NCBI GenBank assembly: GCA_944332815.1
Contig: CALVKQ010000001.1
Span: 242,579-306,578 of the forward strand
Length of the DNA: 64,000 nucleotides
Direction: 5' to 3'
Source: an uncultured Clostridia bacterium
GTDB lineage: Bacteria; Bacillota; Clostridia; Christensenellales; CAG-917
In this document: piece after piece, positions 1 through 64,000 of the stretch
Layout: each line of letters opens with the position of its first letter
Numbering within the stretch: position 1 is the stretch's first letter
Position numbers and translations under genes: made by a program
Notes under the pieces: generated by a model
What the model was told of the DNA's origin: nothing
Seen by the model: the letters and a program-made list of their open reading frames with translations, nothing else
Database searches by the model: none

Positions 1-149
1 CGTCCGGTGTTTTTTTGATCCGCGCGTTTAGATGTCGGAAAACCTCCGTTTTGCGGACATCTATCCACCCCTGCTGACGGATGCCGTTACCGTCATCGGA
101 AGCGATGTCTTCTTCGGCGCTCCTCCCCTCCGCAAAAAACATCTCCACA

Positions 150-180
150 TCAAAAGCCGCCCTGTGCGAGCGGCTTTTGA
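150..180 (-). terminator. Hairpin terminator after the first transporter
   Basis: A perfect 11-bp stem (arms 150-160 and 170-180) with a 9-nt loop lies 27 nt past the stop of the minus-strand transporter. On the minus strand the 3' arm ends in CTTTTGA, a short T run. It could equally serve a plus-strand gene ending before the window. Nothing else convincing is seen in bases 1-207. Confidence 0.55.
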
Positions 181-207
181 GAGTGTGACTATTCATAAAG
201 CTAAGGG

Positions 208-2262
208 TCAGTCGGCGTTGTCGAGGGCTTCCAGGCGGATCTGCCTCTTTTCCTCTTTGGTGAGTTTTTTGCCTTTGCCGACGGGTTTGCTGTCGCCGTG
301 CTTGACGAACGCCATGAGGATTATGGACAGGGCGATGAAGATCGCGCTGTAAATGAACAGCCCTCTGTCGGAGATGTTGTCCATGACGAGTCCTGCGAAC
401 ATGGGGGTGACCGCCTGGGCGGACATGGTTGCGACGTAGTAGTAGCCGGTGTACTGCCCGACGGTGGAGTCGGTGGAAAGCTCGACGACCATGGGCAGGG
501 TATTGACGTTGATGATGATGAGCCCGAAGCCCGAGATGAGATAGAACAGCGCGAAGAGCGCGGCAGGCACCAGGGCGTTGGAATCGGGCTTGACGAAGGC
601 ATAGATGAGCAGGAAGCTGACTATCGCCATCGCAAGACCTATCATTATGGTCTTTCTTCTGCCCAGTTTCGCCGCCATATAGCCCACGGGGATGAAGGCT
701 ATCGCGCTGATGCCCATGCTGATGCCGGAAATGATGGACGCGACGCCGGCGTCCAGGTTAAGCGCCTTTGTGGTGTAGACCGAAAGGTTGCTCGACACCG
801 CGTTGTAGCCCATGAACCACATGAATATGGAGCCCAGAATGAGCAGGAAGCTGATGAACTTCGCGCGTTCGGACCCGGACTTTGCCTCCCACCATTCCTT
901 GGGAGAACGGAGCTTGCGCGTCTTGGCTTTCGCCATTTCCAGCACTTCGGGGGATATCTCTTCCTTCCGCTCTTCCGCGGCATCCTCGTCGGCGAGCACG
1001 TTCCCTTCCGGAGCCTCGTCCGCGGCTTCCGCAGCGGCTTCGTCCTCGTCGGCGATGCCGTACTCCTTGCATATCTCGTGGCAGCGATCCACCATCTTCT
1101 TTTCGCGCACGAAGGCGAGGAACCCTGCCAGCAACAGGAGCATACCGCCCGCCACCGAGGCGAAGATAATGACATAGTTTTCAAGCCGCTCTCCGAAGAG
1201 GACGACGGTGTAGATAAGGAAGGCGATCGCGCCCCCTACGCCGCCGCAAAGGTTGATGACCGCGTTGCCCTGCGAGCGCAGAGGCTTGGGCGTGACGTCG
1301 GGCATGAGCGCGACCGCAGGCGAACGGAAAGTCGCCATCGCGATGAGGACGAGGAGCAGTATGACCATATAGATGACTATGCTCTTATGCCCTGCCGCGG
1401 TGTTGGTGACCTGTTCGTAGATCTGATCACTGATCCAGGTGTTCATACCCGTGGCGGCGAACTTGTCGTAATTCTCGTTGCTTATCCTGATGTCGTCGTA
1501 AGTGAGAGTGCCGTCGCCGTTCCAGTCATCGAGAGTATAGGCAAGGTCCGACACCTCGGCGTCGAGGGCGACCTCCTCACCGTTATACTTATAAGTGGTG
1601 TCCCCCAGCATACCGAGGAAGGCTTTTGTCGCGGTGAAGTTCGCGTCGTAACGGATGGCGAGGAACTGCTCCCTGTCGATATTGTTCATCGCCATGTAAT
1701 CGCGGTCGGCATAGTTTCCGCCCTTCTCCCAGAACTCGGTGAGGCGCTCGTTCATGAACTTGTCCTCGTCCAGCTGCGCGAGGTAATAATTCTCTTTCTC
1801 CATAGCCTTCTCCTGCTGTCCGAGGGTGGACACGGGGACGAAGACCATGAGGATGACGGAAGCCAAGGTGCCTATCACGATGAAAGGCGTACGCCTGCCG
1901 TACTTCTTGACCAGCTTGCCCTTTGCGTTGTCCGAGAGCTTGCCGAAGAGGGGGAGCATGAACAGTGACAAAAGGTTGTCAAGCCCCATGATGAGACCGC
2001 GGACGGTGTTGGAAAGACCGTAGGCGTGTTCGAGGAGCAACGGCACGACAAAGTCATACGCCGTCCAGAAGATCATGATGATGGCAAACGCAAAACCGAC
2101 TTTGAATGTCTGGGCGTAATCCAGACGCAGCGGCTTTCGGGGTTCTCCCTCCCCTTCTCCGCCGCCTGCTGCGGCAGCAACGTCATCCGACGCTTTCACC
2201 GCGGCGGCATCCTCCGGGGACATCTTGATGGAGTCGCCCACGCCGTTGATGTTGTCGTCCAT
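208..2262 (-). CDS. MFS/GPH-type sugar transporter with an EF-hand-like loop insertion
   Basis: Predicted secondary transporter of the major facilitator fold, closest in style to the glycoside-pentoside-hexuronide (GPH) family; 684 residues and about 12 membrane segments. Conserved inter-helix motifs such as GKLSDNAKGK and YGRRTPF are visible. An ATG at 2262 is chosen because a strong AAGGAGG lies 5 nt upstream; the longer ORF start would place that site inside the coding region. Two features are odd for the family. About 130 residues are inserted between TM3 and TM4, predicted outside the cell, and contain an EF-hand/dockerin-type loop (D-W-N-G-D-G-T-L-T-Y-D-D near residues 245-257). A long acidic cytoplasmic loop lies between the two halves. 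The gene has its own promoter (2316-2345). The substrate is unknown; the glucan-active genes downstream make a carbohydrate plausible. Confidence 0.8.
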   Translation of the reverse strand: MDDNINGVGDSIKMSPEDAAAVKASDDVAAAAGGGEGEGEPRKPLRLDYAQTFKVGFAFAIIMIFWTAYDFVVPLLLEHAYGLSNTVRGLIMGLDNLLSLFMLPLFGKLSDNAKGKLVKKYGRRTPFIVIGTLASVILMVFVPVSTLGQQEKAMEKENYYLAQLDEDKFMNERLTEFWEKGGNYADRDYMAMNNIDREQFLAIRYDANFTATKAFLGMLGDTTYKYNGEEVALDAEVSDLAYTLDDWNGDGTLTYDDIRISNENYDKFAATGMNTWISDQIYEQVTNTAAGHKSIVIYMVILLLVLIAMATFRSPAVALMPDVTPKPLRSQGNAVINLCGGVGGAIAFLIYTVVLFGERLENYVIIFASVAGGMLLLLAGFLAFVREKKMVDRCHEICKEYGIADEDEAAAEAADEAPEGNVLADEDAAEERKEEISPEVLEMAKAKTRKLRSPKEWWEAKSGSERAKFISFLLILGSIFMWFMGYNAVSSNLSVYTTKALNLDAGVASIISGISMGISAIAFIPVGYMAAKLGRRKTIMIGLAMAIVSFLLIYAFVKPDSNALVPAALFALFYLISGFGLIIINVNTLPMVVELSTDSTVGQYTGYYYVATMSAQAVTPMFAGLVMDNISDRGLFIYSAIFIALSIILMAFVKHGDSKPVGKGKKLTKEEKRQIRLEALDNAD

Positions 2263-2315
2263 AAATTCCTCCTTACCCAAACGGGACGCGCGGAAGTGCG
2301 CGTTAAAGTAACTAT

Positions 2316-2345
2316 ATTATACCCTATCCGCATATCCCGTGTAAA
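2316..2345 (-). promoter_or_regulatory. Sigma-A-type promoter for the transporter
   Basis: TTTACA (2340-2345) and TATAAT (2316-2321) on the minus strand are separated by 18 bp, about 50 nt upstream of the start codon at 2262. Confidence 0.7.
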
Positions 2346-2390
2346 GAGTTGATTTCCCGACCGATATAATTTTTATGTAAACGGTGTTGA

Positions 2391-2412
2391 GGGCGCGGAT
2401 ATCTCCGCGCCC
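2391..2412. terminator. Inverted repeat downstream of the LRR gene
   Basis: GGGCGCGGA and TCCGCGCCC flank TATC, forming a GC-rich hairpin between the LRR gene stop (2463) and the transporter promoter. The T-rich tract lies on the plus-strand side, so a terminator role for the minus-strand gene is uncertain. Confidence 0.4.
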
Positions 2413-2462
2413 CCTTTTCTTCAAAATACGCCCTGCCGCGTCCGCTGCGGCGGATGCGTCCG

Positions 2463-5400
2463 TCACGCTCTGCGATGCAGATATTTGTAGCTATAAGTTG
2501 ACACCAGCGCCTCCGCAGCCAGAGCAGGATCGGCAAGCGTGCCCGTGGGGATATCCTCTCCGCTCGTTGCGGTGCTGCTTGACGTAAAATACCATCCTTC
2601 GGGCTGCTCGAATATGACGGAGGTCAAGCCCGTGCAATGCCAGAAGGCGTTACTTTCTATGAGCATCACACTCTCCGGGATGGTGATCGACGTCAATCCG
2701 GTGCATTCGTCGAATGCCGAATACCCTATCCTCTCCACGCTGCCATCGGTGGGTATAACACTGTTTTTGCACCCACGGACGAGCTCCTTGCTTTCCGTTT
2801 CTATCAGACAATTACCTTCGCTGTGATAGACGGGATTCCCTTCCGCGACAGTGATGGACTCCAAGGCGGAGCAGCCATCGAAAGCATGTGCCGATATATC
2901 GGTCACGCTTTCGGGTATCGTGATCGAAGTCAAGCCGCTGCAACCGGCGAAAGCTTCATCCAGTTCCGTACATCCCTCGGGCAAAACGATCGTGGTCAGC
3001 ATGGAGCAATTGTAAAATGCGAACTCCGTTATCTCGCCGGCATTGATGACGACGGAACGCAATGAAGCAGGAAAATAGTATGTCGCTTCTCTAACATACC
3101 AAGATGTACTGGTACTGCTGGTCGGCACACCGTACCTATAACACTGCTCCACGCCGACACTTCCGTCATACTTCGAAGTCCCGAAAACGAATCCGAGCGG
3201 ATATTCTCTGTAGCGGGTAGAAACAGGGTAGACAAGCGGCAGGGTGACGCTTTCAAGTGAACTGCATCCGCTCAACACCCCTCCGCTCAAAGATGTCACG
3301 CTGTCCGGGATGGTGATCGAGGTCAATCCGCTGCAACCCGAGAAGGCTCTCTCCCCTATGCTCGTCACGCTGTCCGGGATGGTGATCGAGGTCAATCCGC
3401 TGCAATCCTCGAAGGCAGAACTCCCTATGCTTGTCACTCCGTTGCCTATGGTGACCGAGGTCAGTCCGCTGCAATTATAGAAGGCTCGATACCCTATGCT
3501 TGTCACACTGTCGGGGATGGTGATTGAGGTCAAACCTCTGCAATACGCGAAGGCATAGTCCCCTATGCTCGTCACGCTGTCGGGGATGGTGATTGAGGTC
3601 AAGCCGCTGCAATTATAGAAGGCTTGATACCCTATGCTTGTCACACTGTCGGGGATGGTGATTGAGGTCAAGCCGCTGCAATCCTCGAAGGCAGAACTCC
3701 CTATGCTTGTCACTCCGTTGCCTATGGTGACCGAGGTCAGTCCGCTGCATCCCGAAAAGGCACCTTCTTCTATTTCCGTCACACTGTCGGGCAAGACGAG
3801 CTCCGTGATATTTTTGCAGCTGGCAAACGCGTAGGCGCCTATGTGCGTAACATTGCTCCCTATCCGAACGGTCTTTATATTGGGCACGACGAAACGGTCC
3901 TGACCATCATCGGGGCGATTCATCGGCGGAGAGAACAGTCCTCCGGGGATACGAGTCACGCTGTCACCGAACGTGACAGTGATGCCGTCGCTTTGCGTGC
4001 CTGCACCGGAAAAGACTTTCAGGATGCTAGATACATAATACTCCACAGAACCGTAAATGAAATCATCCACGGCGACGGCATTCCAAATTATCTCCTCGAG
4101 CGCGGTGCAGTGCGCAAATGCACTGTCCTCTATCTCGGTCAATCCTTCGGGGATGGTGACGGAGGTCAGACCGTTGCAGTTATAGAAGGCTTCTTTGCTT
4201 ATGCGCGTCACGCTCTCCGGAATAGTGACGGAGGTCAAACCGGAGCATCCGTAAAACGCTTTTTCGCCTATCGTGGCGACGCTTCCGTCGGAGGGTATCA
4301 CGCTCGCGCGACAGCCCATGGCGAGGGTCTTGCTTTCCCTTTCTATCAGGCAATTCCCGGCGCTGTGATAGACGGGATTACCCGGCGCCACATCCAACAC
4401 CTCCAAATTCGTGCAATCGGAGAACAGCGACCGGTCAACGTAGGTCAGTCCTGCTCCTATGGTGAGAGATGTCAATGCCGTGAGATCGTCGAATGCATAG
4501 CTTGTTATGCTCGTCACGCTGTCGGGGACGACAAACTCCGTGAGCGAGGGCGCAACATACCGGAGTTCACCGCCGAGCACCAAATAATCGCCCGTAAATG
4601 TGACGGTGACGTCCGTCGGCGGCGCAGTCGTCCCGTCCACCACGCCGGAATCTGTGTTGAACACAACGCCGGTGACGCCTTCGGGCAGGGAGCTCCACCC
4701 CATCGCTTTCATGAAAACGGAAAGCAGATCGTCGCCTTCGCGATAAGTTATCTCGGGAGCGTCCTCGCCTCTGCCCAGGATGTCGGGGACGGTCATCGTG
4801 TAATCGGTGTCGTTACGCCAATTCGCATAGTACGTGACGTCCTCCCAATGGCGCATGCCCGTGGAGAACTGTTCCGCCTCGCCCGTTATCCAGCCGTCGG
4901 GCGCCGTGTACCACCCCATAAAGACGTAATTTCCGCTCGTTCGCTGAACGTTGGGCATAGAGCCCAGTTTGTCCCCCAGGCTCAACGTGTACGAGCTGCG
5001 CCCTTCCTTGAAGCTGCCGCCCCGCGCGTCGAATCTCACGTCCACTTTGGAGATGTTGTCCTCCTTTCGGATGAGGGACACTCGCTTGTATTTCGTGCCG
5101 TCTATCTCCACCACATCGAAGCCGTCCACTTTCTTGAAACTCATCGGAAGTTCGATCTCGCCGAACAGTTCGTCTTCCATCGTGAGTTTGAGCGTATCTC
5201 CGTCGCGTGACCATTTGCCTTCTATCAGGTCATCCCCGTCAGGAGAGCTGAACGTGCCGACGCCGAAGCTGAAATAATCGTTGGGGTCGTCCACATTTAC
5301 GTAAATGCCGCGCAGACCGCAGAAAAACACCAGCAGGATGACGAGCGCGATGAGCACCAGCACCCCGGCGACGATGAGCGTCACGACGTTCTTTTTGCTT

Positions 5401-5645
5401 TTGAAAAAGTCACCCGGCTTGCCGCTTCCTCTGCCCGATGCGCGCACCATCACGAGCTGTTCGCCCGGGCGCGCCTTATCCGACCACTGCGTCATATACT
5501 GCGCGCGCTGTTCCGCCTCGGACGGTTTAGTCGGAGCGACGGGCTGCGGAGCTTTCTTGTTGAAGGATGTTCCGCACGTCGCGCACTTCCATTGCCCGTT
5601 TGCCTGCGGAAAAAGTTCTCCTCCGCATTTAGGACATTTTGCCAT
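2463..5645 (-). CDS. Zinc-ribbon, single-TM, BspA-type leucine-rich repeat surface protein
   Basis: A 1060-residue protein of unknown partner. It starts with a four-cysteine zinc ribbon (Cys4, Cys7, Cys21, Cys24). After a linker comes one membrane helix (about residues 87-109), a beta-rich region, one Listeria-Bacteroides InlB-type B repeat ('VRFDARGGSF...GWYTAPDG'), and many LRR_5 repeats of the type LTSITIPDSVTSIG, about 23 residues each. The ATG at 5645 has a strong AAGGAGGAGGA; the longer ORF upstream is not needed. Predicted topology is a cytoplasmic ribbon and an external repeat domain, as expected for adhesion or binding. There is no cleavable signal peptide and no LPXTG motif. Several repeats are almost identical in DNA (see 3280-3760), a sign of recent duplication. 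It lies 53 nt downstream of the alpha-glucan hydrolase and may be cotranscribed with it. BspA-type repeats are known from adhesins; the ligand cannot be inferred here. Confidence 0.85.
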   Translation of the reverse strand: MAKCPKCGGELFPQANGQWKCATCGTSFNKKAPQPVAPTKPSEAEQRAQYMTQWSDKARPGEQLVMVRASGRGSGKPGDFFKSKKNVVTLIVAGVLVLIALVILLVFFCGLRGIYVNVDDPNDYFSFGVGTFSSPDGDDLIEGKWSRDGDTLKLTMEDELFGEIELPMSFKKVDGFDVVEIDGTKYKRVSLIRKEDNISKVDVRFDARGGSFKEGRSSYTLSLGDKLGSMPNVQRTSGNYVFMGWYTAPDGWITGEAEQFSTGMRHWEDVTYYANWRNDTDYTMTVPDILGRGEDAPEITYREGDDLLSVFMKAMGWSSLPEGVTGVVFNTDSGVVDGTTAPPTDVTVTFTGDYLVLGGELRYVAPSLTEFVVPDSVTSITSYAFDDLTALTSLTIGAGLTYVDRSLFSDCTNLEVLDVAPGNPVYHSAGNCLIERESKTLAMGCRASVIPSDGSVATIGEKAFYGCSGLTSVTIPESVTRISKEAFYNCNGLTSVTIPEGLTEIEDSAFAHCTALEEIIWNAVAVDDFIYGSVEYYVSSILKVFSGAGTQSDGITVTFGDSVTRIPGGLFSPPMNRPDDGQDRFVVPNIKTVRIGSNVTHIGAYAFASCKNITELVLPDSVTEIEEGAFSGCSGLTSVTIGNGVTSIGSSAFEDCSGLTSITIPDSVTSIGYQAFYNCSGLTSITIPDSVTSIGDYAFAYCRGLTSITIPDSVTSIGYRAFYNCSGLTSVTIGNGVTSIGSSAFEDCSGLTSITIPDSVTSIGERAFSGCSGLTSITIPDSVTSLSGGVLSGCSSLESVTLPLVYPVSTRYREYPLGFVFGTSKYDGSVGVEQCYRYGVPTSSTSTSWYVREATYYFPASLRSVVINAGEITEFAFYNCSMLTTIVLPEGCTELDEAFAGCSGLTSITIPESVTDISAHAFDGCSALESITVAEGNPVYHSEGNCLIETESKELVRGCKNSVIPTDGSVERIGYSAFDECTGLTSITIPESVMLIESNAFWHCTGLTSVIFEQPEGWYFTSSSTATSGEDIPTGTLADPALAAEALVSTYSYKYLHRRA
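2551..2574. repeat. 24-bp direct repeat, copy inside the 3' end of the LRR gene
   Basis: The 24 bases here are identical to 5665-5688, upstream of the same gene. In this copy they encode the end of the LRR protein (residues ATSGEDI). The pair brackets nearly the whole gene in direct orientation. Confidence 0.85.
3280..3760. repeat. Tandem 69-bp coding repeats in the LRR gene
   Basis: Consecutive 69-bp units (23 codons) that each contain 'gtcac(g/a)ctgtc(c/g)gggatggtgat' are nearly identical at nucleotide level, including third positions. Adjacent units of older LRR arrays normally diverge, so this block was probably amplified or homogenised recently. Confidence 0.85.
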
Positions 5646-5664
5646 GATATCCTCCTCCTTGTTT

Positions 5665-5688
5665 ATATCCTCTCCGCTCGTTGCGGTG
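5665..5688. repeat. 24-bp direct repeat, copy upstream of the LRR gene
   Basis: Identical to 2551-2574. It lies 20 nt upstream of the LRR start codon and 11 nt from the preceding gene's stop at 5699. Confidence 0.85.
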
Positions 5689-5698
5689 TGCCGTAAGT

Positions 5699-7549
5699 TC
5701 AGTCTTGCGAATATGCGATGACGCTCGCGGACAGGGGTGGGATGTACAGCGTTTCCACGCTCTCCCCCGTGAATGCGTCGAAGGCGTTCACCTCTCGCCA
5801 CTGCGCATGGAAACAGGGATTGTAATAAGTGCGCAGCACTTCCCTGCCGTCATCGGACACGCGCTCGAACACCGTAAGTGCGCTGTCGTCGAGAAAACGC
5901 AGCCTGCCGCGGAGCGCGTTGCGGTTCCTGCGGCGGAGCTCGCCCAGCGCGCGGTAATGCCCGAGCAGATCGTCATCCTCCCTGCCCCACGGATAAGTCC
6001 CGCGGTTGAGGGGGTCTTCGAAGCCCTCGACGCCTGCCTCGTCACCGTAGTAAACGCAGGGGACGCCGGGCAGAGTGTACTGCAATATCGCCGCGGCTTT
6101 GAGGCGCAACTTCGCAAATGCGTAATATTCCTCCGAAAGCCTGTATCCCCTTCTCTCCGCCTTGGAATAGGGCGCTTCCACTCCCGAGAGCGCGGTGAGA
6201 GCGCGCACGGTGTCGTGGGAGCCCAGGAGCGTGAAACACACGTCCATGCTCTGTTTGGGATAATGTTCCGCGATGAGAGTCACGGCGTCGCGGAACTTCT
6301 CTCTGTCCCCTCGCATGATGAGTTCGAATATGGCGCGGCGGAAAGGATAATTCATCACGCCGTCCAGTTCCTCCCCCATGAAATAGGGGCGCCAGGTGCC
6401 GTAACTGACCTTGTCGGACGCGTCCTCCCACACCTCGCCGATGATGAGAGCGTCCTCCTTTGCGGAACGTATCTTCGCGCACAGCAGGTCTGTAAAATCC
6501 GTGGGGAGCTCGTCCACCACGTCCAGCCGCCAGCCGTCCGCGCCCACGGCGGTCCACTTGTCTATGACGCCGCCCTTCCCCGTGATGAGCTTGCGGAAAC
6601 CCTCTGCGCTCTTGTCTACGGTGGGCACCACGGTGGATCCCCACCAGCAGTGGTAATTGTCGGGATGCTCATAGAAGGTGTACCACCCGTAATAGGGAGA
6701 GTCCGCCCCCTGATACGCCCCTTTCCCGGGGAAATTCCCGAACTTGTTGAAGTAAACGCTGTCCGCGCCCGTATGGTTGAACACGCCGTCCAGCACCACG
6801 CGCATACCCTGCGCTTTCGCCGCCGCGCAAAGTCGCCCGACTCCCTCGTCGCCGCCGAAGAGGTCGTCCGCTTTCATGTAGTCCGCGGTGTCGTAACGGT
6901 GGTTGCTGGAAGAGAGAAAGACGGGGGAGAGATAGATGGCGGTCACCCCCAGGCTTTTGAGGTGATCCAGCTTCGAGATGACGCCGTCCGCGTTGCCGCC
7001 GAAGAAGTCGTCCGCGCGGTACTCGCCGCCCTCGTCCGCGATGTCGGGCAGGTCGTACCAGTCCGCGTGCAGCCTGCCGCGCTTTGTGAAACGCACCTCG
7101 CCCTCCCTTGCGAAACGGTCGGCAAAGATTTGATAGACCACCCCGGATTTCGCCCAATCAGGGGTTTTATAGTCGCATTTCGTCACGGTAAGCTGCCATT
7201 CCGGCAACCATTCTCCTGCCACGGCGCAGCCGCCCGACCCCCTTCCGTAATAGGTCGTCCTGCCGTCCGCCATGCTCTCGAAGCGGTAGTACCACAGCCC
7301 TGCCGAGGGTGCGGTCACGCCCCCCGAATAGACGCTGTCATCCCCCGAAAAATGCGAGAATTTGAGTTCGGAGCGGAACTCCTCCGCCCCACGCCTCAGG
7401 ATGACGGTCACTTTGTCCGCGCGCTCGCCGGCAGGCAGCGTAAAGCAAAACTCCGTCCTTTTCCCTGCGACGGAAGCGCCGTACGGCGTCTTGTCCCTCA
7501 ACGGGTCGTAATACATGAGCCCCTCCCGTAAAACAAGTGCATCCGCCAT
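5699..7549 (-). CDS. GH13 alpha-glucan hydrolase (neopullulanase/maltogenic amylase-like)
   Basis: Predicted intracellular alpha-amylase-family enzyme of 616 residues, hydrolysing alpha-1,4 (possibly alpha-1,6) glucosidic bonds. An N-terminal beta-sandwich (about residues 1-120, CBM34-like) precedes the TIM barrel. The four GH13 regions are present: DGVFNHTG (about 255), GWRLDVVDE with the nucleophile Asp (about 341), IGEVWED with the acid Glu (about 371) and LGSHDT (about 445). No signal peptide is seen, so it acts in the cytoplasm. It follows glgP and may replace a dedicated debranching enzyme (GlgX), which is absent here, although a strong terminator separates the two genes. The start is uncertain: the ATG at 7549 lacks a Shine-Dalgarno site, while an ATG at 7516 (MYYDP) is preceded by GGGAGGGG and would give 605 residues. 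Confidence 0.88.
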   Translation of the reverse strand: MADALVLREGLMYYDPLRDKTPYGASVAGKRTEFCFTLPAGERADKVTVILRRGAEEFRSELKFSHFSGDDSVYSGGVTAPSAGLWYYRFESMADGRTTYYGRGSGGCAVAGEWLPEWQLTVTKCDYKTPDWAKSGVVYQIFADRFAREGEVRFTKRGRLHADWYDLPDIADEGGEYRADDFFGGNADGVISKLDHLKSLGVTAIYLSPVFLSSSNHRYDTADYMKADDLFGGDEGVGRLCAAAKAQGMRVVLDGVFNHTGADSVYFNKFGNFPGKGAYQGADSPYYGWYTFYEHPDNYHCWWGSTVVPTVDKSAEGFRKLITGKGGVIDKWTAVGADGWRLDVVDELPTDFTDLLCAKIRSAKEDALIIGEVWEDASDKVSYGTWRPYFMGEELDGVMNYPFRRAIFELIMRGDREKFRDAVTLIAEHYPKQSMDVCFTLLGSHDTVRALTALSGVEAPYSKAERRGYRLSEEYYAFAKLRLKAAAILQYTLPGVPCVYYGDEAGVEGFEDPLNRGTYPWGREDDDLLGHYRALGELRRRNRNALRGRLRFLDDSALTVFERVSDDGREVLRTYYNPCFHAQWREVNAFDAFTGESVETLYIPPLSASVIAYSQD

Positions 7550-7567
7550 TTTCGACGGACGTCAAAA

Positions 7568-7592
7568 GCCGCGCCGCATGATGCGGCGCGGC
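7568..7592 (-). terminator. Terminator of the glycogen operon after glgP
   Basis: A near-perfect 12-bp GC stem (arms 7568-7579 and 7581-7592) is followed on the minus strand by TTTTGACG, 7 nt beyond the glgP stop codon. Confidence 0.75.
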
Positions 7593-7598
7593 AGTCGT

Positions 7599-10028
7599 TC
7601 ATTTTATCCTTTGGACGCCCCATATCCTGTCCGCGTACTCTTTCACCGACCTGTCGGCGGCGAAGAACCCGGCTTTCGCGATGTTTATGAGGGACATCCT
7701 GTTCCAGCGTTCGGCATCGCGGTAGACCTCGTCCACCTTCTTCTGGACGTCGCAGTAAGAGGCGAAATCCGCAAGTACCATATACGGATCGGGGGTGCCT
7801 CCCCTGCCTATCGTCAGGCTGTCCGCGATCTCCGAAAAACTCACGCCGCCTATGCCGTGGCGCAGCGCGTCGATGACGCGTTTGACGCGCCCGTCCGTCT
7901 GATAATAGTGCGTGGGATTGTAGCCCCTCCTCCAAAGTTCCTGCACCTCGTCGGCGAGCAACCCGAAGAGGAAGATGTTCTCGTCGCCCACCTCCTCGTG
8001 TATCTCCACGTTGGCGCCGTCCATAGTCCCCACCGTGAGAGCGCCGTTTATCATGAACTTCATGTTGCCGGTGCCGCTTGCCTCTTTGCCCGCGATGGAT
8101 ATCTGTTCGCTGACCTCCGCCGCCGGCATGATGAGCTCCGCGAGAGTGACGCGGTAGTTTTCAAGGAATACGACTTTGAGTTTCCCGTTCACGTCGGGGT
8201 CGTTGTTGATGACCTTGCCCAGCGTGCAGATGAAGCGGATTATCTGCTTCGCCATATAGTAGGCGGACGCCGCTTTCGCGCCGAAGATGAAAGTGCGCGG
8301 TTTGATGTCCAGCCCCGGGTTTTCTTTCAGACGGAAGTAGAGGTCGAGGATGTGCAACGCGTTGAGCAGCTGCCTCTTGTATTCGTGCAATCTCTTGACC
8401 TGCACGTCGAAGACGGAATCGGGATCCACATCCACGCCGTTCGCCTCCTTGATGTACGCCGCGAGCCGCACTTTGTTGTCCCTCTTTATCTGCGCGAGCC
8501 TGCCAAGCACGGAGGAGTCCCCCATATAGCGCATGAGGTCTTTGAGCTTGTCGGCGTCCGTGAGCCAGCCCTCCCCTATGAGTTCGGTGATGAGGGAAGC
8601 GAGTTCCGGGTTCGCCTCCGCCACCCAGCGGCGGTGAGTGATGCCGTTGGTCACGTTGGTGAACTTCTCGGGGTGCATGGCGTAGTAATCGCGGAAGACG
8701 TCGTGTTTGAGGATGTCGGAGTGCAAGGCGCTGACGCCGTTTATTGTGTGCGAGGTGACCAGGCACAGATTAGCCATCTTTATCTGCCCGTCCGCGAGTA
8801 TGGCGTTGCGCGTCACGGCGTCCCAATTGGAGGGATAGAACTGCCAAAGTTCGCCCACGAAACGCTGGTTTATCTCGTGCACTATCTGATAAATGCGCGG
8901 CAGCAGGGTCTGGAAGAGGTCCTGCGGCCACTTTTCCAGGGCTTCCGCCATGACCGTATGGTTGGTGTAGGAAATGCAGCCCGTGGTGATCTCCCACGCC
9001 TTTTCCCAGCTCATGCCGTACTCATCCAGCAATATGCGCATGAGTTCGGGGATGCAAAGGGTGGGATGGGTGTCGTTGATGTGGATGGCAACGCAGTCCG
9101 CGAGGTTGTCCAGCGACGGATTGGTCTGCAAATGCCTCTTGATGATGCTCTGTATGGACGCAGACACGAAGAAGTACTGCTGTTTGAGCCTGAGGGATTT
9201 GCCCTCTATGTGATCGTCCGCAGGATAAAGCACCTTGGAGATGGACTCCGCCATCGCCTTTGCGGACATCGCCTTGACGTATTCGCCGCGCGAGAACATG
9301 GACATATCGAAGTCCACCGGCGCCTTTGAAGACCACAGCCTGATGCGGTTGACGGTGGAGGTGTGATAGCCGGAGATGTTCATGTCGTAAGGCACCGCGA
9401 GCACGGTGGTGTAATCGCGCTGACGGACGGTGAGTTTGCCGTTTTCCCAATTCTCGTCCACGACGCCGCCGAACTTGACCTCATAGGTTTCCTCGGCGCG
9501 CGGAGAGAGCCAGACGCTGCCCATTTTGAGCCATTCGTCGGGCTGTTCCAGCTGCCACCCGTCCACGATGACCTGCTTGAAGATGCCGTAATCGTACATT
9601 ATTGAGAAGCCGCTTGCGGCATAGCCCTCGGACGTGAGCGCGTCCATATACGCCGCGGCGAGCCTCCCGAGTCCGCCGTTCCCGAGCCCTGCGTCCGGTT
9701 CGAAGGAATACAGCTCCTCGAGGTCCGCGCCCAGGCTCTTGACCGCTTCCGCGACCTGATCGGTTATGCCCATGTTGAAAAGATGGTTTTTGAGGGATCT
9801 GCCCAGCAAAAACTCCATGGACATATAGTAGACCTGTTTCGCGTTCTGTTCGCGCACCCTCTTTTTGAAGTTGACGCGCGTCTGGGTGAGCAGGTCGCGC
9901 ACGCAAATGCAAGTGGCTTGATACAGCTGCGTCTTGCTTGCCTCTTCGGGCTTGACACCGAAAAATCTCGCGAGCAGGGAAACGACCTGACTTCTGAATT
10001 CTTTTGCCGTGATGTTGAATGCTGCCAT
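7599..10028 (-). CDS. glgP: Glycogen/maltodextrin phosphorylase
   Basis: Releases glucose 1-phosphate from the non-reducing ends of alpha-1,4-glucans using inorganic phosphate and PLP. It has 809 residues, the normal length for GT35. The PLP-lysine region EASGTGNMKFMINGAL (Lys near residue 656) and the YYMSMEFLLGRSL and GNGGLGRLAACY-like (here GNGGLGRLAAAY) signatures are all present. The start ATG at 10028 has AGAAGGT 5 nt upstream. It is the last gene of the glgB-C-D-A-P operon and is followed by a terminator. Together with the downstream GH13 enzyme it provides the degradative arm of glycogen turnover. Confidence 0.97.
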   Translation of the reverse strand: MAAFNITAKEFRSQVVSLLARFFGVKPEEASKTQLYQATCICVRDLLTQTRVNFKKRVREQNAKQVYYMSMEFLLGRSLKNHLFNMGITDQVAEAVKSLGADLEELYSFEPDAGLGNGGLGRLAAAYMDALTSEGYAASGFSIMYDYGIFKQVIVDGWQLEQPDEWLKMGSVWLSPRAEETYEVKFGGVVDENWENGKLTVRQRDYTTVLAVPYDMNISGYHTSTVNRIRLWSSKAPVDFDMSMFSRGEYVKAMSAKAMAESISKVLYPADDHIEGKSLRLKQQYFFVSASIQSIIKRHLQTNPSLDNLADCVAIHINDTHPTLCIPELMRILLDEYGMSWEKAWEITTGCISYTNHTVMAEALEKWPQDLFQTLLPRIYQIVHEINQRFVGELWQFYPSNWDAVTRNAILADGQIKMANLCLVTSHTINGVSALHSDILKHDVFRDYYAMHPEKFTNVTNGITHRRWVAEANPELASLITELIGEGWLTDADKLKDLMRYMGDSSVLGRLAQIKRDNKVRLAAYIKEANGVDVDPDSVFDVQVKRLHEYKRQLLNALHILDLYFRLKENPGLDIKPRTFIFGAKAASAYYMAKQIIRFICTLGKVINNDPDVNGKLKVVFLENYRVTLAELIMPAAEVSEQISIAGKEASGTGNMKFMINGALTVGTMDGANVEIHEEVGDENIFLFGLLADEVQELWRRGYNPTHYYQTDGRVKRVIDALRHGIGGVSFSEIADSLTIGRGGTPDPYMVLADFASYCDVQKKVDEVYRDAERWNRMSLINIAKAGFFAADRSVKEYADRIWGVQRIK

Positions 10029-10132
10029 AATACCTTCTTTTCCCTCGTTTCCCCCACCGAGAGATGTTTATTTTTTGCCGCAGGGCGGCATACGCCGCCC
10101 CGTTAGGAGCGGCGGATATGTCTTATCCGGCG

Positions 10133-11554
10133 TCAGATGCCGTTGTAGATGTCGATATACTTCTTTGCGGAAACCTCCCAACCGAAGTCCGCTTTCATGC
10201 CGTTGGAAACCACCGCCTTCCAGTTGTCCTTGTCAAAGAAGGTGCCGTACGCTCTCCACACCGCATCCAGCATATCGTACGCGTTGTACGTCTTGAAGGT
10301 GAACCCCACGCCCGTCTTTTCCACGGGATTGTAAGGCTCCACCGTGTCTTTGAGTCCGCCCGTTTCACGCACGACGGGGACGGAACCGTAACGCATGGCT
10401 ATCATCTGGCTGAGTCCGCAGGGTTCGAACTTGGAGGGCATCAGGAAGATGTCGCTCGCCGCATAGAGCTTGCTCGCCAGATCGCTGGAAAATTGGAGTA
10501 TCGCGCGGAACTTGGTGGGATACTGCTCTTCCACGCGCTTGATCATGTTCTCGTACTTCCAGTCGCCCGTGCCAAGCACCACCATCTGCACGTCCGCGCG
10601 CATTATCTCGTCCACGACCGCCGCCACGAGGTCCATGCCCTTCTGCTCGGTGAGCCTGGTCACCATGGCTATCATGGGACGGTTCTCGTCGTAGCCGAGG
10701 TCTATCATCTCGCACAGCGCCTTTTTGTTGAGCTTCTTCTTGGAGTAAGAGCGCAGGTTGTAGTTCTCGAACAGCGCCGCGTCCGTCTTGGGGTCGTACT
10801 GCACGGTGTCTATGCCGTTGATAACGCCGTGCAGTTTGTACCTGCGCGCGGAGAGTATGCCCTCCAACCCGTAAGAATAGAAGGGGTCGAGGATCTCCGT
10901 CGCGTAAGTTTCGCTCACCGTCGTCACCGCAGAGGACGCCTCGATGCCGCCCTTCATGTAGTTGACGCAGCCGTCGTTCATGACCAGCTGATGCGCCCAC
11001 TCGGGCAGCCCCATGACGTCGGAGAGCAGCTCGGTGCCGTACTTGCCCTGGAACTCTATGTTGTGGATGGTGAACACCGATTTGATGTTCCAGTACTCCT
11101 CCGAGAAGCGGTAATACACGTCCAGATACACGGGCGTGAGCGCCGTGTGCCAGTCGTTGCAGTGCAGCACGTCCGGGAAAAAGTTGATGAGAGGGAGCAC
11201 CTCGGGCACCGCCTTCGAGAAGTAAGCGAACCTCTCGCCGTCGTCGAAGTGCCCGTACAGCCCTCTGCGCTTGAAGTAGAATTCGTTGTCGATGAAATAG
11301 TAGGTCACGCCGTCGTAGACCGCCTCATAGACGCCTGCGTACTGCCTGCGCCAGCTGAGGTCCACATAGGTGGAGCCGATGAAACGCATCCCGCTCTTGA
11401 AGGAATCCTTGATCTCTTCCTTGTAATACGGAATTATGACGCGCGCGTCATGCCCCAGCTTATTGAACGCCTTGGGCAGCGCGCCGGCGACATCGCCCAG
11501 CCCTCCCGTCCTGACGAACGGCGCCGCTTCCGATGCTACGAATAAGATTTTCAT
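10133..11554 (-). CDS. glgA: Glycogen synthase (ADP-glucose type)
   Basis: Transfers glucose from ADP-glucose to the growing alpha-1,4-glucan; GT5 fold, 473 residues, typical length. The N-terminal nucleotide-binding motif reads FVRTGGLGDVAG. Residue 15 is Arg where the E. coli enzyme has the ADP-glucose-contacting Lys15; it is a conservative change and the rest of the motif is intact. The C-terminal donor-site motif SKFEPCGLSQMIAMRYG is intact. An AAGGAGG precedes the ATG. The 104-nt gap to glgP (10029-10132) holds a GC-rich palindrome (GGGCGGC...GCCGCCC, about 10083-10100) without a T run; I assign it no function. Confidence 0.97.
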   Translation of the reverse strand: MKILFVASEAAPFVRTGGLGDVAGALPKAFNKLGHDARVIIPYYKEEIKDSFKSGMRFIGSTYVDLSWRRQYAGVYEAVYDGVTYYFIDNEFYFKRRGLYGHFDDGERFAYFSKAVPEVLPLINFFPDVLHCNDWHTALTPVYLDVYYRFSEEYWNIKSVFTIHNIEFQGKYGTELLSDVMGLPEWAHQLVMNDGCVNYMKGGIEASSAVTTVSETYATEILDPFYSYGLEGILSARRYKLHGVINGIDTVQYDPKTDAALFENYNLRSYSKKKLNKKALCEMIDLGYDENRPMIAMVTRLTEQKGMDLVAAVVDEIMRADVQMVVLGTGDWKYENMIKRVEEQYPTKFRAILQFSSDLASKLYAASDIFLMPSKFEPCGLSQMIAMRYGSVPVVRETGGLKDTVEPYNPVEKTGVGFTFKTYNAYDMLDAVWRAYGTFFDKDNWKAVVSNGMKADFGWEVSAKKYIDIYNGI

Positions 11555-11584
11555 GCTGTTTTCCTCCTTGTGTCAGGGATGTCG

Positions 11585-12700
11585 TCAGATGATCTTGTTC
11601 TTGACCACGACCATGGGGTAACTCTCGTATCCGGCGAGCCTCCTGCCCGACTGGATGATGCAGGACTTGTCCGTGATGACATAGTCCAGCTGCGCGTTTT
11701 CCATAATGATGCCGTTCTCCATGACGATGGAGTTGCGTATGACCGCGCCCTTCCCCACTTTGACGCTTCGGAAGAGGATGCTGTTTTCCACCGTGCCGCC
11801 CACTTCGCAGCCGTCCGCGATAATGGAATTGTGCACGTTCGCTCCCTCTTTATACTTGGTGGGCACGCTGTCCTTGACCTTGGTGAGGATGGTGGAATGT
11901 CCGTAGAACAGATCCTCCCTCACTTCGGGGTCCAGAAGGTCCATGCTGCGCTTGAAGTAGGTGGGGATGCGGTCGATGACCGCGACGTAATTGTCCACCT
12001 CGTAGCTCATGACGTAAAGGTCTTCGAGCCCGGCGCGCACTATGTCCTTTTCAAAGTCGTAAGCGCCGTGAGCGTAAGCGTTGTCGATGAGGGAGATGAG
12101 CAGGTCCTTCTTGATGTAGTAGATGTTGAGGTTGCAAAGCTGCTTGCCCGTGTCCGTGGAAACGGGGAAACGCAGGTCCTTTATCCTCTTATTCTTGTCC
12201 GCGGTGACCACGAGCTTTCTGGGCGTGACATCCTCCGTGCTGTAAGTGAGCATGGTGATGTCCGCGCCGCGCTCGACATGGAACTTCGCCACCTCGTCGA
12301 AGTCGATGTTGAAAGCGATGTTGGTGTTGCTGACCACCACATAGTCCTCGGAGGATTTGAGCATGAAGCCGCGCAGCATATAAAGCGCTTCTATCTTGCC
12401 CTTATACACCTCGTGCGCCGCGTTGAACACGAAGGGCGGATAGACGGAAATGCCGCTGTTCTTGCGGTTGAGGTCCCAGTCGCGCCCTTGACGGATGTGG
12501 TCCATCAGGCTGTTGTAGTTGTTCCTGGTGATGATGCCTATCTTTGTGATGTTGGCGTGGACGAGGTTGGAGAGCACGAAGTCGATGAGGCGATACCTGC
12601 CGGCATAAGGCAAACTTGCCGTGGTGCGGTGTATCGTCAGGTCGTTCAGATGGCTGTCCTCGTCGGACGCGAACAAAACGGCGAGTGCGTTGTTTTTCAT
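11585..12700 (-). CDS. glgD: GlgD-type ADP-glucose pyrophosphorylase subunit
   Basis: A homologue of GlgC (371 residues against 401 for the neighbour) with nucleotidyltransferase and left-handed beta-helix domains. The nucleotide-binding signature is degenerate: LAVLFASDEDSHLNDLT replaces the [10 protein letters not shown] type seen in glgC. In Firmicutes that carry both, GlgD is the largely non-catalytic partner that modulates the GlgC/GlgD heterotetramer. The gene lies 10 nt downstream of glgC and starts after AAGGAGGAG. Confidence 0.93.
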   Translation of the reverse strand: MKNNALAVLFASDEDSHLNDLTIHRTTASLPYAGRYRLIDFVLSNLVHANITKIGIITRNNYNSLMDHIRQGRDWDLNRKNSGISVYPPFVFNAAHEVYKGKIEALYMLRGFMLKSSEDYVVVSNTNIAFNIDFDEVAKFHVERGADITMLTYSTEDVTPRKLVVTADKNKRIKDLRFPVSTDTGKQLCNLNIYYIKKDLLISLIDNAYAHGAYDFEKDIVRAGLEDLYVMSYEVDNYVAVIDRIPTYFKRSMDLLDPEVREDLFYGHSTILTKVKDSVPTKYKEGANVHNSIIADGCEVGGTVENSILFRSVKVGKGAVIRNSIVMENGIIMENAQLDYVITDKSCIIQSGRRLAGYESYPMVVVKNKII

Positions 12701-12710
12701 GTTCTCCTCC

Positions 12711-13916
12711 TTATCCTATCATTTCGTTTGCGCCGACCACGCTGTTTTCGGGCAGTTCGTAGCCGGGTGCGATGACGCTGATCTTCCATTCGCCGGGCTT
12801 GCAGTCGGAGAGCGTTTCGCCCACCATGCAGCCCTTGCCGACAATGGCGTCCCATCCGACGATGGAATAGCGCACGTCCGCGTTTTCCTCCACCACGGCG
12901 CCGGGCATGATTATGGACCCCTCAACGTAGGCGTTCTTGCCTATCGTCGCGGAGTGGGAAACTATGCTGTCCTTGACCGTGCCGTGCACGACGGTGCCTT
13001 CCGAGATGAGGCAGTTTTGCACCCTGCCCGTGGGAGAGATGAACTGAGGGGGTTCCGCGATGTTCCTCGCGTATATCTTCCAGCTCTCGTCGTCGAGGTC
13101 GAGGTCCTCCGCGGAGGAGCCGCCCTTCAGGACGTCCATGTTCGCCTCCCACAGGGAAGAGATGGTGCCGACGTCCTTCCAGTAGCCGTTGAACTGATAG
13201 GCGAACATCCTCTGCCCGTCCGCTATCATCTTGGGGATTATGTTCTTGCCGAAGTCGTTGTCCGACTCCTTGTTCTCCTCGTCCTCGACCAGGTAACGGC
13301 GCAGCACGCTCCACGTAAAGACGTAGATGCCCATGGAGGCTTTATTGCTCTTGGGCTGCGCCGGTTTCTCCTCGAACTCGTATATCTCCCCGTTCTTTTT
13401 CAGGTTCATGATGCCGAAGCGGCTCGCCTCCTCGATGGGGACGTCGCGCACGGCGATGGTGCAGTCCGCCTTATTCTTTTTATGCGCGGCGAGCATCTCG
13501 GCATAATCCATCTTGTAGATGTGGTCACCCGACAAAATAAGCACATAATCGGGGTTATAGTCATCGATAAACTCGATGTTCTGATAAATGGCGTTCGCCG
13601 TGCCCTTATACCACTCACCCGATTTCGCGCGCATGAACGGGGGCAGGACGAAGATGCCGCCCGAGAGCCTGTCCAGGTCCCAGGGCTGCCCGTTGCCTAT
13701 GTACTGGTTGAGTTCGAAGGGCTGATACTGCGTGAGCACGCCCACGGTGTCTATGCCGCTGTTGATGCAGTTTGACAGAGGGAAGTCGATGATGCGGTAC
13801 TTCGCCGCAAACGGCACCGCAGGCTTTGCGACATCCTTTGTCAGAACGCCGAGCCTGGTCCCCTGTCCCCCGGCAAGCAGCATGGCGATACATTCCTTCT
13901 TGACCGATTTTTTCAT
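12711..13916 (-). CDS. glgC: Glucose-1-phosphate adenylyltransferase, catalytic subunit
   Basis: Makes ADP-glucose from ATP and glucose 1-phosphate, the committed step of glycogen synthesis. It has 401 residues with intact [20 protein letters not shown] and KPAVPF motifs and the C-terminal beta-helix. Its ATG overlaps the glgB stop by four bases (ATGA), with AAGGAGG inside glgB, so translation is probably coupled. It pairs with the adjacent GlgD. Confidence 0.97.
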
Positions 13917-15805
13917 TTCTTTTCCTCCTTATTTACTGCTCTCAGGAACATGACCGAATTGGGCGGTATGTTCAGTTTGACGGAATAGGGATAGCCGTGC
14001 GACGGCTTCCCCACGGCGCGGAAAGACGGACGCCTCTCCTCCGCCCCGCCGTACTTTTTAAGTGCGGAAGTCAGTTCCGCCTTGTATATCTTGTTCTCGG
14101 GCACGCCCATGACGTACTTGCGCCTCTCCACGGGCGAGAAGTTGACCACGCACACCACATACTCCCCGTCCGCCGCCTTGCGGATGAAGGACACTATGTT
14201 CTGTTTGTTGTCGTCCACCACTATCCACTTGAAGCCGTCAAAGCTGCAATCCAGCTGCCAAAGGGCTTTGTGTTCGAGATAATACGCGTTGAGGTCCCGG
14301 ATGAACTTGCGGAAAGTGCGGTGACGGGGATAGTCCAGAAGGAACCAGTCCAGCTCCTGCGCATAGTTCCACTCTATGAACTGCGCGAACTCGTTGCCCA
14401 TGAAATTGAGCTTCTTGCCGGGATGCCCCATCATGAAACCGTAAAAGGCTTTCAGGCCCTCGAACTTCTGGTCGTAGTCGCCGGGGACTTTGTTTATCAT
14501 GCTCGCCTTGCCGTGCACCACCTCGTCGTGAGAGATGGGGAGGATATAATTCTCCGAATACGCATACGTGATGGCGAACGTGAGGTCGTTGTGATTGTCC
14601 TTCCTGAAAAAGGGATCGAGGGCGAGATAATGCAGACAGTCGTTCATCCAGCCCATGTTCCACTTGAAGTTGAAGCCCAGTCCGCCCTGATACGCAGGCA
14701 GAGTGACCATCGGGAACGCCGTGGACTCCTCCGCTATGGTGATGGCTCCGTGATGTTTTGTCAGGATGGCGGTGTTCATCTTCTGCAAAAATTCCTTGGC
14801 TTCCAGGTTATAGTTGCCGCCGTAGACGTTGGGGGTCCACTCCCCGTCCTTCCTGCCGTAATCGAGATAGAGCATGCTCGCCACCGCGTCGCAGCGGATG
14901 CCGTCGATGTGATACTCGTCGAACCAGAACATCGCCGCCGAGATGAGGAAGCTCTTGACCTCGTTCTTGCCGAAATCGTAGACCTTGGTCCCCCACTCCT
15001 TATGCTCCCCTTTCCTGGGGTCGGCGTACTCGTAAAGCGGAGTGCCGTCGAACATCGCCAGCCCGTGCTCGTCGCGCGGAAAATGCGCCAGCACCCAGTC
15101 CAGTATCACGCCTATGCCCGAACGGTGGCAGCGGTCCACGAACTCCATGAAATCGTGCGGAGTGCCGTAGCGCGAGGTGGGGGCGAACATCCCCGTCACC
15201 TGATAGCCCCAGCTGCCGTCGAAAGGATACTCCGTCACGGGCATGAGCTCCACGTGCGTGTACCCCATCTTTTTGAGGTAGGGGATGAGCTGGTCGGCAA
15301 GCGCGGTGTAACTTAAACAGTTGCCGTCCGAATACCTGCGCCAGCTGCCGGCGTGGATCTCGTAAATGTTCATGGGAGAGCCGTAAGGGTTATAATCCTT
15401 GCGCTCCGTCATCCATTTGCGGTCCTTCCAGTGATAGCCCGTGATGTCGTAAAGTTTGGAAGCGTTCGCGGGCGCGGTTTCGAAATGCAGCCCGTAGGGG
15501 TCGCATTTGAACACCGTCTTGCCGCGCTTGTCCGTGACCGCGTACTTATAAGCGTCGTACTGTTTCAGCCCCGGGATGAACAACGACCATATCCCCTCCT
15601 CCTCTCGCATGGGGGAGGCGTCCTTGTCCCATCCGTTGAACTCGCCGACGACGGAAACCGCCGCCGCATTGGGCGCCCACACGACAAACCTCCATCCCTC
15701 GACTCCGTTTTCCGTCGTCGGGACGGGCGAAAACATCTTGTGCGCCTGATAATTGGTGCCTTCGTGAAAAAGATAAGTTGCGTAGCTGTCCGGCGTTGAG
15801 GACAT
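13913..15805 (-). CDS. glgB: 1,4-alpha-glucan branching enzyme
   Basis: Introduces alpha-1,6 branches in glycogen. It has 630 residues: an N-terminal CBM48 (about 30-130) and a GH13_9 barrel. The catalytic regions are [14 protein letters not shown] (I), [17 protein letters not shown] with the nucleophile Asp near 302 (II), IAEESTAFP with the acid Glu near 357 (III) and [10 protein letters not shown] near 426 (IV). Region I has Leu where DWVPAHFP is usual. First gene of the glycogen operon, with a good promoter 42 nt upstream. The ATG at 15805 has only a distant GGAGAG. Confidence 0.96.
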
Positions 15806-15846
15806 TAATCCGACTCTCCGAAAAGTATTTGCACTTCTGCCGTATT

Positions 15847-15875
15847 ATTATAACAAAATATATGCGCGCACACAA
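15847..15875 (-). promoter_or_regulatory. Promoter of the glycogen operon
   Basis: On the minus strand TTGTGT (15870-15875) and TATAAT (15847-15852) are 17 bp apart, which predicts transcription from about 15840 and a leader of about 35 nt before glgB. No operator-like palindrome is evident. Confidence 0.75.
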
Positions 15876-15985
15876 GAGGGAATGTAAAAAATCGTCAAAT
15901 CCGCGTTTTCTTTTGCTTTCCTTTCGCGCTAATTGTAGCTTTTTCGGGCGATTTTCCCCAATTCCGCAAAACTACGCCGCGCCGC

Positions 15986-16771
15986 TTACGGCAAGGTGTC
16001 CAGCAACAAACAGCCGAATTTCCCCTTAACTCGCTCCGCCGCGCGCGCCGCGCTCTCCGCTTCCGCAAAAAACGCGCACACCGCACTTCCGCTCCCCGTC
16101 ATCACGACGCCCTCCGCGCCGCAGCCCGAAAGCGCTTCCGCCGCCCTGCCCACTTCGGGGCACAGTCTGACGGCAGGGGCGAACAGGTCGTTGAAAAACT
16201 CTCCCTTCCTCCCCCGGAGTTCCCCCCTCGCTTCCATTTCGTCATACAACGCATACGCCGCAGCGGTGTCCACCCTCCCCCGAGGCAGGACGATCAACAC
16301 TTTGCGTGGGATATGAGGCAGTTTTTCCACGCATTCTCCCGTCCCCGTGACCCGTGCGTCGCCGCCCGTGTACATATACGGCACATCCGACCCGAGGGTG
16401 AGGAGGAAGCGTGCGTCCGGCGTTTCGCCGCGCGCCGCCGCGAACAGTCTTGCCATGCCGGCAGCCGCTGCGGAGGAACCGCCCAACCCGGCGCCCGACG
16501 GGATGCCCTTTTGGATGAGAAAACGGAAGTCGCCTCCGAAACGCGCGCGCAGTTTTTCGTACACTTCGTTCAGATGAGGCAAAAACCTCTCCCTTTCAAA
16601 GCCCTCCGGGACGGCGCCGAACACGAATCTGTCCCCCTCTCCCGTCAGCACGCTCACTTTGTCGTAAAGGGACACCGAACACACGCGCATATCCAGCGTG
16701 TGCATCCCCTCCCGTCTGCCCGTGACGGCGAGCGAGCGATTGACTTTTGCCCCGATGAGTACTTGCTCCAT
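15986..16771 (-). CDS. ispE: 4-diphosphocytidyl-2-C-methyl-D-erythritol kinase
   Basis: GHMP kinase of the non-mevalonate isoprenoid pathway; it phosphorylates the 2-hydroxyl of CDP-methylerythritol. At 261 residues it is slightly short for the family. The ATP-binding motif PSGAGLGGSSAAAAG (near residue 94) and the N-terminal AKVN motif are present, as is a C-terminal TGSGSAVCAFF motif. There is no Shine-Dalgarno sequence. Instead a consensus promoter places the -10 box 6 nt before the ATG, so a leaderless message is predicted. No other isoprenoid gene is in the window. Confidence 0.9.
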   Translation of the reverse strand: MEQVLIGAKVNRSLAVTGRREGMHTLDMRVCSVSLYDKVSVLTGEGDRFVFGAVPEGFERERFLPHLNEVYEKLRARFGGDFRFLIQKGIPSGAGLGGSSAAAAGMARLFAAARGETPDARFLLTLGSDVPYMYTGGDARVTGTGECVEKLPHIPRKVLIVLPRGRVDTAAAYALYDEMEARGELRGRKGEFFNDLFAPAVRLCPEVGRAAEALSGCGAEGVVMTGSGSAVCAFFAEAESAARAAERVKGKFGCLLLDTLP

Positions 16772-16777
16772 GAATTT

Positions 16778-16806
16778 ATTTTACCACTTTTTCCGCGCTC
16801 TTTCAA
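16778..16806 (-). promoter_or_regulatory. Leaderless-type promoter of ispE
   Basis: TTGAAA (16801-16806), a 17-bp spacer and TAAAAT (16778-16783) end 6 nt before the ATG at 16771, so the predicted first transcribed base is the A of the start codon. Confidence 0.75.
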
Positions 16807-16933
16807 GCGCAACGGGACGGCACGGGAAAAGGCGCAGGGAGCCGGGACGCGCCGCCTGCACGGACAATGAGTTCAAACGCGCCCGTCCGCGTTCCGCATC
16901 ACCCGGTAACGCCGCATCGGCGTTAAACTTAAT

Positions 16934-17108
16934 CCCCAGCCGAAAATCAGAGATTTTCACCCGGGGACCCCGAAATTAACCCCAGCCGAAAATCAAAGAT
17001 TTTCGCCCGGGGACCCCGACTAAACCCCATCCCGAAATCAAAGATTTCGCGACGGGGACCCCAGATTTAGCCCCAGCCGAAAATCAAAAATTTTCGCCCG
17101 GGGACCCC
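16934..17108. repeat. Array of four 38-bp palindromic REP-like units
   Basis: Four units start at 16934, 16980, 17025 and 17071, separated by 7-8 bp. Each has an inner palindrome of the type GAAAATCaaAGATTTTC set inside CCCC...GGGG and ends GGGGACCCC. Unit 3 is a variant (CCATCCCGAAATC). A fifth copy lies at 46479-46515. They fill the 425-bp gap between ispE and the SGNH lipoprotein gene; that gap also has a small hairpin at 16908-16926 and no ORF. Confidence 0.9.
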
Positions 17109-17111
17109 AAT

Positions 17112-17148
17112 AAAAATGCACAGCGCCGCAAGGGCGCCGTACATTTTT
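17112..17148. terminator. Bidirectional-looking terminator after the SGNH lipoprotein gene
   Basis: AAAAATG and CATTTTT flank a GC-rich imperfect hairpin (GCGCCGC/GGGCGCC region). It lies 48 nt past the minus-strand stop at 17197 and has T runs on both strands. Confidence 0.7.
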
Positions 17149-17196
17149 CCGCGTCCCGTGTCGGGAGCGGTCACGTCTTTTGATGAGAGGGCTGCA

Positions 17197-19143
17197 TCAT
17201 GCCTGACGCTCGGTGAGGTTGAGGTCCAGCTTGATGAAGTCCAGCATGGCGTTGAGGGTGTAGGAGCCTTTCTCCCCTTCCATGGTCAGCACGAGGTAGG
17301 ACTGGCTGTCCACGTCGGAAGGAGTGAGGATGATGCCCTTATAGACCGTGCCGTCGGGATAGGTGATCGGGCGCATGGTGTAAGTGCTCTCTATCGTGAT
17401 GCCGAAGCCTTTCGGGAGCTTGAAATCGGTCACGCCCTCGCCGCCCTCGAAGAGTATCTTGGCAAGGTTGGTCAGGAAGGCGTCCATGTCCCCTTCGCCC
17501 GTGATGTGCATCCCGAGAGAGGTGGCGGCAAGGTCGAACATATGCGCCACATTGTCCGAGATGGACACGTTGGGGTCGGAAGGCACGAAGCCGGGCATTA
17601 TGGGTTCGAGATAGGTGTTCACGAAAGAATCGAGGTCAAAGCCGGAGGAAGCCAGCATCTCTCCTATCTTCTGAGGGAAGTCCTCATCGAGCAATGCATT
17701 GAGGTCTTCAATGGTTTTGTCGGAGAATTTCAGACTTATGGTCAGTTTGCCGTCTTTGCTTACGGTCGCGCCCGACGCTGCCTCGTCTATACCGCCGATG
17801 AGAGTCGACGCCATGATGCTTATGATAGGATCCAAACCGGCGCCGTCCAGCATCCCGCCGACATCGCCGAGCGTCATGCCCCAAATGCTGGTGTTTTCCC
17901 AATCCACCGCAAAGCTGATGTCATAGTCGTCGGCAGGGCGTTTTTCCTGCACGGCATAGGAGTAGTCCACCTCGGAGTAATCGGGCATCTGCCCTCTCGT
18001 GGCGTCGAAGAACGCCTCGGTGACTCCTGCGCAGTCCGTCGCGGCGTCTATCGCCGCTTCCGCGGCGGCTACGTCCGCGGTCGCCGCAAAGTATTGCCTG
18101 ACCACGTTCTTGCGCATGGCTTTATATTCCGCGACAGCCTTCTGCTCGTCCGCGAGCCCGAGCTCGTCGAGCAGCTCCTGGGTCTTGTCCGCGAGCACGG
18201 CGTGCCCTTCGTTGGAGGGATGTATGCCGTCGGGATAGATGAGGTCCTTCGCGCGCTCGGAGTCTGCGGCGTAAACTTCGTTGAACGCCTCATGCCCGTC
18301 CGCGATGAGGAAAGCGTCCTCGTAACCTTCCGTTTGGAGCACGGTGTTAAGCGCGCCGTTCAGCCTGGTGATGAGGCTCTCGCCCAGATCGTGCAGGTTC
18401 TCGAGCGTGATCTCGTCGAACCCGGCGGCTTCCAGCGCCGCGCGCGTTGCCTGCTTGATGAGAGGGGTGTTCACGTCCATGATGGGGTTGTAGACTGCCT
18501 GGAAGATGATGGGCGCGTCGGGGTTGAGCTCCCTCAGCCTGTCCACTATGCCCTTGAGGTTCTCCACCGAACCGGCAGTCCTCACGCCTTCATCGTTCGT
18601 ATACCCGTTGAGCACGCGGTCTATGCTGTCGTATTTGCCCTCCGCGGCTTCGAGTATGACATTATGCAGCGTTACGGGAGCGGACTCGAAAGCTCCGTCC
18701 TTCCTGTCCTGCAACACGTCGTTGCCGAGGATGGAGATGTGGATGACGTCCGCCTCCTTGACGTGCAGCAACAGACCGCGCGCGCCGTCGTAGTCCAAGT
18801 CTTCGTTTTGCAGAATGGCAAGCAGGTCTTTGGTCAGATGCCCCGAAACGGAGTGGTTGTAGTACTGATAATCGTTCCTGCGCCCGAGCACGTTCGCGTA
18901 AGCATACTCGTGACGCAGCCCGAGAGGCGACGCGCCCAGGATGCCCTCCGCGATGGAATCGCCGAGATACACGATGTCCGTCTTGTCCGCCGGCGGCTCG
19001 TAAGGTCCGAGCACTTCTTCCTGATCGTCGTTGTTGCCCGTATTGCCCGTGGTATTGCCCTTGTCGTTGCAGGCGGCAAACGTCGCCAGGCAACACACTG
19101 CCAGGATCAGACACAGCAGGATCGCAGTCAATTTCCTGTTCAT
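17197..19143 (-). CDS. Lipoprotein with an N-terminal SGNH/GDSL hydrolase domain
   Basis: A 648-residue predicted lipoprotein: a hydrophobic signal followed by the lipobox TFAAC (Cys25). Residues 55-330 form an SGNH hydrolase with block I IVYLGDSIAEG (Ser63), block III GND-type ILGNDVLQ and block V DGIHPSNEGH (Asp and His near 305-308), so esterase or acyl-hydrolase activity on an extracellular substrate is expected. The C-terminal 300 residues (YDISFAVDW... onward) match no domain I recognise; they look like a secreted alpha/beta repeat with conserved acidic stretches. AAGGAGAG precedes the ATG, and the gene has its own promoter (19195-19223). The substrate is unknown; cell-wall or exopolysaccharide acyl groups are only a guess. 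Confidence 0.8.
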   Translation of the reverse strand: MNRKLTAILLCLILAVCCLATFAACNDKGNTTGNTGNNDDQEEVLGPYEPPADKTDIVYLGDSIAEGILGASPLGLRHEYAYANVLGRRNDYQYYNHSVSGHLTKDLLAILQNEDLDYDGARGLLLHVKEADVIHISILGNDVLQDRKDGAFESAPVTLHNVILEAAEGKYDSIDRVLNGYTNDEGVRTAGSVENLKGIVDRLRELNPDAPIIFQAVYNPIMDVNTPLIKQATRAALEAAGFDEITLENLHDLGESLITRLNGALNTVLQTEGYEDAFLIADGHEAFNEVYAADSERAKDLIYPDGIHPSNEGHAVLADKTQELLDELGLADEQKAVAEYKAMRKNVVRQYFAATADVAAAEAAIDAATDCAGVTEAFFDATRGQMPDYSEVDYSYAVQEKRPADDYDISFAVDWENTSIWGMTLGDVGGMLDGAGLDPIISIMASTLIGGIDEAASGATVSKDGKLTISLKFSDKTIEDLNALLDEDFPQKIGEMLASSGFDLDSFVNTYLEPIMPGFVPSDPNVSISDNVAHMFDLAATSLGMHITGEGDMDAFLTNLAKILFEGGEGVTDFKLPKGFGITIESTYTMRPITYPDGTVYKGIILTPSDVDSQSYLVLTMEGEKGSYTLNAMLDFIKLDLNLTERQA

Positions 19144-19194
19144 ATACTCTCCTTATCCGACTCCGCGCGTTAAACTTCCGCGGAGCACGAATTT

Positions 19195-19223
19195 ATTATA
19201 CACCCTTACGGCTACAAAAACAA
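19195..19223 (-). promoter_or_regulatory. Promoter of the SGNH lipoprotein gene
   Basis: TTGTTT (19218-19223), 17 bp and TATAAT (19195-19200) on the minus strand, about 45 nt upstream of the start. A small inverted repeat (CTCCGCG/CGCGGAG) sits in the leader. Confidence 0.7.
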
Positions 19224-19226
19224 CAG

Positions 19227-20054
19227 TCATTTTGCAGGGAAGACGCGGCGAGAGGACGGGAGCCCCTCCTGCTCCGTCACTTCCCCCCAGCCGACTCGGA
19301 CGAGCCCACGGCACGTGCGCACCAAAAGCGCTCCGTCCGGCGCGACATCCTCCGCAACGCCCTCCGACGCTCCTCCGCCTTCTGCGGCAAACAGCACTTT
19401 CCTCCCGAGGGTGACAAGGCAGTCCTTATACTCGCCGATAAGGTCCTCCCCTCGCGCCTCGAGGTCCGCGAGCCGAGAGAGCAACTCCGTGAGCCTGACG
19501 GAAGCGTCCATGATGAAAGCGCGTCTGTCCCCCTCAAACTCGTGCTTTAAGGCATCATTTTTGCAACATAAAACCGCCGATGTGGCGATATCGCTCAATC
19601 CGCCGAACTCCTCTTCCCTTTCAAAAAGGTTGATGCCGACCCCCGTGACCAGCTTTCTCCTGCCGTCCGACGCAACGATGCTTTCGGGGAGTATCCCACA
19701 TATTTTTTTGCCCTGCACCACCACGTCGTTGGGCCATTTGAAACGGGCGTCCAATTCAAAATACTCCTCCAACAGAGCGCGCACGGCAAGCGCGGACAGC
19801 ACTCCGAAACGGGTGAACATCCCTTTTGCTTCGCACACGAAGGAAAGATAGACTCCGCGGTCGCGCAAAGAGAGGAAGGGACGCCCCTCCCTGCCCCTGC
19901 CTGCGGTCTGTTCCGCCGCCGCCACCGAAAAGCGCTCCTCGCCGCTTTCGCGCGCGATGCGTTTGGCTTCGCTGCCGGTGGAGGAAAGCGAAGCATGGAA
20001 AAAGCAAGGCAGGAGCCTGCCTTGCTTTGTGTACAGTGTTATCACGCCGCCCAC
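19227..20054 (-). CDS. birA: Biotin--[biotin carboxyl-carrier] ligase, no HTH domain
   Basis: Attaches biotin to the carrier lysine through biotinyl-AMP. It has 275 residues with the class signatures GRGREGR (52-58), KWPND (106-110), GKKICGILPE (115 on) and VTGVGIN. The N-terminal DNA-binding domain of bifunctional BirA is missing, so it is probably not a repressor. It lies directly after oadB in a cluster that encodes a biotin carrier, presumably its substrate. The start is a GTG at 20054, 3 nt after the oadB stop (another GTG at 20045), without a Shine-Dalgarno sequence. A strong terminator-like hairpin (20001-20028) sits inside the first codons, and no start codon lies between it and the conserved domain. 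Confidence 0.88.
   Translation of the reverse strand: MGGVITLYTKQGRLLPCFFHASLSSTGSEAKRIARESGEERFSVAAAEQTAGRGREGRPFLSLRDRGVYLSFVCEAKGMFTRFGVLSALAVRALLEEYFELDARFKWPNDVVVQGKKICGILPESIVASDGRRKLVTGVGINLFEREEEFGGLSDIATSAVLCCKNDALKHEFEGDRRAFIMDASVRLTELLSRLADLEARGEDLIGEYKDCLVTLGRKVLFAAEGGGASEGVAEDVAPDGALLVRTCRGLVRVGWGEVTEQEGLPSSRRVFPAK
20001..20028 (-). terminator. Terminator-like hairpin inside the 5' end of birA
   Basis: A perfect 13-bp inverted repeat (arms 20001-20013 and 20016-20028) is followed on the minus strand by CTTTTTCC. It lies 30 nt past the oadB stop but within the birA reading frame (codons about 9-18). It probably ends most oadB transcripts; ribosomes entering birA could melt it. 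Confidence 0.7.
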
Positions 20055-20057
20055 GCG

Positions 20058-21305
20058 TCAGACCATCGGGCCGAACACCGCCATGAAGAAACCTGCGGCG
20101 ACAGCCGAACCTATAACGCCCGCGACGTTGGGGCCCATGGCGTGCATGAGCAGATAGTTTCCGGGTTTTGCCCGCAAGCCTTCCAGGTTGGACACCCTCG
20201 CCGCCATAGGCACTGCGGAAACGCCGGCAGAGCCGATGAGAGGATTGATCTTGCCCTTGCTGAGCCAGCACATCAGCTTGCCTATCAACAGACCGCCCAC
20301 GGTCGCGAACGTGAAGGCGACGAGCCCGAGCACCACTATCTTTAATGTATCTCCGGTGAGGAAGGTTGTGTAATGCGCGGTCGCGCCGACGGAAACCGAA
20401 AGGCAGATGGTGACTATGTTCATGAGCGCGTTCTGCGCAGTGTCGCTGAGTCGCGCGGTCACGCCGCATTCACGCAGCAGGTTGCCCAGCATCAGGCAGC
20501 CGAGCAGCGGCGCCACGGAGGGCAGGAAGAGGCAGGTCGCGATGATGATTATGATGGGGAAGAGGATCTTCTCCCGTTTGGTGACCTTGCGCGTGGGTTT
20601 CATGACTATGGCGCGTTCCTTCTTGGTGGTCATCAGCCTCATGATGGGGGGCTGGATGACGGGGATGAGCGCCATATAGGAGTACGCCGCGATAGCGATG
20701 GCGGCAAGCAGATCGGGCGCCAGCGCCTTGGTGAGCCATATCGCCGTGGGACCGTCCGCGCCGCCCACGATGCCGATGGACGCGGCTTCCGGGCCGCTGA
20801 ACCCGAAGCACACCGCGAGGAAGAACGCAACGTAGATGCCGAACTGCGCCGCCGCGCCCAAAATGAGAGATTTGGGGTTGGAAAGCAGGGGCTCGAAGTC
20901 CGTCATCGCGCCCACGCCCAGGAAGATGAGGCAGGGGTACACGCTGGTCTTGACGCCGATGTAAAGGATGTCGATAAGTCCGCCGTTGTTGAGGACGTAG
21001 AGATAGTCGACGCCGTTTGCGGCGACTTCTTCACTCGTCCAGAACTCGGGGTGGAAGATCCAGTCCGATATGGGGCCGGGGATGTTGCTGAGCAGCATGC
21101 CGAACGCTATGCCGACGAGCAGCAGCGGCTCGAACTTGAACCTGATGGCGAGGAACAGGAAGAAGCAGGCGATGACGATCATCACCACATTGCCCCAGTC
21201 GAGATTCAGGAACCCCGTGGACTTCATCAAACCTTCGAAGGTTTCGCCGTAATCCACGTTGCTTCCTGCCGCGCCTAAAAGATGCGATGTAAGCGAGAAG
21301 TTCAT
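20058..21305 (-). CDS. oadB: Sodium-pumping carboxylate decarboxylase, beta subunit
   Basis: A multi-spanning membrane subunit (415 residues, about 9-11 helices) of the oxaloacetate/methylmalonyl-CoA/glutaconyl-CoA decarboxylase family. It decarboxylates carboxybiotin and couples this to Na+ export. The family signature GIVGGADGPTAIW is present, as are the conserved Arg/Asp-rich central loop and the C-terminal GNYLLMHAMGPNVAGVIG block. AAGGAGG precedes the ATG. The cluster order (alpha, gamma-like, biotin carrier, beta, ligase) fits one operon. The alpha subunit decides the substrate; here it is of the oxaloacetate/pyruvate carboxyltransferase type. Confidence 0.95.
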   Translation of the reverse strand: MNFSLTSHLLGAAGSNVDYGETFEGLMKSTGFLNLDWGNVVMIVIACFFLFLAIRFKFEPLLLVGIAFGMLLSNIPGPISDWIFHPEFWTSEEVAANGVDYLYVLNNGGLIDILYIGVKTSVYPCLIFLGVGAMTDFEPLLSNPKSLILGAAAQFGIYVAFFLAVCFGFSGPEAASIGIVGGADGPTAIWLTKALAPDLLAAIAIAAYSYMALIPVIQPPIMRLMTTKKERAIVMKPTRKVTKREKILFPIIIIIATCLFLPSVAPLLGCLMLGNLLRECGVTARLSDTAQNALMNIVTICLSVSVGATAHYTTFLTGDTLKIVVLGLVAFTFATVGGLLIGKLMCWLSKGKINPLIGSAGVSAVPMAARVSNLEGLRAKPGNYLLMHAMGPNVAGVIGSAVAAGFFMAVFGPMV

Positions 21306-21315
21306 TGCCGCCTCC

Positions 21316-21738
21316 TTACTCTACGTCAAAAAGAGGATCGCCGGTGTTGACGACTGCGCCTTTCTGCACGTAAAGTTTGGTGAGAGTGCCGCCCTTGGGG
21401 GCAACGATCTCGTTCTCCATTTTCATGGCTTCCAGGATGATGACGACATCCCCGGCTTTGACCGTCTGCCCCACCGAGAAATTGACCGCGTTGATGTTGC
21501 CGGGCAGAGGGGAGGGTACCGTGTTCTCGCCTGCCTGCGCCTTGGGTGCGGCAGGAGCCGCGGCAGGAGCCGCCGCAGGAGCCGCAGCAGGGGCGGACGC
21601 CAAGGGAGCCGCAGCCGCAGGGGCAGCCTGGGGCGCCGCCGTGGGAAGAGCCGCTTCGTACTCCGCCTGAATGACGGCTTCCCCCTTTTCCACTTCCACT
21701 TCGTATATCTTTCCGTTCAATGTGACTTTATAGATCAT
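21316..21738 (-). CDS. Biotin carboxyl carrier protein of the Na+ pump
   Basis: A 140-residue carrier with an Ala/Pro-rich flexible linker (about 45-65) and a C-terminal biotinyl domain whose EAMKMEN motif marks Lys106 as the biotinylation site. It shuttles carboxybiotin between the alpha carboxyltransferase and the beta subunit. Its start overlaps the stop of the gamma-like gene (ATGA type). It is the likely target of the ligase encoded two genes downstream. Confidence 0.93.
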   Translation of the reverse strand: MIYKVTLNGKIYEVEVEKGEAVIQAEYEAALPTAAPQAAPAAAAPLASAPAAAPAAAPAAAPAAPKAQAGENTVPSPLPGNINAVNFSVGQTVKAGDVVIILEAMKMENEIVAPKGGTLTKLYVQKGAVVNTGDPLFDVE

Positions 21739-22118
21739 TGTTTCACCTCCGCGTCCTGTGCGTCGTCCAGTCTTCTGATGCTGACAAATCTGAGTTGATT
21801 GAGCGGCGTCCCGAGGGAATCCGCCACTATCGCCATGATCATGGCGGCGTCACGCTCTTCCGTGCGGATGAGAGTGAGCTCGCCGCAAGTCCCCGTGGCG
21901 AGGGGCTCGGAAAGAGGCTGCGCCTCCTCCTCTTCCGCCGTTTCCTTCTTCTTGAAAGGATTGCGGAACTTGGGCAGTTTGTCCGTTATGACGTGTCCCT
22001 TGTCGGCAGCAAGCCCCATGAGCATGACTATCAGCATGAGGATAATGAGCACGACGAACACTATCGCGAAACCGATGGCGGATATGATGAGTGCATCAAG
22101 CTCGGTAATTTCACCCAT
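21735..22118 (-). CDS. oadG: OadG-like small membrane subunit
   Basis: A 127-residue protein with one N-terminal membrane helix (about 10-35) followed by a charged cytoplasmic tail containing KFRNPFKKKETAEEEE. Such gamma/delta subunits anchor and stabilise the alpha-beta complex of the sodium pump. AAGGAGG precedes the ATG. Assignment rests on topology, size and position between alpha and biotin carrier, since sequence conservation in this family is low. Confidence 0.75.
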   Translation of the reverse strand: MGEITELDALIISAIGFAIVFVVLIILMLIVMLMGLAADKGHVITDKLPKFRNPFKKKETAEEEEAQPLSEPLATGTCGELTLIRTEERDAAMIMAIVADSLGTPLNQLRFVSIRRLDDAQDAEVKQ

Positions 22119-22127
22119 AACGCCTCC

Positions 22128-23507
22128 TTATTCCACGGGTGCGATGGTGTAACGCACCACTTTTTCCTCTTTCGCTTTGCGCGCGGCGAAGTACTTCTCC
22201 GCCACCTGGGGGAAGAGGACATAGTCCAGCACGTCCTCGTCGCTCTTTGCGATGCCTTTGAGTTCCTCTTTGGTCTTCGCAAAGACGGGTTCGAGGGTGT
22301 CGGCGTATCTGCCTTCGATAGGCTTCTCGTCGCCGAGGGCTTTCTTCATCACTTCGGGGCTTATCTTGCCGGGCGCCTTGCCGTACTCTCCCCTGCAATA
22401 CGCCTTGACCTCTTTGGAGATGTTCTTATAGCGTTCGCCTGCGAGCACGTTGGAGGTGGCTTGCACGCCCACCATCTGGCTCATGGGAGTGACGAGGGGC
22501 GGATAACCGAGATCGGCGCGCACCTTGGGCGTTTCCGCCAACACTTCTTCGAAGCGATCCATCGCGTTCTGCGCTTTGAGCTGGGCGACCAGGTTGGAGA
22601 GCATCCCTCCCGGCACCTTGTAGTTGAGCGCGTCGGTGTCCGTCGCGAGCATCTTGGCGTCCAGCTTGCCGGACTTCAAAAATTCGTCGCGGACGGGCTT
22701 GAAGAAATCGTTCACCTTTTTGAGGACGGCGGCGTCCAGCCCCGTGTCGTAACCGAGCTGGGTGAGCGCGAAATGCAAAGTTTCCGTCGCAGGCTGCGAG
22801 CTGCCGCCGCTGAAACAGGAAGTCGCCGTGTCTATGACGTCCACCCCTGCTTCCACCGCTTTGAGATAGGTCATGAACGCCATGCCCGTGGTGCAGTGCG
22901 TATGCAACACTACGGGGATCTTGACGCTCTGCTTGATCTCGCCGATGAGCTCGTACGCCTCGGCAGGGCTCATGACGCCTGCCATATCCTTGACGCAGAC
23001 GGTGCTCACGCCCATGTCTTCCATCTGTTTGGCGAGCTTCGCGAACGCCTGGATGGTGTGCACGGGGGACTGGGTATAGCTGATGGTGCCCGACACTTCC
23101 GCGCCGCGCTTCAATGCCTCGTCCGTCGCCACTTCGATGTTGGTCAGGTCGTTCAACGCGTCGAAAATGCGGATGACGTCAATGCCGTTCTCCACGGACT
23201 TCGCGACGAACATCCTGACTATCTCGTCGGGATAGTGGCGGTACCCCAGCAGGTTCTGACCGCGCAGGAGCATCTGCAATTTGCTGTTGGGCATCGCGGC
23301 GCGTATCTTCCTGAGCCTTTCCCAGGGGTCCTCGTCGAGATAGCGCAGGCAGCAGTCGAACACCGCGCCTCCCCAGCACTCGACGCTGTAATAGCCGGCT
23401 TTGTCCATCTCGGGCAGGATGTCGGCGAATTTTTCGTACGGCAGCCGCGTTGCTATCAGTGACTGATTGGCGTCGCGCAGCACAGTTTCGGTGAAACCTA
23501 TCTTCAT
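22128..23507 (-). CDS. oadA: Oxaloacetate decarboxylase alpha / pyruvate carboxylase subunit B-type carboxyltransferase
   Basis: A 459-residue cytoplasmic carboxyltransferase that moves CO2 from oxaloacetate to biotin (or the reverse onto pyruvate). The DRE-TIM barrel motifs ETVLRDANQSL and LLRGQNLLGYRHYPD, and the metal-site VLHTHCTTGMA, are present. The biotinyl domain found at the C-terminus of many homologues is absent and is supplied by the separate carrier gene. ACGGAGG precedes the ATG at 23507. First gene of the decarboxylase cluster; it lies 50 nt after the phosphoesterase gene, with only a weak hairpin between them. Confidence 0.92.
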   Translation of the reverse strand: MKIGFTETVLRDANQSLIATRLPYEKFADILPEMDKAGYYSVECWGGAVFDCCLRYLDEDPWERLRKIRAAMPNSKLQMLLRGQNLLGYRHYPDEIVRMFVAKSVENGIDVIRIFDALNDLTNIEVATDEALKRGAEVSGTISYTQSPVHTIQAFAKLAKQMEDMGVSTVCVKDMAGVMSPAEAYELIGEIKQSVKIPVVLHTHCTTGMAFMTYLKAVEAGVDVIDTATSCFSGGSSQPATETLHFALTQLGYDTGLDAAVLKKVNDFFKPVRDEFLKSGKLDAKMLATDTDALNYKVPGGMLSNLVAQLKAQNAMDRFEEVLAETPKVRADLGYPPLVTPMSQMVGVQATSNVLAGERYKNISKEVKAYCRGEYGKAPGKISPEVMKKALGDEKPIEGRYADTLEPVFAKTKEELKGIAKSDEDVLDYVLFPQVAEKYFAARKAKEEKVVRYTIAPVE

Positions 23508-23556
23508 GCTTTTCCTCCGTCTATATCCTTTATGTAACGGGCGTATGCGCCCTTAC

Positions 23557-24579
23557 TTACTTTATCTTTCCGCTCTCGATGTCGGTGAGAGGGAGCATGC
23601 TTATCTCAAACGTGCCGTCGTCGGCGATGTCTATCACGGTGCCGCCGCGCTGCGCCTTGCACTTGGCGGTCGGGATCTGCCCCAGCGCCGCGACATAGGC
23701 AAGATAATCTATGCTCATGCCGTAAGTCATCCTCATGCCGAGATACTCGATGGAAAGCGTGTTGAGGTGATCGTGCCCCACAAAGAACCCTTTCAGGCTG
23801 CCGAGCTCCGCCATCCTCTTGATAAAATTGCCCTCTTTCTTTTTGGGATAACCGAAATACTGGTCCTTTTCGCCCACGAAACCGAGGTGATATTTTGCGC
23901 CGGGCTCGCCGCGGTAGCACTTCTCCCAACCCTCCTTGAACTCCTTGGGGGGGATGTGGAAAAATGCGAGCGAGGGGATGACGCTCCCCTCCGCGGAATT
24001 TTGGCGTATCACCTGCTCGTACCAGTCTATCTGATCGTCGTGGATAGTGTCGAATCCGCTGAAAAAGGTGCCGCCCGTGTACATGTTGCTGTCTATCATC
24101 ATAAGCATCATGACGGGCTTCCCGTCCGCGGTTTCGAGGCGCATCGCATGATTGCCTACTCCCGTGAGCGCAGGATCGCCCTTTTCAAACAAACAGGACT
24201 TTAACGTCATGTAATAGTCCGCTAAACGCTCCTTTTTGTAAAAAGCGATGCACTCTTCGTCATGGTTGCCGAAGGTGAAAGTCCAGGGCACGCCCAGCGC
24301 GTCCATGCACTCGCCGAACTTCTTGGACGCCTTCAGATTGTTGCTCGTGCCCGAGTACATGAAGAGGGGGTACACCATGTCCCCCGTCACCACGACGAGG
24401 TCGGCGTGCGACGCGCCCACTATCTTCCGGACGGCGTCGAGGGCGAGCCTGTCCTTCTTGCGGCTTAAAAGCCCTCCGCCTATGTGGATGTCCGTGAGTT
24501 GCAGTATCCTGAACGGTCTGCCCTGCGCCTTTTTCACGACGGTCATGCCGTCTTTCTTTTCAAAGACCGCCTTCGCCAT
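23557..24579 (-). CDS. Calcineurin-like metallophosphoesterase
   Basis: A 340-residue cytoplasmic metallophosphoesterase. The full motif set is present: DIHIGG, GDMVY, GNHDEE and GHDHLN, expected to bind a di-metal centre. The central DSNMYTGG...DQIDWYEQ segment resembles the Icc/phosphodiesterase and purple acid phosphatase-like group. The start overlaps the upstream transporter stop as TGATG with GAGGAGAAG in front, indicating coupling. The pairing with a GPH-type transporter suggests hydrolysis of an imported phosphorylated compound, but this is inference. Confidence 0.85.
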   Translation of the reverse strand: MAKAVFEKKDGMTVVKKAQGRPFRILQLTDIHIGGGLLSRKKDRLALDAVRKIVGASHADLVVVTGDMVYPLFMYSGTSNNLKASKKFGECMDALGVPWTFTFGNHDEECIAFYKKERLADYYMTLKSCLFEKGDPALTGVGNHAMRLETADGKPVMMLMMIDSNMYTGGTFFSGFDTIHDDQIDWYEQVIRQNSAEGSVIPSLAFFHIPPKEFKEGWEKCYRGEPGAKYHLGFVGEKDQYFGYPKKKEGNFIKRMAELGSLKGFFVGHDHLNTLSIEYLGMRMTYGMSIDYLAYVAALGQIPTAKCKAQRGGTVIDIADDGTFEISMLPLTDIESGKIK

Positions 24580-26303
24580 CACTTCTCCTCGTCCTCGGAG
24601 CCTGCGTCCTTAGCGTCCGCAGTCGGGTCCGCGATATCCACCGCGTCCTCTTCGAACACCTCTCCTTCCGCCTCGCCGAAGTTGGCTTCAGGAGCGGCGG
24701 CATTGAGTTCGCCGCCCTCCGCGCCTGCCGTCACGGTGACGTAACCGCCGGGGTCCTGCTTGCCGTAGAGCTCGTGCACGAGAGCGGTGCGCTCCGCCTC
24801 TTCCTCGTCGGAAAGCACGGTGCCTGCCTTTCGCGCTTCGATGAAGTATCTGACGCGCGTAAGTTTCTTGTTGGTGATCTTATAGTTGAACGACGCCCAA
24901 AGCGCTATCGCGATGAACACGACAATGGCAAGCCCCATGATGAGCCTTATCGCCAGCAGGACCTCTTCGGACTGCGGGATGTATTTGGTGGGGTCGTCGC
25001 TGTCGTTGGAAATATATCCGAGCGGATCGAGTATCCAACCGATAAGCCCTACGCCCAGTGCGCCGGCGATCTTTCTCGCAAGCGTCATCATGCCGCTGTA
25101 AGTGCCGGTGGAGCGCTCGCCCGTCGCCATCTGCCCCACGTCCACGGTGTCCGGGAAGATTATCCAGGGCATCATCTGCGCGCCGCCGAAACCGAAGCCC
25201 ATGAGCACTGCCGCGATGGGGACGAGGATGGGATGCGCCCAGCTGGGATCCATGACGCAGAGCAGGATGCCTGCGATGATGTAGGCAGGCAGCCCCATGC
25301 GGAAGGCAAACTGCTTGCTCTTCTTGTCCATGACATAACGCGCGAGGGGGAACATGATGACCGCAGACACCATGAGAGGCGCGATGATGAAGAGAGAGGA
25401 CATATCCCAGTCAAAGAGCTTATGGCCGTGCCAAACGTCCGTCGCATAGTAGACGGCGAGGGCGGAGATCATGTCCAGGCAGATGAACGCCGCAACGTAC
25501 ATGACGATGTGCCAGCGGTAGGAGCGGTTCTTATAGGGGGTGAGATAGCTGTTGAAAAACTGTTTGAGGTTGAATTTCTCTTTGGGTGCGGTCGCCTTGA
25601 TGCGTTCTTTGACAAAGAGTCCGCAGATGATGAGTCCGCCGCCGAAGAGCACGCCGAAGATGATGGAAAGCGACAGCCAGAACTCCGTCGTGGACATGTT
25701 CGGCATGAAAAGGTAACCTTTTTCATTGATAAGCGCTTCTATGAACAGCAGAGGCAGCACGTATGCAAGTCCGCTCGCCGCCGCATTGAACACCAGTTTG
25801 ACCGTGTTGGCGTTGTTGCGCTCCTTGAACGAAGGGGAAATGTCGCTTGACATGGAACAGTACGGCACCATCGCGATGGTAGAGAACGTGTTCCACAAAA
25901 TGTACATGATGACTATGAACGCCGTAAATCCGCCGACAGACACTCCCCAGTCCCTTATGGGCATGAACATCACGAAAATGCCGATGAGCAGCAGCACGCC
26001 GCCCGAGAACATGTACGGCTTACGCCTTCCGAACCGCCCCCTCGTATTGTCCGAGATGAAGCCCATAAGAGGGTCGGTGATGGCGTCCCAGAACTTTGCG
26101 ACGAGCATGATGGTGGAAGCGATCGCCATCTCGATGCCCATCGTCGTCATGTACTTCAACATGACGCAGGACATCAGCGCAACGCCGCCGCCATCCATGA
26201 ACGCGCCGCAACCGTAAGCTAACTTTTCTTTGGTGGGGACATAGTCCGGGGATTGCCTGTAAGACAGGTCTTTAACGGGTTTTTCGGCTTTTGTTCTTGC
26301 CAT
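24579..26303 (-). CDS. MFS/GPH-type sugar:cation symporter
   Basis: A 574-residue transporter with about 12 membrane segments and the GPH-family landmarks KFWDAITDPLMGFISDNT and RGRFGRRKPYM after TM2/TM3. ATG 26303 is chosen over the longer ORF because of GAGGAGA 6 nt upstream. The last 100 residues are a long, acidic cytoplasmic tail, unusual for GPH proteins. It is probably cotranscribed with the overlapping phosphoesterase. A possible promoter (TTGCGC, 18 bp, TATCAT) lies just upstream. It is related to but clearly distinct from the transporter at 208-2262. Confidence 0.88.
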   Translation of the reverse strand: MARTKAEKPVKDLSYRQSPDYVPTKEKLAYGCGAFMDGGGVALMSCVMLKYMTTMGIEMAIASTIMLVAKFWDAITDPLMGFISDNTRGRFGRRKPYMFSGGVLLLIGIFVMFMPIRDWGVSVGGFTAFIVIMYILWNTFSTIAMVPYCSMSSDISPSFKERNNANTVKLVFNAAASGLAYVLPLLFIEALINEKGYLFMPNMSTTEFWLSLSIIFGVLFGGGLIICGLFVKERIKATAPKEKFNLKQFFNSYLTPYKNRSYRWHIVMYVAAFICLDMISALAVYYATDVWHGHKLFDWDMSSLFIIAPLMVSAVIMFPLARYVMDKKSKQFAFRMGLPAYIIAGILLCVMDPSWAHPILVPIAAVLMGFGFGGAQMMPWIIFPDTVDVGQMATGERSTGTYSGMMTLARKIAGALGVGLIGWILDPLGYISNDSDDPTKYIPQSEEVLLAIRLIMGLAIVVFIAIALWASFNYKITNKKLTRVRYFIEARKAGTVLSDEEEAERTALVHELYGKQDPGGYVTVTAGAEGGELNAAAPEANFGEAEGEVFEEDAVDIADPTADAKDAGSEDEEK

Positions 26304-26412
26304 AAAAACTCTCCTCAAACGTAATCAAGAGCATGATAACATACGCGCGCGCCTCCGCGCAATCCATTAAATACAATTCCCCTCGGATTTTTAACTTATT
26401 TTTAATCTCACG

Positions 26413-26715
26413 CCGACCCCATCCCGGGGAACATCCGCGCTTGACGGAAAAATCCACCGATCAACTATGCGTTGTTCTCCAAAGCGAGCAGAAGGGTTGC
26501 AGGTCGCATTCTTGCGAATGCGAGGGCAAGGGAGTTTACTTGGGCGTAAATGACCGAAGCCAGAGCATGAAGTAAGGATGTCGAGATGCGCCCTTATCCT
26601 CGCTTTGGCGTACCATGAGGGATTCGTGAGGAGCGTGCTCGACACGCGACGATAAAGCGAATGCGCCGCACGTATTCTGCGAGCGGAGCCGAGCAGGCGG
26701 CGCAGAGCGTCACCC
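26413..26715 (-). repeat. tRNA-Arg(ACG)-tail repeat unit, distal copy
   Basis: A 303-bp block nearly identical to 26963-27264. Read on the minus strand it contains the 89-bp core (26626-26714), then a 23-bp copy of the tRNA-Arg(ACG) 3' end from the T loop through CCA (26604-26626), then a roughly 190-bp tail segment with no ORF I accept. Confidence 0.9.
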
Positions 26716-26716
26716 G

Positions 26717-26941
26717 TGCCGGACAGGACCGATCCGGACCTGCCTCGGAGCAATTCTTTTCGGCGCTTTCGCGCAGCCGGAATTTGCCAATATGTAAACT
26801 ATTGCCTGCGTTCCGCTTGCACAAAATCATCCGAAAATCTCTTGCTCCGAGGTGCGAACAGTTCTTCGCCGTCAATTTTTACAAGTAAAAAAAGCGTGAC
26901 CCTGCGGCGGCGAACCCGATCCGTATCGCTCCTTTCCGGCC
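26717..26941 (-). mobile_element. MITE-like element, GC-rich subfamily
   Basis: About 225 bp with imperfect terminal inverted repeats beginning TGCCGGACAGGACC and ending CTTTCCGGC. An inner inverted repeat (CCTCGGAGCAA ... TTGCTCCGAGG) is shared with the 279-bp elements at 36954 and 37981. It is inserted in the linker just before the 89-bp core of the distal repeat unit. It encodes no protein. A second copy lies at 50517-50739 in the opposite orientation. Confidence 0.75.
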
Positions 26942-26962
26942 TGGTAAGAATCCCTCGGGGAA

Positions 26963-27264
26963 CCGACCCCATCCCGGGGAACATCCGCGCCTGACGGAAA
27001 AATCCACCGATCAACTATGCGTTGTTCTCCAAAGCGAGCAGAAGGGTTGCAGGTCGCATTCTTGCGAATGCGAGGGCAAGGGAGTTTACTTGGGCGTAAA
27101 TGACCGAAGCCCGAGCATGAAGTAAGGATGTCGAGATGCGCCCTTATCCTCGCTTTGGCGTACCATGAGGGTTCGTGAGGAGCGTGCTCGACACGCGACG
27201 ATAAAGCGAATGCGCCGCACGTATTCTGCGAGCGGAGTCGAGCAGGCGGCGCAGAGCGTCACCC
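26963..27264 (-). repeat. tRNA-Arg(ACG)-tail repeat unit, proximal copy
   Basis: Matches 26413-26715 with very few differences. Core 27175-27263; tRNA-tail copy 27154-27175 with one base missing relative to the tRNA; tail segment 26963-27153. It follows the real tRNA terminator directly. Confidence 0.9.
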
Positions 27265-27292
27265 TCGGGTAAGAATCCCTCGGGAAAGAAAA

Positions 27293-27324
27293 AACAGAGC
27301 CGCGAGTTTATCCGCGACTCTGTT
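27293..27324 (-). terminator. Terminator of tRNA-Arg(ACG)
   Basis: On the minus strand a long stem (ACAGAGTCGCG / CGCGGCTCTGT) is followed by TTTTTTC directly after the tRNA CCA end. Confidence 0.85.
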
Positions 27325-27401
27325 TGGCGTACCATGAGGGATTCGAACCCCCGACCTTCTGGTCCGTAGCCAGACGCTCTATCCAGCTGGGCTAATGGTA
27401 C
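27325..27401 (-). tRNA. tRNA-Arg (anticodon ACG)
   Basis: 77 nt including an encoded CCA. The acceptor stem GTACCAT/ATGGTAC is perfect. The anticodon loop CTACGGA between TCTGG and CCAGA gives anticodon ACG, and the T loop is TTCGAAT. A consensus promoter (27422-27450) and a terminator flank it. It reads CGU-family arginine codons, presumably after A34 deamination. Confidence 0.96.
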
Positions 27402-27421
27402 ACGCTCTCACGAGCATTAAG

Positions 27422-27450
27422 ATTATATTGCGTCGGGCGTCCCGTGTCAA
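27422..27450 (-). promoter_or_regulatory. Promoter of tRNA-Arg(ACG)
   Basis: TTGACA (27445-27450), 17 bp and TATAAT (27422-27427) on the minus strand: an exact consensus, 20 nt upstream of the tRNA. Confidence 0.9.
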
Positions 27451-27538
27451 CTGTTTTGACGCGGTTGCAAAAAGCGTCGGGGAGCGGACTTTTGTCGGGA
27501 GGCGCAGGCGGCAGACGGGGAAAATTGTTCCTCCACTG

Positions 27539-27567
27539 TTGAAATCGCGGCGAAATGAGAATATAAT
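27539..27567 (+). promoter_or_regulatory. Promoter of the FtsX-type permease gene
   Basis: TTGAAA (27539-27544), 17 bp and TATAAT (27562-27567) predict a transcript start near 27574 and a leader of about 160 nt. I see no recognised riboswitch in the leader. Confidence 0.75.
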
Positions 27568-27732
27568 CGCTATATAAGCATACGTGAAAGCACCCGGCTT
27601 CTCCGCCATCGCAGCGGCGACGGGGCGGAGCATGAAAGAGGGTTTTCCGAAAACGCGCGCAAACAGCGAGTTAAACACACAAAAACACGGCATAAAATCC
27701 GTTTTTATGCAAATCACCGAGCAGGCGGCGGC

Positions 27733-30308
27733 ATGAACATAATCCTGAAACACACCCTTAACAGCATTGTGCGCAATCCCGTGCAATCCGTCATCGTCGT
27801 ACTTTCCACGGCGATGATAACCGCGTGCATGCTGCTTTGCCTGACCATATCCTACCTCTTCGAGGTGAACGTACATCTGTGGGCGGACGCGAACTATGCC
27901 GGCAGCGATGTGGTGATAGACAGCACAAACGAAGAAGATGTCGCGAATATAGACGCCTACATAGAGGAACACGCGGAGGAAGTTTCAGACCACTACACAT
28001 CCCTTGTCAACTATCTCACCGTGCAGTCCGCCGAGGAAACCGTACAAGCCAGGCGCATATCCACGCCCGACCCCGAAAAGCTGAACAGGCTGACGGGCGC
28101 GGAGGTGCTCCAAGCCTGCGTAAACGACACGGAGTTCATTTCCGCGTACGTTTCGCCGGCGTTTTCGGACGTGATGAAGCTGGGGCTCGGGGACACCTTC
28201 ACCGACATGTACGGCAACACCTATTTCATCGTGGGGATATGCAACTCTACCGCGAGATATTACGCCACTCCTTACGTCGCGTTCGTGAGTGAGAGCGATG
28301 GGCAAACGGCGGCAGGCTCCTACTATGTGTATCTGCGCGATCCCGACGCGCTGCGCCCCGACGGCAGGACGGTGAAAGACGCCTGGCGAGAGGAGGTGAG
28401 CGTACTCATCGGCAATTCGTCCGGGGTGCGTGCCGCAAACGACGTCACACAGGCGGATGCGGACAGGTCCGTGCGCGGCAGTATGCAGCTGATGTCCGTT
28501 GCGGCTGCCGTCATCACCATCGTCATGGCGTGTCTGCTCTACTCCTCCTTCTCCGTCATCGTGCGCGGCAGGGTGAACGAGCTGGTCAAATTCAAAGCCG
28601 CAGGCGCAACGCCCATGCAATCCACGCTGATACTGCTCACGGAAGCGGTGGTCTACGCCCTCGTGGGCGCGCTCATAGGACTGGGCGTGGGAGAGGGACT
28701 GGTGCAATATATAAACTCCCTGCTCTTCTCGGGCGTGGTGTCGGCAGGCATAGTGCCGGAGGCAGGCGACTATCTTGCCGCCCTCGCGATAGGCGCGTTA
28801 TGCGGCATCGCGGCGTGCGCTCTGCCCTCCGCTCGCATGGGCGCAAAACCCATACGCAGGCTGCTCGGCGGCAGCGAACGCATGACGGCGAAGATCCCCG
28901 TGTGGGCGGCGGTGCCGCTGACTGCGGCGACACTGTCTTTCAACATCGCGGCGTTTTTGCGGAAGGGACTGCGCTCGTCGCCGTGTCCTTCATCTCCGTG
29001 GCTCTCTCCCTCGTATGGCTCATCCTTATGATGCCTCACGTGCTGTCGGGGATATGCGCGCTGGGCGCTAAACTCTCTCGCACGGGTGCGGCGAGCCTTG
29101 CCATGCGCGCCGCTCCTCGCAACGCGGCGGTATCCTCTTCGCACACCATGCTCGCCGCGCTCATCGCATTCATCAGTCTGGGGATGTGTCTTATAGACAT
29201 AGTGAACATGACGGGCATCCCGTCCACCTCCCGTTTCGGCGGAGATTTTTTCGTGACCGCGGCGGTCGCTGACGACGAAAGCGCCATGGCGGAACTGGAA
29301 AGGTGCCTTGCAACGGACGGCATCACCGACGGCGCGTTCGTGCGCGTAGTGTATGCCGCGACACTCGCCGACGAGAACGGGAACGCTGTCGGCGGAGGCA
29401 ACGACCCTGCGGCGGAGATGAGCCTTTACGCCGTAAACAAAGCGGCGGATATACGCTATCTCGTGAGCACCCCTCTGCCCGACGACGTCATGCGCCGCTT
29501 TGACCGGATGAACGCCGAAGGCGGAAACCCCGTCATCCTCTCTTACAACATGGCGCACCGCTTCGGCTTCGACGTGGGGGACAAAGTTCGGCTGCTCACG
29601 GCAACGCACCTCGGCGCACTCCCACTGGACGGCACTTTCACCGTGGTGGGCATAGACTCCACCGTGACCTCGGCGGACTTCCTCGCTTTCCTGCCTGCAA
29701 GATGCACCTACATCAGCGACGCATATCCGGACGGCTCCTCCCTGTACATAGGAGGCAGTTACATCTTCCGCCTGTCCGGGGACAAAAGCCGTTTCGCGGA
29801 GATACGCGAAAAGCTGGACAGCGACATCCTCACCGTCTACACGCGCGAAGGGTTCTTCCCCAGCGAAGACGGCGACAACATAGACGCGGAACGCATCCTC
29901 GGCATATTCTCCGCCATCATCTACGCCATAGCCGCGGCAGGGCTTGCCAACCTCATCGTCATCACCGCCGGGGAACGCAGACGGGAGTTCGATATCCTGC
30001 GCCTTTCGGGCATGACGTCGGGGGACGCCGCGCGCTATATCCTCTCCGAAACCGCCGCCCTTTCCGTGAGCGGAGCCTGCTTCGGGCTGCTCTTCGCCTT
30101 CTTCGCCAACGGAGCATCTCCCGGCATAGGGCAACTCATAGAAAAGTACTTCCCACTCGACATCTTCCCCTCTCGCATCGCAGTGATAGCCGCCGTGGCG
30201 ACGGGCATCTTCACCCTGCTGTGGACGGTCTGCCACCTCATCGCGTACGGGCAGATATCCTCTCTGAACTACCGCCGCCGCGCGGACCGTATGCTGCGCT
30301 CCGACTGA
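27733..30308 (+). pseudogene. FtsX/MacB-type ABC permease, split by a one-base frameshift
   Basis: One long permease gene read in two frames. The first frame covers 27733 to about 28956: an N-terminal helix, an extracytoplasmic MacB-type domain, three helices and an FtsX core ending SFNIAAF. The second frame resumes at 28959 with AEGTALVAVSFISVAL and continues to the stop at 30308, containing a second periplasmic-type domain and FtsX core. The junction is a T5 run (28954-28958); one extra T would give an uninterrupted protein of about 858 residues. The coding signal is strong on both sides, so this is either a recent loss or a sequencing error. Long permeases of this kind work with an ATPase in peptide or lipid export; no ATPase gene is in the window. 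The Shine-Dalgarno signal before ATG 27733 is weak. Confidence 0.82.
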
Positions 30309-30375
30309 CTCTCCCCTCCCTTTCCGACCGTCCGACAGGCAGCGCGTTAGACGACATGTGTCGGCGTGTTGCCTA

Positions 30376-30404
30376 TTGACACAATTTGCCGTCAGGTGTA
30401 TCAT
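30376..30404 (+). promoter_or_regulatory. Promoter of the FGGY kinase gene
   Basis: TTGACA (30376-30381), 17 bp and TATCAT (30399-30404), about 37 nt upstream of the start codon. Confidence 0.8.
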
Positions 30405-30440
30405 TAACTACGGAACTTTCCGTTCCCCAAGGGAGAAATT

Positions 30441-32006
30441 ATGAGTAACGATTATGTGCTTGCCATCGACTTCGGCACGCAGAGCGTCCGCGCCATCATT
30501 TATAACGACCGCGGCACGGAGATCTGCAAGGCAAAGGTGCCTTTCACCCCTTACTTTTCACTGAACAGCGGCTGGGCGGAACAGCATCCCGAAACCTACT
30601 GGGACAATATGGTGAAAGCCATACACCGCCTCAAAGAGGAGTACCCCCTCGGCTTTGACCGTATAGTCGCCGTGGGCGTGACCACCATCCGCGACACCAT
30701 CACTTTCGTGGACAAAAACGGGAAAGTGCTCCGTCCCTTCCTGGTTTGGCTGGACGAGCGCGAATGTTCGCACGTGGAAGAGGCGATCCCCTTCTCTCAA
30801 AAACTCATCCTGAAAGCCGTCAAGATGTGGGAGCCTTTCTGCGGCATCCGCAAAGTCACCAAGATGAACTGGGTGCACGAAAACGAGCCCGAAGTGTGGA
30901 ACAACACTCATAAGATAATCCAGCTCTCCGGCTACATCAACCTGCGCCTCACGGGGAAACTGGTGGACAGCGTCGCTTCGCAGATAGGACACCTGCCTTT
31001 CGACTACAAGCACCAGTGCTGGCAGACCAAGAAAGTCATCAACACTTACCTCACGGACGCCGGCGCGGACAAGATGATAGACCTCGTGGACGCCACCACC
31101 GTCATAGGCACCGTGACCGCGGAAGCAGCCGCGGCGACAGGGCTCAAAGAGGGGCTGCCCGTCGTGGCGTGCGGCTCCGATAAGGGCTGCGAAACCTTCG
31201 GTTCCGGAGTGCTGGGCCCCGACAAAGCCTCCATAAGCATGGGGACCACCGCGACCATCCAGCTCACCACGCAGAAATATGTGGAGCCCGAGCCTTTCAT
31301 GCCTGCCTACCCTGCCGTCCTCAAAGGCGTGTATAACCCGGAAGTGGAGATATTCCGCGGCTGTTGGATGGTGACCTGGTTCAAGGAACAGTTCGGCGAG
31401 CGCGAATGCGCCCGTGCGGCGGAACTGGGGTGCTCCCCCGAAGAGCTGCTGGACGAACTGCTGGACGTCACCCCCGTCGGCAACGAAGGGCTGGTGTTGC
31501 AGCCTTACTGGTCGCCGAAGATAAAGATCCCGTGGGCGAAGGGCACGATGATAGGCTTTTCGGACGTGCACACGCGCGCGCACTTCTACCGCGCCATAAT
31601 CGAAGGCATCGGCTTCGGGCTGTACGAAGGGCTGATGAGCATGCAGGAGCGCTCCGGGCAGACCATAAAGAGCATCATGATCTCGGGCGGCGGCTCGGTT
31701 TCGGACAGGGTGTGCCGCGTCATAGCCGACATCCTGGGCGTGCCCGTGTGCAAGACGCAGACCTACGAAAACAGCGCACTCGGCTGCGCCATGCTGACCT
31801 ATATGGGCATGGGCATATTCAAGACGCCGCAGCAGGCGATAAAGAATATGGTGCACGAAGGCAAGTGCTATGAACCCGACATGAAGAACCACGACAAATA
31901 TATGCTGCTCTACCACACGGTGTACGAACGCGTCTACCGCAAGAACAGGAAGACCTTCAAGAATATCCGCGCGTTCAACCGCAAATATCCCGTGCCGAAA
32001 AGCTGA
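30441..32006 (+). CDS. FGGY-family carbohydrate kinase
   Basis: A 521-residue kinase of the hexokinase/actin fold. The N-terminal phosphate motif LAIDFGTQSVRAIIY and the second nucleotide motif SMGTTATIQLTT are visible; GGGSVSDRVCRVIADILG near residue 420 is the FGGY adenosine signature, and IDFGTQS supplies the catalytic-site contacts. The segment GWAEQHPETYWDNM is typical of xylulose, glycerol and related kinases. The sugar cannot be assigned. GGGAGAAATT precedes the ATG. It stands alone between its own promoter and terminator, so it is a single-gene unit. Confidence 0.87.
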   Translation: MSNDYVLAIDFGTQSVRAIIYNDRGTEICKAKVPFTPYFSLNSGWAEQHPETYWDNMVKAIHRLKEEYPLGFDRIVAVGVTTIRDTITFVDKNGKVLRPFLVWLDERECSHVEEAIPFSQKLILKAVKMWEPFCGIRKVTKMNWVHENEPEVWNNTHKIIQLSGYINLRLTGKLVDSVASQIGHLPFDYKHQCWQTKKVINTYLTDAGADKMIDLVDATTVIGTVTAEAAAATGLKEGLPVVACGSDKGCETFGSGVLGPDKASISMGTTATIQLTTQKYVEPEPFMPAYPAVLKGVYNPEVEIFRGCWMVTWFKEQFGERECARAAELGCSPEELLDELLDVTPVGNEGLVLQPYWSPKIKIPWAKGTMIGFSDVHTRAHFYRAIIEGIGFGLYEGLMSMQERSGQTIKSIMISGGGSVSDRVCRVIADILGVPVCKTQTYENSALGCAMLTYMGMGIFKTPQQAIKNMVHEGKCYEPDMKNHDKYMLLYHTVYERVYRKNRKTFKNIRAFNRKYPVPKS

Positions 32007-32024
32007 AAATTGCGTTTTACATGC

Positions 32025-32058
32025 CAAAACGCGCGGATAAACCGCGCGTTTTGTTTTT
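32025..32058 (+). terminator. Terminator of the FGGY kinase gene
   Basis: A perfect 12-bp stem (32025-32036 and 32042-32053) with loop ATAAA is followed by TTTTTAT. Confidence 0.9.
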
Positions 32059-32180
32059 ATTCACGTGTTGGCTCTACTCTTCGTCCGCGACGGGAGGCGC
32101 GCGCTCGCAACCTCCCGAAGGCGCGTCTTCGCCCGTGTCCCGGCGTCCGATTTGCCGATGCCGGACCGGAATACGGAGCG

Positions 32181-33623
32181 TCACATGAGCAGCGCGCCGC
32201 GGTCGACGTCGTTCACGACATAGAGGATGTTCACCTCCTCTCCCGTCGCCGCATCGATATAGACGAAGTAAGTGCCGTCGCTCTCGCACTCGAACTCATA
32301 GGTCAGCACCTCGCGCGTTTCGTCCATGGGGATGAGGGCGAGCCTCCCTCCGCCGACAGTGGGCAGAGGCACTTTTTCCGCAGCCTCCTCCGCCGTGAGC
32401 ACGGGGGAAGGCAGAGTGCGGTCGGTGTGGTTGAACACGTAATGCATGGCGTCCAGCCCCGTCACCCTGCCGCTGCTCTCGTCAAGTTTGACTTTTATGA
32501 GGTCCGGATAGAGGAGCGCGCCGTCCTTAACGGGCGTGAGGTTGACGTAAGTCACTCCTTGGGCGGAGGCGCACCACACCACCGCGAGATCTCCGAAACC
32601 TGCGTTCTCGGCAAACCTGCGCGCGGCGGCAGGGAGTTCGGGGTCCACCTCCGCTACTGCGCTTTGCTCCGCGTTCATGTTGTAAGCGACGAGCATACCT
32701 CCCTGTTTTGCCAGCTGCGCGAAGCCCACCCCGTCCTCCGTCGTCACGGAATAGTTATAGGTCAGGATGTCCGAGTTGGTTTCGCCGCGGTACTCCACGC
32801 TCTTCGCCTCCGGGATATACTCCGCCAAAAGCCGCGCGCCCTCATCGGGGTCTATCTCCGCAAGCCCATTCAACGCCTTGCATTCGCGGTGTTCCAGCGC
32901 GTCCGAAAAGGGCCCGTCGTATATCATCTGCGGATAGTTCACCTCGGGGTCCACGAAGGAGTCGAACGCGCCCGTGAACTCGGCAAGCATCCCTCCGTCC
33001 CCCAAAAAAGGTCTGCCCTCGCGGACTCCCGAACGGGTGGACTCCAACGCGCTCTTCAAAACGCGCGTCATCTCGCGGAGCTTCCCCAGCTTTTGCAGTT
33101 CCTCGGGGGAAAGGGGCTCGCCGCTTTCCAGCCTCTTTGCCAGATAATGGGCGTAGTCCCCCGTCTGTCCCACAAACTTGCTCGCCTGCATGACTCCCTC
33201 TTCCCCTCCGCGAAAGGCGGAAAGGCTCACCCCGGCAAGGTTCGCCGCCCCCCAGATGTCGTAAAGGATGTCCTGCTGCGCCGCCGCGGTGTCCGCAGCC
33301 GCGAGCTTGCCGAGGTTCACGTCCAACTCGTCCGCGCTGTCCGCCAGGTCGTAATAATGACGGGTGTACACCCCCTCCATCTCGTACATATACTCCGCGC
33401 GCAGCCTGTTCATGTTCTCGCTGTACGCCAGCGCCACCGACAGCCCGGCTATCGCTCCCACCGAGAGCGCGGTCACCACCGACAGCATCACAGTCTTTGC
33501 CGTGCGCTTCTGCTTGTTTTTCTTCGCGGCGTTCTGCCTGTCCGCCGACTTCTCCTCTTCGCCGAGCTGCTCCGCGTACGCGACGAGCGCGGCTTTTTTG
33601 TCTTCCTCTTCTCTGCGTTTCAT
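32181..33623 (-). CDS. ypeB: Germination protein YpeB
   Basis: A 480-residue spore protein required to stabilise and localise the cortex-lytic enzyme SleB in the inner membrane. A charged N-terminus is followed by one membrane helix (about 44-66). Next is the YpeB N-terminal helical domain, then PepSY-type repeats in the C-terminal half (e.g. VTGLDAMHYVFNH and the final GTYFVYIDAATGEEVN). It lies 9 nt downstream of sleB, the order found in other spore formers. Expression in the forespore (sigma G) is expected from the family; I could not place a convincing sigma-G promoter. Confidence 0.92.
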   Translation of the reverse strand: MKRREEEDKKAALVAYAEQLGEEEKSADRQNAAKKNKQKRTAKTVMLSVVTALSVGAIAGLSVALAYSENMNRLRAEYMYEMEGVYTRHYYDLADSADELDVNLGKLAAADTAAAQQDILYDIWGAANLAGVSLSAFRGGEEGVMQASKFVGQTGDYAHYLAKRLESGEPLSPEELQKLGKLREMTRVLKSALESTRSGVREGRPFLGDGGMLAEFTGAFDSFVDPEVNYPQMIYDGPFSDALEHRECKALNGLAEIDPDEGARLLAEYIPEAKSVEYRGETNSDILTYNYSVTTEDGVGFAQLAKQGGMLVAYNMNAEQSAVAEVDPELPAAARRFAENAGFGDLAVVWCASAQGVTYVNLTPVKDGALLYPDLIKVKLDESSGRVTGLDAMHYVFNHTDRTLPSPVLTAEEAAEKVPLPTVGGGRLALIPMDETREVLTYEFECESDGTYFVYIDAATGEEVNILYVVNDVDRGALLM

Positions 33624-33632
33624 ATTGTCCTC

Positions 33633-34580
33633 CTAACAGAAATTGTGTTGTCCGATGACCAGCTTTACGGGACGCGACAGCATCCATGCGGACGTCGCCG
33701 TGCGCGGATTGTAATAAAACAGACAGCCGTAAGTCGGATCCCATCCGTTCAGCGCGTCCTGCGCCGCCTTCCTCGCCGTAGCGTTGGGAGTGAGGTTTAT
33801 CTGCCCGTCCGCCACGCAGTCGAACGCCCCCGATTGATAGACCACGCCGGCTATCGTGTTGGGGAAACTGGGACTTTTAACTCGGTTGAGCACCACCGCC
33901 GCCACCGCGACCTGCCCCACGTACTCCTCCCCTCTCGCCTCACCGTAGACCACGCGCGCAAGCAGTTCGAGGTCGGAGGACGCCACCCCCGAGGAGCCGC
34001 TCCCCGACGATGAGGAAGAGGAAAGGGTCATGCCGAGCGCCGCCGCCGTAGCGGCTCCCACGACTCCGTCCGCGGAAAGTCCGTTCACGCGCTGGAAGTG
34101 CTTCACCGCGCTCTCCGTGCCCGAACCGAATATCCCGTCCGCCGCCCCGTCGTAATAGCCCCAGTTTTTGAGCTTTTGCTGCATCTCGCGCACCTTGTCC
34201 CCCGTGCTCCCCCTGCGGAGAGTCCCCGAAGAGGAAGAAACGCTCCCCGACGACGAGGAGGAAGAAAGGGTCATGCCGAGCGCCGCCGCCGTGGCGGCTC
34301 CCACGACGCCGTCCGCGGAAAGTCCGTTCACGCGCTGGAAATACTTCACCGCCTCACGCGTGCCCGAACCGAATATCCCGTCCACCGCCCCGTCGTAGTA
34401 GCCCCAGCTTTTGAGCTTTTGCTGCATCTCGCGCACTTTATCTCCCGTGCTGCCCTGTTTCAACGTGGCGGCGTCCGCGGCCCCGTCGGGAAACACCGCG
34501 CACACGGACAGCACGATGGCTGTGACCACGAGCAGCGCCGCAAGTGCGAATACCGCCCTTTTCAAACCGATCGAATACAT
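33633..34580 (-). CDS. sleB: Spore cortex-lytic enzyme SleB with two peptidoglycan-binding domains
   Basis: A 315-residue secreted hydrolase. The start at 34580 has GGAGGTG 4-5 nt upstream; longer readings are not supported. It has a signal/anchor helix (about 8-28), then two PG_binding_1 domains (about 37-98 and 115-175, each with QQKLK.WGYYDG..DGIFG). Ser-rich linkers follow, then the SleB hydrolase_2 domain from LLARVVYGEARGE with the catalytic Glu to the C-terminal QHNFC. Typical SleB has one binding domain; here the two are almost identical in DNA, a recent duplication. It degrades muramic-lactam cortex during germination, with YpeB. It is divergent from spoIIR. Confidence 0.9.
   Translation of the reverse strand: MYSIGLKRAVFALAALLVVTAIVLSVCAVFPDGAADAATLKQGSTGDKVREMQQKLKSWGYYDGAVDGIFGSGTREAVKYFQRVNGLSADGVVGAATAAALGMTLSSSSSSGSVSSSSGTLRRGSTGDKVREMQQKLKNWGYYDGAADGIFGSGTESAVKHFQRVNGLSADGVVGAATAAALGMTLSSSSSSGSGSSGVASSDLELLARVVYGEARGEEYVGQVAVAAVVLNRVKSPSFPNTIAGVVYQSGAFDCVADGQINLTPNATARKAAQDALNGWDPTYGCLFYYNPRTATSAWMLSRPVKLVIGQHNFC
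34017..34457. repeat. Duplicated peptidoglycan-binding module in sleB
   Basis: Two direct copies of about 195 bp (near 34017-34218 and 34262-34457), each encoding a binding domain plus Ser-rich linker, differ at only a few positions. Confidence 0.85.
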
Positions 34581-34622
34581 ATACACCTCCGCCGCTAGTT
34601 TCACTCCCCCGGACGTTTTTAT

Positions 34623-34651
34623 GTATGCCTCGCCGCGGAGTGGACATAATC
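34623..34651 (+). promoter_or_regulatory. Possible sigma-F promoter of spoIIR
   Basis: GTATG (34623-34627), 14 bp and GGACATAATC (34642-34651) resemble the sigma-F pattern GYATA-N15-GGNNANANTR. SpoIIR is the classic sigma-F target, so the context agrees. The predicted leader is short, with GAGG (34657-34660) as the ribosome site. Confidence 0.5.
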
Positions 34652-34665
34652 CCTGCGAGGTCATC

Positions 34666-35235
34666 ATGAAAAAACGCATCGTTTTGGTAATTATCGTCCT
34701 ATGTCTGCTGCTTTGCACGGTCGCCCTGTTCGCGGCGTGCGACTCTCTGCGCGAGGTCGTCCTTCCTCCTCGCGCCACCGCCGCCGATATAGCGGACAAA
34801 GTGGTGAGGATACATATCCGTGCGAACAGCAACTCGGAAGAAGATCAACGCGTAAAACTCGCCGTGCGCGACAGCGTCACGGCGTTCCTGACGGAAGAAT
34901 TGGAGGGTTGCCTCACGCGCGAAAATGCGCTGGAAGTGCTCGCCGAAGACGGCGAAAAACTGCGAGAGATAGCACAAAACACCCTTTATGACAACGGATA
35001 TGATTATAAAGTGCGTGTTGAGTTAAAAAAAGAGAATTTCCCGGAGCGCGAATACGACGGCTACGTCTTCCCCGAAGGAGAGTACGACGCGCTCATGATA
35101 TACCTCGGCGAGGGCAAGGGGGACAACTGGTGGTGCGTGGCGTTCCCTCCCCTTTGTTTCGTGCCGGCAGACGGCGGCGAGGATATCGCTTACGTTTCCT
35201 GGGTGAAAGAATTTTTGGAAGATATCTTCTCCTGA
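34666..35235 (+). CDS. spoIIR: Stage II sporulation protein R
   Basis: A 189-residue secreted signal made in the forespore that triggers SpoIIGA to process pro-sigma E in the mother cell. The N-terminal hydrophobic segment ends ALFAAC, compatible with a lipoprotein cleavage. The family core is RIHIRANSNSEEDQRVKLAVRD, here broken into RIHIRANSNSEED and QRVKLAVRDSV, and a C-terminal DNWWCVAFPPLCF follows. The ATG at 34666 has GCGAGG upstream; the longer ORF overlapping sleB is a shadow. Divergent from sleB-ypeB. Confidence 0.9.
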   Translation: MKKRIVLVIIVLCLLLCTVALFAACDSLREVVLPPRATAADIADKVVRIHIRANSNSEEDQRVKLAVRDSVTAFLTEELEGCLTRENALEVLAEDGEKLREIAQNTLYDNGYDYKVRVELKKENFPEREYDGYVFPEGEYDALMIYLGEGKGDNWWCVAFPPLCFVPADGGEDIAYVSWVKEFLEDIFS

Positions 35236-35292
35236 CCCCGTGACGGTAAGCCGCATAAGCGTCCGCGCATACGCAGTTCCCGTTTTCGAATG

Positions 35293-35661
35293 TCACAAAG
35301 AGTCGTCGTAGGCGCGCAGCACCTCGAAGAGCTCGTCGGAAATGACGTGTTCTATGCGGCAGGCGTTCTCCTCCGCGACCTCCTTGCTCGCTCCCATGGA
35401 GCGCAGCACGCGCGTTATGACCCTGTGTCGCTCGTAGACCATGGCAGCCCTTTCCAGACCGCTCTCCGTAAAAGTGATGTCGCCGCCCTTGCCTATGTTG
35501 ATATACCCCTTTTCCAGCAGCAGATTGACGCCGCGCGACACGCTGGACTTGGCGTAACCCAGCTCCTCCGCCACGTCGACGGAACGGACATTGCCCTTCC
35601 TCTTTTTTATCAACAAAATGGTTTCGAGATACATTTCTTCGGATTCGTGCGTTCTGTTCAT
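35293..35661 (-). CDS. DtxR/MntR-family metal-responsive repressor
   Basis: A 122-residue regulator with an N-terminal winged helix (EEMYLETILLI...VRSVDVAEELGYAKSSVSRGV) and the iron-dependent repressor dimerisation domain (ENACRIEHVISDELFE, which carries metal-binding Glu and His). ATG 35661 follows AAGGAGCT. It is downstream of and collinear with a ZIP metal transporter gene, suggesting it senses Mn(II), Fe(II) or Zn(II) and controls uptake. A 16-bp perfect palindrome 40 bp upstream of its start is a candidate autoregulatory operator. Confidence 0.88.
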   Translation of the reverse strand: MNRTHESEEMYLETILLIKKRKGNVRSVDVAEELGYAKSSVSRGVNLLLEKGYINIGKGGDITFTESGLERAAMVYERHRVITRVLRSMGASKEVAEENACRIEHVISDELFEVLRAYDDSL

Positions 35662-35701
35662 ACCGAGCTCCTTTTCGCCGCGTCCTTTTTTGAGAGGATA
35701 T

Positions 35702-35717
35702 GTTCGCATATGCGAAC
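35702..35717. promoter_or_regulatory. 16-bp perfect palindrome upstream of the DtxR/MntR gene
   Basis: GTTCGCATATGCGAAC is a perfect dyad 41 bp upstream of the regulator start. It differs from the SOS box arrangement (GAAC-N4-GTTC). It is a candidate operator for the DtxR-type regulator. Confidence 0.45.
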
Positions 35718-35733
35718 GTGTGTGTTCTTAAAA

Positions 35734-35757
35734 CGGGAACGGCGCGCACCGTTCCCG
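35734..35757 (-). terminator. Terminator of the ZIP transporter gene
   Basis: CGGGAACGG and CCGTTCCCG form a 9-bp stem; on the minus strand TTTTAAG follows. It lies 58 nt past the transporter stop. Confidence 0.75.
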
Positions 35758-35815
35758 TCCGACGGTCTTAACGAAACAATGATAACATCTTTTGCCCCGG
35801 ATTGCAAGCGTCCTT

Positions 35816-36604
35816 TCAGCCGAGGGCGATGTCCAGGATCATCATCAGCACAAAGCCGCTGACCACTCCCCAGGTGCCGAGGTGGGGATGTTCCGCGAGT
35901 TTTGCCTCCGGGATGAGGTCTTCCGCGACGACAAACAGCATCGCGCCGGCGGCAAATGCGAGCATCCACGGCTGTATCACCTGCACGTACGACGTGAGGA
36001 AGAAGCCTATCACCGCGAAGATGGGCTCCACTATGCCGCTGCCTGCGCCGTAAAGGAACGCTTTCATCCTGCTGCCCGTCGCGGAACGAAGGGGAAGCGC
36101 CACCGCCGCGCCTTCCGGGAAATTCTGCACCGCCATGCCTATCGCGAGCACCAACGCGGCGTAGTACGCCTCCGTTTCGCCCGTCGCGGCGGCGGCTCCG
36201 AACACCACGCCTGCGGCAAGCCCTTCGGGGATGTTGTGGATGGTGACGGCAAGAAACATCTTCGTGGACATGGCGGCGCTCGACGGCATGCCCTCCACCT
36301 CGTTGGTGGCGATGTGCATGTGCGGCACCACTTTGTCAAGCACGGTGAGGAACACTCCGCCCACCACGATACCCACCGCGGCAGGCAGCCATGCCAACTT
36401 TCCGTAACTCTCCGCTCCCTCGATGGAAGGGATGATGAGCGACCACACCGACGCCGCGATCATTATGCCTGCGGCAAACCCCAGGAACAACGTGTTGAAC
36501 TTCGGGGAGATATCCTTCTTGAACACAAAGACCACCGCCGCGCCTGCCGCCGTGCCGATGAACACCAGCACGAACCCGAGCGCGGTAATGCCCGCCTGAC
36601 TCAT
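35816..36604 (-). CDS. ZIP-family divalent metal transporter
   Basis: A 262-residue, eight-helix transporter of the ZIP (ZupT/gufA) type, expected to import Zn(II), Mn(II) or Fe(II). The helix-IV and helix-V metal-site motifs VTIHNIPEGLAAG and MAVQNFPEGAAVALPL are intact, and a His-rich DKVVPHMHIATNE loop precedes them. GGAGGT lies 7 nt before the ATG. Its neighbour is a DtxR/MntR-type repressor, which supports metal-regulated uptake. Confidence 0.92.
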   Translation of the reverse strand: MSQAGITALGFVLVFIGTAAGAAVVFVFKKDISPKFNTLFLGFAAGIMIAASVWSLIIPSIEGAESYGKLAWLPAAVGIVVGGVFLTVLDKVVPHMHIATNEVEGMPSSAAMSTKMFLAVTIHNIPEGLAAGVVFGAAAATGETEAYYAALVLAIGMAVQNFPEGAAVALPLRSATGSRMKAFLYGAGSGIVEPIFAVIGFFLTSYVQVIQPWMLAFAAGAMLFVVAEDLIPEAKLAEHPHLGTWGVVSGFVLMMILDIALG

Positions 36605-36720
36605 AACCGTACCTCCGCGCCCACGCGCGCGCTCTCCTTAATTTCGCACGCATGAGCGGAAAAATTTTTCTCTCTTTTACGCCCCTTTCACGGGGCAACA
36701 CTTTTTACGGAGCTTTTAAC

Positions 36721-36942
36721 TCACTCCGTATCCGAGTCGTCCTCGGCTCTTGCGGACAGCTTGACCACCTCGCCCGTCTGCTTTTTGACGTACGTGTTGT
36801 CCAGCTGCGCGCGCAGGTTGCCGACCACGCTGTCGATGTAAGCGCGGCGCAGTTGTGCCTGCTCCGCCTTCTCCTCTTCCGTCAGCCCCTGCGTCTTCGC
36901 CTTTTTCGCAAGCTCGTTTATCCTGTCTATATCTATTGCCAT
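36721..36942 (-). CDS. ynzC: YnzC/DUF896-family small protein
   Basis: A 73-residue, all-helical protein of the DUF896 (YnzC/SosA-neighbour) family: IDRINELAKKAKTQGLTEEE then E...RRAYIDSVVGNLRAQLDN. The biochemical role is unknown. The start at 36942 has AGGTGG just upstream. Only 10 bp separate the start codon from the terminal repeat of a MITE, so the promoter must be within or beyond that element. A TATTAT lies in the element end but no matching -35 is obvious. Confidence 0.88.
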   Translation of the reverse strand: MAIDIDRINELAKKAKTQGLTEEEKAEQAQLRRAYIDSVVGNLRAQLDNTYVKKQTGEVVKLSARAEDDSDTE

Positions 36943-36953
36943 ATTTCCACCTA

Positions 36954-37232
36954 TGCCAGACAGGAATAATACGAACCAGCCTCGGAGCAATTCTTTTCGG
37001 CGCTTTTGCACAGCCGAACCTTGTGGGTATGTATACTATTGCCTGCGTTCCGTCCGTACAACATCATCCGAAAATCTCTTGCTCTGAGGTGCGAGCAGTT
37101 CCGCGCCAACCGATTTTTGGCTGAGCAAGGAAGTCGCTGCAGCTAATACTTGACTGTATTAGCAAGGCGAATGACGCGGTTCAGGCGGAAATCGGCGGCG
37201 CTGAACCTGGTTCGTATTATTCCTGTCTGGCA
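36954..37232 (+). mobile_element. 279-bp MITE with 26-bp perfect terminal inverted repeats (copy 1)
   Basis: Ends begin TGCCAGACAGGAATAATACG and are perfect inverted repeats over 26 bp, flanked on both sides by TA. No ORF is carried. An inner inverted repeat (CCTCGGAGCAA / TTGCTCTGAGG) and a small hairpin (CTAATAC...GTATTAG) suggest RNA or DNA structure. TA flanks are typical of IS630/Tc1-mariner-type transposition; no matching transposase is in the window. Confidence 0.88.
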
Positions 37233-37240
37233 TAACAAGT

Positions 37241-37903
37241 TTACGTGCGCCAATCGATAGGCTCAACCCCGTTTTTTGTCAGAAACGCGTTCGCCTTGAC
37301 AAAATGTCCGCACCCGAAGAAACCGTTGTAAGCGGACAGCGGAGAGGGGTGCGCGCATTCCAACACCAGGTGCCGCGGCGAGGTGATGAGCTGCTTCTTT
37401 GCCCTCGCGTTGCCTCCCCACAGCAGGAACACAAGCGGCTGTTCCCGTTCGTTCAGGCGGCGTATCACCGCGTCCGTGACCTGCTCCCACCCTTTGCCGC
37501 GATGGGAATTGGGCTGCCCGGCTCTCACGGTCAGGACGGTGTTGAGCAGCAGCACTCCGCTCTTCGCCCACGGGATGAGGCAGGGCGAAGTGTCCGTGAT
37601 GCCCAGTTCGTCATGTATCTCCTTGAAGATGTTGACCAGCGACGGCGGCGCAGGCACGCCGGGTTTTACCGAAAAGCACAGCCCGTGCGCCTGCCCTTCC
37701 CCGTGATAAGGGTCCTGCCCGAGGATGACCGCTTTGACGTCCTCGTAAGCGGTGTAACGAAGCGCGTTGAATATGTCGTGCATGTCCGGATAGACGGTGT
37801 GCGCGCGATATTCCGTTTTCAGAAACTCGCGCAGCGCCGCATAATTTTCGGACGCGAAAACGTCTTTCAAAAGTTCGTCCCAGGAATTGCCTATGTTGAC
37901 CAT
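37241..37903 (-). CDS. ung: Uracil-DNA glycosylase
   Basis: Family 1 UDG that removes uracil from DNA to start base-excision repair; 220 residues from the proposed start. The catalytic motif GQDPYHG and the leucine-loop motif HPSPLSAYNGFFGC are both intact. There is no Shine-Dalgarno sequence. A promoter with TATAAT ending 6 nt before the ATG at 37903 predicts a leaderless message starting at that codon; the ATG at 37909 abuts the -10 box and would not be transcribed. The gene lies between two directly repeated MITEs. Confidence 0.95.
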   Translation of the reverse strand: MVNIGNSWDELLKDVFASENYAALREFLKTEYRAHTVYPDMHDIFNALRYTAYEDVKAVILGQDPYHGEGQAHGLCFSVKPGVPAPPSLVNIFKEIHDELGITDTSPCLIPWAKSGVLLLNTVLTVRAGQPNSHRGKGWEQVTDAVIRRLNEREQPLVFLLWGGNARAKKQLITSPRHLVLECAHPSPLSAYNGFFGCGHFVKANAFLTKNGVEPIDWRT

Positions 37904-37909
37904 ACGCAT

Positions 37910-37937
37910 ATTATATCACACCCGACGAATGTTGCAA
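37910..37937 (-). promoter_or_regulatory. Leaderless-type promoter of ung
   Basis: TTGCAA (37932-37937), 16 bp and TATAAT (37910-37915) on the minus strand; 6 nt separate the -10 box from ATG 37903. Confidence 0.75.
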
Positions 37938-37980
37938 CAATGCCGCGGCGGATTGTTGCATATCGCTAACTTTTCTCTTA

Positions 37981-38259
37981 TGCCAGACAGGAATAATACG
38001 AACCAGCCTCGGAGCAATTCTTTTCGGCGCTTTTGCACAGTCGGAACTTGCCAATATGTATACTATTGGCGGCGTTTCGCCAGCGCAACATCATCCGAAA
38101 ATCTCTTGCTCTGAGGTGCGAGCAGTTCCGCGCCAGCCGATTTTTGGCTGAGCAAGGAAGTCGGCGCAGCTAATACCAGCCCGTATTAGCAAGGCGACTG
38201 ACGCGGTTCAGGCGGAAATCGGCGGCGCGGAACCTGGTTCGTATTATTCCTGTCTGGCA
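37981..38259 (+). mobile_element. 279-bp MITE (copy 2)
   Basis: Same length, orientation, terminal repeats and TA flanks as copy 1 at 36954-37232, with scattered internal substitutions. It lies upstream of the ung promoter, so the two copies bracket ung as direct repeats about 750 bp apart. Confidence 0.88.
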
Positions 38260-38401
38260 TAAAGCGGCGCCGCCCCTCCCGAGCAGAGGCTCTGCCCCTG
38301 CACCCTGCGAGGGGCGTTATGCCCCTACCCCTTGCTTTTTATGATATCGCGCCTATGGTTGCGGCTTCGCTCGCTACGCTCGGTGTGCTTTTATTATTGA
38401 A

Positions 38402-38440
38402 AGTACGGGGGTGTGGGGAAATAATTCCCCCACAAAGAGG
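38402..38440. repeat. G-rich hairpin repeat, copy 1
   Basis: GTACGGGGGTGTGGGG...CCCCCACAAA; the reverse complement of a similar stretch at 45484-45522. The surrounding 38260-38548 holds no gene I can support. Confidence 0.6.
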
Positions 38441-38548
38441 AAGAGAAACTCCCCCCACGGCGCGAAGTATAAAAACGGACGGCGTGCGGCATACTACCCT
38501 CGACAGGCAAAAGTCTGAACACGGGGCGATCCCCCAAAAGGAGTGAAC

Positions 38549-38683
38549 ATGGAAAACACCAAATCCAGAGCAAACGGCAGACAGTCTTCCGCGGCAAGCG
38601 AAAGCGGCAAAGCGCAGTCGGGCAAGCAGGCGAAAGCCTCCAAGAACGCTTCCGACTCCAAGAATTGCAAAAACTGCAAGTAA
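38549..38683 (+). CDS. 44-residue Lys/Ser-rich protein with a C-terminal NCKNCK motif
   Basis: A small protein beginning MENTKSRANGRQ and ending SDSKNCKNCK, with a good AAAAGGAG 6 nt before the ATG and a strong terminator 13 nt after the stop. It is hydrophilic, basic and rich in Ser, Ala and Lys, with two cysteines as CxxC at the very end. I do not recognise a defined family; short proteins with similar Lys/Asn/Cys tails occur in Clostridia and may be spore or metal related, which is inference. Confidence 0.7.
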   Translation: MENTKSRANGRQSSAASESGKAQSGKQAKASKNASDSKNCKNCK

Positions 38684-38696
38684 AGTTTGCGGACAT

Positions 38697-38732
38697 CGGA
38701 ACGGCCGACAAATTGTCGGTCGTTCCGCTTTT
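38697..38732 (+). terminator. Terminator after the 44-residue protein
   Basis: CGGAACGGCCGACAA and TTGTCGGTCGTTCCG pair with one mismatch and are followed by CTTTTAT. Confidence 0.85.
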
Positions 38733-38830
38733 ATCGGGAATTTCCCCGCGATCCCGTTTTCCGTCATTCCCGCAGACGCGGAGCGCGCGGGACGTTATAT
38801 TTTTGTTTTTGATTTTGCTATGTAAATATC

Positions 38831-38859
38831 TTGCATTGTCTTAATAAATATTATATAAA
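38831..38859 (+). promoter_or_regulatory. Leaderless-type promoter of the acyltransferase gene
   Basis: TTGCAT (38831-38836), 17 bp and TATAAA (38854-38859) end 6 nt before the ATG at 38866. Confidence 0.7.
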
Positions 38860-38865
38860 TGTTTC

Positions 38866-39954
38866 ATGAGCGACAACACGGCTGTATCCGTCGAAGGGGA
38901 AGGGAAACTCGCGGTCAACCCCATGCTACCCTCGCCCGCAAAACCGCGGCGCAACGCGTCTTTCGAACTGTTGCGCATCCTTTGCATGTTCTTCATCATA
39001 GGACATCATTTCATCTGCCACGGCGGGTGGGACGGCGTGACGGACGAGGTGACCGCGGCGTTCATCAAGCTGTTCGGCGCGTTCTTTCTGCCCTCCGTCA
39101 ACCTTTTCGTGATGATCGGGGCGTACTTTATGTGCACTTCGACGTCGGAACGCGTGGGCGTGCGCAAGATAGCCAAGCTGTGGGGACAGGTCTTTTTTTA
39201 CAGTGTGCTGCTCTTCGTGGTGTTCGTGGCGACCGACACCATCCCCTACTCCGGCGAATATCTGTTGCAGACTCTCCTGCCCACATTGAAAGAAAAGTAT
39301 TGGTTTTTCAGCGCGTACATCGTCATGCTGGTGCTGTCGCCCTTCCTGAACGCCATGCTGCACAACCTCTCCCGCCGCAGCCACCTGGTCCTCTGCCTGC
39401 TCATCCTGGTCGCCGCCGAGATCACCTCCGACGCGAAAGTGCTCAACACCACGGGCATCTCCACTGGCTATAATGCGGTGTGGTTTTGCTGCCTCTACGT
39501 GATCGCGGCTTACCTGCGCCTGCGCGACGTCCGTCTCACCCGCACAAAGGCTATACTCGGCGGCATCGTCTACGTCGCAACGATCATCGTGGGACAGTTC
39601 GCCTATCTGCACTACTCTTCCGCCCTCGTCTGCCTCTCCGCAGTATACGTCTTCCTCGCCTTCAAGCACCTCAACATCAAGAACGAACGCCTCGCAAACA
39701 TCATCCGCTTCATATCCCCGCTGACCTTCGGCGTCTACCTCATCCACGACAGCCCCGAAATGCGCTCGTATATGTACGAAAACATCTTCCACTGCTCGCA
39801 GATGTACGACCTTCCCGCGGCATTCCTCATAATGATAGCGTTCGCCATCGCAACGTTCATAGCCTGCGCGGCGTGCGAATTCCTGCGCCGCGAACTTTTC
39901 GACTTCGCCGCCGCCCTCTTCAAACGCCTGAGATCCCGCAAGCGAACTGCTTAG
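38866..39954 (+). CDS. Acyltransferase-3 family membrane protein
   Basis: A 362-residue integral membrane O-acyltransferase (OafA/WecH type) with about 10 helices. The N-terminal RRNASFELLRILCMFFIIGHH motif carries the conserved Arg/His of the family. Such enzymes acetylate or succinylate surface polysaccharides or peptidoglycan; the substrate here is unknown. There is no Shine-Dalgarno signal, and a promoter 6 nt upstream of the ATG predicts a leaderless transcript. It stands alone, with a long repeat-filled gap downstream. Confidence 0.85.
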   Translation: MSDNTAVSVEGEGKLAVNPMLPSPAKPRRNASFELLRILCMFFIIGHHFICHGGWDGVTDEVTAAFIKLFGAFFLPSVNLFVMIGAYFMCTSTSERVGVRKIAKLWGQVFFYSVLLFVVFVATDTIPYSGEYLLQTLLPTLKEKYWFFSAYIVMLVLSPFLNAMLHNLSRRSHLVLCLLILVAAEITSDAKVLNTTGISTGYNAVWFCCLYVIAAYLRLRDVRLTRTKAILGGIVYVATIIVGQFAYLHYSSALVCLSAVYVFLAFKHLNIKNERLANIIRFISPLTFGVYLIHDSPEMRSYMYENIFHCSQMYDLPAAFLIMIAFAIATFIACAACEFLRRELFDFAAALFKRLRSRKRTA

Positions 39955-40536
39955 CCCGACGCAAGTTCATTGCAGCCAAGGGAATGCGCAAAATCGGCTG
40001 TGCGACGTGTTCGGGCGCGCTCGCTCGGAGGGTACGGCGAGTTCGGGCGCGCTCGCTCGAAGTTCGCGTCGTACTCGGAGACACTTGCTCAGAGGGTACG
40101 TTGTACTCAAAGAGTATAAAACAGGTGACGTCCTCTGACAGGGTAGTTAGAAACCCCCTCCTCCCCTACGGGACTCCTCCCCCACTCGGAATAGGGTTCC
40201 CTCCTCCCAAAATGCGGTACTAACTTTTTCATAAAGGCGCAAACCGCGTCTTTATGAAAACACCTCTTGAAAAAAGTTTGAGTCTCGCACTCACATAACT
40301 AAGCGGATGCTGGTACCGGCTGAGCGTCGCTCGTGGGGCGAGGAGGGCGACTCGACGCGCATGAGCGACATCTCTATTTAAGTGTTCATCTAGCTTGCGA
40401 GGTCGCAGATCCGCGCCGCGACTTTCAAGCGCGGGCGCAAAGCACCCGCGCTTGAAAGTTTGGCTTTGCGGCGCGTAGTTCCGTCTCCGAAAAAATGTGC
40501 GTCGTGCTCAAATACGCCCGCTCCAGCTGCTTGTCA
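39955..40536. repeat. Non-coding mosaic, part 1 (elements F and C)
   Basis: No gene is supported. 40100-40320 shares a C/T-rich segment, a 'CTCTTgAAAAAAGTTTG' stretch and 'CACTCACATAA' with 45500-45690 (element F). 40411-40485 is a hairpin with a perfect 15-bp stem (ACTTTCAAGCGCGGG, 40421-40435 and 40445-40459) that matches 45773-45850 (element C); both are followed by a variant of TTCCGTCTTCGAA. Confidence 0.65.
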
Positions 40537-40775
40537 CTAAACCGCGCCATTTGGATGCAGAACGCGAAAGCACCCCTGCTATCGGAGTCCCCACAAAGCG
40601 GCGCAACAGGCGAGCACGCTTTGTGGGGAAAAGGAGCAACCGCGCGCAAGCAAAAGGAAAGCCACTCTTTCGAGTGGCTTTCTTGCAGTTTAGCGCGGAT
40701 TGCGACGTAGGCGCGTACTTAGACGTACGTAACGAGCCGAAAAAGGGGTGCTGACAAAGTTCTGCGTCAAATGGG
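40537..40775. repeat. Degenerate palindromic element D' with nested hairpins
   Basis: Outer arms CCATTTGGATGCAGAAC...AGCACCCCT and the approximate reverse complement at 40745-40775. Inside are two hairpins: CCCCACAAAGCG/CGCTTTGTGGGG (about 40590-40626) and GAAAGCCACT/AGTGGCTTTC (about 40657-40682). No ORF is supported. Confidence 0.6.
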
Positions 40776-40790
40776 CACGTTGGCATGAAA

Positions 40791-40917
40791 CTAAAGCGCG
40801 ATATTTTCGCGTCAGACAAGGAAAAACCGCGTTCCACGGACGCGCGGTGTACTCCTTGTACATAAGCGGTCGGGGACGCGGCTTTGACGCAGTATCACGC
40901 AAAATAGCGCGCTTTAG
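40791..40917. repeat. 127-bp palindromic element D overlapping the rpsR stop codon
   Basis: Ends CTAAAGCGCGATATTTTCGCG and CGCAAAATAGCGCGCTTTAG form imperfect terminal inverted repeats. The same element, interrupted by a REP unit, is at 46410-46577. The TAA of rpsR (40914-40916) is part of the right end. Confidence 0.8.
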
Positions 40918-41162
40918 TCGGCTTTGTAAGGGAGCAGAGCCATAACCCTAGCACGCTTGATGGCGGTCGCCAACAGACGCTGGTGTTTGGCGCAGACGCC
41001 GCTCATCCTACGGGGAAGGATCTTGCCCTTTTCGGTGGTGAAACGGCGGAGCTTGGCTGCATCCTTGTAATCGATGTCTTCGGCGTGCTCGACGCAGAAG
41101 GTGCAAACTTTTTTCTTGGGGACCCTCTTGGGGGGACGAGGGGCTTTCACTTCTTCACTCAT
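40914..41162 (-). CDS. rpsR: Ribosomal protein S18
   Basis: An 82-residue small-subunit protein that binds 16S rRNA with S6. The family core KKKVCTFC..., then [21 protein letters not shown] and [22 protein letters not shown] are seen; the two cysteines near the start are in the zinc-type form. Last gene of rpsF-ssb-rpsR. AAGGAG lies before the ATG, and the stop codon falls in a palindromic repeat end. Confidence 0.97.
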
Positions 41163-41180
41163 TTTAGATTCTCCTTGATT

Positions 41181-41561
41181 TTAGAAAGGCAGATCGTCGT
41201 CTATGGGAGTGAGATCGTCGAACTCGGCGCCGTCCCTTGCCTCTTCGCTGCGCGTGGAGAGGAACTGCACTTCGTCGGCGGCGATCTCCGTCACATAGCG
41301 ACGGGATCCGTCCGGGGTGTCATAGGACCTGGTCTGCACGGAGCCGCTGACCGCCGCTTTGCTGCCTTTTTTGAGGTAACGCGCGCAATTATCGGCCTGT
41401 GCTCTCCACACGACGACGGGCAGGAAATCCGTTTCGCGTTTGCCGTCCTTGGCGTAGGACCTGGACACGGCGAGGGTGAAACGGCAGAACTTGACGCCGC
41501 TGGACGTGGTGGACAGCTCGGGATCTCTCGTGAGATTGCCAATCAAAAACACCTTATTCAT
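41181..41561 (-). CDS. ssb: Single-stranded DNA-binding protein
   Basis: 126 residues. OB-fold with MNKVFLIGNLTRDPEL and FLPVVVWRAQADNCARYLKKG; the C-terminal acidic tip DDDLPF that recruits partner proteins is complete. The middle linker is very short. It sits between rpsF and rpsR, the standard order in Firmicutes. AAGGAG precedes the ATG. Confidence 0.97.
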   Translation of the reverse strand: MNKVFLIGNLTRDPELSTTSSGVKFCRFTLAVSRSYAKDGKRETDFLPVVVWRAQADNCARYLKKGSKAAVSGSVQTRSYDTPDGSRRYVTEIAADEVQFLSTRSEEARDGAEFDDLTPIDDDLPF

Positions 41562-41583
41562 AACTGACTCCTTAACTCTTATG

Positions 41584-41862
41584 TTACTTCTTGACGATCA
41601 TTCTTCTTACGACATTATCGTCGATGCCCATTTGTCTGTCGATCTCTGCCTGCGCGGCGGCGTCGCACTCCACGTTCATGAGAACGTAGTAGCCTTCCGT
41701 CTGCTTCGCGATCTCGTAAGCGAACTTTTTCATGCCCCAGATGTTGGTGTCTTCCAAAGTTCCGAGTTTCGCGGCGAGCGCATTGTACTTCTCGACGACC
41801 TGAGTTTTGCGGTCATCTTCGATGTCGCAACGAATAATGTACAGTATTTCGTACTTATTCAT
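41584..41862 (-). CDS. rpsF: Ribosomal protein S6
   Basis: 92 residues; NKYEILYIIRCDIEDDRKTQ and the MGIDDNVVRRMIVKK end are typical, as is the WGMKKFAYEIAKQTEGYYVL core. It starts the rpsF-ssb-rpsR operon, with AAAGGAGG upstream. The roughly 70-nt leader holds two small hairpins (one CCCCGAAAGGGG); in other bacteria S6:S18 autoregulates by binding such a leader, but I cannot identify the motif with certainty. Confidence 0.97.
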   Translation of the reverse strand: MNKYEILYIIRCDIEDDRKTQVVEKYNALAAKLGTLEDTNIWGMKKFAYEIAKQTEGYYVLMNVECDAAAQAEIDRQMGIDDNVVRRMIVKK

Positions 41863-41936
41863 GGCTTACCTCCTTTTGGACTTGATGCCCCTTTCGGGGA
41901 AGGACTAAAACTCCGCCCGAGCGGAATTGCTTGATA

Positions 41937-41965
41937 ATGATAATATATAAACTAATTAAAGTCAA
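41937..41965 (-). promoter_or_regulatory. Promoter of rpsF-ssb-rpsR
   Basis: TTGACT (41960-41965), 17 bp and TATCAT (41937-41942) on the minus strand. Confidence 0.75.
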
Positions 41966-42020
41966 AGATTTTCGGGCAATTTTTTGACGCCGCGTCAAAT
42001 TTTAGAAAAAATCGTCAAGC

Positions 42021-42632
42021 TCAATCCTTTTTTGCGTCGGCGATGAGGCGCGCTATCTTCTTTTTGGCGTTGTAGATGGTGTTGTCCACTTTCTTTGCGG
42101 AAATGCCCAGCCGCTCGGAGATCTCCTTGTACGGAACGCAAGCGAGGTAGAGCCTGATAACGGTGAGGTCGCGCTCGCCGAGCACCTCGCCCAGCGCCTC
42201 GAAAAAAGCCTCTTCCGCCTCCTTCGCGATATATTGCTGCTCGGGGGAAAGCTCCGGCGACACGATGTCGGAGATGGCGACGCCGCCCTCCCGTGCGCTC
42301 TCGTCGTCTATGCGCAGGCTGTCGTTGAGCACGGCGTTCTTGCCTGCCGCGGCGCTGCGCACGGCGTCCAGCACCCGATTGCGCATACACGCGGAAGCGT
42401 AAGTGGCAAACTCCGCCCCCCTCATCGGGTCATAGCTGCGCACGGCTTCCAGGAGCGCGATGAGCGCGATCTGTTTGAGGTCGTCGCCGTCGCCGCCCAC
42501 CAGCCTGTACGAACGCGAAATGCCCTCCGCAAGCTGCGCGTACCGTTTTACGAGTTCCCCTTCCGCAAACGTATCGCCGCCCTGTGCCGCGGCTGCAAGT
42601 TCGCGGTCGGAAAGTCTGTCGTAACCCTTCAT
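42021..42632 (-). CDS. sigH: RNA polymerase sigma-H-type factor
   Basis: A 203-residue sigma-70-family factor with region 2 (QIALIALLEAVRSYDPMRGAEFATYASACMRNRVLDAVR) described here by its landmarks DLKQIALIALLEAV and FATYASACMRNRVLD, and region 4 with the helix-turn-helix YKEISERLGISAKKVDNTIYNAK. The ATG at 42632 overlaps the rlmB stop. The order mrnC-rlmB-sigH parallels the Bacillus subtilis cluster ending in sigH (without yacP), which is the main reason to call it sigma H, the sporulation/transition-state factor that serves spo0A. Confidence 0.82.
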   Translation of the reverse strand: MKGYDRLSDRELAAAAQGGDTFAEGELVKRYAQLAEGISRSYRLVGGDGDDLKQIALIALLEAVRSYDPMRGAEFATYASACMRNRVLDAVRSAAAGKNAVLNDSLRIDDESAREGGVAISDIVSPELSPEQQYIAKEAEEAFFEALGEVLGERDLTVIRLYLACVPYKEISERLGISAKKVDNTIYNAKKKIARLIADAKKD

Positions 42633-43351
42633 CCTCTCTGCCTCGCTATCTCGTAAAGCACGACCCCTGCCGCCACCGACGCGTTGAGAGAATTGATCTT
42701 CCCGTACTCCGGGATGGTGACGACGCCGTCGCAAAGTTCGCGTGTGAGGCGGTGGACGCCTGTGCCCTCGCTGCCCACCACTATCGCGATGTTATCTTTG
42801 AAATCGACCTGTTTCGGGGGTTCACCGCCGAAATCGCACGCATAAACCCACACATTGCGCTCTTTAAGTTCTCTTATTGCGTCGTTGAGATTGGTCACTT
42901 TCGCGATGAGCATATGCTCCGTCGCGCCGCTCGCAACTTTTACGACGGTGTCCGTGACGGTCACGCTCCTGCGCGCCGGGATAATTATGCCGTGCGCTCC
43001 GAAACACTCCGCACTGCGCACGATCGCGCCGAAATTGTGAGGGTCGGTGATGCCGTCCAACAGCACTATGCACGCCTTCTCTCCGCGCTCCGCGGCAAGC
43101 GCCAGGATGTCGTCAGGGGAGCAATAAGAAAAGTCGGTGACCTGCGCCGCGACGCCCTGATGATTGCCGCCGCCGCAAAGCCTGTCCAGGGCAGCCTTTT
43201 CGACGTACTCGACGGTGGCTCCCCTCTTTTTTGCTTCCGAAAACAGCTCCGAAAGACGCGCGTCGCGCTCGCCTTTCACAAAGTATATTTTCTCCGCGGT
43301 CTTGCCTGCGCGAAACGCTTCGCGCACGGGGTTCCTGCCGTAGATCAGCAT
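42629..43351 (-). CDS. rlmB: 23S rRNA (guanosine-2'-O-)-methyltransferase RlmB-type (SpoU)
   Basis: 240 residues, with an L30e-like substrate-binding N-domain (residues 1-75, GRNPVREAFRAG) and a SPOUT knot domain. The SpoU motifs LDGITDPHNFGAIVRSAECF, IVVGSEGTGVHRL and IPEYGKINSLNASVAAGV are intact, the last two forming the AdoMet-binding knot. It methylates G2251-equivalent in 23S rRNA in E. coli; the target here is assumed. It overlaps mrnC by 7 nt and sigH by 4 nt. Confidence 0.93.
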   Translation of the reverse strand: MLIYGRNPVREAFRAGKTAEKIYFVKGERDARLSELFSEAKKRGATVEYVEKAALDRLCGGGNHQGVAAQVTDFSYCSPDDILALAAERGEKACIVLLDGITDPHNFGAIVRSAECFGAHGIIIPARRSVTVTDTVVKVASGATEHMLIAKVTNLNDAIRELKERNVWVYACDFGGEPPKQVDFKDNIAIVVGSEGTGVHRLTRELCDGVVTIPEYGKINSLNASVAAGVVLYEIARQRG

Positions 43352-43776
43352 TGCTCTTCCTCCTCCGCCGCCATGCCTAAAAAGCGCGCGAGCCTCTCCG
43401 TCTGCCCCGTGAGATAGAGAAAACCGAACACCGCTTCAAGGCCGCTCGCCCTGCGGTACTCCGCCCTTTCGGCGTGTTTTGCGGACGTCTGTATGTGGCA
43501 GTTCCGCGCCCTGCGGAAAATGTCCGCCTCCCTCTCGCTGAAAAGGGGCGAAATGCGCGCGCTTGCCGCAGCCTGCGCCACCGCGTTGACCGCTTTGGTG
43601 ACCTCTTTGTGCTGGGCGCCCGTCTTCCCCCCGTCCGCAGCCGCGACCGCCGTGCGCATGTAAAGCGACTGCACCGCGTCGCCGACAAAAGCCAGCGACA
43701 TGGGATGCATCGCCGCCGTTTCATCCTCGGAAAGCGGCTGCAAAAGTGCAAATGCGGCATGTGTGAAATCTTTCAT
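43345..43776 (-). CDS. mrnC: Mini-ribonuclease 3
   Basis: A 143-residue RNase III-like nuclease lacking the dsRNA-binding domain; it processes 23S rRNA precursor ends. The signature MSLAFVGDAVQSLYMRTAV and the RRASGLEAVFGFLYLTGQ motif with catalytic acidic residues are present. There is no Shine-Dalgarno sequence before ATG 43776; a promoter with TATAGT ending 6 nt upstream predicts a leaderless transcript. First gene of mrnC-rlmB-sigH, divergent from the MBL-fold gene. Confidence 0.92.
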   Translation of the reverse strand: MKDFTHAAFALLQPLSEDETAAMHPMSLAFVGDAVQSLYMRTAVAAADGGKTGAQHKEVTKAVNAVAQAAASARISPLFSEREADIFRRARNCHIQTSAKHAERAEYRRASGLEAVFGFLYLTGQTERLARFLGMAAEEEEQC

Positions 43777-43782
43777 GCCAAC

Positions 43783-43811
43783 ACTATAACATACTTTGCG
43801 CGCGAGCGCAA
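43783..43811 (-). promoter_or_regulatory. Leaderless-type promoter of mrnC-rlmB-sigH
   Basis: TTGCGC (43806-43811), 17 bp and TATAGT (43783-43788); 6 nt to the ATG at 43776. Confidence 0.65.
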
Positions 43812-43833
43812 ACGGGCGCGAGAGGATATGCCG

Positions 43834-43862
43834 TTGCGCGCGGCGGCGTTTTGCGGTATAAT
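43834..43862 (+). promoter_or_regulatory. Leaderless-type promoter of the MBL-fold gene
   Basis: TTGCGC (43834-43839), 17 bp and TATAAT (43857-43862); 6 nt to the ATG at 43869. The -35 box is identical to that of the divergent mrnC promoter. Confidence 0.75.
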
Positions 43863-43868
43863 GTGTAT

Positions 43869-45092
43869 ATGGCAAGAAACACCTATTCCCAAAAAGGGCT
43901 GCGCGCCCTGCTGCTTACTCTCATAGCGCTGGTGGTCGTCATCGCGATAATAGCGGTGGTGATATATTTCGCCATGCCCGACCTTTACGGCGAACTGCTG
44001 GACAAACTCTCGCCCGACCGCGGCGAACAAACCTCCTCCGACGACGGCACTACTCCCGGCGAGGAGCCGGACGACGATGGCGGCGGTACTCCGCCCACCG
44101 TGATTGCGCCCGGCGACGGCGAACTGCAAGTGCATTTCTTGGACGTGGGACAGGGCGACAGCATCCTCATCCTCTTCCCCGACGGCAAGGATATGCTGAT
44201 AGATTGTGCGAATTACAACAATTCCTCCTCTTACCGCACCGAAACCCTCGCCTACATTGATACTTACGTCACGGACGGTCAGCTGGATTATCTGATGCTT
44301 ACGCACTGCGACAGCGACCATGTTTATTTCATGGACGAGGTGCTGGAAAATTATCAGGTGGACAATGTGTTCATGCCCAATGTCCTGGCAACGCACGATA
44401 AGGTCGCAGAAGCGGATCTGCCGCAGGAACAGCTCGACAGGTTTACGGACGAAAACACCGTAAGCACCGCGTGCTATGCGGACTTCTTCATCGCCGCACT
44501 CACGGAACCCGACTGCACCGTCACGCTCAACGTCGATCCCGACGAGGACACCAATTCCATAGTGATAACCGACGGCACGAAACTCTCCGACGGTACTTAT
44601 GAGGGCGCGACCTACATACTCACCTTCTACTGCCCCACCGAGGAATATTACGCGGAGAGCGACCTTTCGAGCGCGGAAGAAAAGAATGCCATCTCCCCCA
44701 TCGGCATCCTGGAATATAACGACGTGCGCATAGTCCTCACGGGCGACAGCAACGAGATAAACGAACCGACATTCGTCGAGCGCATCGGCGGATATGTCGA
44801 CTGCGATGTGCTGAAAGTCGGGCATCACGGCAGCGAAACTTCCTCGACTGAAGAGTTCCTCGACGCAATAAACTGCGAATACGCCGTGATAAGCTGCAAC
44901 GCGGACGGCAACACCTTCTCCCACCCTCGCCAGAACACCCTCGACCGCTTCATCGCGGACGACATGACCATCTACCGCACGGACAACAACGGCAACATCG
45001 TCCTCACCGTGGACGAGAACGGAGAGATGACTTTCACAACAGAAAGAGAGGCGGATCAAGCCGTCAACCGAGTAGGCGCAGACGCCGCATAA
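43869..45092 (+). CDS. Membrane-anchored ComEC/Rec2-type metallo-beta-lactamase-fold protein
   Basis: 407 residues: an N-terminal membrane helix (about 11-36), a Pro/Asp/Gly-rich linker (about 50-80), then an external MBL-fold domain related to the C-terminal hydrolase domain of ComEC. Motifs: VHFLDVGQGDSILI, the metal site LTHCDSDHVY, LTGDSNE and KVGHHGSETS. Stand-alone ComEC-MBL proteins are common in Clostridia and are suspected extracellular nucleases or phosphodiesterases. The ATG at 43869 is preferred because a -10 box ends 6 nt upstream and no Shine-Dalgarno exists. About 40 residues between the metal site and the C-terminal motifs (TLNVDPDEDTNSIV region) look like a lineage insertion. 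Confidence 0.87.
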   Translation: MARNTYSQKGLRALLLTLIALVVVIAIIAVVIYFAMPDLYGELLDKLSPDRGEQTSSDDGTTPGEEPDDDGGGTPPTVIAPGDGELQVHFLDVGQGDSILILFPDGKDMLIDCANYNNSSSYRTETLAYIDTYVTDGQLDYLMLTHCDSDHVYFMDEVLENYQVDNVFMPNVLATHDKVAEADLPQEQLDRFTDENTVSTACYADFFIAALTEPDCTVTLNVDPDEDTNSIVITDGTKLSDGTYEGATYILTFYCPTEEYYAESDLSSAEEKNAISPIGILEYNDVRIVLTGDSNEINEPTFVERIGGYVDCDVLKVGHHGSETSSTEEFLDAINCEYAVISCNADGNTFSHPRQNTLDRFIADDMTIYRTDNNGNIVLTVDENGEMTFTTEREADQAVNRVGADAA

Positions 45093-45116
45093 AGAGATCG
45101 CGCTCATCCGACAGCA

Positions 45117-45145
45117 AAAGCCCGTTGCAAATCGCAACGGGCTTT
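45117..45145. terminator. Bidirectional terminator between convergent genes
   Basis: A perfect 12-bp stem AAAGCCCGTTGC / GCAACGGGCTTT with a 5-nt loop, 24 nt past the MBL-fold gene and 20 nt past the minus-strand lipoprotein remnant. Confidence 0.9.
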
Positions 45146-45164
45146 CCTTTGATGCATCCTCTTG

Positions 45165-45366
45165 TTATGCCTTCACGGGCAGGGTGTTTATGGTTTCCTC
45201 GAGCACTGCGTTTTCGTCCGGTCTTGATACGATGCGATAATACTCATCCCCGTTTTCCTCCTCCTCCGCCGCCGTTTCCGCCCTCGTCGTTGCACGCAGC
45301 AAACGCCACGGCGAACACCACCACGCAGCAAACCAGAGCCATCAGAAAACAAAGTTTTTTCTTCAT
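45165..45366 (-). pseudogene. Small lipoprotein gene with a one-base frameshift
   Basis: From ATG 45366 (preceded by GGGAGGAG) the frame encodes a lipoprotein signal MKKKLCFLMALVCC ending AFAAC, then NDEGGNGGGGGG and a stop at 45244 (40 residues). Reading one base off after the A4 run (45253-45256 on the plus strand) continues GDEYYRIVSRPDENAVLEE...INTLPVKA to a stop at 45165, right before a good terminator. The intact protein would have about 66 residues. Either the gene decayed recently, or expression switches by slippage, or the base is a sequencing error. Function unknown. Confidence 0.65.
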
Positions 45367-45424
45367 GTTCTCCTCCCTTTCGGCGCTTCCGCGCCGCCAT
45401 ATTGTATACCTTGGTTATAAGTTA

Positions 45425-45435
45425 CCCCCCCCCCC
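45425..45435. repeat. C11/G11 homopolymer tract upstream of the small lipoprotein gene
   Basis: Eleven consecutive C on the plus strand. On the minus strand the G run lies between a TGACG(T) and TATAAC, i.e. where a promoter spacer for the lipoprotein gene would be; its length would set the spacer at about 19 bp. Confidence 0.7.
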
Positions 45436-45483
45436 ATTACGTCAGGTGTTTTCAATATATTTCACAAAACACTCGCATTTTTA

Positions 45484-45760
45484 ATGTTTGTGGGGGTATT
45501 ATACCCCCACACCCCCGTACTATTTTCGTCCCCTGACATGGGAGTATTGCACCCCCTCCTTCCCTTCGGGCTTTCCTCCCCCGTGCCGAAAGGGCTTCAC
45601 TCCTCGCATCATGCAGGACTGACTTTCCTCCTCTTAAAAAAGTTTGTTTCTTGCACTCACATAATCAAACGGAGAACAGCACTCACCGAGAACCCGGCAC
45701 GGGCGGAGGAATTCGGCACTCGCAAATCATAGCCCGTGTCTATTTAAGTTCACGGCGTTG
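45484..45760. repeat. Non-coding mosaic, part 2 (G-rich hairpin and element F)
   Basis: 45484-45522 is the hairpin GTGGGGGTA/TACCCCCAC, related to 38402-38440. 45520-45690 is the second copy of the C/T-rich element F of 40100-40320. Several short frames are open here but none has a start signal or family features. Confidence 0.6.
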
Positions 45761-45772
45761 CTCGGCGCTCAG

Positions 45773-45850
45773 GGGGACGCGCCGCGACTTGCAAGCGTGG
45801 GCGAAAATTCGCCCACGGTGCAAGTTTGGCTGAGCGGCGCGTTGTTCCGT
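45773..45850. repeat. Hairpin element C, copy 2
   Basis: A long hairpin with stems ACTTGC/GCAAGT and CGTGGGCGAA/TTCGCCCACG within CGCCGC...GCGGCG, followed by GTTCCGTCTTCGAATGA. That trailing motif recurs at about 45924 and 46246. It matches 40411-40485. Confidence 0.7.
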
Positions 45851-45993
45851 CTTCGAATGAGAAAGTTGTAAATCAAGCACGCCCCGAAAGAGGGCACGTG
45901 GGGCATGGGGTATTATTCCGTCTTCGAATGAGCGTAGAGTGTGTTCAAACACGCTCGCTCATGCTTCACGTTATACCGAAACAGGAACGAATT

Positions 45994-46117
45994 GAAACCA
46001 ATGGGGACGGGGTAAAGCCGGGGTCCCCACCTGCGGCGGGGCTTGGGGGCGCAAATGTTCAAATGAGGGCGTTGCCTGCCCACATTTGAACATTTTTACC
46101 CCGTCCCCATTTGTTTC
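45994..46117. repeat. 124-bp element E with 23-bp terminal inverted repeats
   Basis: GAAACCAATGGGGACGGGGT (left) and its near-perfect reverse complement (right, 46095-46117) differ by one base over 23 bp. A nested stem AAATGTTCAAATG/CATTTGAACATTT and a side palindrome with GGGGTCCCC lie inside. Single copy in the window, non-coding. Confidence 0.75.
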
Positions 46118-46275
46118 GGATTAGGAAAGAACACTCTACTCCAGTGCACGTGGACAATAACGGTTAATTTGATTTCGTCCCTGACATGGGAGTTTGGTCA
46201 AGCACGCTCCCAATAAGCGCGCGTGGGAAATTGGGGGTATTTTTTTCCGTCTTCGAATGAGTGAAAGTCTACTTC

Positions 46276-46405
46276 GCTAAACGCCGCCATTTAGATGAAG
46301 TGCAAGGAAAGCGCCTGCGAGATGGACAGGAGCGTACTAGGGCGTACGTGACTGTTCAGACGATAGGCGCTTGACACAGTTATTCGCCAAATAGCGGCGT
46401 TTAGC
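46276..46405. repeat. 130-bp palindromic element D''
   Basis: Perfect 12-bp terminal repeats GCTAAACGCCGC / GCGGCGTTTAGC. The middle (GGAGCGTACTAGGGCGTACG) is related to D' at 40537-40775. It is adjacent to the D element at 46410. Confidence 0.75.
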
Positions 46406-46409
46406 TCGT

Positions 46410-46577
46410 TAAAGCGCGATATTTTAGCGTCAGACAAGGAAGATGCCCTGTCCACGGGTGCGTAGCGTACTCCTTTTGCCCCAGCTGAAAATCAAGGATT
46501 TTCACCCGGGGGCCCGATGTACGTAAGCAATCGTGGCAGGGCGTCTAACGCAGTATCACGCAAAATAGCGCGCTTTA
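46410..46577. repeat. Element D, copy 2, with a REP unit inside; overlaps the proS stop
   Basis: Ends TAAAGCGCGATATTTTAGCG and CGCAAAATAGCGCGCTTTA match 40791-40917. Where the other copy reads CTCCTTGTACATAAGC, this one is interrupted by about 44 bp carrying a REP unit. The proS stop TAA is 46575-46577, the element's terminal bases. Confidence 0.8.
46479..46515. repeat. Solitary REP unit nested in element D
   Basis: CCCCAGCTGAAAATCAAGG...TTTTCACCCGGGGGCCC, the same unit as in the array at 16934-17108, placed between CTCCTT and GTACGTAAGC of element D. Confidence 0.85.
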
Positions 46578-48011
46578 ATAGCTTTTGGCGAAGACAACAG
46601 TATGCTCCGCCTTCCTCCCACAATACACGCAGGTGTCCCCGACGGGGGTCTGGTCGAAGGGAAGGGCGCGCGCGGAGGCAGCGGTTTCGGCTTTGATGGC
46701 GTCTTCGCATTCGCGGCAGCCGCACCACATGGCTTTGACGAAACAATGTTTGTCGAGCGCGTCGTTGAAGGACGCCATGTCGTGGCATTCCACGATGTGG
46801 CTGTGCAGGAAGTCGGAGGACCGGCGGAACATGGTTTCGTGGATGTCGTCGAGCAAGGCAGGCACTTTTGCGGTTATGTCGCCGAGCGCGATGGTGCCTT
46901 TTTCGTGGGTATCGCGGCGAGAGAAGACGGCAACGCCGTTTTCTATGTCGCGCGGTCCTATCTCTATGCGCAGGGGCGCGCCTTTCATCTCCCACTCGTT
47001 GAACTTCCAGCCGACGGACTGATCGCGCTCGTCCACTTCCACTCTGACGCCTGCGGCTTTGAGGGAGGCGGCTATCTCGCGCGCCTTTTCGAGCACGCCT
47101 GCTTTATGTTGTGCGACGGGGATGACCACGACCTGCACGGGCGCGACTTTGGGGGGGAGTTTGAGTCCGCGCTGATCGCCGTGCGCCATGATGAGCGCGC
47201 CGATGAGCCTGGTGGACACTCCCCAGCTGGTCTGATAAGGATTTTTGAGTTTGCCGTCGCGGTCGAGATACTTGATCTCGAAGGCGGAAGCGAAGTTTTT
47301 GCCGAGGTAATGGGAGGTGCCGGACTGCAAAGATTTGCCGTCGAGCATCATCGCCTCCATGGTGTAAGTTTCCACCGCGCCGGCGAACTTCTCCTTCTCC
47401 GTCTTTATGCCCGTGAGCACGTCTATCGCGAGCACGTTCTGCATGAACTCACGGTAAACTTCCAACATGCGCAGGGTCTCTTCCCTCGCTTCTTCCTCCG
47501 TGGAGTGGAGGGTGTGCCCTTCCTGCCACAAAAATTCGCTGGTGCGCAGGAAAGGACGGGTGGTCTTCTCCCAACGCACGACGTTTGCCCACTGGTTTAT
47601 GAGCAAAGGCAGGTCGCGGTAGCTTTGCACCCATTTGGCGTACATGTCACAGATGATGGTTTCGGAAGTGGGGCGCACCACAAGTTTCTCTTCCAACTCC
47701 GTGTTGCCGACATGCGTGACAAGCGCGACTTCCGGGGCGAACCCTTCAACGTGCTCCGCCTCTTTCATCAGATAGCTCAACGGAATGAAAAGGGGGAAGT
47801 ACGCGTTTTTATGCCCGGTGGCTTTGAAGCGACGGTTCAGCTCCTCCTGGATATGCTCCCATATCTCGTAGCCGTAGGGACGGATGACCATCGTGCCCTT
47901 GACGGGACCGTAGTCCACCAGTTCGGTTTTGAGGATGACGTCAGTGTACCACTGCGGAAAATCCTCGTTCATATCCGCTATCTCTTTGACGAATTTATTG
48001 TCTTTATCCAT
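46575..48011 (-). CDS. proS: Prolyl-tRNA synthetase (archaeal/eukaryotic-like type, ProS3)
   Basis: A 478-residue class II synthetase charging tRNA-Pro. It lacks the bacterial editing insertion and has the extra C-terminal domain ending AKSY with a CGCRECEDAIK...CVYCGRKAEH zinc site. Motif 2 NVVRWEKTTRPFLRTSEFLWQEGH is present in part as WEKTTRPFLRTSEF; motif 3 as GVSTRLIGALIMAHGDQRGL. This type is found in part of the Firmicutes. GGAGGTAAACC precedes the ATG. It follows the zinc-ribbon gene by 18 nt, so the two are probably cotranscribed. Confidence 0.96.
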   Translation of the reverse strand: MDKDNKFVKEIADMNEDFPQWYTDVILKTELVDYGPVKGTMVIRPYGYEIWEHIQEELNRRFKATGHKNAYFPLFIPLSYLMKEAEHVEGFAPEVALVTHVGNTELEEKLVVRPTSETIICDMYAKWVQSYRDLPLLINQWANVVRWEKTTRPFLRTSEFLWQEGHTLHSTEEEAREETLRMLEVYREFMQNVLAIDVLTGIKTEKEKFAGAVETYTMEAMMLDGKSLQSGTSHYLGKNFASAFEIKYLDRDGKLKNPYQTSWGVSTRLIGALIMAHGDQRGLKLPPKVAPVQVVVIPVAQHKAGVLEKAREIAASLKAAGVRVEVDERDQSVGWKFNEWEMKGAPLRIEIGPRDIENGVAVFSRRDTHEKGTIALGDITAKVPALLDDIHETMFRRSSDFLHSHIVECHDMASFNDALDKHCFVKAMWCGCRECEDAIKAETAASARALPFDQTPVGDTCVYCGRKAEHTVVFAKSY

Positions 48012-48029
48012 GGTTTACCTCCGGGAGGC

Positions 48030-48515
48030 TCAGATGTCGTCCTCGTCCTCTTCCTCGTCTTCGTCCTCTTCGTAATCGTTTTCGTCGAAATCCGGGATGG
48101 ACTCGTCGAAATCGTCGGGCTCGTCGGAATAAGTTTCCTCCTCCTCGTCCTCGGCGTCCTGCTCCTCTTCCTCCTGAAGAAGGGTGAGGGATATCTCGGT
48201 GTCGTCGTCGGCGAGCGCCGCATCGGCGTCCTCTTCGACGAACTCCTTCCAACCCTCGTCCTCGTCGTCGGACTTGTCGGCTTTTTCGGACTTCTGTTTC
48301 AGCCTGCACTCCGCACAGACATCTTCGTCGTCGGACAGATAATTGACCTTGCAAACGGGGCAGATCCTCTCTTCGTCGTAAGCGCCGTCCTCGTCGTCTT
48401 CTATGAGGCTGATGGTGCTTGCTTTGCCGAGCTCCGCCTTGCACACTTCGCAAAGCTCTTCCTCAACGGGGATCCAGTTAAGTTCACAACGCGGACATTT
48501 TTTGTATTTTGCCAT
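48030..48515 (-). CDS. Zinc-ribbon protein with a long acidic tail
   Basis: 161 residues. Two CxxC pairs at the N-terminus (CPRCELNW...CEVC) and two more (CPVCKVNY...CAEC) would form two zinc ribbons in residues 5-75. The remaining half is almost entirely Asp/Glu with a few aromatic residues. ATG 48515 follows GAGGAAAG. I do not recognise a named family. The acidic tail suggests protein or metal binding; its position upstream of proS may only reflect cotranscription. Confidence 0.75.
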   Translation of the reverse strand: MAKYKKCPRCELNWIPVEEELCEVCKAELGKASTISLIEDDEDGAYDEERICPVCKVNYLSDDEDVCAECRLKQKSEKADKSDDEDEGWKEFVEEDADAALADDDTEISLTLLQEEEEQDAEDEEEETYSDEPDDFDESIPDFDENDYEEDEDEEEDEDDI

Positions 48516-48820
48516 GTCTTTCCTCACGTCATTTCGGAATTTTCATTTATTATATTTATATAGCGCGCATATGTAAACCGTTCGGAGGAACTTTTTTTAA
48601 CAAAAATAGTATTGCGTATAAATAAGACAAAAAAACCGACGCGTCGGACCTCTGCCGGAACCTCCTTTTCCGCGCGCGTCCGCCGCTCCCGACCGCAAAA
48701 AATCGAAGTTTTTCACGCTTTGTTTTCAATCATTTTATCCGTGCATTTGCAACATATTGTATGCGTTTCCGCACCACTCAACTAGATATGCGCATCATTA
48801 AAAATGCGTGAAAAATATTG

Positions 48821-48849
48821 TTGAAATCTTGCGCGCGATTGTTTAATAT
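48821..48849 (+). promoter_or_regulatory. Possible sigma-A promoter of spo0A
   Basis: TTGAAA (48821-48826), 17 bp and TAATAT (48844-48849), giving a leader of about 150 nt. Confidence 0.55.
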
Positions 48850-48915
48850 CTTTGACGGAAAAAGCAATATCCTTTTGCGTAGGCGCATCGTAAGTTATGA
48901 CATCAACGCCCAAAA

Positions 48916-48922
48916 CTCGACA
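48916..48922. promoter_or_regulatory. Possible 0A box
   Basis: CTCGACA matches TTCGACA (the reverse complement of the Spo0A box TGTCGAA) at 6 of 7 positions, about 90 bp upstream of spo0A. Autoregulation is known for Spo0A; the single imperfect match is weak evidence. Confidence 0.4.
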
Positions 48923-49007
48923 AATTTCAGGAAAAGCCGCGCTTTTCGGCTTTCTCATGCGAAATTTGTCCGTGCTAGAATAATGTTACCACATTTTGGA
49001 GGAAAAA

Positions 49008-49763
49008 ATGAAAAAATCGATTATTATTGCCGACGATAATGCCGGACTCGTGGCAAGCCTGAAAGATTTTCTCGGTGACAAGAACGGCTACGAAGTGGTC
49101 GCCGTCGCGGAAAACGGCGCGGAAGCGCTCGCCGCGGTGGAAAAGTATGATCCCGACTTTCTCCTGCTCGACATCGTTATGCCCGAACTGGACGGCTTCG
49201 GCGTGCTCGCGGCGCTCAAAAACCCTCGCCCGACCGTCATCATGATGTCCCAGCTCAACACGGACGCCTTCGTGCAAAAAGCGCTGCGCTACGGCGCGAA
49301 ATACTTCCTGGCAAAACCCTTCAACTTCGACCTTCTCCTCACCACCCTCAACGAGTTTTCGGAGGACGAAGCTCCCCTGCCCGTGAAAACGGTGCGCCAA
49401 CCCGTGCGCAGAAACAGATCGCTGGACGAAAAGATAGCCAACCTCTTCATCTCGGTGGGCATCCCTGCGCACATAAAAGGATATCAGTTCCTGCGCGAAG
49501 CGATAAAGATCACCGTGGAAGACCCGGAGATCATCAACTCCATCACCAAAAAACTGTACCCGTCCATCGCCGCAGTGTTCAACACCACTCCCTCCAAAGT
49601 GGAACGCGCCATACGCCACGCCATAGAAGTGGCATGGAACCGCGGAAAAATAGAGAACATAAACAACATCTTCGGCATGAAGATATACTCCGCCAACGAG
49701 AAACCCACCAACGGCGAATTCATCGCGCTGGTCGCGGACAAAATGCTGTTGGAGGGTGCATGA
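49008..49763 (+). CDS. spo0A: Sporulation master regulator Spo0A
   Basis: A 251-residue response regulator. The receiver domain has the acidic pocket IADDN (Asp9, Asp10), the phosphorylation site FLLLDIVMPELDG, the switch residue in VIMMSQ and Lys in LAKPF. The C-terminal DNA-binding domain shows IANLFISVGIPAHIKGYQF, LYPSIAAVFNTTPSKVERA and IRHAIEVAW, all hallmark Spo0A sequences. TTGGAGG lies 6 nt before the ATG. It is slightly short in the linker compared with Bacillus Spo0A. Controls entry into sporulation. Confidence 0.97.
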   Translation: MKKSIIIADDNAGLVASLKDFLGDKNGYEVVAVAENGAEALAAVEKYDPDFLLLDIVMPELDGFGVLAALKNPRPTVIMMSQLNTDAFVQKALRYGAKYFLAKPFNFDLLLTTLNEFSEDEAPLPVKTVRQPVRRNRSLDEKIANLFISVGIPAHIKGYQFLREAIKITVEDPEIINSITKKLYPSIAAVFNTTPSKVERAIRHAIEVAWNRGKIENINNIFGMKIYSANEKPTNGEFIALVADKMLLEGA

Positions 49764-50016
49764 CACGCCTTCTCTCCCCCTTCGCGGCGAAAACCGACGC
49801 CCTGTGCAAAGTGATGCGTGCATAGGGCGTCCTCGCCGCATAATGCGCCAAACCGCTGTTAATATGTGGTTTTAGCGCATTTAACTTCTTGTTTTGTCAA
49901 AATACCGCTTATAAAAACCGTTCGGCACGGGCTCGCCTCCGCGCCGCATTATCCCGTTTGCCGAACACCGCGCCCTTCCTCACGGTAAGGGCGCGACTCT
50001 CTTTTGCCGCTTCCGC
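49764..50016. other. Intergenic region between spo0A and tRNA-Arg(CCT)
   Basis: Two hairpins: GACGCCCT/AGGGCGTC (about 49797-49827), likely the spo0A end although no T run follows, and CGCGCCCTT/AAGGGCGCG (about 49969-49994) followed by CTCTCTTTT, a plausible terminator. No gene is seen. Confidence 0.55.
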
Positions 50017-50045
50017 TTGACAAACGGACGCCCTGCGCCTAAAAT
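50017..50045 (+). promoter_or_regulatory. Promoter of tRNA-Arg(CCT)
   Basis: TTGACA (50017-50022), 17 bp and TAAAAT (50040-50045), 17 nt upstream of the tRNA. Confidence 0.88.
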
Positions 50046-50062
50046 AAAACAGCATCGCATAA

Positions 50063-50139
50063 GTTTCCGTAGCTCAGTAGGATAGAGCGTCCGCCTCCTA
50101 AGCGGAAGGTCGTGGGTTCGAATCCCGCCGGGAACGCCA
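50063..50139 (+). tRNA. tRNA-Arg (anticodon CCT)
   Basis: 77 nt with an encoded CCA. Acceptor GTTTCCG/CGGGAAC (one G-U pair), D arm GCTC...GAGC, anticodon stem TCCGC/GCGGA with loop CTCCTAA giving anticodon CCT, and T arm GTGGGTTCGAATCCCGC. Reads AGG. Confidence 0.96.
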
Positions 50140-50141
50140 GC

Positions 50142-50170
50142 AGACCCCACTCAAAAGTGGGGTCTTTTGC
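50142..50170 (+). terminator. Terminator of tRNA-Arg(CCT)
   Basis: AGACCCCACT/AGTGGGGTCT stem, AAAA-type loop, then TTTTGC. The same terminator is repeated with each tRNA-tail copy downstream (near 50305, 50466 and 50852). Confidence 0.9.
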
Positions 50171-50194
50171 TTCCCACGGGATTCTCTCCCCGTG

Positions 50195-50283
50195 GCTGAC
50201 GCTCTGCGCCGCCTGCTCGACTCCGCTCGCAGAATACGTGCGCCGCATTCGCTTTATCGTCGCGTGTTAAGCACGCTCCTCAC
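50195..50283 (+). repeat. 89-bp tRNA-associated core, copy 1 at tRNA-Arg(CCT)
   Basis: Begins GCTGACGCTCTGCGCCGCC and ends GCACGCTCCTCAC. Same length and nearly the same sequence as 50357-50445, 50742-50830 and, on the minus strand, 26626-26714 and 27175-27263. Confidence 0.92.
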
Positions 50284-50445
50284 GAATCCGCCGGAACGCC
50301 AGCAGACCCCACTCAAAAGTGGGGTCTTTTGCTTCCCACGGGATTCTCTCCCCGTGGCTGACGCTCTGCGCCGCCTGCTCGACTCCGCTCGCAGAATACG
50401 TGCGCCGCATTCGCTTTATCGTCGCGTGTCAAGCACGCTCCTCAC
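50284..50445 (+). repeat. tRNA-Arg(CCT)-tail repeat unit 2
   Basis: A tRNA-tail copy from GAATCC in the T loop through GCC and the terminator (50284-50343), then the 89-bp core (50357-50445). One base is missing in the tail relative to the tRNA (CCGGAACGCC). Confidence 0.9.
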
Positions 50446-50830
50446 GAATCCGCCGGGAACGCCAGCAGACCCCACTCAAAAGTGGGGTCTTTTGCTTCCC
50501 ACGGGCTTCTTACCCAGCCGGAAAGAAGCGATACGGATCGGGTTCGACGCCGCAGGCTCGCGCTTTTTCGCTTATAGAAATTGACGGCGGAGAACTGCTC
50601 GCACCTCGGAGCAAGAGATTTTCGGATGATTTTGTGCAAGCGGAACGCAGCCAATAGTTTACATATTGGCAAGTTCCGGCTGCGCGAAAGCGCCGAAAAG
50701 AATTGCTCCGAGGCTGGTCCGGATCGGTTCTGTCCGGCACGGCTGACGCTCTGCGCCGCCTGCTCGACTCCGCTCGCAGAATACGTGCGCCGCATTCGCT
50801 TTATCGTCGCGTGTTAAGCACGCTCCTCAC
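50446..50830 (+). repeat. tRNA-Arg(CCT)-tail repeat unit 3, interrupted by a MITE
   Basis: tRNA tail plus terminator (50446-50510), then the MITE at 50517-50739, then the 89-bp core (50742-50830). Confidence 0.88.
50517..50739 (-). mobile_element. MITE-like element, GC-rich subfamily, copy 2
   Basis: About 223 bp, the reverse complement of the element at 26717-26941, with ends GCCGGAAAGAAGCG and TTCTGTCCGGCA. It sits at the same point of the repeat unit (between tail/linker and core) as the other copy. The short frames read through it are not genes. Confidence 0.78.
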
Positions 50831-50890
50831 GAATCCGCCGGGAACGCCGGCAGACCCCACTCAAAAGTGGGGTCTTTTGCTTCCCACGGG
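50831..50890 (+). repeat. Final tRNA-Arg(CCT)-tail copy
   Basis: GAATCCGCCGGGAACGCC plus the tRNA-type terminator; no core follows, so the array ends here. Confidence 0.88.
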
Positions 50891-50941
50891 CTTCTCTCCC
50901 TGTGGGTATGTGTGTGGGGGTGACATAATGTGTGACTGCTC

Positions 50942-50980
50942 AAAACAAAAGGCGCCGAAGGGTTCGGCGCCTTTTGTTTT
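50942..50980. terminator. Perfect bidirectional terminator
   Basis: An 18-bp perfect inverted repeat (AAAACAAAAGGCGCCGAA with its complement around GGG), T-rich on both strands, between the array and the SPOCS-LysM gene. Confidence 0.85.
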
Positions 50981-50981
50981 A

Positions 50982-51038
50982 TGCCAGACAGGAATAATAC
51001 GAACCAGGTTCCGCGCCGCCGATTTCCGCCTGAACCGG
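50982..51038 (-). mobile_element. Truncated 279-bp-family MITE
   Basis: About 57 bp match the right end of the MITE at 37981-38259 in reverse orientation, up to CCTGAACCG, with a TA before the end. The rest of the element is missing. Confidence 0.75.
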
Positions 51039-51122
51039 GTCCGGCATCGGAAAGATTTTACACGGGCGGACAGGAGCGGCGCGAAGGGGTCCTGCGGTGC
51101 AGAGCTCTGCCCGTACGGCGGA

Positions 51123-52595
51123 TCACGCCAGCGTGCGGAAGTAGACCAGTCTGTCGCCGGGGGTGAGAGGCAGTTCGAGCGTGGGATTTTGTTTCATTAT
51201 GTCGTCGGGTGTGGCGGTGAGCGCTTTGCACACGTCCCACATCTCGTCCCCTTCCGACACGATGTAGAGGGAGAGCGCGGAGTCGTTCCTTTCCTTTTCC
51301 TCCCCCACCGTGACCTCGGAGATATACTCCGCGTCGCAGCACTCCCGACAGCAAAGCAGCAGATCCACCTCCGCTTCGATGTCCAACTCCCCTCTTCTCG
51401 CTTTCGCTTTTATGCTTTCGACGAAGCACACGGCGTCGCAGTCCGCGCCGAACTCGCCGTCTATCTCCACGGAATAAGGCACTTCCGCTCTCACCGACTC
51501 TATGCCGTTTTCGCTGCGGTAGATGATGTCGGCGGTCAGGACGCCCTCCACCAGCGCGCCGCCTTCCGTGACCTCCGCTTTTGCGGCATAACAGCGCGCG
51601 TACGGGATGGCGACGACGGCTTCGGCAGGCGCTCTGCCCTCGAGCGGCGCCGTACCCGATATGCTCTCGGAGGAGTACTTCATCCCCCCGAAATAGGTGA
51701 ACTTCCTGTTCTCGCGGCGGAGTTCCACTTCGTTTGTGAGCATGAACATATCCGCGATGACGTCCGCGGTGCGGCAACGTATGACGTTCAGTCTGACCGC
51801 GACGTCCCCTTCAAAGCGGATGATGTTCGCACCTGGCACTCCTGCGAGCACCAGCTTGGACGTCCTGACCGAAACGGACGCGCAGACCTTGTCCCCCTCC
51901 TCCGCTCCGTCGGCGGAGATCTCCTCCGCGAAGGGGATCGTCATTTCGCGTATGCGTATCTCATCGTCCTCGGAATAAGTGACCGCGACGCGCACTTTGC
52001 CTTCCACCTTGACCGTGCCGTTGCCTGCGGACGCGGAAGTGACGATCGCCTGAGAGTCCGAAAGGAGCACGCTGTCCACGTCGCCTGCGTCCGCCTCGTC
52101 ACTGACGTTGACCACTGCCGACCGCACCGCGACGAGAGAAGGTAGGGTGACGCTCTCCTGTGTCTTATAACACTGCTCCGCGTCCACCAGGCACTCCTCC
52201 TCCGTCCTGCGCACCGCATAGGCGCGCACGGAGATCATCGCCGTGAGCACCACGCCGTCCGCAGTCTTAACATCCGCTTCCACGACGGACACCTCCGCGT
52301 TCACGCTGTCCTCCGAAGAAAAAGCACCTTCCGCCTTCAAAGAAAAATCGGCGTTGTAATCCACGCCCTTGGGCGCGCCGTCACGGGTCTGATAGACCAG
52401 ACGGAAATTCACTCTGCCCGAAACCGCCGCATATCCGTCGCCGGCTTCCGCGGAAAGCACCCTGCCGTCCACGGCAAGGGAGAGCACGCGCGCCACGTCG
52501 CCTACGTCCAGCCCCGACGGAGAGAATTCCACCACCCTTTCCACGGAGGGTGCGCTAACGATGCTGCTTGCGTTGAATTTTTCGTATTTGAACAT
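51123..52595 (-). CDS. SPOCS-domain (DUF3794) protein with a C-terminal LysM
   Basis: A 490-residue protein with several SPOCS/DUF3794 beta domains. The segments SVTLPSLVAVRSAVVNVSD and VKVEGKVRVAVTYSEDDEIR are representative. It ends in a LysM motif (VSEGDEMWDVCKALTATPDD...NPTLELPLTPGDRLVYF). Proteins with this layout are associated with spore coat or cortex assembly in Clostridia (SipL-type). Start 52595 is preferred because TGGAGGCG lies 5 nt upstream; ATG 52607 is the alternative. It is divergent from veg. Exact role inferred from architecture only. Confidence 0.85.
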   Translation of the reverse strand: MFKYEKFNASSIVSAPSVERVVEFSPSGLDVGDVARVLSLAVDGRVLSAEAGDGYAAVSGRVNFRLVYQTRDGAPKGVDYNADFSLKAEGAFSSEDSVNAEVSVVEADVKTADGVVLTAMISVRAYAVRRTEEECLVDAEQCYKTQESVTLPSLVAVRSAVVNVSDEADAGDVDSVLLSDSQAIVTSASAGNGTVKVEGKVRVAVTYSEDDEIRIREMTIPFAEEISADGAEEGDKVCASVSVRTSKLVLAGVPGANIIRFEGDVAVRLNVIRCRTADVIADMFMLTNEVELRRENRKFTYFGGMKYSSESISGTAPLEGRAPAEAVVAIPYARCYAAKAEVTEGGALVEGVLTADIIYRSENGIESVRAEVPYSVEIDGEFGADCDAVCFVESIKAKARRGELDIEAEVDLLLCCRECCDAEYISEVTVGEEKERNDSALSLYIVSEGDEMWDVCKALTATPDDIMKQNPTLELPLTPGDRLVYFRTLA

Positions 52596-52705
52596 AGTCG
52601 CCTCCATTCCTCAACACCGTATGCGGAAAGAGGGAGGATTATTCCTCGTTCGCCGCCATGACCGCGGCAGGTATCATCGCTCTCAAAAAAGGGAATGCTT
52701 GATGC

Positions 52706-52942
52706 ATGAGAGAAATAGGCAAAGGAATAGGAGAAGCAAAAGCGAGAGTGCAAAAACTCGCAGGCATACCGCTGCTCATGAAGGTGAGCGAAGGCAGAGG
52801 ACGCAGCGCTCTTTTCCGCGCCAGCATCATCGCCGTCTTTCCTGCGGTGTTCACCGTAAAGACGGAGAACGGAGAGGTGCGCACCTTCTCTTATTCGGAC
52901 GTGCACACTCGTGGAGTGATGTTCCTGCCCGACGACAAATGA
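52706..52942 (+). CDS. veg: Veg family protein
   Basis: A 78-residue protein of the Veg/DUF1021 family, with KLAGIPLLMKVSEGRGRS and FTVKTENGEVRTFSYSDVHTRGV matching the family pattern. Veg is known in Bacillus to influence biofilm regulation, and its gene lies near sporulation genes in many Firmicutes. The ribosome site is weak (AAAGGGA, about 12 nt upstream). Confidence 0.85.
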   Translation: MREIGKGIGEAKARVQKLAGIPLLMKVSEGRGRSALFRASIIAVFPAVFTVKTENGEVRTFSYSDVHTRGVMFLPDDK

Positions 52943-53060
52943 CCTTCCTCCGCACACGGTCGGGCGCATCGGAGCGGCGTTACACAGAGAGAGTCCGACG
53001 CGCCCCGGCAGCCGCATGAGCCGTGCCGCGCCTTTCCGCAACATAATGTAATAATATGCA

Positions 53061-53091
53061 ATAAACCGCCGAAAAAGGCGGTTTATCTTTT
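53061..53091. terminator. Terminator between veg and the subtilase gene
   Basis: ATAAACCGCC/GGCGGTTTAT with loop GAAAAA, then CTTTTTG on the plus strand. It can serve veg, and the convergent minus-strand gene more weakly. Confidence 0.8.
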
Positions 53092-53136
53092 TGTTTTGTC
53101 GTTTTATTGCGCTTTTTGTGAGTAAAGCGCGTCGAC

Positions 53137-55206
53137 CTACTTCTTGCGGATGGGGCTGCTCGCCGCGGCTTGACCGTCTTCCGCAGCCATCGCGCTCCCG
53201 TTCGCGCTCCCGTTAGAGCCGTCTTTTTTCTTCTTGTGATGACGCACCAAAAGCACCGCGCCGACTATCGCGCCCACGCCCAACGCCGTCCACAGTATGG
53301 CGAACAAGGGATGCGCCGCCAAAGACTCGTAGTGCACGGTAAGGGTGTTTTGCACGAACACCGTGCGCCCGTCTTCCAGCGTTACTCGCGCGGTTATGTC
53401 GAAGTCGCGCCCGGGCGTCCCCGACGGGGTGAACGTGAAGCGGTCGCCGGTGGCGGCTATCTCGCCGTTGACATACCAGTTCACGCTCTCGTAGGCGACG
53501 TCTTCGAGAGTGGTCACCGCGAAGGTCATGGTCTTACTTTCCCCGTACAACACTATATCGCGCGTGATATTTCCGCCCGTGCCGCGCACGTACGCATCCG
53601 AGGAGAGATAACTCTCCTCCACGATGAACGCGTCGCTGCCGCGGAAGGTCTGCGCGCCTACACTTATGCGGAACTCCTCTTCGAAAGTCTTCGCGGAGGC
53701 GCCCTCGCCCACCGTCAAAGTCGCTCTCACGCCGAACAGTCCTTCTTTGTCGAACAGCTTCCCTATGCTGCCGCCAGTGCCCAGCGGCGTGGATGAGGCT
53801 TCTTCCTCGTTGCCGTCTTCGTCCTGTTCGTATTCGACAAGCGTCCATGTTACATTGTCGGGAAGGGTGGGATCGGTGTCGCCGGTGGGATAGAGCGAAA
53901 CGGAAAATTCGAGATACGACCTGCCCTCTCCCGTTTCGCGGAGGGTCTGCAATCCTATCTCCGCTCCGGACTTAACGGTTTTTCCGTTACGCGCGGCGGT
54001 GATCTCCATCGCGGTCACGTCCATCCAACCGTAATCTATGTCGTGTATATCCTCGGAAATGAGTTTGAGGATGTCCAGCTTCTTGTACTCTTTCCCGTCG
54101 CGCGCGGTGACGGTCGCGTCGTTTTCGGCGAGGCGTGTGACCATGCGCGTGATGACCGAGTTGCGCGGCATCTCGAAGTCGGAGGCAAGATCCTCCGCGG
54201 TAAGGCTGAGGCGGAACAGCGCCGCCGCAAAAGACACGAAAGGCGCCGCCATGCTCGTGCCGTCTGCGGAGGTATTATACTCCCCGTTCGTCGTGGTCGC
54301 CAATATGTCCTCGCCGGGGGCGAAAATGTCGTACGCCGCGCCATAGTTGGTGGAAGAATGGTAACCGCTGCGCCCCTGCGCCATGACGCCCACCACGTTG
54401 TCGTACGCCGCAGGATAGAAGAAAGACGTGTCGCTGGACGTCGTTTCGTTCCCTGCCGCCGCCACTACGGTGGCAGTCTGCGCGGCTTGGGCGATGACCG
54501 CCTGCAATTCCGCGTCATTGCGCCAGCTCGCGCCCGTGCCCGACTTTGAACACAGCGAAAGATTGATGACGTCCGCGTCTATATTCTCGCTTATGGCGTT
54601 GGCAATGCCCAGCCTGATGTTGTCACGGCTGAAGGAATTGACGGTGATGTCCGCCGACGTGTCTTCCGCCGCCTTCGGATAAGACGCCTTGACGGGATAT
54701 ATCTTGATGTAATCGGACAGCCCCGTTTCACGAATGAGCAGGGCGATTATGCTCGCGACCGCAGTGCCGTGCTTCCCTTCCGACTCGTCCGTGATGTCGG
54801 AGGCGAGAGAACTCTCCCCTTCGGCGTCGTAATAAGAATTATATCCGAGATACTCGCCGTTCTCCGCTCGGAGGAGCACCCCGTCGAACACGGAATTGCC
54901 CCTGTCCAACCCGGTGTCCACCACCGCGATGACCACCGGCTCCACCGCGTTTGCCCTGAGCACGGGCAGGATGCTATCCGCCACGTACCCCCTTATCTCG
55001 GCAAGGTTGAGCTCCTCCTGCGCGAAATACCACAGCGCGTCCGTGTCCAGACCGCCGTATATCCCTGCCGTCGTAGCGTCCGCGGCGCCTACGGGCTCTG
55101 CGTAACTCACGCCGCTCGCGGCGCAAGGCAAAAGCGCGGACAGCAGCACCGCGAAAACGAGCGCCGTCACGGCAATGACAGTAAGTTTCTTCCCCGAAAA
55201 AGCCAT
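53137..55206 (-). CDS. Membrane-anchored subtilisin-like serine protease
   Basis: A 689-residue secreted S8 peptidase. It has a signal peptide (about 1-36) and the catalytic triad: Asp97 in VVDTGLDRG, His146 in GKHGTAVAS and Ser near 318 in DGTSMAAPF. The oxyanion Asn is in AAAGNETTS. Two immunoglobulin-like beta domains follow (about 370-620). A C-terminal membrane helix (LFAILWTALGVGAIVGAVLL) and a Lys-rich cytoplasmic end complete it. No long propeptide is visible. Substrate unknown. AAGGAAGG lies before the ATG. Confidence 0.92.
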   Translation of the reverse strand: MAFSGKKLTVIAVTALVFAVLLSALLPCAASGVSYAEPVGAADATTAGIYGGLDTDALWYFAQEELNLAEIRGYVADSILPVLRANAVEPVVIAVVDTGLDRGNSVFDGVLLRAENGEYLGYNSYYDAEGESSLASDITDESEGKHGTAVASIIALLIRETGLSDYIKIYPVKASYPKAAEDTSADITVNSFSRDNIRLGIANAISENIDADVINLSLCSKSGTGASWRNDAELQAVIAQAAQTATVVAAAGNETTSSDTSFFYPAAYDNVVGVMAQGRSGYHSSTNYGAAYDIFAPGEDILATTTNGEYNTSADGTSMAAPFVSFAAALFRLSLTAEDLASDFEMPRNSVITRMVTRLAENDATVTARDGKEYKKLDILKLISEDIHDIDYGWMDVTAMEITAARNGKTVKSGAEIGLQTLRETGEGRSYLEFSVSLYPTGDTDPTLPDNVTWTLVEYEQDEDGNEEEASSTPLGTGGSIGKLFDKEGLFGVRATLTVGEGASAKTFEEEFRISVGAQTFRGSDAFIVEESYLSSDAYVRGTGGNITRDIVLYGESKTMTFAVTTLEDVAYESVNWYVNGEIAATGDRFTFTPSGTPGRDFDITARVTLEDGRTVFVQNTLTVHYESLAAHPLFAILWTALGVGAIVGAVLLVRHHKKKKDGSNGSANGSAMAAEDGQAAASSPIRKK

Positions 55207-55253
55207 TTGCCCTTCCTTTTGCCGAACGCGGCGGTCTGCCGCGTCCGCTTGTA

Positions 55254-56696
55254 TTATGCGTTGAGCAGCGCCTCGGAAAAGCGCAGCCTTCTCAAACTCT
55301 CTTCCTTTCCGAGCACCACAGCCATCTCTATCGCTCCGCCCGGCGTGGAGGGCTGTCCCGTGAGCGCGACGCGCATTGCGAACATCACCTGTCCGCTCTT
55401 CATGCCCTCCTCTTCCGCCGCCTTGACTATCGCGGCTTTGATGCTTTCCTCATCCCACTCCGCGAGCGGCTCAAGCGCAGATATCGACACTTTAACTGCA
55501 CGTTTTGCCACGTCAACATCCACTTTCATCTTTTTGTGCTCATACATCCCGAGATCGTACTCCCCGAATCCGTTCAGGAAGGCTATCTTTTCGGGTATCT
55601 CGCCGAGCACGTCCACCCTGGTCTGCATGAGGGAAGCGATCTCCTTTGCGTCGAACTTCCCTTCGGGGTCCGCCTTCGCTATCCAGGGCGCGCTGACGCG
55701 GAAGAAATCCTCCGCGCTCATCTCTTTAAGGTACTCGCCGTTGAGCCACCTCATCTTCGCCTCGTCGAATATGGAACTCGACACCGAGATGCCGTCCACG
55801 TCAAAGTACTCCGTCATCTCCGCCATGCTCATCTTTTCGAGGTTGTTCTTGGGGCACCACCCGAGCAGCGCGACGTAGTTGACCACGGCTTGGGGCAGAT
55901 ACCCTTTCGCGACGAAATCCTCGAAGTTGGCATCGCCGTACCGCTTGGACAGCTTGCGCGTGGCGTCCTTCATGATGGGGGGCAGGTGCATATAGTGCGG
56001 ACGTTCCCAGCCGAACGCGTCGTAAATGAGGTTATACTTCGGCGTGGAGCTGAGATACTCCGTGCCGCGGATGACGTGCGTTATGCCCATGAGATGGTCG
56101 TCCACCACGTTTGCGAAATTGTAGGTGGGCATCCCGTCCGATTTGAGCAGTATCCCGTCCTCTATGTCCTCGGAGGAAACGGATATCTCGCCGAAGACCA
56201 TGTCCGTGTAGGAAGAAACCACTCCGTCGGGCACTTTTTGCCTGATGACGTAAGGTTCCCCTGCGGCGAGCCTCGCCTGCACCTCTTCACGGGAGAGGTC
56301 GCGGCAGTGGCGGTCGTAGGTGTGAGTGCCGTTCTCGCCGTGCAACCCTTCCAGCCTCTCTTTGGAGCAGAAGCAGTAATACGCGCCGCCCAGTTCCACC
56401 AGCTTTTCCGCGTACTCGCGGTATATCCCTGCTCTCTCGCTCTGCACATACGGCCCGTAAGCGCCGCCTTTGTCGGGGCCTTCGTCGTGATCCATCCCTG
56501 CGGCGGCAAGCGTGCGGTAGACCATCTCCTCCGCGCCCTCGACCATACGTTCGCGGTCGGTGTCCTCTATGCGGAGGATGAACTTGCCTCCGTTATGCCT
56601 TGCGAACAGATAGGCGTAAAGCCCCGTGCGCAGATTGCCTATGTGCATGAACCCCGTGGGGGAAGGCGCGAATCTCGTCCTTACGGTGTTATCCAT
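55254..56696 (-). CDS. gltX: Glutamyl-tRNA synthetase
   Basis: A 480-residue class I synthetase (catalytic and anticodon-binding domains). HIGH-type motif FAPSPTGFMHIGNLRTG and KMSKS-type motif KLSKRYGD are intact, with RTRFAPSPTG first. AGAGGTAGAG precedes the ATG. In organisms without GlnRS the enzyme also makes Glu-tRNA-Gln; that cannot be judged here. Confidence 0.97.
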   Translation of the reverse strand: MDNTVRTRFAPSPTGFMHIGNLRTGLYAYLFARHNGGKFILRIEDTDRERMVEGAEEMVYRTLAAAGMDHDEGPDKGGAYGPYVQSERAGIYREYAEKLVELGGAYYCFCSKERLEGLHGENGTHTYDRHCRDLSREEVQARLAAGEPYVIRQKVPDGVVSSYTDMVFGEISVSSEDIEDGILLKSDGMPTYNFANVVDDHLMGITHVIRGTEYLSSTPKYNLIYDAFGWERPHYMHLPPIMKDATRKLSKRYGDANFEDFVAKGYLPQAVVNYVALLGWCPKNNLEKMSMAEMTEYFDVDGISVSSSIFDEAKMRWLNGEYLKEMSAEDFFRVSAPWIAKADPEGKFDAKEIASLMQTRVDVLGEIPEKIAFLNGFGEYDLGMYEHKKMKVDVDVAKRAVKVSISALEPLAEWDEESIKAAIVKAAEEEGMKSGQVMFAMRVALTGQPSTPGGAIEMAVVLGKEESLRRLRFSEALLNA

Positions 56697-56708
56697 CTCT
56701 ACCTCTTT

Positions 56709-57431
56709 TTATCTGTTATCCTGTGCGTCCGACTCAGGGAGCAGCCCGTTCTCCTCAAAGGAAAAGCTCTCGTTGTCGGTGTAAATGATGTGATCGTACA
56801 GTTTGACTCCCATGCCCGAAAGCACCGCGGCGATGCGGCAGGTCACGTCGTAGTCCTCCTGCGAAGGACGCGCGTTCCCACTGGGATGGTTGTGCGCGAT
56901 GACCACTGACACCGCGTTGGTGCGCAACGCGAACTCCGCCACCGCTCGCGCGGATATCTCTACGCTGTCGCCCGTGCCCCTTGCGAGTTTCTCGAACTTG
57001 ATGAGTCCGTCCTGCGCGTCGAGCGCCGCCACGCCTGCCACTTCCGTCGGGACGCCGAACATCTCTTTTGCGATATGCTCTCTTACGGCGCGCCTGCCCG
57101 TGAGCGCGGTCCTCTTTTCGGAAACGCTCACCGCGTAACGCCGCAATATCTCGGGCAGCACGGAAAGAAAGAGGGCGGCGTTCCCCGTCATGCCGGGGAC
57201 CTTTTCCAATTCGCTCGCATCCGCGTTCAACACTCCGGCAAAGGAGCCGAACCTGTCCATCAGCGCGTGCGCCATTTCGTTGGTGTTCTTGCGCGGTACG
57301 AAAGAAAACAGCAGAAATTCGAGCACCTCATGATCCTGCAAAGGTCCCGTCCCCGTCATTGCTATCCTTTCGCGCATCCGCATCCTGTGTCCGTCATGCG
57401 TTCCCATGTTCCGAAAACCTTGCGTGCGCAC
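56709..57431 (-). CDS. radC: RadC/JAB1-domain protein
   Basis: Up to 240 residues: N-terminal helix-hairpin-helix domain (about 30-95, VPGMTGNAALFLSV) and a JAB1/MPN domain with the metal-binding motif HNHPSGNARPSQED. The biochemical role of RadC is unsettled despite the name. The GTG at 57431 has no ribosome site; an ATG at 57407 (MGTHDG) may be the real start. Own promoter at 57459-57487. It lies 12 nt upstream of gltX. Confidence 0.9.
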   Translation of the reverse strand: MRTQGFRNMGTHDGHRMRMRERIAMTGTGPLQDHEVLEFLLFSFVPRKNTNEMAHALMDRFGSFAGVLNADASELEKVPGMTGNAALFLSVLPEILRRYAVSVSEKRTALTGRRAVREHIAKEMFGVPTEVAGVAALDAQDGLIKFEKLARGTGDSVEISARAVAEFALRTNAVSVVIAHNHPSGNARPSQEDYDVTCRIAAVLSGMGVKLYDHIIYTDNESFSFEENGLLPESDAQDNR

Positions 57432-57458
57432 ACGAGCGCGCAGTTATAATTCTTTGAA

Positions 57459-57487
57459 ATTATACATTATGCACACATCAAATGCAA
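57459..57487 (-). promoter_or_regulatory. Promoter of radC-gltX
   Basis: TTGCAT (57482-57487), 17 bp and TATAAT (57459-57464) on the minus strand. Confidence 0.75.
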
Positions 57488-57681
57488 GTTATTCCCCACA
57501 AATACGCTTTCATGAAGACGCGTCCGTGCTCCCCTGCTGCCGTGCCCGTCCCTGCCTCATCCCGGGCAACGGCATATGCCGCATCAAAACGCATATCGCA
57601 TATGCGCCATGTTCACAAAGCGTTTTTGCGCGGTAAAACCTCTGCTGTGTCAGAATCTGCTTCTTTCTCCGCCACGCCGCG

Positions 57682-58386
57682 TCAGGCTCCCTCCGAAAGG
57701 AAACCGTCCACGGCAAGGAATATCGCGTAGGCAAGACGCGCGCGGTAGTCCGCGTCGAGCAGGTGCGCCTCGTCGGACGGATTGGACAAAAAACCGCATT
57801 CCACGATGACGGCAGGCGCCGCGCTCTGCCTGAGGATATACTTGTCCGCGGCGAGCGGCGCGAACTCGCGCCCTGCGTCCGGGAGATTGAACCCTGCGTT
57901 CAGTTCGCGTTGGACAGCCTCGGCAAGCGCGCGCCCCTGCTCCGAACTTTTGTCGAAGAACACCTGCGCCCCTCTTCTGGAGCGCTGATGGAAAGTGTTC
58001 ATGTGCATGCTTATGACCGCCGCGGCGTCCGCCTCTCTTATGATCTCTCCTCTGCGCTGCATATCCGCCGACTTTTTGTTGGAGTCCGTCGCGCGGTAAA
58101 GACCGCCGCTGCCCTTTCTGGTGTAGACCACGTCGTAGCCGCCGCTCTCCAAAAACTCTCCCACCAGCTTTGCCATGATGAGATTGAGTTCGCTCTCCTT
58201 AACGCCGGTGTCCTTGCCCGTGACCCCTCCGTCCGCGCCGCCGTGCCCTGCGTCCACCACCACCGTGACGCTGTCGTCATACGCTGCGGTGAGCGCCGCC
58301 GCCACGGGCAGCGCGCCGAATGCGACCGCCGTCACGAGGCAGACCGCCACACATTTCAGCACTTTCTTCAGACCCCTCTTTTCCAT
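57682..58386 (-). CDS. cwlD: N-acetylmuramoyl-L-alanine amidase CwlD-type
   Basis: A 234-residue amidase_3 enzyme with an N-terminal signal/anchor (about 9-32). Zinc ligands are in VVDAGHGGADGG (His), KESELNLIM (Glu) and ISMHMNTF (His); the catalytic Glu is in IVECGFLSNPSDE. CwlD acts in muramic-lactam formation in spore cortex, the substrate of SleB, which is also encoded here. No clear Shine-Dalgarno site and no convincing sporulation promoter. The gap to radC (57432-57681) shows no gene. Confidence 0.9.
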   Translation of the reverse strand: MEKRGLKKVLKCVAVCLVTAVAFGALPVAAALTAAYDDSVTVVVDAGHGGADGGVTGKDTGVKESELNLIMAKLVGEFLESGGYDVVYTRKGSGGLYRATDSNKKSADMQRRGEIIREADAAAVISMHMNTFHQRSRRGAQVFFDKSSEQGRALAEAVQRELNAGFNLPDAGREFAPLAADKYILRQSAAPAVIVECGFLSNPSDEAHLLDADYRARLAYAIFLAVDGFLSEGA

Positions 58387-58645
58387 CCCGTTTTATGCAT
58401 ATCGTTTCACTTTTGAATTTATTCACGCAAGCATAAAAATGCAGTCTTGTCCACCGAGTTGTTCACATTTTGTCGTGAAATTGTGGATAAATCGGTGCAT
58501 AACTTAGGTTTTCACGTCATAATTGTTTGCGCCCACGCGCAAAAGTGGGTGTATAATGGCAGCTTTTCGCCATAAAACGCGCGCTTTTTTGAAACAATCG
58601 GCATTACGCCCCGTCGGAAGGCATAATTTGTTGCGGAGGTGCCAT

Positions 58646-59482
58646 ATGCCGAAACTGTCCGAGCTCGTGAACTGCGATGTTATATGTTTGAATGACGGCG
58701 CCCTTCGCGGAAAAGTCGCAAATGTATATTTTGACGAAAATTGTAGAAAAATTGTATATTTTGACCTGACGTGCGCGGAAGGGAACGTCCTGCTCCCCTT
58801 CGCCGCCGCAGCTTGCGTCCGCGACGCCGTGACGGCGGAAAACGCGCTGCCATTCCTGGCGCACGGCGACGCGGATCTCACCTCTCTCATCCCCTCGCCG
58901 CTGGGGAAAAAGGTGTACACCGCGAGCGGCAGGGCGCGCGGAAAGGTGACGGAACTCCTCTTCTCCGCCAAAGGGAAAGTCACCGCGCTGGAAACGGAAT
59001 CCTCCTCCTATTCCCCTTCCGCGTTCGCGGTGTTCGGGGACGTCCTGATATTAAAAGAAGGCAGGAACGGGAAACGCAGATCCCCCTCCGCCGTCTTTCC
59101 CGAGCCGAAAGAGGATTACCCCGTCGCCGTCCTCCGCGACGACTCGCCCTCCCCATCCCTTTCCTCGCCCCCACAGTCCGCGGCGGCAGCCAACGCGCCC
59201 CGAAGCGGCGCGGATATCCGCGCGGCGGAAGCGGAAAAGGAGGGCGGAGTGTATCTCACGGACGCGTCGGGCGGCGCGGAGGTGTTGTACGGGCAGGAGG
59301 AGTTCACCCCTTACCGCGTCATTGCGGACTATAACTTTCTGCTGGGCAGGACGCTTTCGGACGATCTGGTTTCCTACTCCGGGGAAAAGCTCGCCTCGCG
59401 CGGCGACCGCGTGACGGTGGAGGTCGTGGAAAAGGCGCGCAGAGGCGGAAAGCTGATGGACCTCACCCTCTCCTCCCGATGA
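58646..59482 (+). CDS. PRC-barrel domain protein
   Basis: 278 residues. Two N-terminal PRC-barrel-like beta domains (1-75, KLSELVNCDVICLNDGALRGKV; 85-140, PLGKKVYTASGRARGKVTE) of the YlmC/YmxH-related type, a Ser/Pro/Ala-rich linker and a third C-terminal barrel-like region (FTPYRVIADYNFLLGRTL...). ATG 58646 has GGAGGTG 6 nt upstream. Two-barrel PRC proteins of this kind are common in spore-forming Clostridia; function unknown. It is translationally coupled to the metallopeptidase (ATGA overlap). Confidence 0.78.
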   Translation: MPKLSELVNCDVICLNDGALRGKVANVYFDENCRKIVYFDLTCAEGNVLLPFAAAACVRDAVTAENALPFLAHGDADLTSLIPSPLGKKVYTASGRARGKVTELLFSAKGKVTALETESSSYSPSAFAVFGDVLILKEGRNGKRRSPSAVFPEPKEDYPVAVLRDDSPSPSLSSPPQSAAAANAPRSGADIRAAEAEKEGGVYLTDASGGAEVLYGQEEFTPYRVIADYNFLLGRTLSDDLVSYSGEKLASRGDRVTVEVVEKARRGGKLMDLTLSSR

Positions 59483-60939
59483 AAGCGCGCAAGTGTTTTT
59501 GGTCTGCTGCTGCGGCATGCGTCGTGCTGCTCGGAGCACTCGTGTGCTGCTGCTCCTGCGACCGTCCTCTCCCCTCTCCGAACACTCCCGTCCCCGTCTA
59601 CGACCTGGACATCACCTATGACGGAGAAAACACCCTTCTCCTCCGCGAAGAACTGCTCTTCACCAACCGAACGGGCGGAAGTTTGAGCACCCTCTCCCTC
59701 CATCTTTACGCCAACGCTTACGCGGAGGGCGGCGTTTGCTGCCTTCCCGAAGAAAGGGAGGATGTGTACTATAACGGGGAGAGTTTCGGCGGAATAGAAG
59801 TTTATAATGTCGAAATCGACGGTTCAGGTGCGGAAAGTGAGATAAAGGCGGACGGAGGCATATTGTCGGTGGCGTGCAGGCTGGATGAGGGCGACACCGC
59901 GACTCTCACCTTGAACGCACGCATCACGCTGCCCGAATGCAACGCTCGTTTCGGAGTCACGCAGTCGGGCACGGTGAACCTCACCGCCTTTTATCCCGTC
60001 CTCTGCGCGCACCGTAACGGAGAGTGGCGAGAGGACGCGTACGCCCCCGTCGGCGACCCGTTTTTAAGCGACATCTCCTCCTTTTACGTCACCCTGGACG
60101 CGCCTGCGGAATACGTCGCGGCTGCCTCCGGCGAAGTGACCTCCTCCTCTTTGCGCGGCACGGAACGGCACACGGAGATCACTGCGGAAAACGTGCGCGA
60201 CTTCGCACTCTTCCTCTCCCCCGAGTTCGAAGTGTACGTAACCTCCGCGCAAGCGGACGGCAAGGATGTGCGCGTCGCTTACTATCACACGGGCGACGGG
60301 GACGCCGCCCGAACGGCGCGGCTCGCGGCGGACGCGTTGGAATTCTTCTCATCGGAGTTCGGCGCCTACCCTTACCCGTCCTTTACGCTGGTGACCACCG
60401 AGGTGGGAGCGGGCGGCATGGAGTACGGCGCGCTTGCCGCAGTGGACCCCTCCGTCACGGATGAGCAGGAGCGCGCCATCACCGTCGTGCACGAAACGGC
60501 GCATCAATGGTGGTTCGGCGTGGTGGGTTCCGACCAGTTCAACGACCCCTGGCAGGACGAGGGGCTGACGGAATTTTCCGCGATATTCTATTTCCTTTCG
60601 CACGGCGATGAGGAGGTCTACCGCTCTTCCGTAGCCTCCGCGAAAGCCTGCCTTGCCTCCTATCTTGCCCTCCCCACGGAGATAGGCTTTGACCCGAACC
60701 TGCGGCGGCATCTTTCCACCTACGTTTCCGTGGGCGAGTACGTCGCGGTCACCTATTGCAAAGGGCTGCTGCTCTTTGACGCGCTGTATGCATTGGTAGG
60801 CGACGACGGCATGCGCGAGGCTTTGACGGTCTACTTTTCGGAGAACGCCTTTTCGGTCGCGGACGCGGAGGACATCATTTCCGCTTTCACCGCCGTTCAC
60901 TCTGGCGCCGCCGCCGTCTTCGGGGAATATCTCTGCTGA
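59479..60939 (+). CDS. M1-family metallopeptidase, lipoprotein
   Basis: A 486-residue secreted gluzincin: signal ending CCCSC (lipobox-like, Cys about 27), an N-terminal beta domain, then the substrate motif GGMEYGAL (near 314) and the zinc site VVHETAHQWWF with the second Glu ligand in DEGLTEFSA. The C-terminal helical domain of full M1 aminopeptidases is missing, so the protein is short for the family. It probably trims peptides outside the membrane. Coupled to the PRC-barrel gene. Confidence 0.88.
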   Translation: MKARKCFWSAAAACVVLLGALVCCCSCDRPLPSPNTPVPVYDLDITYDGENTLLLREELLFTNRTGGSLSTLSLHLYANAYAEGGVCCLPEEREDVYYNGESFGGIEVYNVEIDGSGAESEIKADGGILSVACRLDEGDTATLTLNARITLPECNARFGVTQSGTVNLTAFYPVLCAHRNGEWREDAYAPVGDPFLSDISSFYVTLDAPAEYVAAASGEVTSSSLRGTERHTEITAENVRDFALFLSPEFEVYVTSAQADGKDVRVAYYHTGDGDAARTARLAADALEFFSSEFGAYPYPSFTLVTTEVGAGGMEYGALAAVDPSVTDEQERAITVVHETAHQWWFGVVGSDQFNDPWQDEGLTEFSAIFYFLSHGDEEVYRSSVASAKACLASYLALPTEIGFDPNLRRHLSTYVSVGEYVAVTYCKGLLLFDALYALVGDDGMREALTVYFSENAFSVADAEDIISAFTAVHSGAAAVFGEYLC

Positions 60940-60951
60940 CTTTTCATGACG

Positions 60952-60980
60952 AAAGGCGCGGAGCATATCTCCGCGCCTTT
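60952..60980. terminator. Bidirectional terminator between convergent genes
   Basis: AAAGGCGCGGAG/CTCCGCGCCTTT with loop CATAT, between the metallopeptidase stop and the aminotransferase stop. Confidence 0.88.
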
Positions 60981-61006
60981 GTTTTCGGGATGTTATTCCT
61001 TTCTTA

Positions 61007-62296
61007 TTACCTGATGTACATCGCGTCGGGGTGCGCCTTTTTGACGACCTTGTACGCTTCGTCGGCGACTTCCCAGGTGTACTGCATATCTTCGTCGGTG
61101 AGCGCCGCATTGATGAAGTGGTTGTGGTGCGAGGTGAAGAACACGCCGCGCTTGACGCACTCCGCGACCCATTCCTGATGCAGGATGGTGGAGGGATAGT
61201 CGTTGTTAAGACGCATATAGAACATCGCGGGCTCGCCCGTCACTTTGAGGTCGAAACCGTTTTCTCTCGCGACTTCGACCAGCCCGTCGGTGAGCTTCCT
61301 GCCCTTCTTGGCGTTCTCCTCGACGGCGTGGGTCGCTTTCGCCTTTTTGAGGGTGGCGATACCTGCCGCGAATGGGACTGCGGACAGCCAGTAGCTGCCG
61401 GTGTACATGATGTCGGAGGTCGCGTTTTTGAGCTTCTCCGCGCCGCAGACTGCGGACACGTTGTAACCGTTGGCGATGGCTTTGCAGAAGCAGGAGAGGT
61501 CGGACTTGATGCCGTAGTGGAAGTCGCTGCCCTTCTCGTCGATGCGGAAACCTGCGCGCACGTCGTCGAAGATGAGGACTATGCCGTTCTTGTCGCACAG
61601 CTCGCGCATCTTCTTCCAGTAACCCTCGGGGGGAAGCTCGTTATCCACGAAGGTGGGATGATAGTAAGGCGTGGCGATGAGCGCCGCGATCTGACCGGGA
61701 TACTTCTTGATGAGCTTCTCGAACTGATCGGGAGCGTTCCAATCGATGTAGAGGTTGTTGGCGATATCCTCTTCCGTGATGCCGGCATAGCCCAGTTTCT
61801 GCATCCAGGGCGCGACGCCGTGATAGTAACCTTTGACGAGAACGACCTTCTTGCGGTTGGTGTACGCACGGGCGATCATGACCGCGAAGGTGGTGGCGTC
61901 GCCGCCGTTCTTCGCAAAGAACGCCCAGTCCGCCATGTTGATGGTGTTGACCATCTCCTCCGCGAAATCTATGAGCAGCTCGGACGCGAGGGTCGCGCAG
62001 TTGCCCTTTTTGAGCTGTTCGATCGCCGCCGCGTCAACGTCGGGATCGTTGTAGCCGAGGAAGTTGGGGCCGTAGGCGCACATATAGTCGATGAACCTGT
62101 TGCCGTCGATGTCCCAGAAGTAAGCGCCCTTCGCTTTGGACATGAACAGCGGATAGGAACTGACGGGGATCATACAGCCTTCGGAGGGACCGAGGTGACC
62201 GTAGATGCCGGCAGGCACGACTTTGAGGGCGCGCTTGAAGGCTTCCTGGCTTTTGCTGACATCGTAGATTTTCTTTTCCGTATATTTGAGTTCCAT
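61007..62296 (-). CDS. Class III aminotransferase (glutamate-1-semialdehyde aminomutase-like)
   Basis: A 429-residue PLP enzyme of fold type I, class III. Landmarks: AKGAYFWDIDGNRFIDYMCAYGP as the N-terminal signature (here AKGAYFWDIDGNR), a PLP-phosphate loop NGGDATTFA, a catalytic Asp in IFDDVRAGFR and the Schiff-base lysine in CFCKAIANGYN (about 273). The ATG at 62296 follows AAGGAGGG. It resembles glutamate-1-semialdehyde 2,1-aminomutase, but no other tetrapyrrole gene is near, so another substrate is possible. It is 10 nt downstream of an SCP2-like gene, with which it forms an operon. Confidence 0.85.
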   Translation of the reverse strand: MELKYTEKKIYDVSKSQEAFKRALKVVPAGIYGHLGPSEGCMIPVSSYPLFMSKAKGAYFWDIDGNRFIDYMCAYGPNFLGYNDPDVDAAAIEQLKKGNCATLASELLIDFAEEMVNTINMADWAFFAKNGGDATTFAVMIARAYTNRKKVVLVKGYYHGVAPWMQKLGYAGITEEDIANNLYIDWNAPDQFEKLIKKYPGQIAALIATPYYHPTFVDNELPPEGYWKKMRELCDKNGIVLIFDDVRAGFRIDEKGSDFHYGIKSDLSCFCKAIANGYNVSAVCGAEKLKNATSDIMYTGSYWLSAVPFAAGIATLKKAKATHAVEENAKKGRKLTDGLVEVARENGFDLKVTGEPAMFYMRLNNDYPSTILHQEWVAECVKRGVFFTSHHNHFINAALTDEDMQYTWEVADEAYKVVKKAHPDAMYIR

Positions 62297-62306
62297 AATT
62301 CCCTCC

Positions 62307-63101
62307 TTATGCAAGATAGATGCTGACCTGGCTGAGCAGCTTCGCCATCTGTTCGAGCATTTCCACAAAGCCGTAGACCTGGAACTGACCCGTGCCCATG
62401 CCCGTGAAGCTGGAGGTCTTGCCGTTCAGAAGGTCGTGCGCGAATTGCAGGTCGCCGAAGACCATCGTGGCGCGAGGCTGCGCTACCTTGCCCTTATTGG
62501 TGACGAAGATGTGGTCCTTGACCGTAATGTTCATCGCAAGATCGGTGCCGCCCACTTCGCAGGCGATGACGCCGTCGGGCATACGCCTTGCAATGGCTTT
62601 GCCGACATAGTCGCTGTTGGCGATCTCGCTCATTGCGTAAAACGCGGTGTATGCGGTGAGGACGGTGTTGGTTTCAAAGTACGCCGGGTCTTTGAGCAGC
62701 TCGTCCTTCTTCTCGGGCGCGGGCTGGAGATAATAGCTCAGTCTGTCCGCAAGTTTGGTGAAAGTGTCCAGCAGGAACTTCACTTTGAACACATTGTAGA
62801 AAATGGGGATGACCGTCTTGGGCTTACCGGTCTTGGGGTTGACGGGCGGCGCAATAAGGTTGTTGAAGTGTTCGGGAGAGGTGAAGTACAGCTTGAGCGC
62901 GGACTTGCCTTTGCCTCTGGTGAACGTGCATTTGCCGCCTTTGAAAGTGAGCACGGCTGCCCCCACTTCGGGCACGTTGAACTCAACACCGAGATCCACG
63001 TCCTTGATGAGGTCCTTCGAAACGGGGTCCATAACGCAAAGATCTTCGATGTTGCGGAGCACCGCGAACAGGTTTATCTTTGCCATTGTGACATTGTCCA
63101 T
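62307..63101 (-). CDS. SCP2-like domain protein, function unknown
   Basis: 264 residues, no signal or membrane segment. The segment LTFKGGKCTFTRGKGKSALK followed later by PRATMVFGDLQFAHDLLNGK and TGQFQVYGFVEMLEQMAKLL looks like an SCP2 sterol/lipid-carrier-type fold, with an insertion between. I do not recognise a family name. GGAGGAATT precedes the ATG. Co-operonic with the aminotransferase, which suggests it carries or binds a hydrophobic substrate or product; this is inference. Confidence 0.65.
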   Translation of the reverse strand: MDNVTMAKINLFAVLRNIEDLCVMDPVSKDLIKDVDLGVEFNVPEVGAAVLTFKGGKCTFTRGKGKSALKLYFTSPEHFNNLIAPPVNPKTGKPKTVIPIFYNVFKVKFLLDTFTKLADRLSYYLQPAPEKKDELLKDPAYFETNTVLTAYTAFYAMSEIANSDYVGKAIARRMPDGVIACEVGGTDLAMNITVKDHIFVTNKGKVAQPRATMVFGDLQFAHDLLNGKTSSFTGMGTGQFQVYGFVEMLEQMAKLLSQVSIYLA

Positions 63102-63183
63102 AATTCCTCCTTTACCGCAGTACGAAGGAAAAAAAGCACGTTCTCCCCCTCCGAAACCGCTAAATTAAACTTGTCCTTTAATT

Positions 63184-63212
63184 ATGATACTTTATAGCCG
63201 GACATGTGTCAA
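63184..63212 (-). promoter_or_regulatory. Promoter of the SCP2-like/aminotransferase operon
   Basis: TTGACA (63207-63212), 17 bp and TATCAT (63184-63189) on the minus strand. Confidence 0.8.
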
Positions 63213-63256
63213 TACCAAATCCGAAAATTAGTTTAATTGTTTATGATTTTAAGTTA

Positions 63257-63269
63257 TGCCAGACAGGAA
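63257..63269 (+). mobile_element. MITE terminal-repeat remnant
   Basis: TGCCAGACAGGAA with TA in front, matching the first 13 bases of the 279-bp MITEs; the rest differs. Too short to be certain. Confidence 0.4.
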
Positions 63270-63368
63270 CACCTCGCAAAAACGCCGCCCTGAACCGAAA
63301 GAGCCGTACGGACGCGGCGGCAGGCGTTTTGCGGACGCATGAAAACACCCGTATCTCGTTTGAAACAT

Positions 63369-63426
63369 AAAACCCCTCTCGCGCTCCTTGCATGCTCAGG
63401 CATGTAAGAGTCGGAAGAGGGGTTTT
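63369..63426 (-). terminator. Terminator of the transketolase gene
   Basis: AAAACCCCTCT and AGAGGGGTTTT arms around a secondary hairpin (TTGCATGC/GCATGTAA region); TTTTA follows on the minus strand. Confidence 0.8.
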
Positions 63427-63469
63427 TGCCGTTTACGTCATTCCCCCGACGGGCGGAGGAGCGCCTTTA

Positions 63470-64000
63470 TCATTTCTTGCGTGCGACCGCGCGTTCCGCC
63501 GCAGCCACTATATCCTCGACGGTGAGGTGGAACTTCTCACTGAGGTACGCCTGCTTGCCGACCTCGCCGAAGGAATCCACAACGCCTATCATCTCGACGG
63601 GCGCGGGGCACTTTTCCACCACCACTTCCGCGACAGCGCTGCCCAGTCCGCCGAAGGTGCTGTGGTTCTCGCAGGTGACGATGGCGCCGGTGGCTGCGAC
63701 CGCGTCGCAGATGGCGTCCGCATCTATGGGTTTCCAGGTGTGCATATTCACCACCGCGGCGGATATGCCCTTTTCCGCGAGCGCGTCCGAAGCCTTCAAC
63801 GCTCTGTCCACCATGATGCCGGAGGCGATGAGCGTGACATCCTTGCCGTCGCGCACTTTGACCGCTTTGCCGAGCTTGAAGTCCAGCGTGTCGTCAAAGA
63901 TCTTCTCCGTCTTTTTGCGGAACATACGGATGTAGACCGCGCCGGGATAGTCGATGATCTGAGGCAGAGCCTTTTGCAGCATGGTCGCATCCGTGGGCTC
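63470..64000 (-). CDS. Transketolase C-terminal section (partial, runs off the window)
   Basis: The open frame continues through the window edge (EPTDATM is encoded by the last bases), so the start lies outside. 176 residues are visible: the end of the pyrimidine domain (YIRMFRKKTEKIF) and the C-terminal domain (VTLIASGIMVDRALKASDAL, CENHSTFGGLGSAVAEV, DSFGEVGKQAYL). The CENHST-GGLG pattern fits the separate C-terminal transketolase subunit used by many Clostridia or a DXS-like enzyme. It ends with a clear terminator. Confidence 0.88.
   Translation of the reverse strand, partial: EPTDATMLQKALPQIIDYPGAVYIRMFRKKTEKIFDDTLDFKLGKAVKVRDGKDVTLIASGIMVDRALKASDALAEKGISAAVVNMHTWKPIDADAICDAVAATGAIVTCENHSTFGGLGSAVAEVVVEKCPAPVEMIGVVDSFGEVGKQAYLSEKFHLTVEDIVAAAERAVARKK

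Follow-up and report, generated by a model that had tools for sequence, protein, structure and literature searches.

Repeat units behind two tRNA-Arg genes

The window, by which we mean the whole 64,000-nucleotide stretch of DNA analysed here, carries an intact tRNA-Arg(ACG) gene on its minus strand, followed by two repeat units that each contain a copy of the 3' end of that tRNA. These units had been described in the original prediction, and both are real and correctly placed. Read in the direction of the tRNA, the features of the locus are the following:

27325..27401, minus strand, intact tRNA-Arg(ACG) (ARAGORN and Rfam)
27285..27324, minus strand, first intrinsic terminator behind tRNA-Arg(ACG), read directly
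27273..27281, minus strand, inverted arm S1, GAGGGATTC, the reverse complement of the tRNA-Arg(ACG) tail GAATCCCTC
27175..27261, minus strand, core (module) copy 1, TGACGC...CTCCTCAC, 87 nt
27156..27174, minus strand, tail copy 1, GAACCCTCATGGTACGCCA, tRNA-Arg(ACG) positions 57-76 minus one base
26963..27155, minus strand, 193-bp block after tail copy 1, repeated behind tail copy 2 (repeat family D1)
26948..26956, minus strand, second inverted arm of the array, GAGGGATTC
26713..26940, minus strand, separate palindromic element of ~227 bp that breaks up unit 2
26626..26712, minus strand, core (module) copy 2
26606..26625, minus strand, tail copy 2, identical to tRNA-Arg(ACG) at 20/20 positions from position 57 to CCA
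26413..26605, minus strand, 193-bp block after tail copy 2

The two whole units are 98-99% alike, and the opening hairpin of the 193-bp block at 26963..27155 is unlike the first terminator of tRNA-Arg(ACG). The predicted start of the tail copies in the T loop was borne out, as they begin at tRNA position 57 and reach CCA. To the earlier description we add an inverted copy of the tail before each core, the ~227-bp palindromic element, and a second array within the same window, in which three units follow tRNA-Arg(CCT):

50063..50139, plus strand, intact tRNA-Arg(CCT)
50140..50172, plus strand, terminator of tRNA-Arg(CCT), duplicated along with each tail copy
50175..50184, plus strand, inverted arm CACGGGATTC, of which CGGGATTC is complementary to the local tail GAATCCCG
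50197..50283, plus strand, core (module) of unit 1
50284..50301, plus strand, tRNA-Arg(CCT) tail copy of unit 1, minus two bases
50359..50445, plus strand, core (module) of unit 2
50446..50464, plus strand, tRNA-Arg(CCT) tail copy of unit 2
50517..50743, plus strand, second window copy of the ~227-bp palindromic element
50744..50830, plus strand, core (module) of unit 3
50831..50849, plus strand, tRNA-Arg(CCT) tail copy of unit 3

The ~227-bp element thus breaks one unit in each window array (26713-26940 and 50517-50743), at the same spot of the unit, and another species (G005) has it at its orthologous Arg-ACG locus. It is a nested palindrome, GCCGGAAAG...CTGTCCGGC enclosing an inner CCTCGGAGCAA...TTGCTCCGAGG, and its inner part was found inverted near Ser-TGA (L035).

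The module itself has the order GACG–hairpin A–TATTCC–GTC–hairpin B–TCCTTAC and ranges from ~54 nt in its shortest forms to ~87 nt in the window. Both hairpins covary. Stem A occurs in the compensatory types GCGATTG/CAATCGC, GCTATTG/CAATAGC and GCCATTG/CAATGGC, while the 81 distinct sequences of hairpin B have a mean stem of 3.27 bp, compared with 0.70 bp for shuffled letters; most hairpin B stems are 2-7 bp long and start with G-C.

Between the first terminator and the core stands the inverted copy of the first 8-12 nt of the tail. Across 44 units, complementarity of this arm averaged 8.2 with the unit's own tail and 5.4 with other tRNAs, and the own tail surpassed at least 90% of other tRNAs in 27 of the 44; at non-tRNA sites, arm complementarity is weak (mean 5.4). 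The Ser cassettes have terminator and core in common and differ jointly in arm and tail, GGAGGGATTC occurring with GAATCCCTCC and GCAGGGATTT with AAATCCCTGC. Selection for pairing, template switching at a quasi-palindrome, or copying from the target could each produce the match between arm and tail.

Distribution among tRNA loci and related genomes

The 1.63-Mb genome contains 13 copies of the core hairpin CTGCTCGNNNCCGCTCGCAGA. Every one of them lies directly downstream of a tRNA gene and on its strand (two at Arg-ACG, three at Arg-CCT, four at Asn and two each at Thr-CGT and Trp), and each is joined to the tail of its own tRNA. The check proposed with the original prediction, a comparison of core copies with their tRNA neighbours, therefore supports tRNA-directed insertion and refutes chance neighbours in this genome. 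Variant cores with a similar right junction follow Tyr, Val-TAC, Pro-CGG, Pro-GGG, Ser-GGA and Ser-TGA. At Leu-TAG, a unit begins at the contig end, and the tails for Leu-CAG, Ala-CGC and Thr-GGT lie beyond an island or a contig break. At these loci, too, the tail copied belongs to the local tRNA. Counting those severed by a contig end or island, nine of nine matches to the module pattern in this genome are downstream of tRNAs. Contigs end within arrays at the starts of C1, C3 and C13 and at the ends of C2 and C5. A recurrent terminator family, GGAATAATACGAAC...GTTCGTATTATT, was also seen behind unrelated tRNAs, namely at the left end of the Leu-CAG island and at Ser-GCT and Ser-GGA.

A copy of a tRNA's own 20-nt tail matching at no fewer than 16 of 20 positions was detected within 1.5 kb downstream of 10 of the 43 tRNAs, with identities of up to 20/20; for one of these ten (Met), the match is merely the neighbouring tRNA-Met. 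When the downstream regions of other tRNAs served as the control, 26 of 1656 comparisons reached 16/20 and none exceeded 17/20, and upstream of the genes only one of the 43 tRNAs reached 16/20. Because own-tail copies attain 20/20, a level that the 1656 control comparisons never approached beyond 17/20, a chance origin of these copies is excluded.

The arrays at Arg-CCT, Asn, Trp and Thr repeat in tandem together with their terminators, and small deletions occur in the tail copies at Thr-CGT, Trp and the first Arg units. Tandem repetition of this kind is what would be expected from plain tandem duplication and gene conversion, in which replication slippage at palindromes had copied the tRNA 3' end, the terminator and a hairpin downstream, and template switching had kept arms and tails alike, with no mobile cassette involved. 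Template switching at quasi-palindromes is an established source of mutations, and such local copying also agrees with the way in which tails follow species-specific changes of the local tRNA, both at Ala-CGC (GAGTCCCC, GAATCCCC and GAATCCCCTTA) and at Leu-TAG (GAGTCCC and AAATCCC). However, the proximal terminator differs from the distal one at the single-unit loci Ser-GGA, Tyr and Val, and one and the same module stands, with precise junctions, behind unrelated tRNAs and tmRNA and in non-tRNA repeats. We regard duplication of this sort as a rather improbable source of the units.

In this genome and 18 of 60 relatives, the right junction of the module, CTCCTTAC/RARTC (the slash marking the join), gave 69 matches, compared with about five for a reversed control. 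For 45 tails a tRNA lay no more than 3 kb upstream, and 37 of these matched it at 15/20 or better. Unit after unit, the tail copy starts at position 57 immediately after CTCCTTAC, the right end of the module joining it in the T loop at TTC/RA. In the relatives, the module follows over 20 tRNA species as well as tmRNA. The cassettes of this group of uncultured gut-type Clostridia are folded, occur behind many tRNAs and are fused at one T-loop point to the tail of the tRNA concerned, which gives them the appearance of a small parasitic element, or of an insertion process, that enters hairpin loops of tRNA genes and spares the tRNA.

A pattern scan with GCTATTCCGTCGN{3,18}CTCCTTAC over a collection of 84,980 species genomes returned at least 118 stretches. 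Those listed derive nearly all from uncultured Clostridia (Christensenellaceae, Coproplasma, Gallimonas, Limihabitans and similar), and one is from Elusimicrobiaceae. Among the 137 matches listed, 70 have a same-strand tRNA within 2.5 kb upstream, and 40 of these 70 carry its tail at 16/20 or better. The viral contigs searched with the module pattern yielded no match, and a viral origin of the module was rejected for this reason.

Two pairs of congeneric species provided occupied and empty sites. At Ser-GCT, the occupied locus of G008 reads tRNA–terminator–arm–core–tail–CTAGGGAATAATACGAAC..., and at the empty locus of G000 the tRNA is followed directly by TTAGGGAATAATACGAAC.... At Leu-CAA, two units precede ACGAGCAAAAAC in G006, and in G000 this sequence lies directly behind the tRNA. 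In both pairs, the difference is bounded by tail repeats and the empty tRNA runs straight into the distal flank of the occupied locus. Each pair could equally result from insertion or from loss via recombination between tails.

These empty sites, as well as T-loop breakpoints and duplicated tails resembling attL and attR, would fit leftovers of elements with a tyrosine or serine integrase for which the tRNA T loop served as attB, and the original prediction had indeed read the units as scars of small integrations or as an element capturing tRNA tails. Its own remarks that no integrase is present and that the units are too small for an island hold, as units are as a rule below 300 bp and lack an integrase. 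In addition, no conventional attP could fit such a variety of tRNA tails, and the anticodon-loop and intergenic sites of the module (see below) have only TTC^RA in common. True Leu-CAG islands with a large serine recombinase arrived later and cross over elsewhere, in the last bases of the tRNA (GCACCA end), separating it from the older units. What stands of that reading is tRNA-directed insertion with the local tail; the module is not tRNA-specific, and an origin as ordinary integrase scars is highly unlikely. The notion that the units are scars of islands was likewise rejected, real islands at Leu-CAG being separate from them. The islands in question (L144 and L146, in G000 and G009) measure 13.7-15.8 kb and lie at the 3' end of tRNA-Leu(CAG); that of G000 also encodes a tyrosine integrase and an apparent type III restriction system.

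Sites beyond tRNA tails and a candidate insertion mechanism

Sites in other genera were collected by pattern-based searches of metagenome-assembled genomes, which make up most of the genomes, and are described here among the matches listed. At three tmRNA genes (L165, L187 and L257), a unit 191 nt behind the gene carries a copy of the tmRNA 3' tail, of the type GGTTC/GACTCC. At tRNA-Ser(UGA), in L160 and L222, units lie antisense on the 5' side and the copies begin in the anticodon loop (TTTTC/AAGACC). The module is also inserted into palindromic repeats unrelated to tRNA, where it stands between GTCATT and GACC(G/A)AG; uninterrupted copies in the same genomes read GTCATTTCGACC. In such repeats GTCATTTC/GACC turns into GTCATT–module–GACC, and one genome holds both states, the uninterrupted GTCATTTC/GACCGAGCGACAGCGAGCGG and GTCATT–module–GACCGAGCGACAGCGAGCGG (L217/L223). 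In this genome no core lies away from a tRNA; in other Clostridia the module is not confined to tRNA genes.

In uninterrupted copies, TTC is the commonest triplet before the right flank, both at tRNA-type sites (73, the next triplet having 15) and at non-tRNA sites (28, the next having 10). Its presence in both site classes, together with the tmRNA, anticodon-loop and repeat sites, speaks for a target at the level of DNA, TTC^RA within a palindrome loop, and not for tRNA function as what the sites have in common.

The same sites bear on a possible role as RNA. Read-through of the terminator could yield an RtT-like RNA with a tRNA-like 3' end, its CCA tail paired to the arm, and this RNA could play a part in the metabolism of tRNA or in the stringent response. 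Compensatory change in the two hairpins and in the arm/tail stem is consistent with such a role, as are the location of units on the strand of the tRNA and an architecture like that of E. coli tyrT/RtT, which is annotated as the small RNA RttR. On the other hand, the module is also found in non-tRNA repeats and, at tRNA-Ser(UGA), in antisense orientation on the 5' side, the tail copies often have deletions in the T-stem or acceptor strand, and occupancy varies among congeneric species. We consider a functional RNA an unlikely explanation.

Our preferred reading, which we hold to be moderately probable, invokes a short, non-autonomous cassette of hairpins that enters the loops of palindromes in DNA at TTC^RA; copies at tRNA genes would persist where the outer part of the tRNA has been duplicated. 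The targets on offer would be the T-arms of tRNAs and tmRNAs, the anticodon arm of tRNA-Ser(UGA) in antisense orientation and some palindromic repeats between genes, probably exposed as a single-stranded hairpin or a cruciform. In palindromic repeats, the cassette would take the place of the loop bases. In a tRNA gene, insertion would destroy the tRNA, and the forms seen would be survivors in which the outer part (the tail, usually with the terminator) is present twice, the inner tail copy completing the tRNA and the outer one remaining joined to the cassette. Such survivor bias would account for the constant agreement between the tail and the local tRNA. The tail copies could then recombine with one another, which would multiply tandem units, remove units and keep the copies alike.

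Plain insertion into the T loop predicts the 5' strand of the T-stem as the left flank and does not explain the match of the arm. This left flank is clear only in L163, and is indicated by stem match in L171, L180 and L236. In L163 (reverse strand, about 387-537), a 77-nt module replaces T54-C56 of a tRNA-Trp gene, and no second tRNA-Trp was found in the assembly. As a lesser variant of the more far-reaching version given below, a module might stay inside a tRNA; this single case may be a pseudogene or an assembly problem. When 188 modules were tested by joining their flanks for directly interrupted tRNAs, L163 and one doubtful case (L177) emerged.

We also offer, tentatively, a more far-reaching version, in which the cassettes form a new class of non-autonomous element. 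Such an element would target the hairpin loop (TTC^RA) in tRNA and tmRNA genes and would form its two outer arms anew from the target. This version is suggested by the Ser-GGA, Ser-TGA and Ser-GCT cassettes, as their direct tail copy and their inverted arm both vary with the tRNA entered. If the arms are truly copied from the target, the cassette would be unusual among mobile elements in how its ends are generated.

The search for a transposase or recombinase linked to the module found none. A RAYT-like tyrosine transposase is encoded in this genome (L039, 1402-2238) and is bracketed by GGGGACGGGCTTATTTTGTCC inverted repeats unlike the module. Within the genus, the presence of RAYT correlates weakly with unit number (U test, p about 0.05), a result that is unsafe given kinship, and the RAYT model had no match in the module-bearing genomes G001, G003, G006, G016, G022, G024 and G031. 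Mobilisation by RAYT/REP was rejected, because the resident gene has its own repeats and is absent from several module-bearing genomes. The Y1 transposase (PF01797) is likewise absent from several of these, including G006 and G016 (both at least 97% complete). The 37 genomes searched for the DEDD transposase (PF01548) include module-bearing relatives, none of which has it, and the units were accordingly rejected as IS110 cargo.

Comparison with known systems

Genomic islands targeted to tRNA genes resemble the present loci in that a 3' segment of the tRNA is present in duplicate and bounds the occupied site, with an empty site elsewhere. They differ in that module units are as a rule shorter than 300 bp, have no integrase and use another crossover point than the Leu-CAG islands. 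Repeats of a tRNA tail need not mark islands, and their arrays can break contigs. Non-autonomous elements derived from IS200/IS605 are similarly small and hairpin-ended, and like the module lack target duplication at non-tRNA sites, but several module-bearing genomes have no Y1 transposase.

REP/REPIN sequences with GTAG or CGTC tags are short imperfect palindromes with a tag beside the hairpin (PMC3733652), comparable with the GTAAGGA on the reverse strand of the module and the CGTC before hairpin B, and L152 contains an inverted module pair reminiscent of a REPIN. Unlike GTAG REP/REPIN sequences, however, the module has no GTAG at the hairpin foot, its right end reading GTAAGGAG on the reverse strand, and no cognate RAYT is flanked by the module repeat. 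CGTC REPs combine the tag with a stem of 8-9 bp that almost always starts with complementary A/T (PMC3733652), whereas hairpin B, despite its preceding CGTC, has stems mostly of 2-7 bp starting with G-C. In this genome, moreover, the module is tRNA-bound rather than dispersed.

Our literature search on tRNA-tail repeats, made in open-access papers, found nothing specific. The E. coli tyrT locus is a known example of repeats behind a tRNA that carry its tail, and we know of no settled origin for them. The tyrT/RtT repeats (RF00391, RttR) are 178-bp tandem units behind a tRNA. Their tail copies (19/20) start at A58 in the T loop, and their hairpin-rich core is preceded by an inverted arm, GGGGAAGGAT, that matches the tRNA tail. 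The core is unrelated to ours: RF00391 matches E. coli tyrT four times, as a positive control, but none of the present units. At the gathering score Rfam gave no RtT hit in the window, RF00391 had none at E<=5 in 26300-27420, and a known RNA family was rejected, as no Rfam family matches the units. In E. coli K-12 (L267), the tyrT-tyrV spacer GTGAGGAGCGAAGCGACG resembles the reverse strand of the Clostridia module, possibly by chance. As judged from sequence, the architecture is common to the tyrT repeats and the Clostridia units and the core is not. In the E. coli locus examined, the repeats sit at a single tRNA, whereas the Clostridia module is found at over 20 tRNA species, at tmRNA and at sites unrelated to tRNA. 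The combination of a tyrT-like architecture with an unrelated core at many tRNAs, tmRNA and non-tRNA palindromes amounts to a natural experiment, and the common target (a hairpin loop with TTC^RA), together with precise occupied and empty sites, makes the mechanism of insertion testable.

Follow-up and report, generated by a model that had tools for sequence, protein, structure and literature searches.

A repeat behind tRNA genes of Clostridia whose units end in copies of the local tRNA 3' end

How does one and the same 89-bp sequence come to stand behind two different arginine tRNA genes, joined each time to the 3' end of the very tRNA that it follows? The question is raised by a 64,000-nucleotide stretch of DNA, here called the window, from an uncultured Clostridia bacterium of the Christensenellales (GCA_944332815.1, contig CALVKQ010000001.1, positions 242,579 to 306,578). 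The source genome comprises 1.63 Mb in 17 contigs; contigs of the source genome, loci and related genomes are denoted below by C, L and G numbers, respectively.

Two arrays at arginine tRNA genes

Behind the intact tRNA-Arg(CCT) gene, three core sequences alternate with copies of the end of the tRNA and of an intrinsic-terminator-like hairpin (Table 1). The exact 89-bp cores that an initial annotation of this DNA had placed at 50195, 50357 and 50742 are indeed there, with 0-1 differences between any two of them. The same annotation described the segments between the cores as copies of the tRNA tail with its terminator: three such copies do follow the tRNA's own 3' end, giving four tail and terminator blocks in total, but they are not perfect, since each carries one or two deletions. 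Searching the window with the first 30 bases of the core gave five matches, against 0 by chance; three belong to the CCT array and two lie on the reverse strand at tRNA-Arg(ACG).

Table 1 Features of the two tRNA-Arg arrays in the window.
Feature	Position	Strand	Source
tRNA-Arg(CCT), intact	50063..50139	+	ARAGORN, Rfam RF00005, sequence
Last 21 bases of tRNA-Arg(CCT), source of the copied tails, CGAATCCCGCCGGGAACGCCA	50119-50139	+	sequence
Intrinsic-terminator-like hairpin with T run, copy 1 of 4	50142..50171	+	repeat families
Terminator-like hairpin, remaining three copies	50304-50333, 50467-50496, 50852-50881		repeat families
Inverted segment from the local T-arm/tail, on the left side of core 1; holds CGGGATTC, the reverse complement of GAATCCCG	50174..50194	+	sequence
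CCT core 1, 89 bp	50195..50283	+	
CCT tail copy 1, GAATCCGCCGGAACGCCA; lacks two single bases of the tRNA (CCC to CC, GGG to GG)	50284..50301	+	sequence
CCT core 2, 89 bp, differing at one base	50357..50445	+	
CCT tail copy 2; one 1-base deletion	50446..50464	+	sequence
222-bp insert, separating the inverted tail piece from core 3	50517..50738	+	
CCT core 3, 89 bp, same sequence as core 1	50742..50830	+	
CCT tail copy 3; one 1-base deletion, ends in CCG, not CCA	50831..50849	+	sequence
tRNA-Arg(ACG), second host in the window	27325..27401	-	ARAGORN
ACG unit 1 core, followed by an ACG tail copy	27175..27263	-	
ACG unit 2 core; shared insert (26718-26940) upstream, 20/20 tail copy after it	26626..26714	-	

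That the core is common to the two loci while the attached tail is local also holds true: the ACG cores, which lie on the opposite strand at 27.2 and 26.7 kb, carry the ACG tail. Between the two loci the cores are 92-100% identical. Unit 3 of the CCT array shares its 222-bp insert with ACG unit 2, and at full length this insert occurs only at these two places and at the ACG locus of the related genome G005. Its right-hand 153 bp correspond to a palindromic repeat that is dispersed in the genus, mostly away from tRNAs, with about 30 matches in the source genome and 52 in G002.

Open reading frames inside the CCT array are not conserved, and the variation in stem length between loci breaks any frame; a protein-coding core was rejected on these grounds.

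Two further palindromic sequences accompany the arrays. In the ACG array (26630-27170, minus strand), a long hairpin AAGCGAGGATAAGGG...CTGCTCGCTTTGG follows each tail copy in place of the local terminator, and has the appearance of another small palindromic element. At about 50985-51010 of the window we noted the motif GGAATAATACGAACC, which recurs within terminator-like palindromes behind several tRNA arrays of the genus, for example at Leu(CAG) and Ser(GGA) of the source genome and at Leu of G008.

A family of repeats at many tRNA genes

The genome scan for the core at other tRNA isotypes that the initial annotation had proposed was run, and many isotypes were found. Searching the source genome with the core sequence returned 11 places near four tRNAs, namely Arg(ACG), Arg(CCT), Asn and Thr(CGT). 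Covariance models (R1, built on ten cores, and R2, built on 104 matches) extended this to 32 places at E<=0.01. As many as 22 of them follow a tRNA on its strand at a distance of no more than 1 kb, where at most 1.3% of positions would be expected (p about 3e-34). One model match in the window itself, at 15149 (E 0.004), was taken as chance: it is far from any tRNA and devoid of the conserved motifs.

Hosts in the source genome comprise Arg, Asn, Thr, Trp, Tyr, Ser, Pro and Val tRNAs, along with Ala, Lys and Leu at contig ends or displaced, which removes the pattern once seen in both window hosts being arginine tRNAs. Some of the matches without a nearby tRNA sit at contig ends and apparently continue arrays of another contig: Ala(CGC) at the end of C5 and the start of C13, Thr(GGT) at the end of C2 and the start of C1, and Lys(CTT) on C11 and C16. 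Two more elements stand apart from tRNA-Leu(CAG), from which a 15.8-kb stretch displaces them.

This island (C6:9066-24881, L247/L248), located between tRNA-Leu(CAG) and its array, encodes a DNA methylase with a type III-like restriction subunit, a DUF4391 protein, a Rep-like protein, a tyrosine integrase and a large serine recombinase. The serine recombinase gene ends beside the array; a similar recombinase adjoins arrays in G006, G008 and G009.

Over the source genome and related Clostridia of the gut, the covariance model finds about 186 elements, a total that includes a few overlapping regex readings of single elements. A same-strand tRNA lies less than 1.5 kb upstream of 126 of them, and these tRNAs represent 26 isoacceptors; most of the others are at contig ends. 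The list of isoacceptors rules out an arginine-specific link. It also revises the earlier view that the core had been recruited twice, while the other part of that view, a core joined to different tRNAs and amplified with the end of each host, stands. An exact pattern scan of GTDB genomes yielded at least 117 stretches, nearly all of the matches listed being Clostridia and Christensenellaceae MAGs. The distribution is patchy, since strong matches occur in just 14 of the 161 sampled genomes of the order, in 9 genera. Loci hold one to four cores, some arrays being cut by contig ends.

In the consensus order, the tRNA gene comes first, together with its tail and its terminator. An inverted stretch of local tail follows, frequently GGATTCTTACC, and after it come GCTGACGC, the variable stem, (C)GCTATTCCGTC, a small hairpin and CTCCTTAC, which is the consensus right end of the core; the local tail from R57 to CCA completes the unit. 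The element always has the strand of the tRNA. In all 99 well-matched cases the junction falls between C56 and R57 of the T-loop. Base 56 is C in 99/99 and T55 has become A in 95/99, and from R57 onward the local tRNA is matched at 91-100% per position. The last 14 bases of the tail agree with the local tRNA in at least 13 positions in 95 of the 126 cases, against 0.36% for other isoacceptors; among 61 pattern matches, the tail copy is 20/20 in most. An inverted piece that matches the local tail over 8 nt or more is present in 33%, against 1.1% for other isotypes.

Stem types are specific to species and to loci. Stem similarity reaches 0.292 between different genomes at the same tRNA (0.033 by permutation) and 0.126 between different tRNAs of the same genome (0.035 by permutation). 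The stems are thus alike both by tRNA across species and within a genome, implying inheritance at old loci as well as spread or conversion of the core from one locus to another. The order of units differs between species at Tyr (source genome versus G002 and G005) and at Arg(CCG) (G006 versus G001), for which recombination across the 20-bp tails suffices as an explanation. The continued presence at orthologous loci across species could alternatively reflect a function.

The form of the element and its possible origins

In the stems of the element, 10 of 22 pairs are altered on both sides, a level attained by 0 of 500 shuffles. A structured RNA tolerates G-U on the transcribed strand but not an A-C mismatch. 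Among 1,439 cells of the element stems we counted 20 G-U and 23 A-C, compared with 141 G-U and 9 A-C in the acceptor and T stems of tRNAs at the same loci; the p-value of this contrast, about 2e-11, is indicative only, given non-independent sequences and an alignment that had been fitted to the model. Since G-U and A-C are equally rare in the element, unlike in the tRNA stems, its pairing is probably maintained at the DNA level. This points to selection on a DNA hairpin or to correction of palindromes by template switching, and the latter would also account for a left arm that matches the local tail. The argument rests on the family and not on the CCT copy, because the palindrome of the CCT core is damaged, part of it being lost, and as single-stranded DNA this core folds no better than its shuffles (z +0.71).

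We favour, with a probability of roughly 0.55, a small gene-free palindromic DNA element that resides behind tRNA genes and is fused at C56/R57 to a copy of the 3' end of its host. A unit would consist of the tRNA tail, the terminator, sometimes passenger DNA, the inverted tail piece and the core, and could be duplicated or lost when tail copies recombine or when slippage occurs between them, producing tandem arrays. The core would be inherited at old loci and would also spread or convert between tRNA loci within a genome, acquiring the local tail each time. Its acting form would be DNA, as a hairpin or cruciform; the fusion was presumably made at the T-loop by recombination or template switching, and the array would have no RNA function. 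This reading draws on the anatomy with its constant junction and local tails, on covariation lacking a G-U bias, on the species- and locus-specific stem types and on the differing unit order.

Foremost among the alternatives, yet unlikely, is a system of integron-like cassettes. Insertion would take place at the T-loop, the core would act as a folded attC-like site, and the unit would be a cassette with its own tail and terminator, inserted and excised by a recombinase acting in trans. The likeness to integron arrays and CALIN is considerable: units stand in tandem, imperfect palindromes have conserved ends and variable interiors with the conserved linker unpaired, stem types are partly genome-specific like those of attC sites, and no integrase lies nearby. 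The constancy of the C56/R57 junction, the complementarity of the inverted left arm to the start of its own unit and the species-dependent unit order fit as well. However, the units lack cargo genes, are built from the 3' end of one tRNA and mostly stay with it, and the 20-bp tails account for their gain and loss, through homologous recombination or through slippage. Nor does an integron integrase or any other recombinase track the element among the genomes searched. Our search for IntI met only XerS-like and phage-type integrases, the integron model scoring 62.5 against a cut-off of 265 bits.

Integron-independent recombination is doubtful too: insertion would occur at the T-loop, hairpin-ended cassettes restoring the tRNA with a matching 3' end and terminator, driven by the conserved XerS-like recombinase or an unknown enzyme. 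If true, these bacteria would have tRNA genes that are modular and exchange their 3' ends. A single XerS-like tyrosine recombinase is present in every element-bearing genome searched; its best NCBIfam match, XerS, scores below the cut-off. Its gene often lies within a few kb of the Trp or Tyr array, as it does in several relatives; in the source genome it is placed between the Tyr and Trp arrays (C3:5198-6400, L272). A dedicated tyrosine recombinase was nonetheless rejected, as the XerS-like gene is the only universal one and is present in element-free relatives too.

Other candidate drivers were set aside as well. Neither Y1 transposases nor serine recombinases occur in all element-bearing genomes: the Y1 domain PF01797 is absent from G001, G003 and G006, and no serine recombinase domain was found in G002, which has 10 elements. 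G006, with 11-13 elements, encodes a single XerS-like tyrosine recombinase and a single serine recombinase and lacks a Y1 transposase. The same absence of PF01797 from three genomes speaks against a hairpin element of the RAYT/REP type or derived from IS200/IS605.

A functional RNA is likewise improbable. Read-through of the terminators would yield small RNAs made of core and tRNA tail, acting as regulators or processing decoys in the manner of the E. coli RrA, RrB and RrF; the initial annotation had speculated on decoys or processing substrates. Such a role would agree with the invariable strand, the covarying stems and the preservation at the same tRNA across species, and the E. coli tRNA-linked repeats (TLRs) behind 5S rRNA give rise to transcripts, which bind Hfq and CsrA in vitro (PMC8144298). 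Against it weigh the lack of a G-U excess in the stems, unlike those of tRNAs at the same loci, the terminator ahead of each core and the deletions in the window copies. In an Rfam search of the cores, only tRNA scored above the cut-off.

Far less probable is an origin as remnants of phages or ICEs that used tRNA 3' ends as attB, with the core as an attP arm surviving deletion. The block of identity from T-loop to CCA is typical of tRNA attachment sites, as for Ms6 at tRNA-Ala (PMC1762012), and the island at tRNA-Leu(CAG) does carry tyrosine and serine recombinases between the gene and its displaced array. In contrast to integrative elements of tRNA genes, the repeat has no genes, uses one core for 26 isoacceptors and repeats a local terminator in every unit. 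In addition, islands are inserted between tRNA and core, without a clear core at their ends, and the exact pattern has no match on IMG/VR viral contigs.

Segmental duplication between loci, or an assembly error, can practically be dismissed: the near-identical cores and the common insert of the two arginine loci would suit it, but at each of many loci, and in independent MAGs of different studies, the flanking tails and terminators are the local ones, and the related genomes refute both.

Likeness to the E. coli TLRs

The known kind that comes nearest is that of the TLRs of E. coli, first described in 1978 and identical in layout, a family that includes the RtT RNA (Rfam RF00391) behind tyrT/tyrV and RrA, RrB and RrF behind 5S rRNA. 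Apart from RrA, RrB and RrF, these repeats are not known to have a function, nor is their origin known. Ten loci of E. coli together hold 22 TLRs, and the last 18-19 bp of the repeat equal the 3' end of the upstream gene (PMC8144298). RrA, RrB and RrF, set between dual terminators behind 5S, arise as small RNAs by terminator read-through and bind Hfq and CsrA in vitro; apart from these three, the function of TLRs is unknown (PMC8144298). We found no description of tRNA 3'-end repeats in Clostridia in literature whose coverage excludes most subscription papers.

Checked directly, E. coli tyrV has three 19/19 tail copies, and its unit contains an inverted stretch of 10 nt from the local tail, a length reached in 2 of 2000 shuffles; at rrnB an inverted tail was looked for and none was found. 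Both families consist of tandem units on the strand of the tRNA, the 3' end of each unit copying the gene just upstream, and both follow the order hairpin, conserved linker, hairpin, short spacer and tail. The inverted piece at tyrV has its counterpart in the Clostridia element, whose one to four cores per locus are within the TLR range of one to five. In contrast, the core sequences are unrelated (RF00391 is unmatched in the source genome and in the loci scanned), the Clostridia tail copy begins at R57, and ten loci in E. coli compare with 26 isoacceptors over many Clostridia genomes.

Altogether, the repeat has a TLR-like layout with an unrelated core, is much more widespread than the E. coli TLRs, and is neither arginine-specific nor an artefact. 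Most likely it is a DNA element that captures tRNA ends. Its presence at 26 isoacceptors provides a comparative data set able to settle how tRNA ends are captured, and the family already argues for DNA as the selected or maintained form.

The element also accounts for assembly breaks beside tRNA genes in these genomes. Within the variable stem of some cores we observed tandem hairpin units of 44-60 bp, of the CCCCAGCCGAAAATCAAAGATTTTCGCCCGGGGACCCC type, which break the assembly (L013 2006-2145; end of L308; start of L082).
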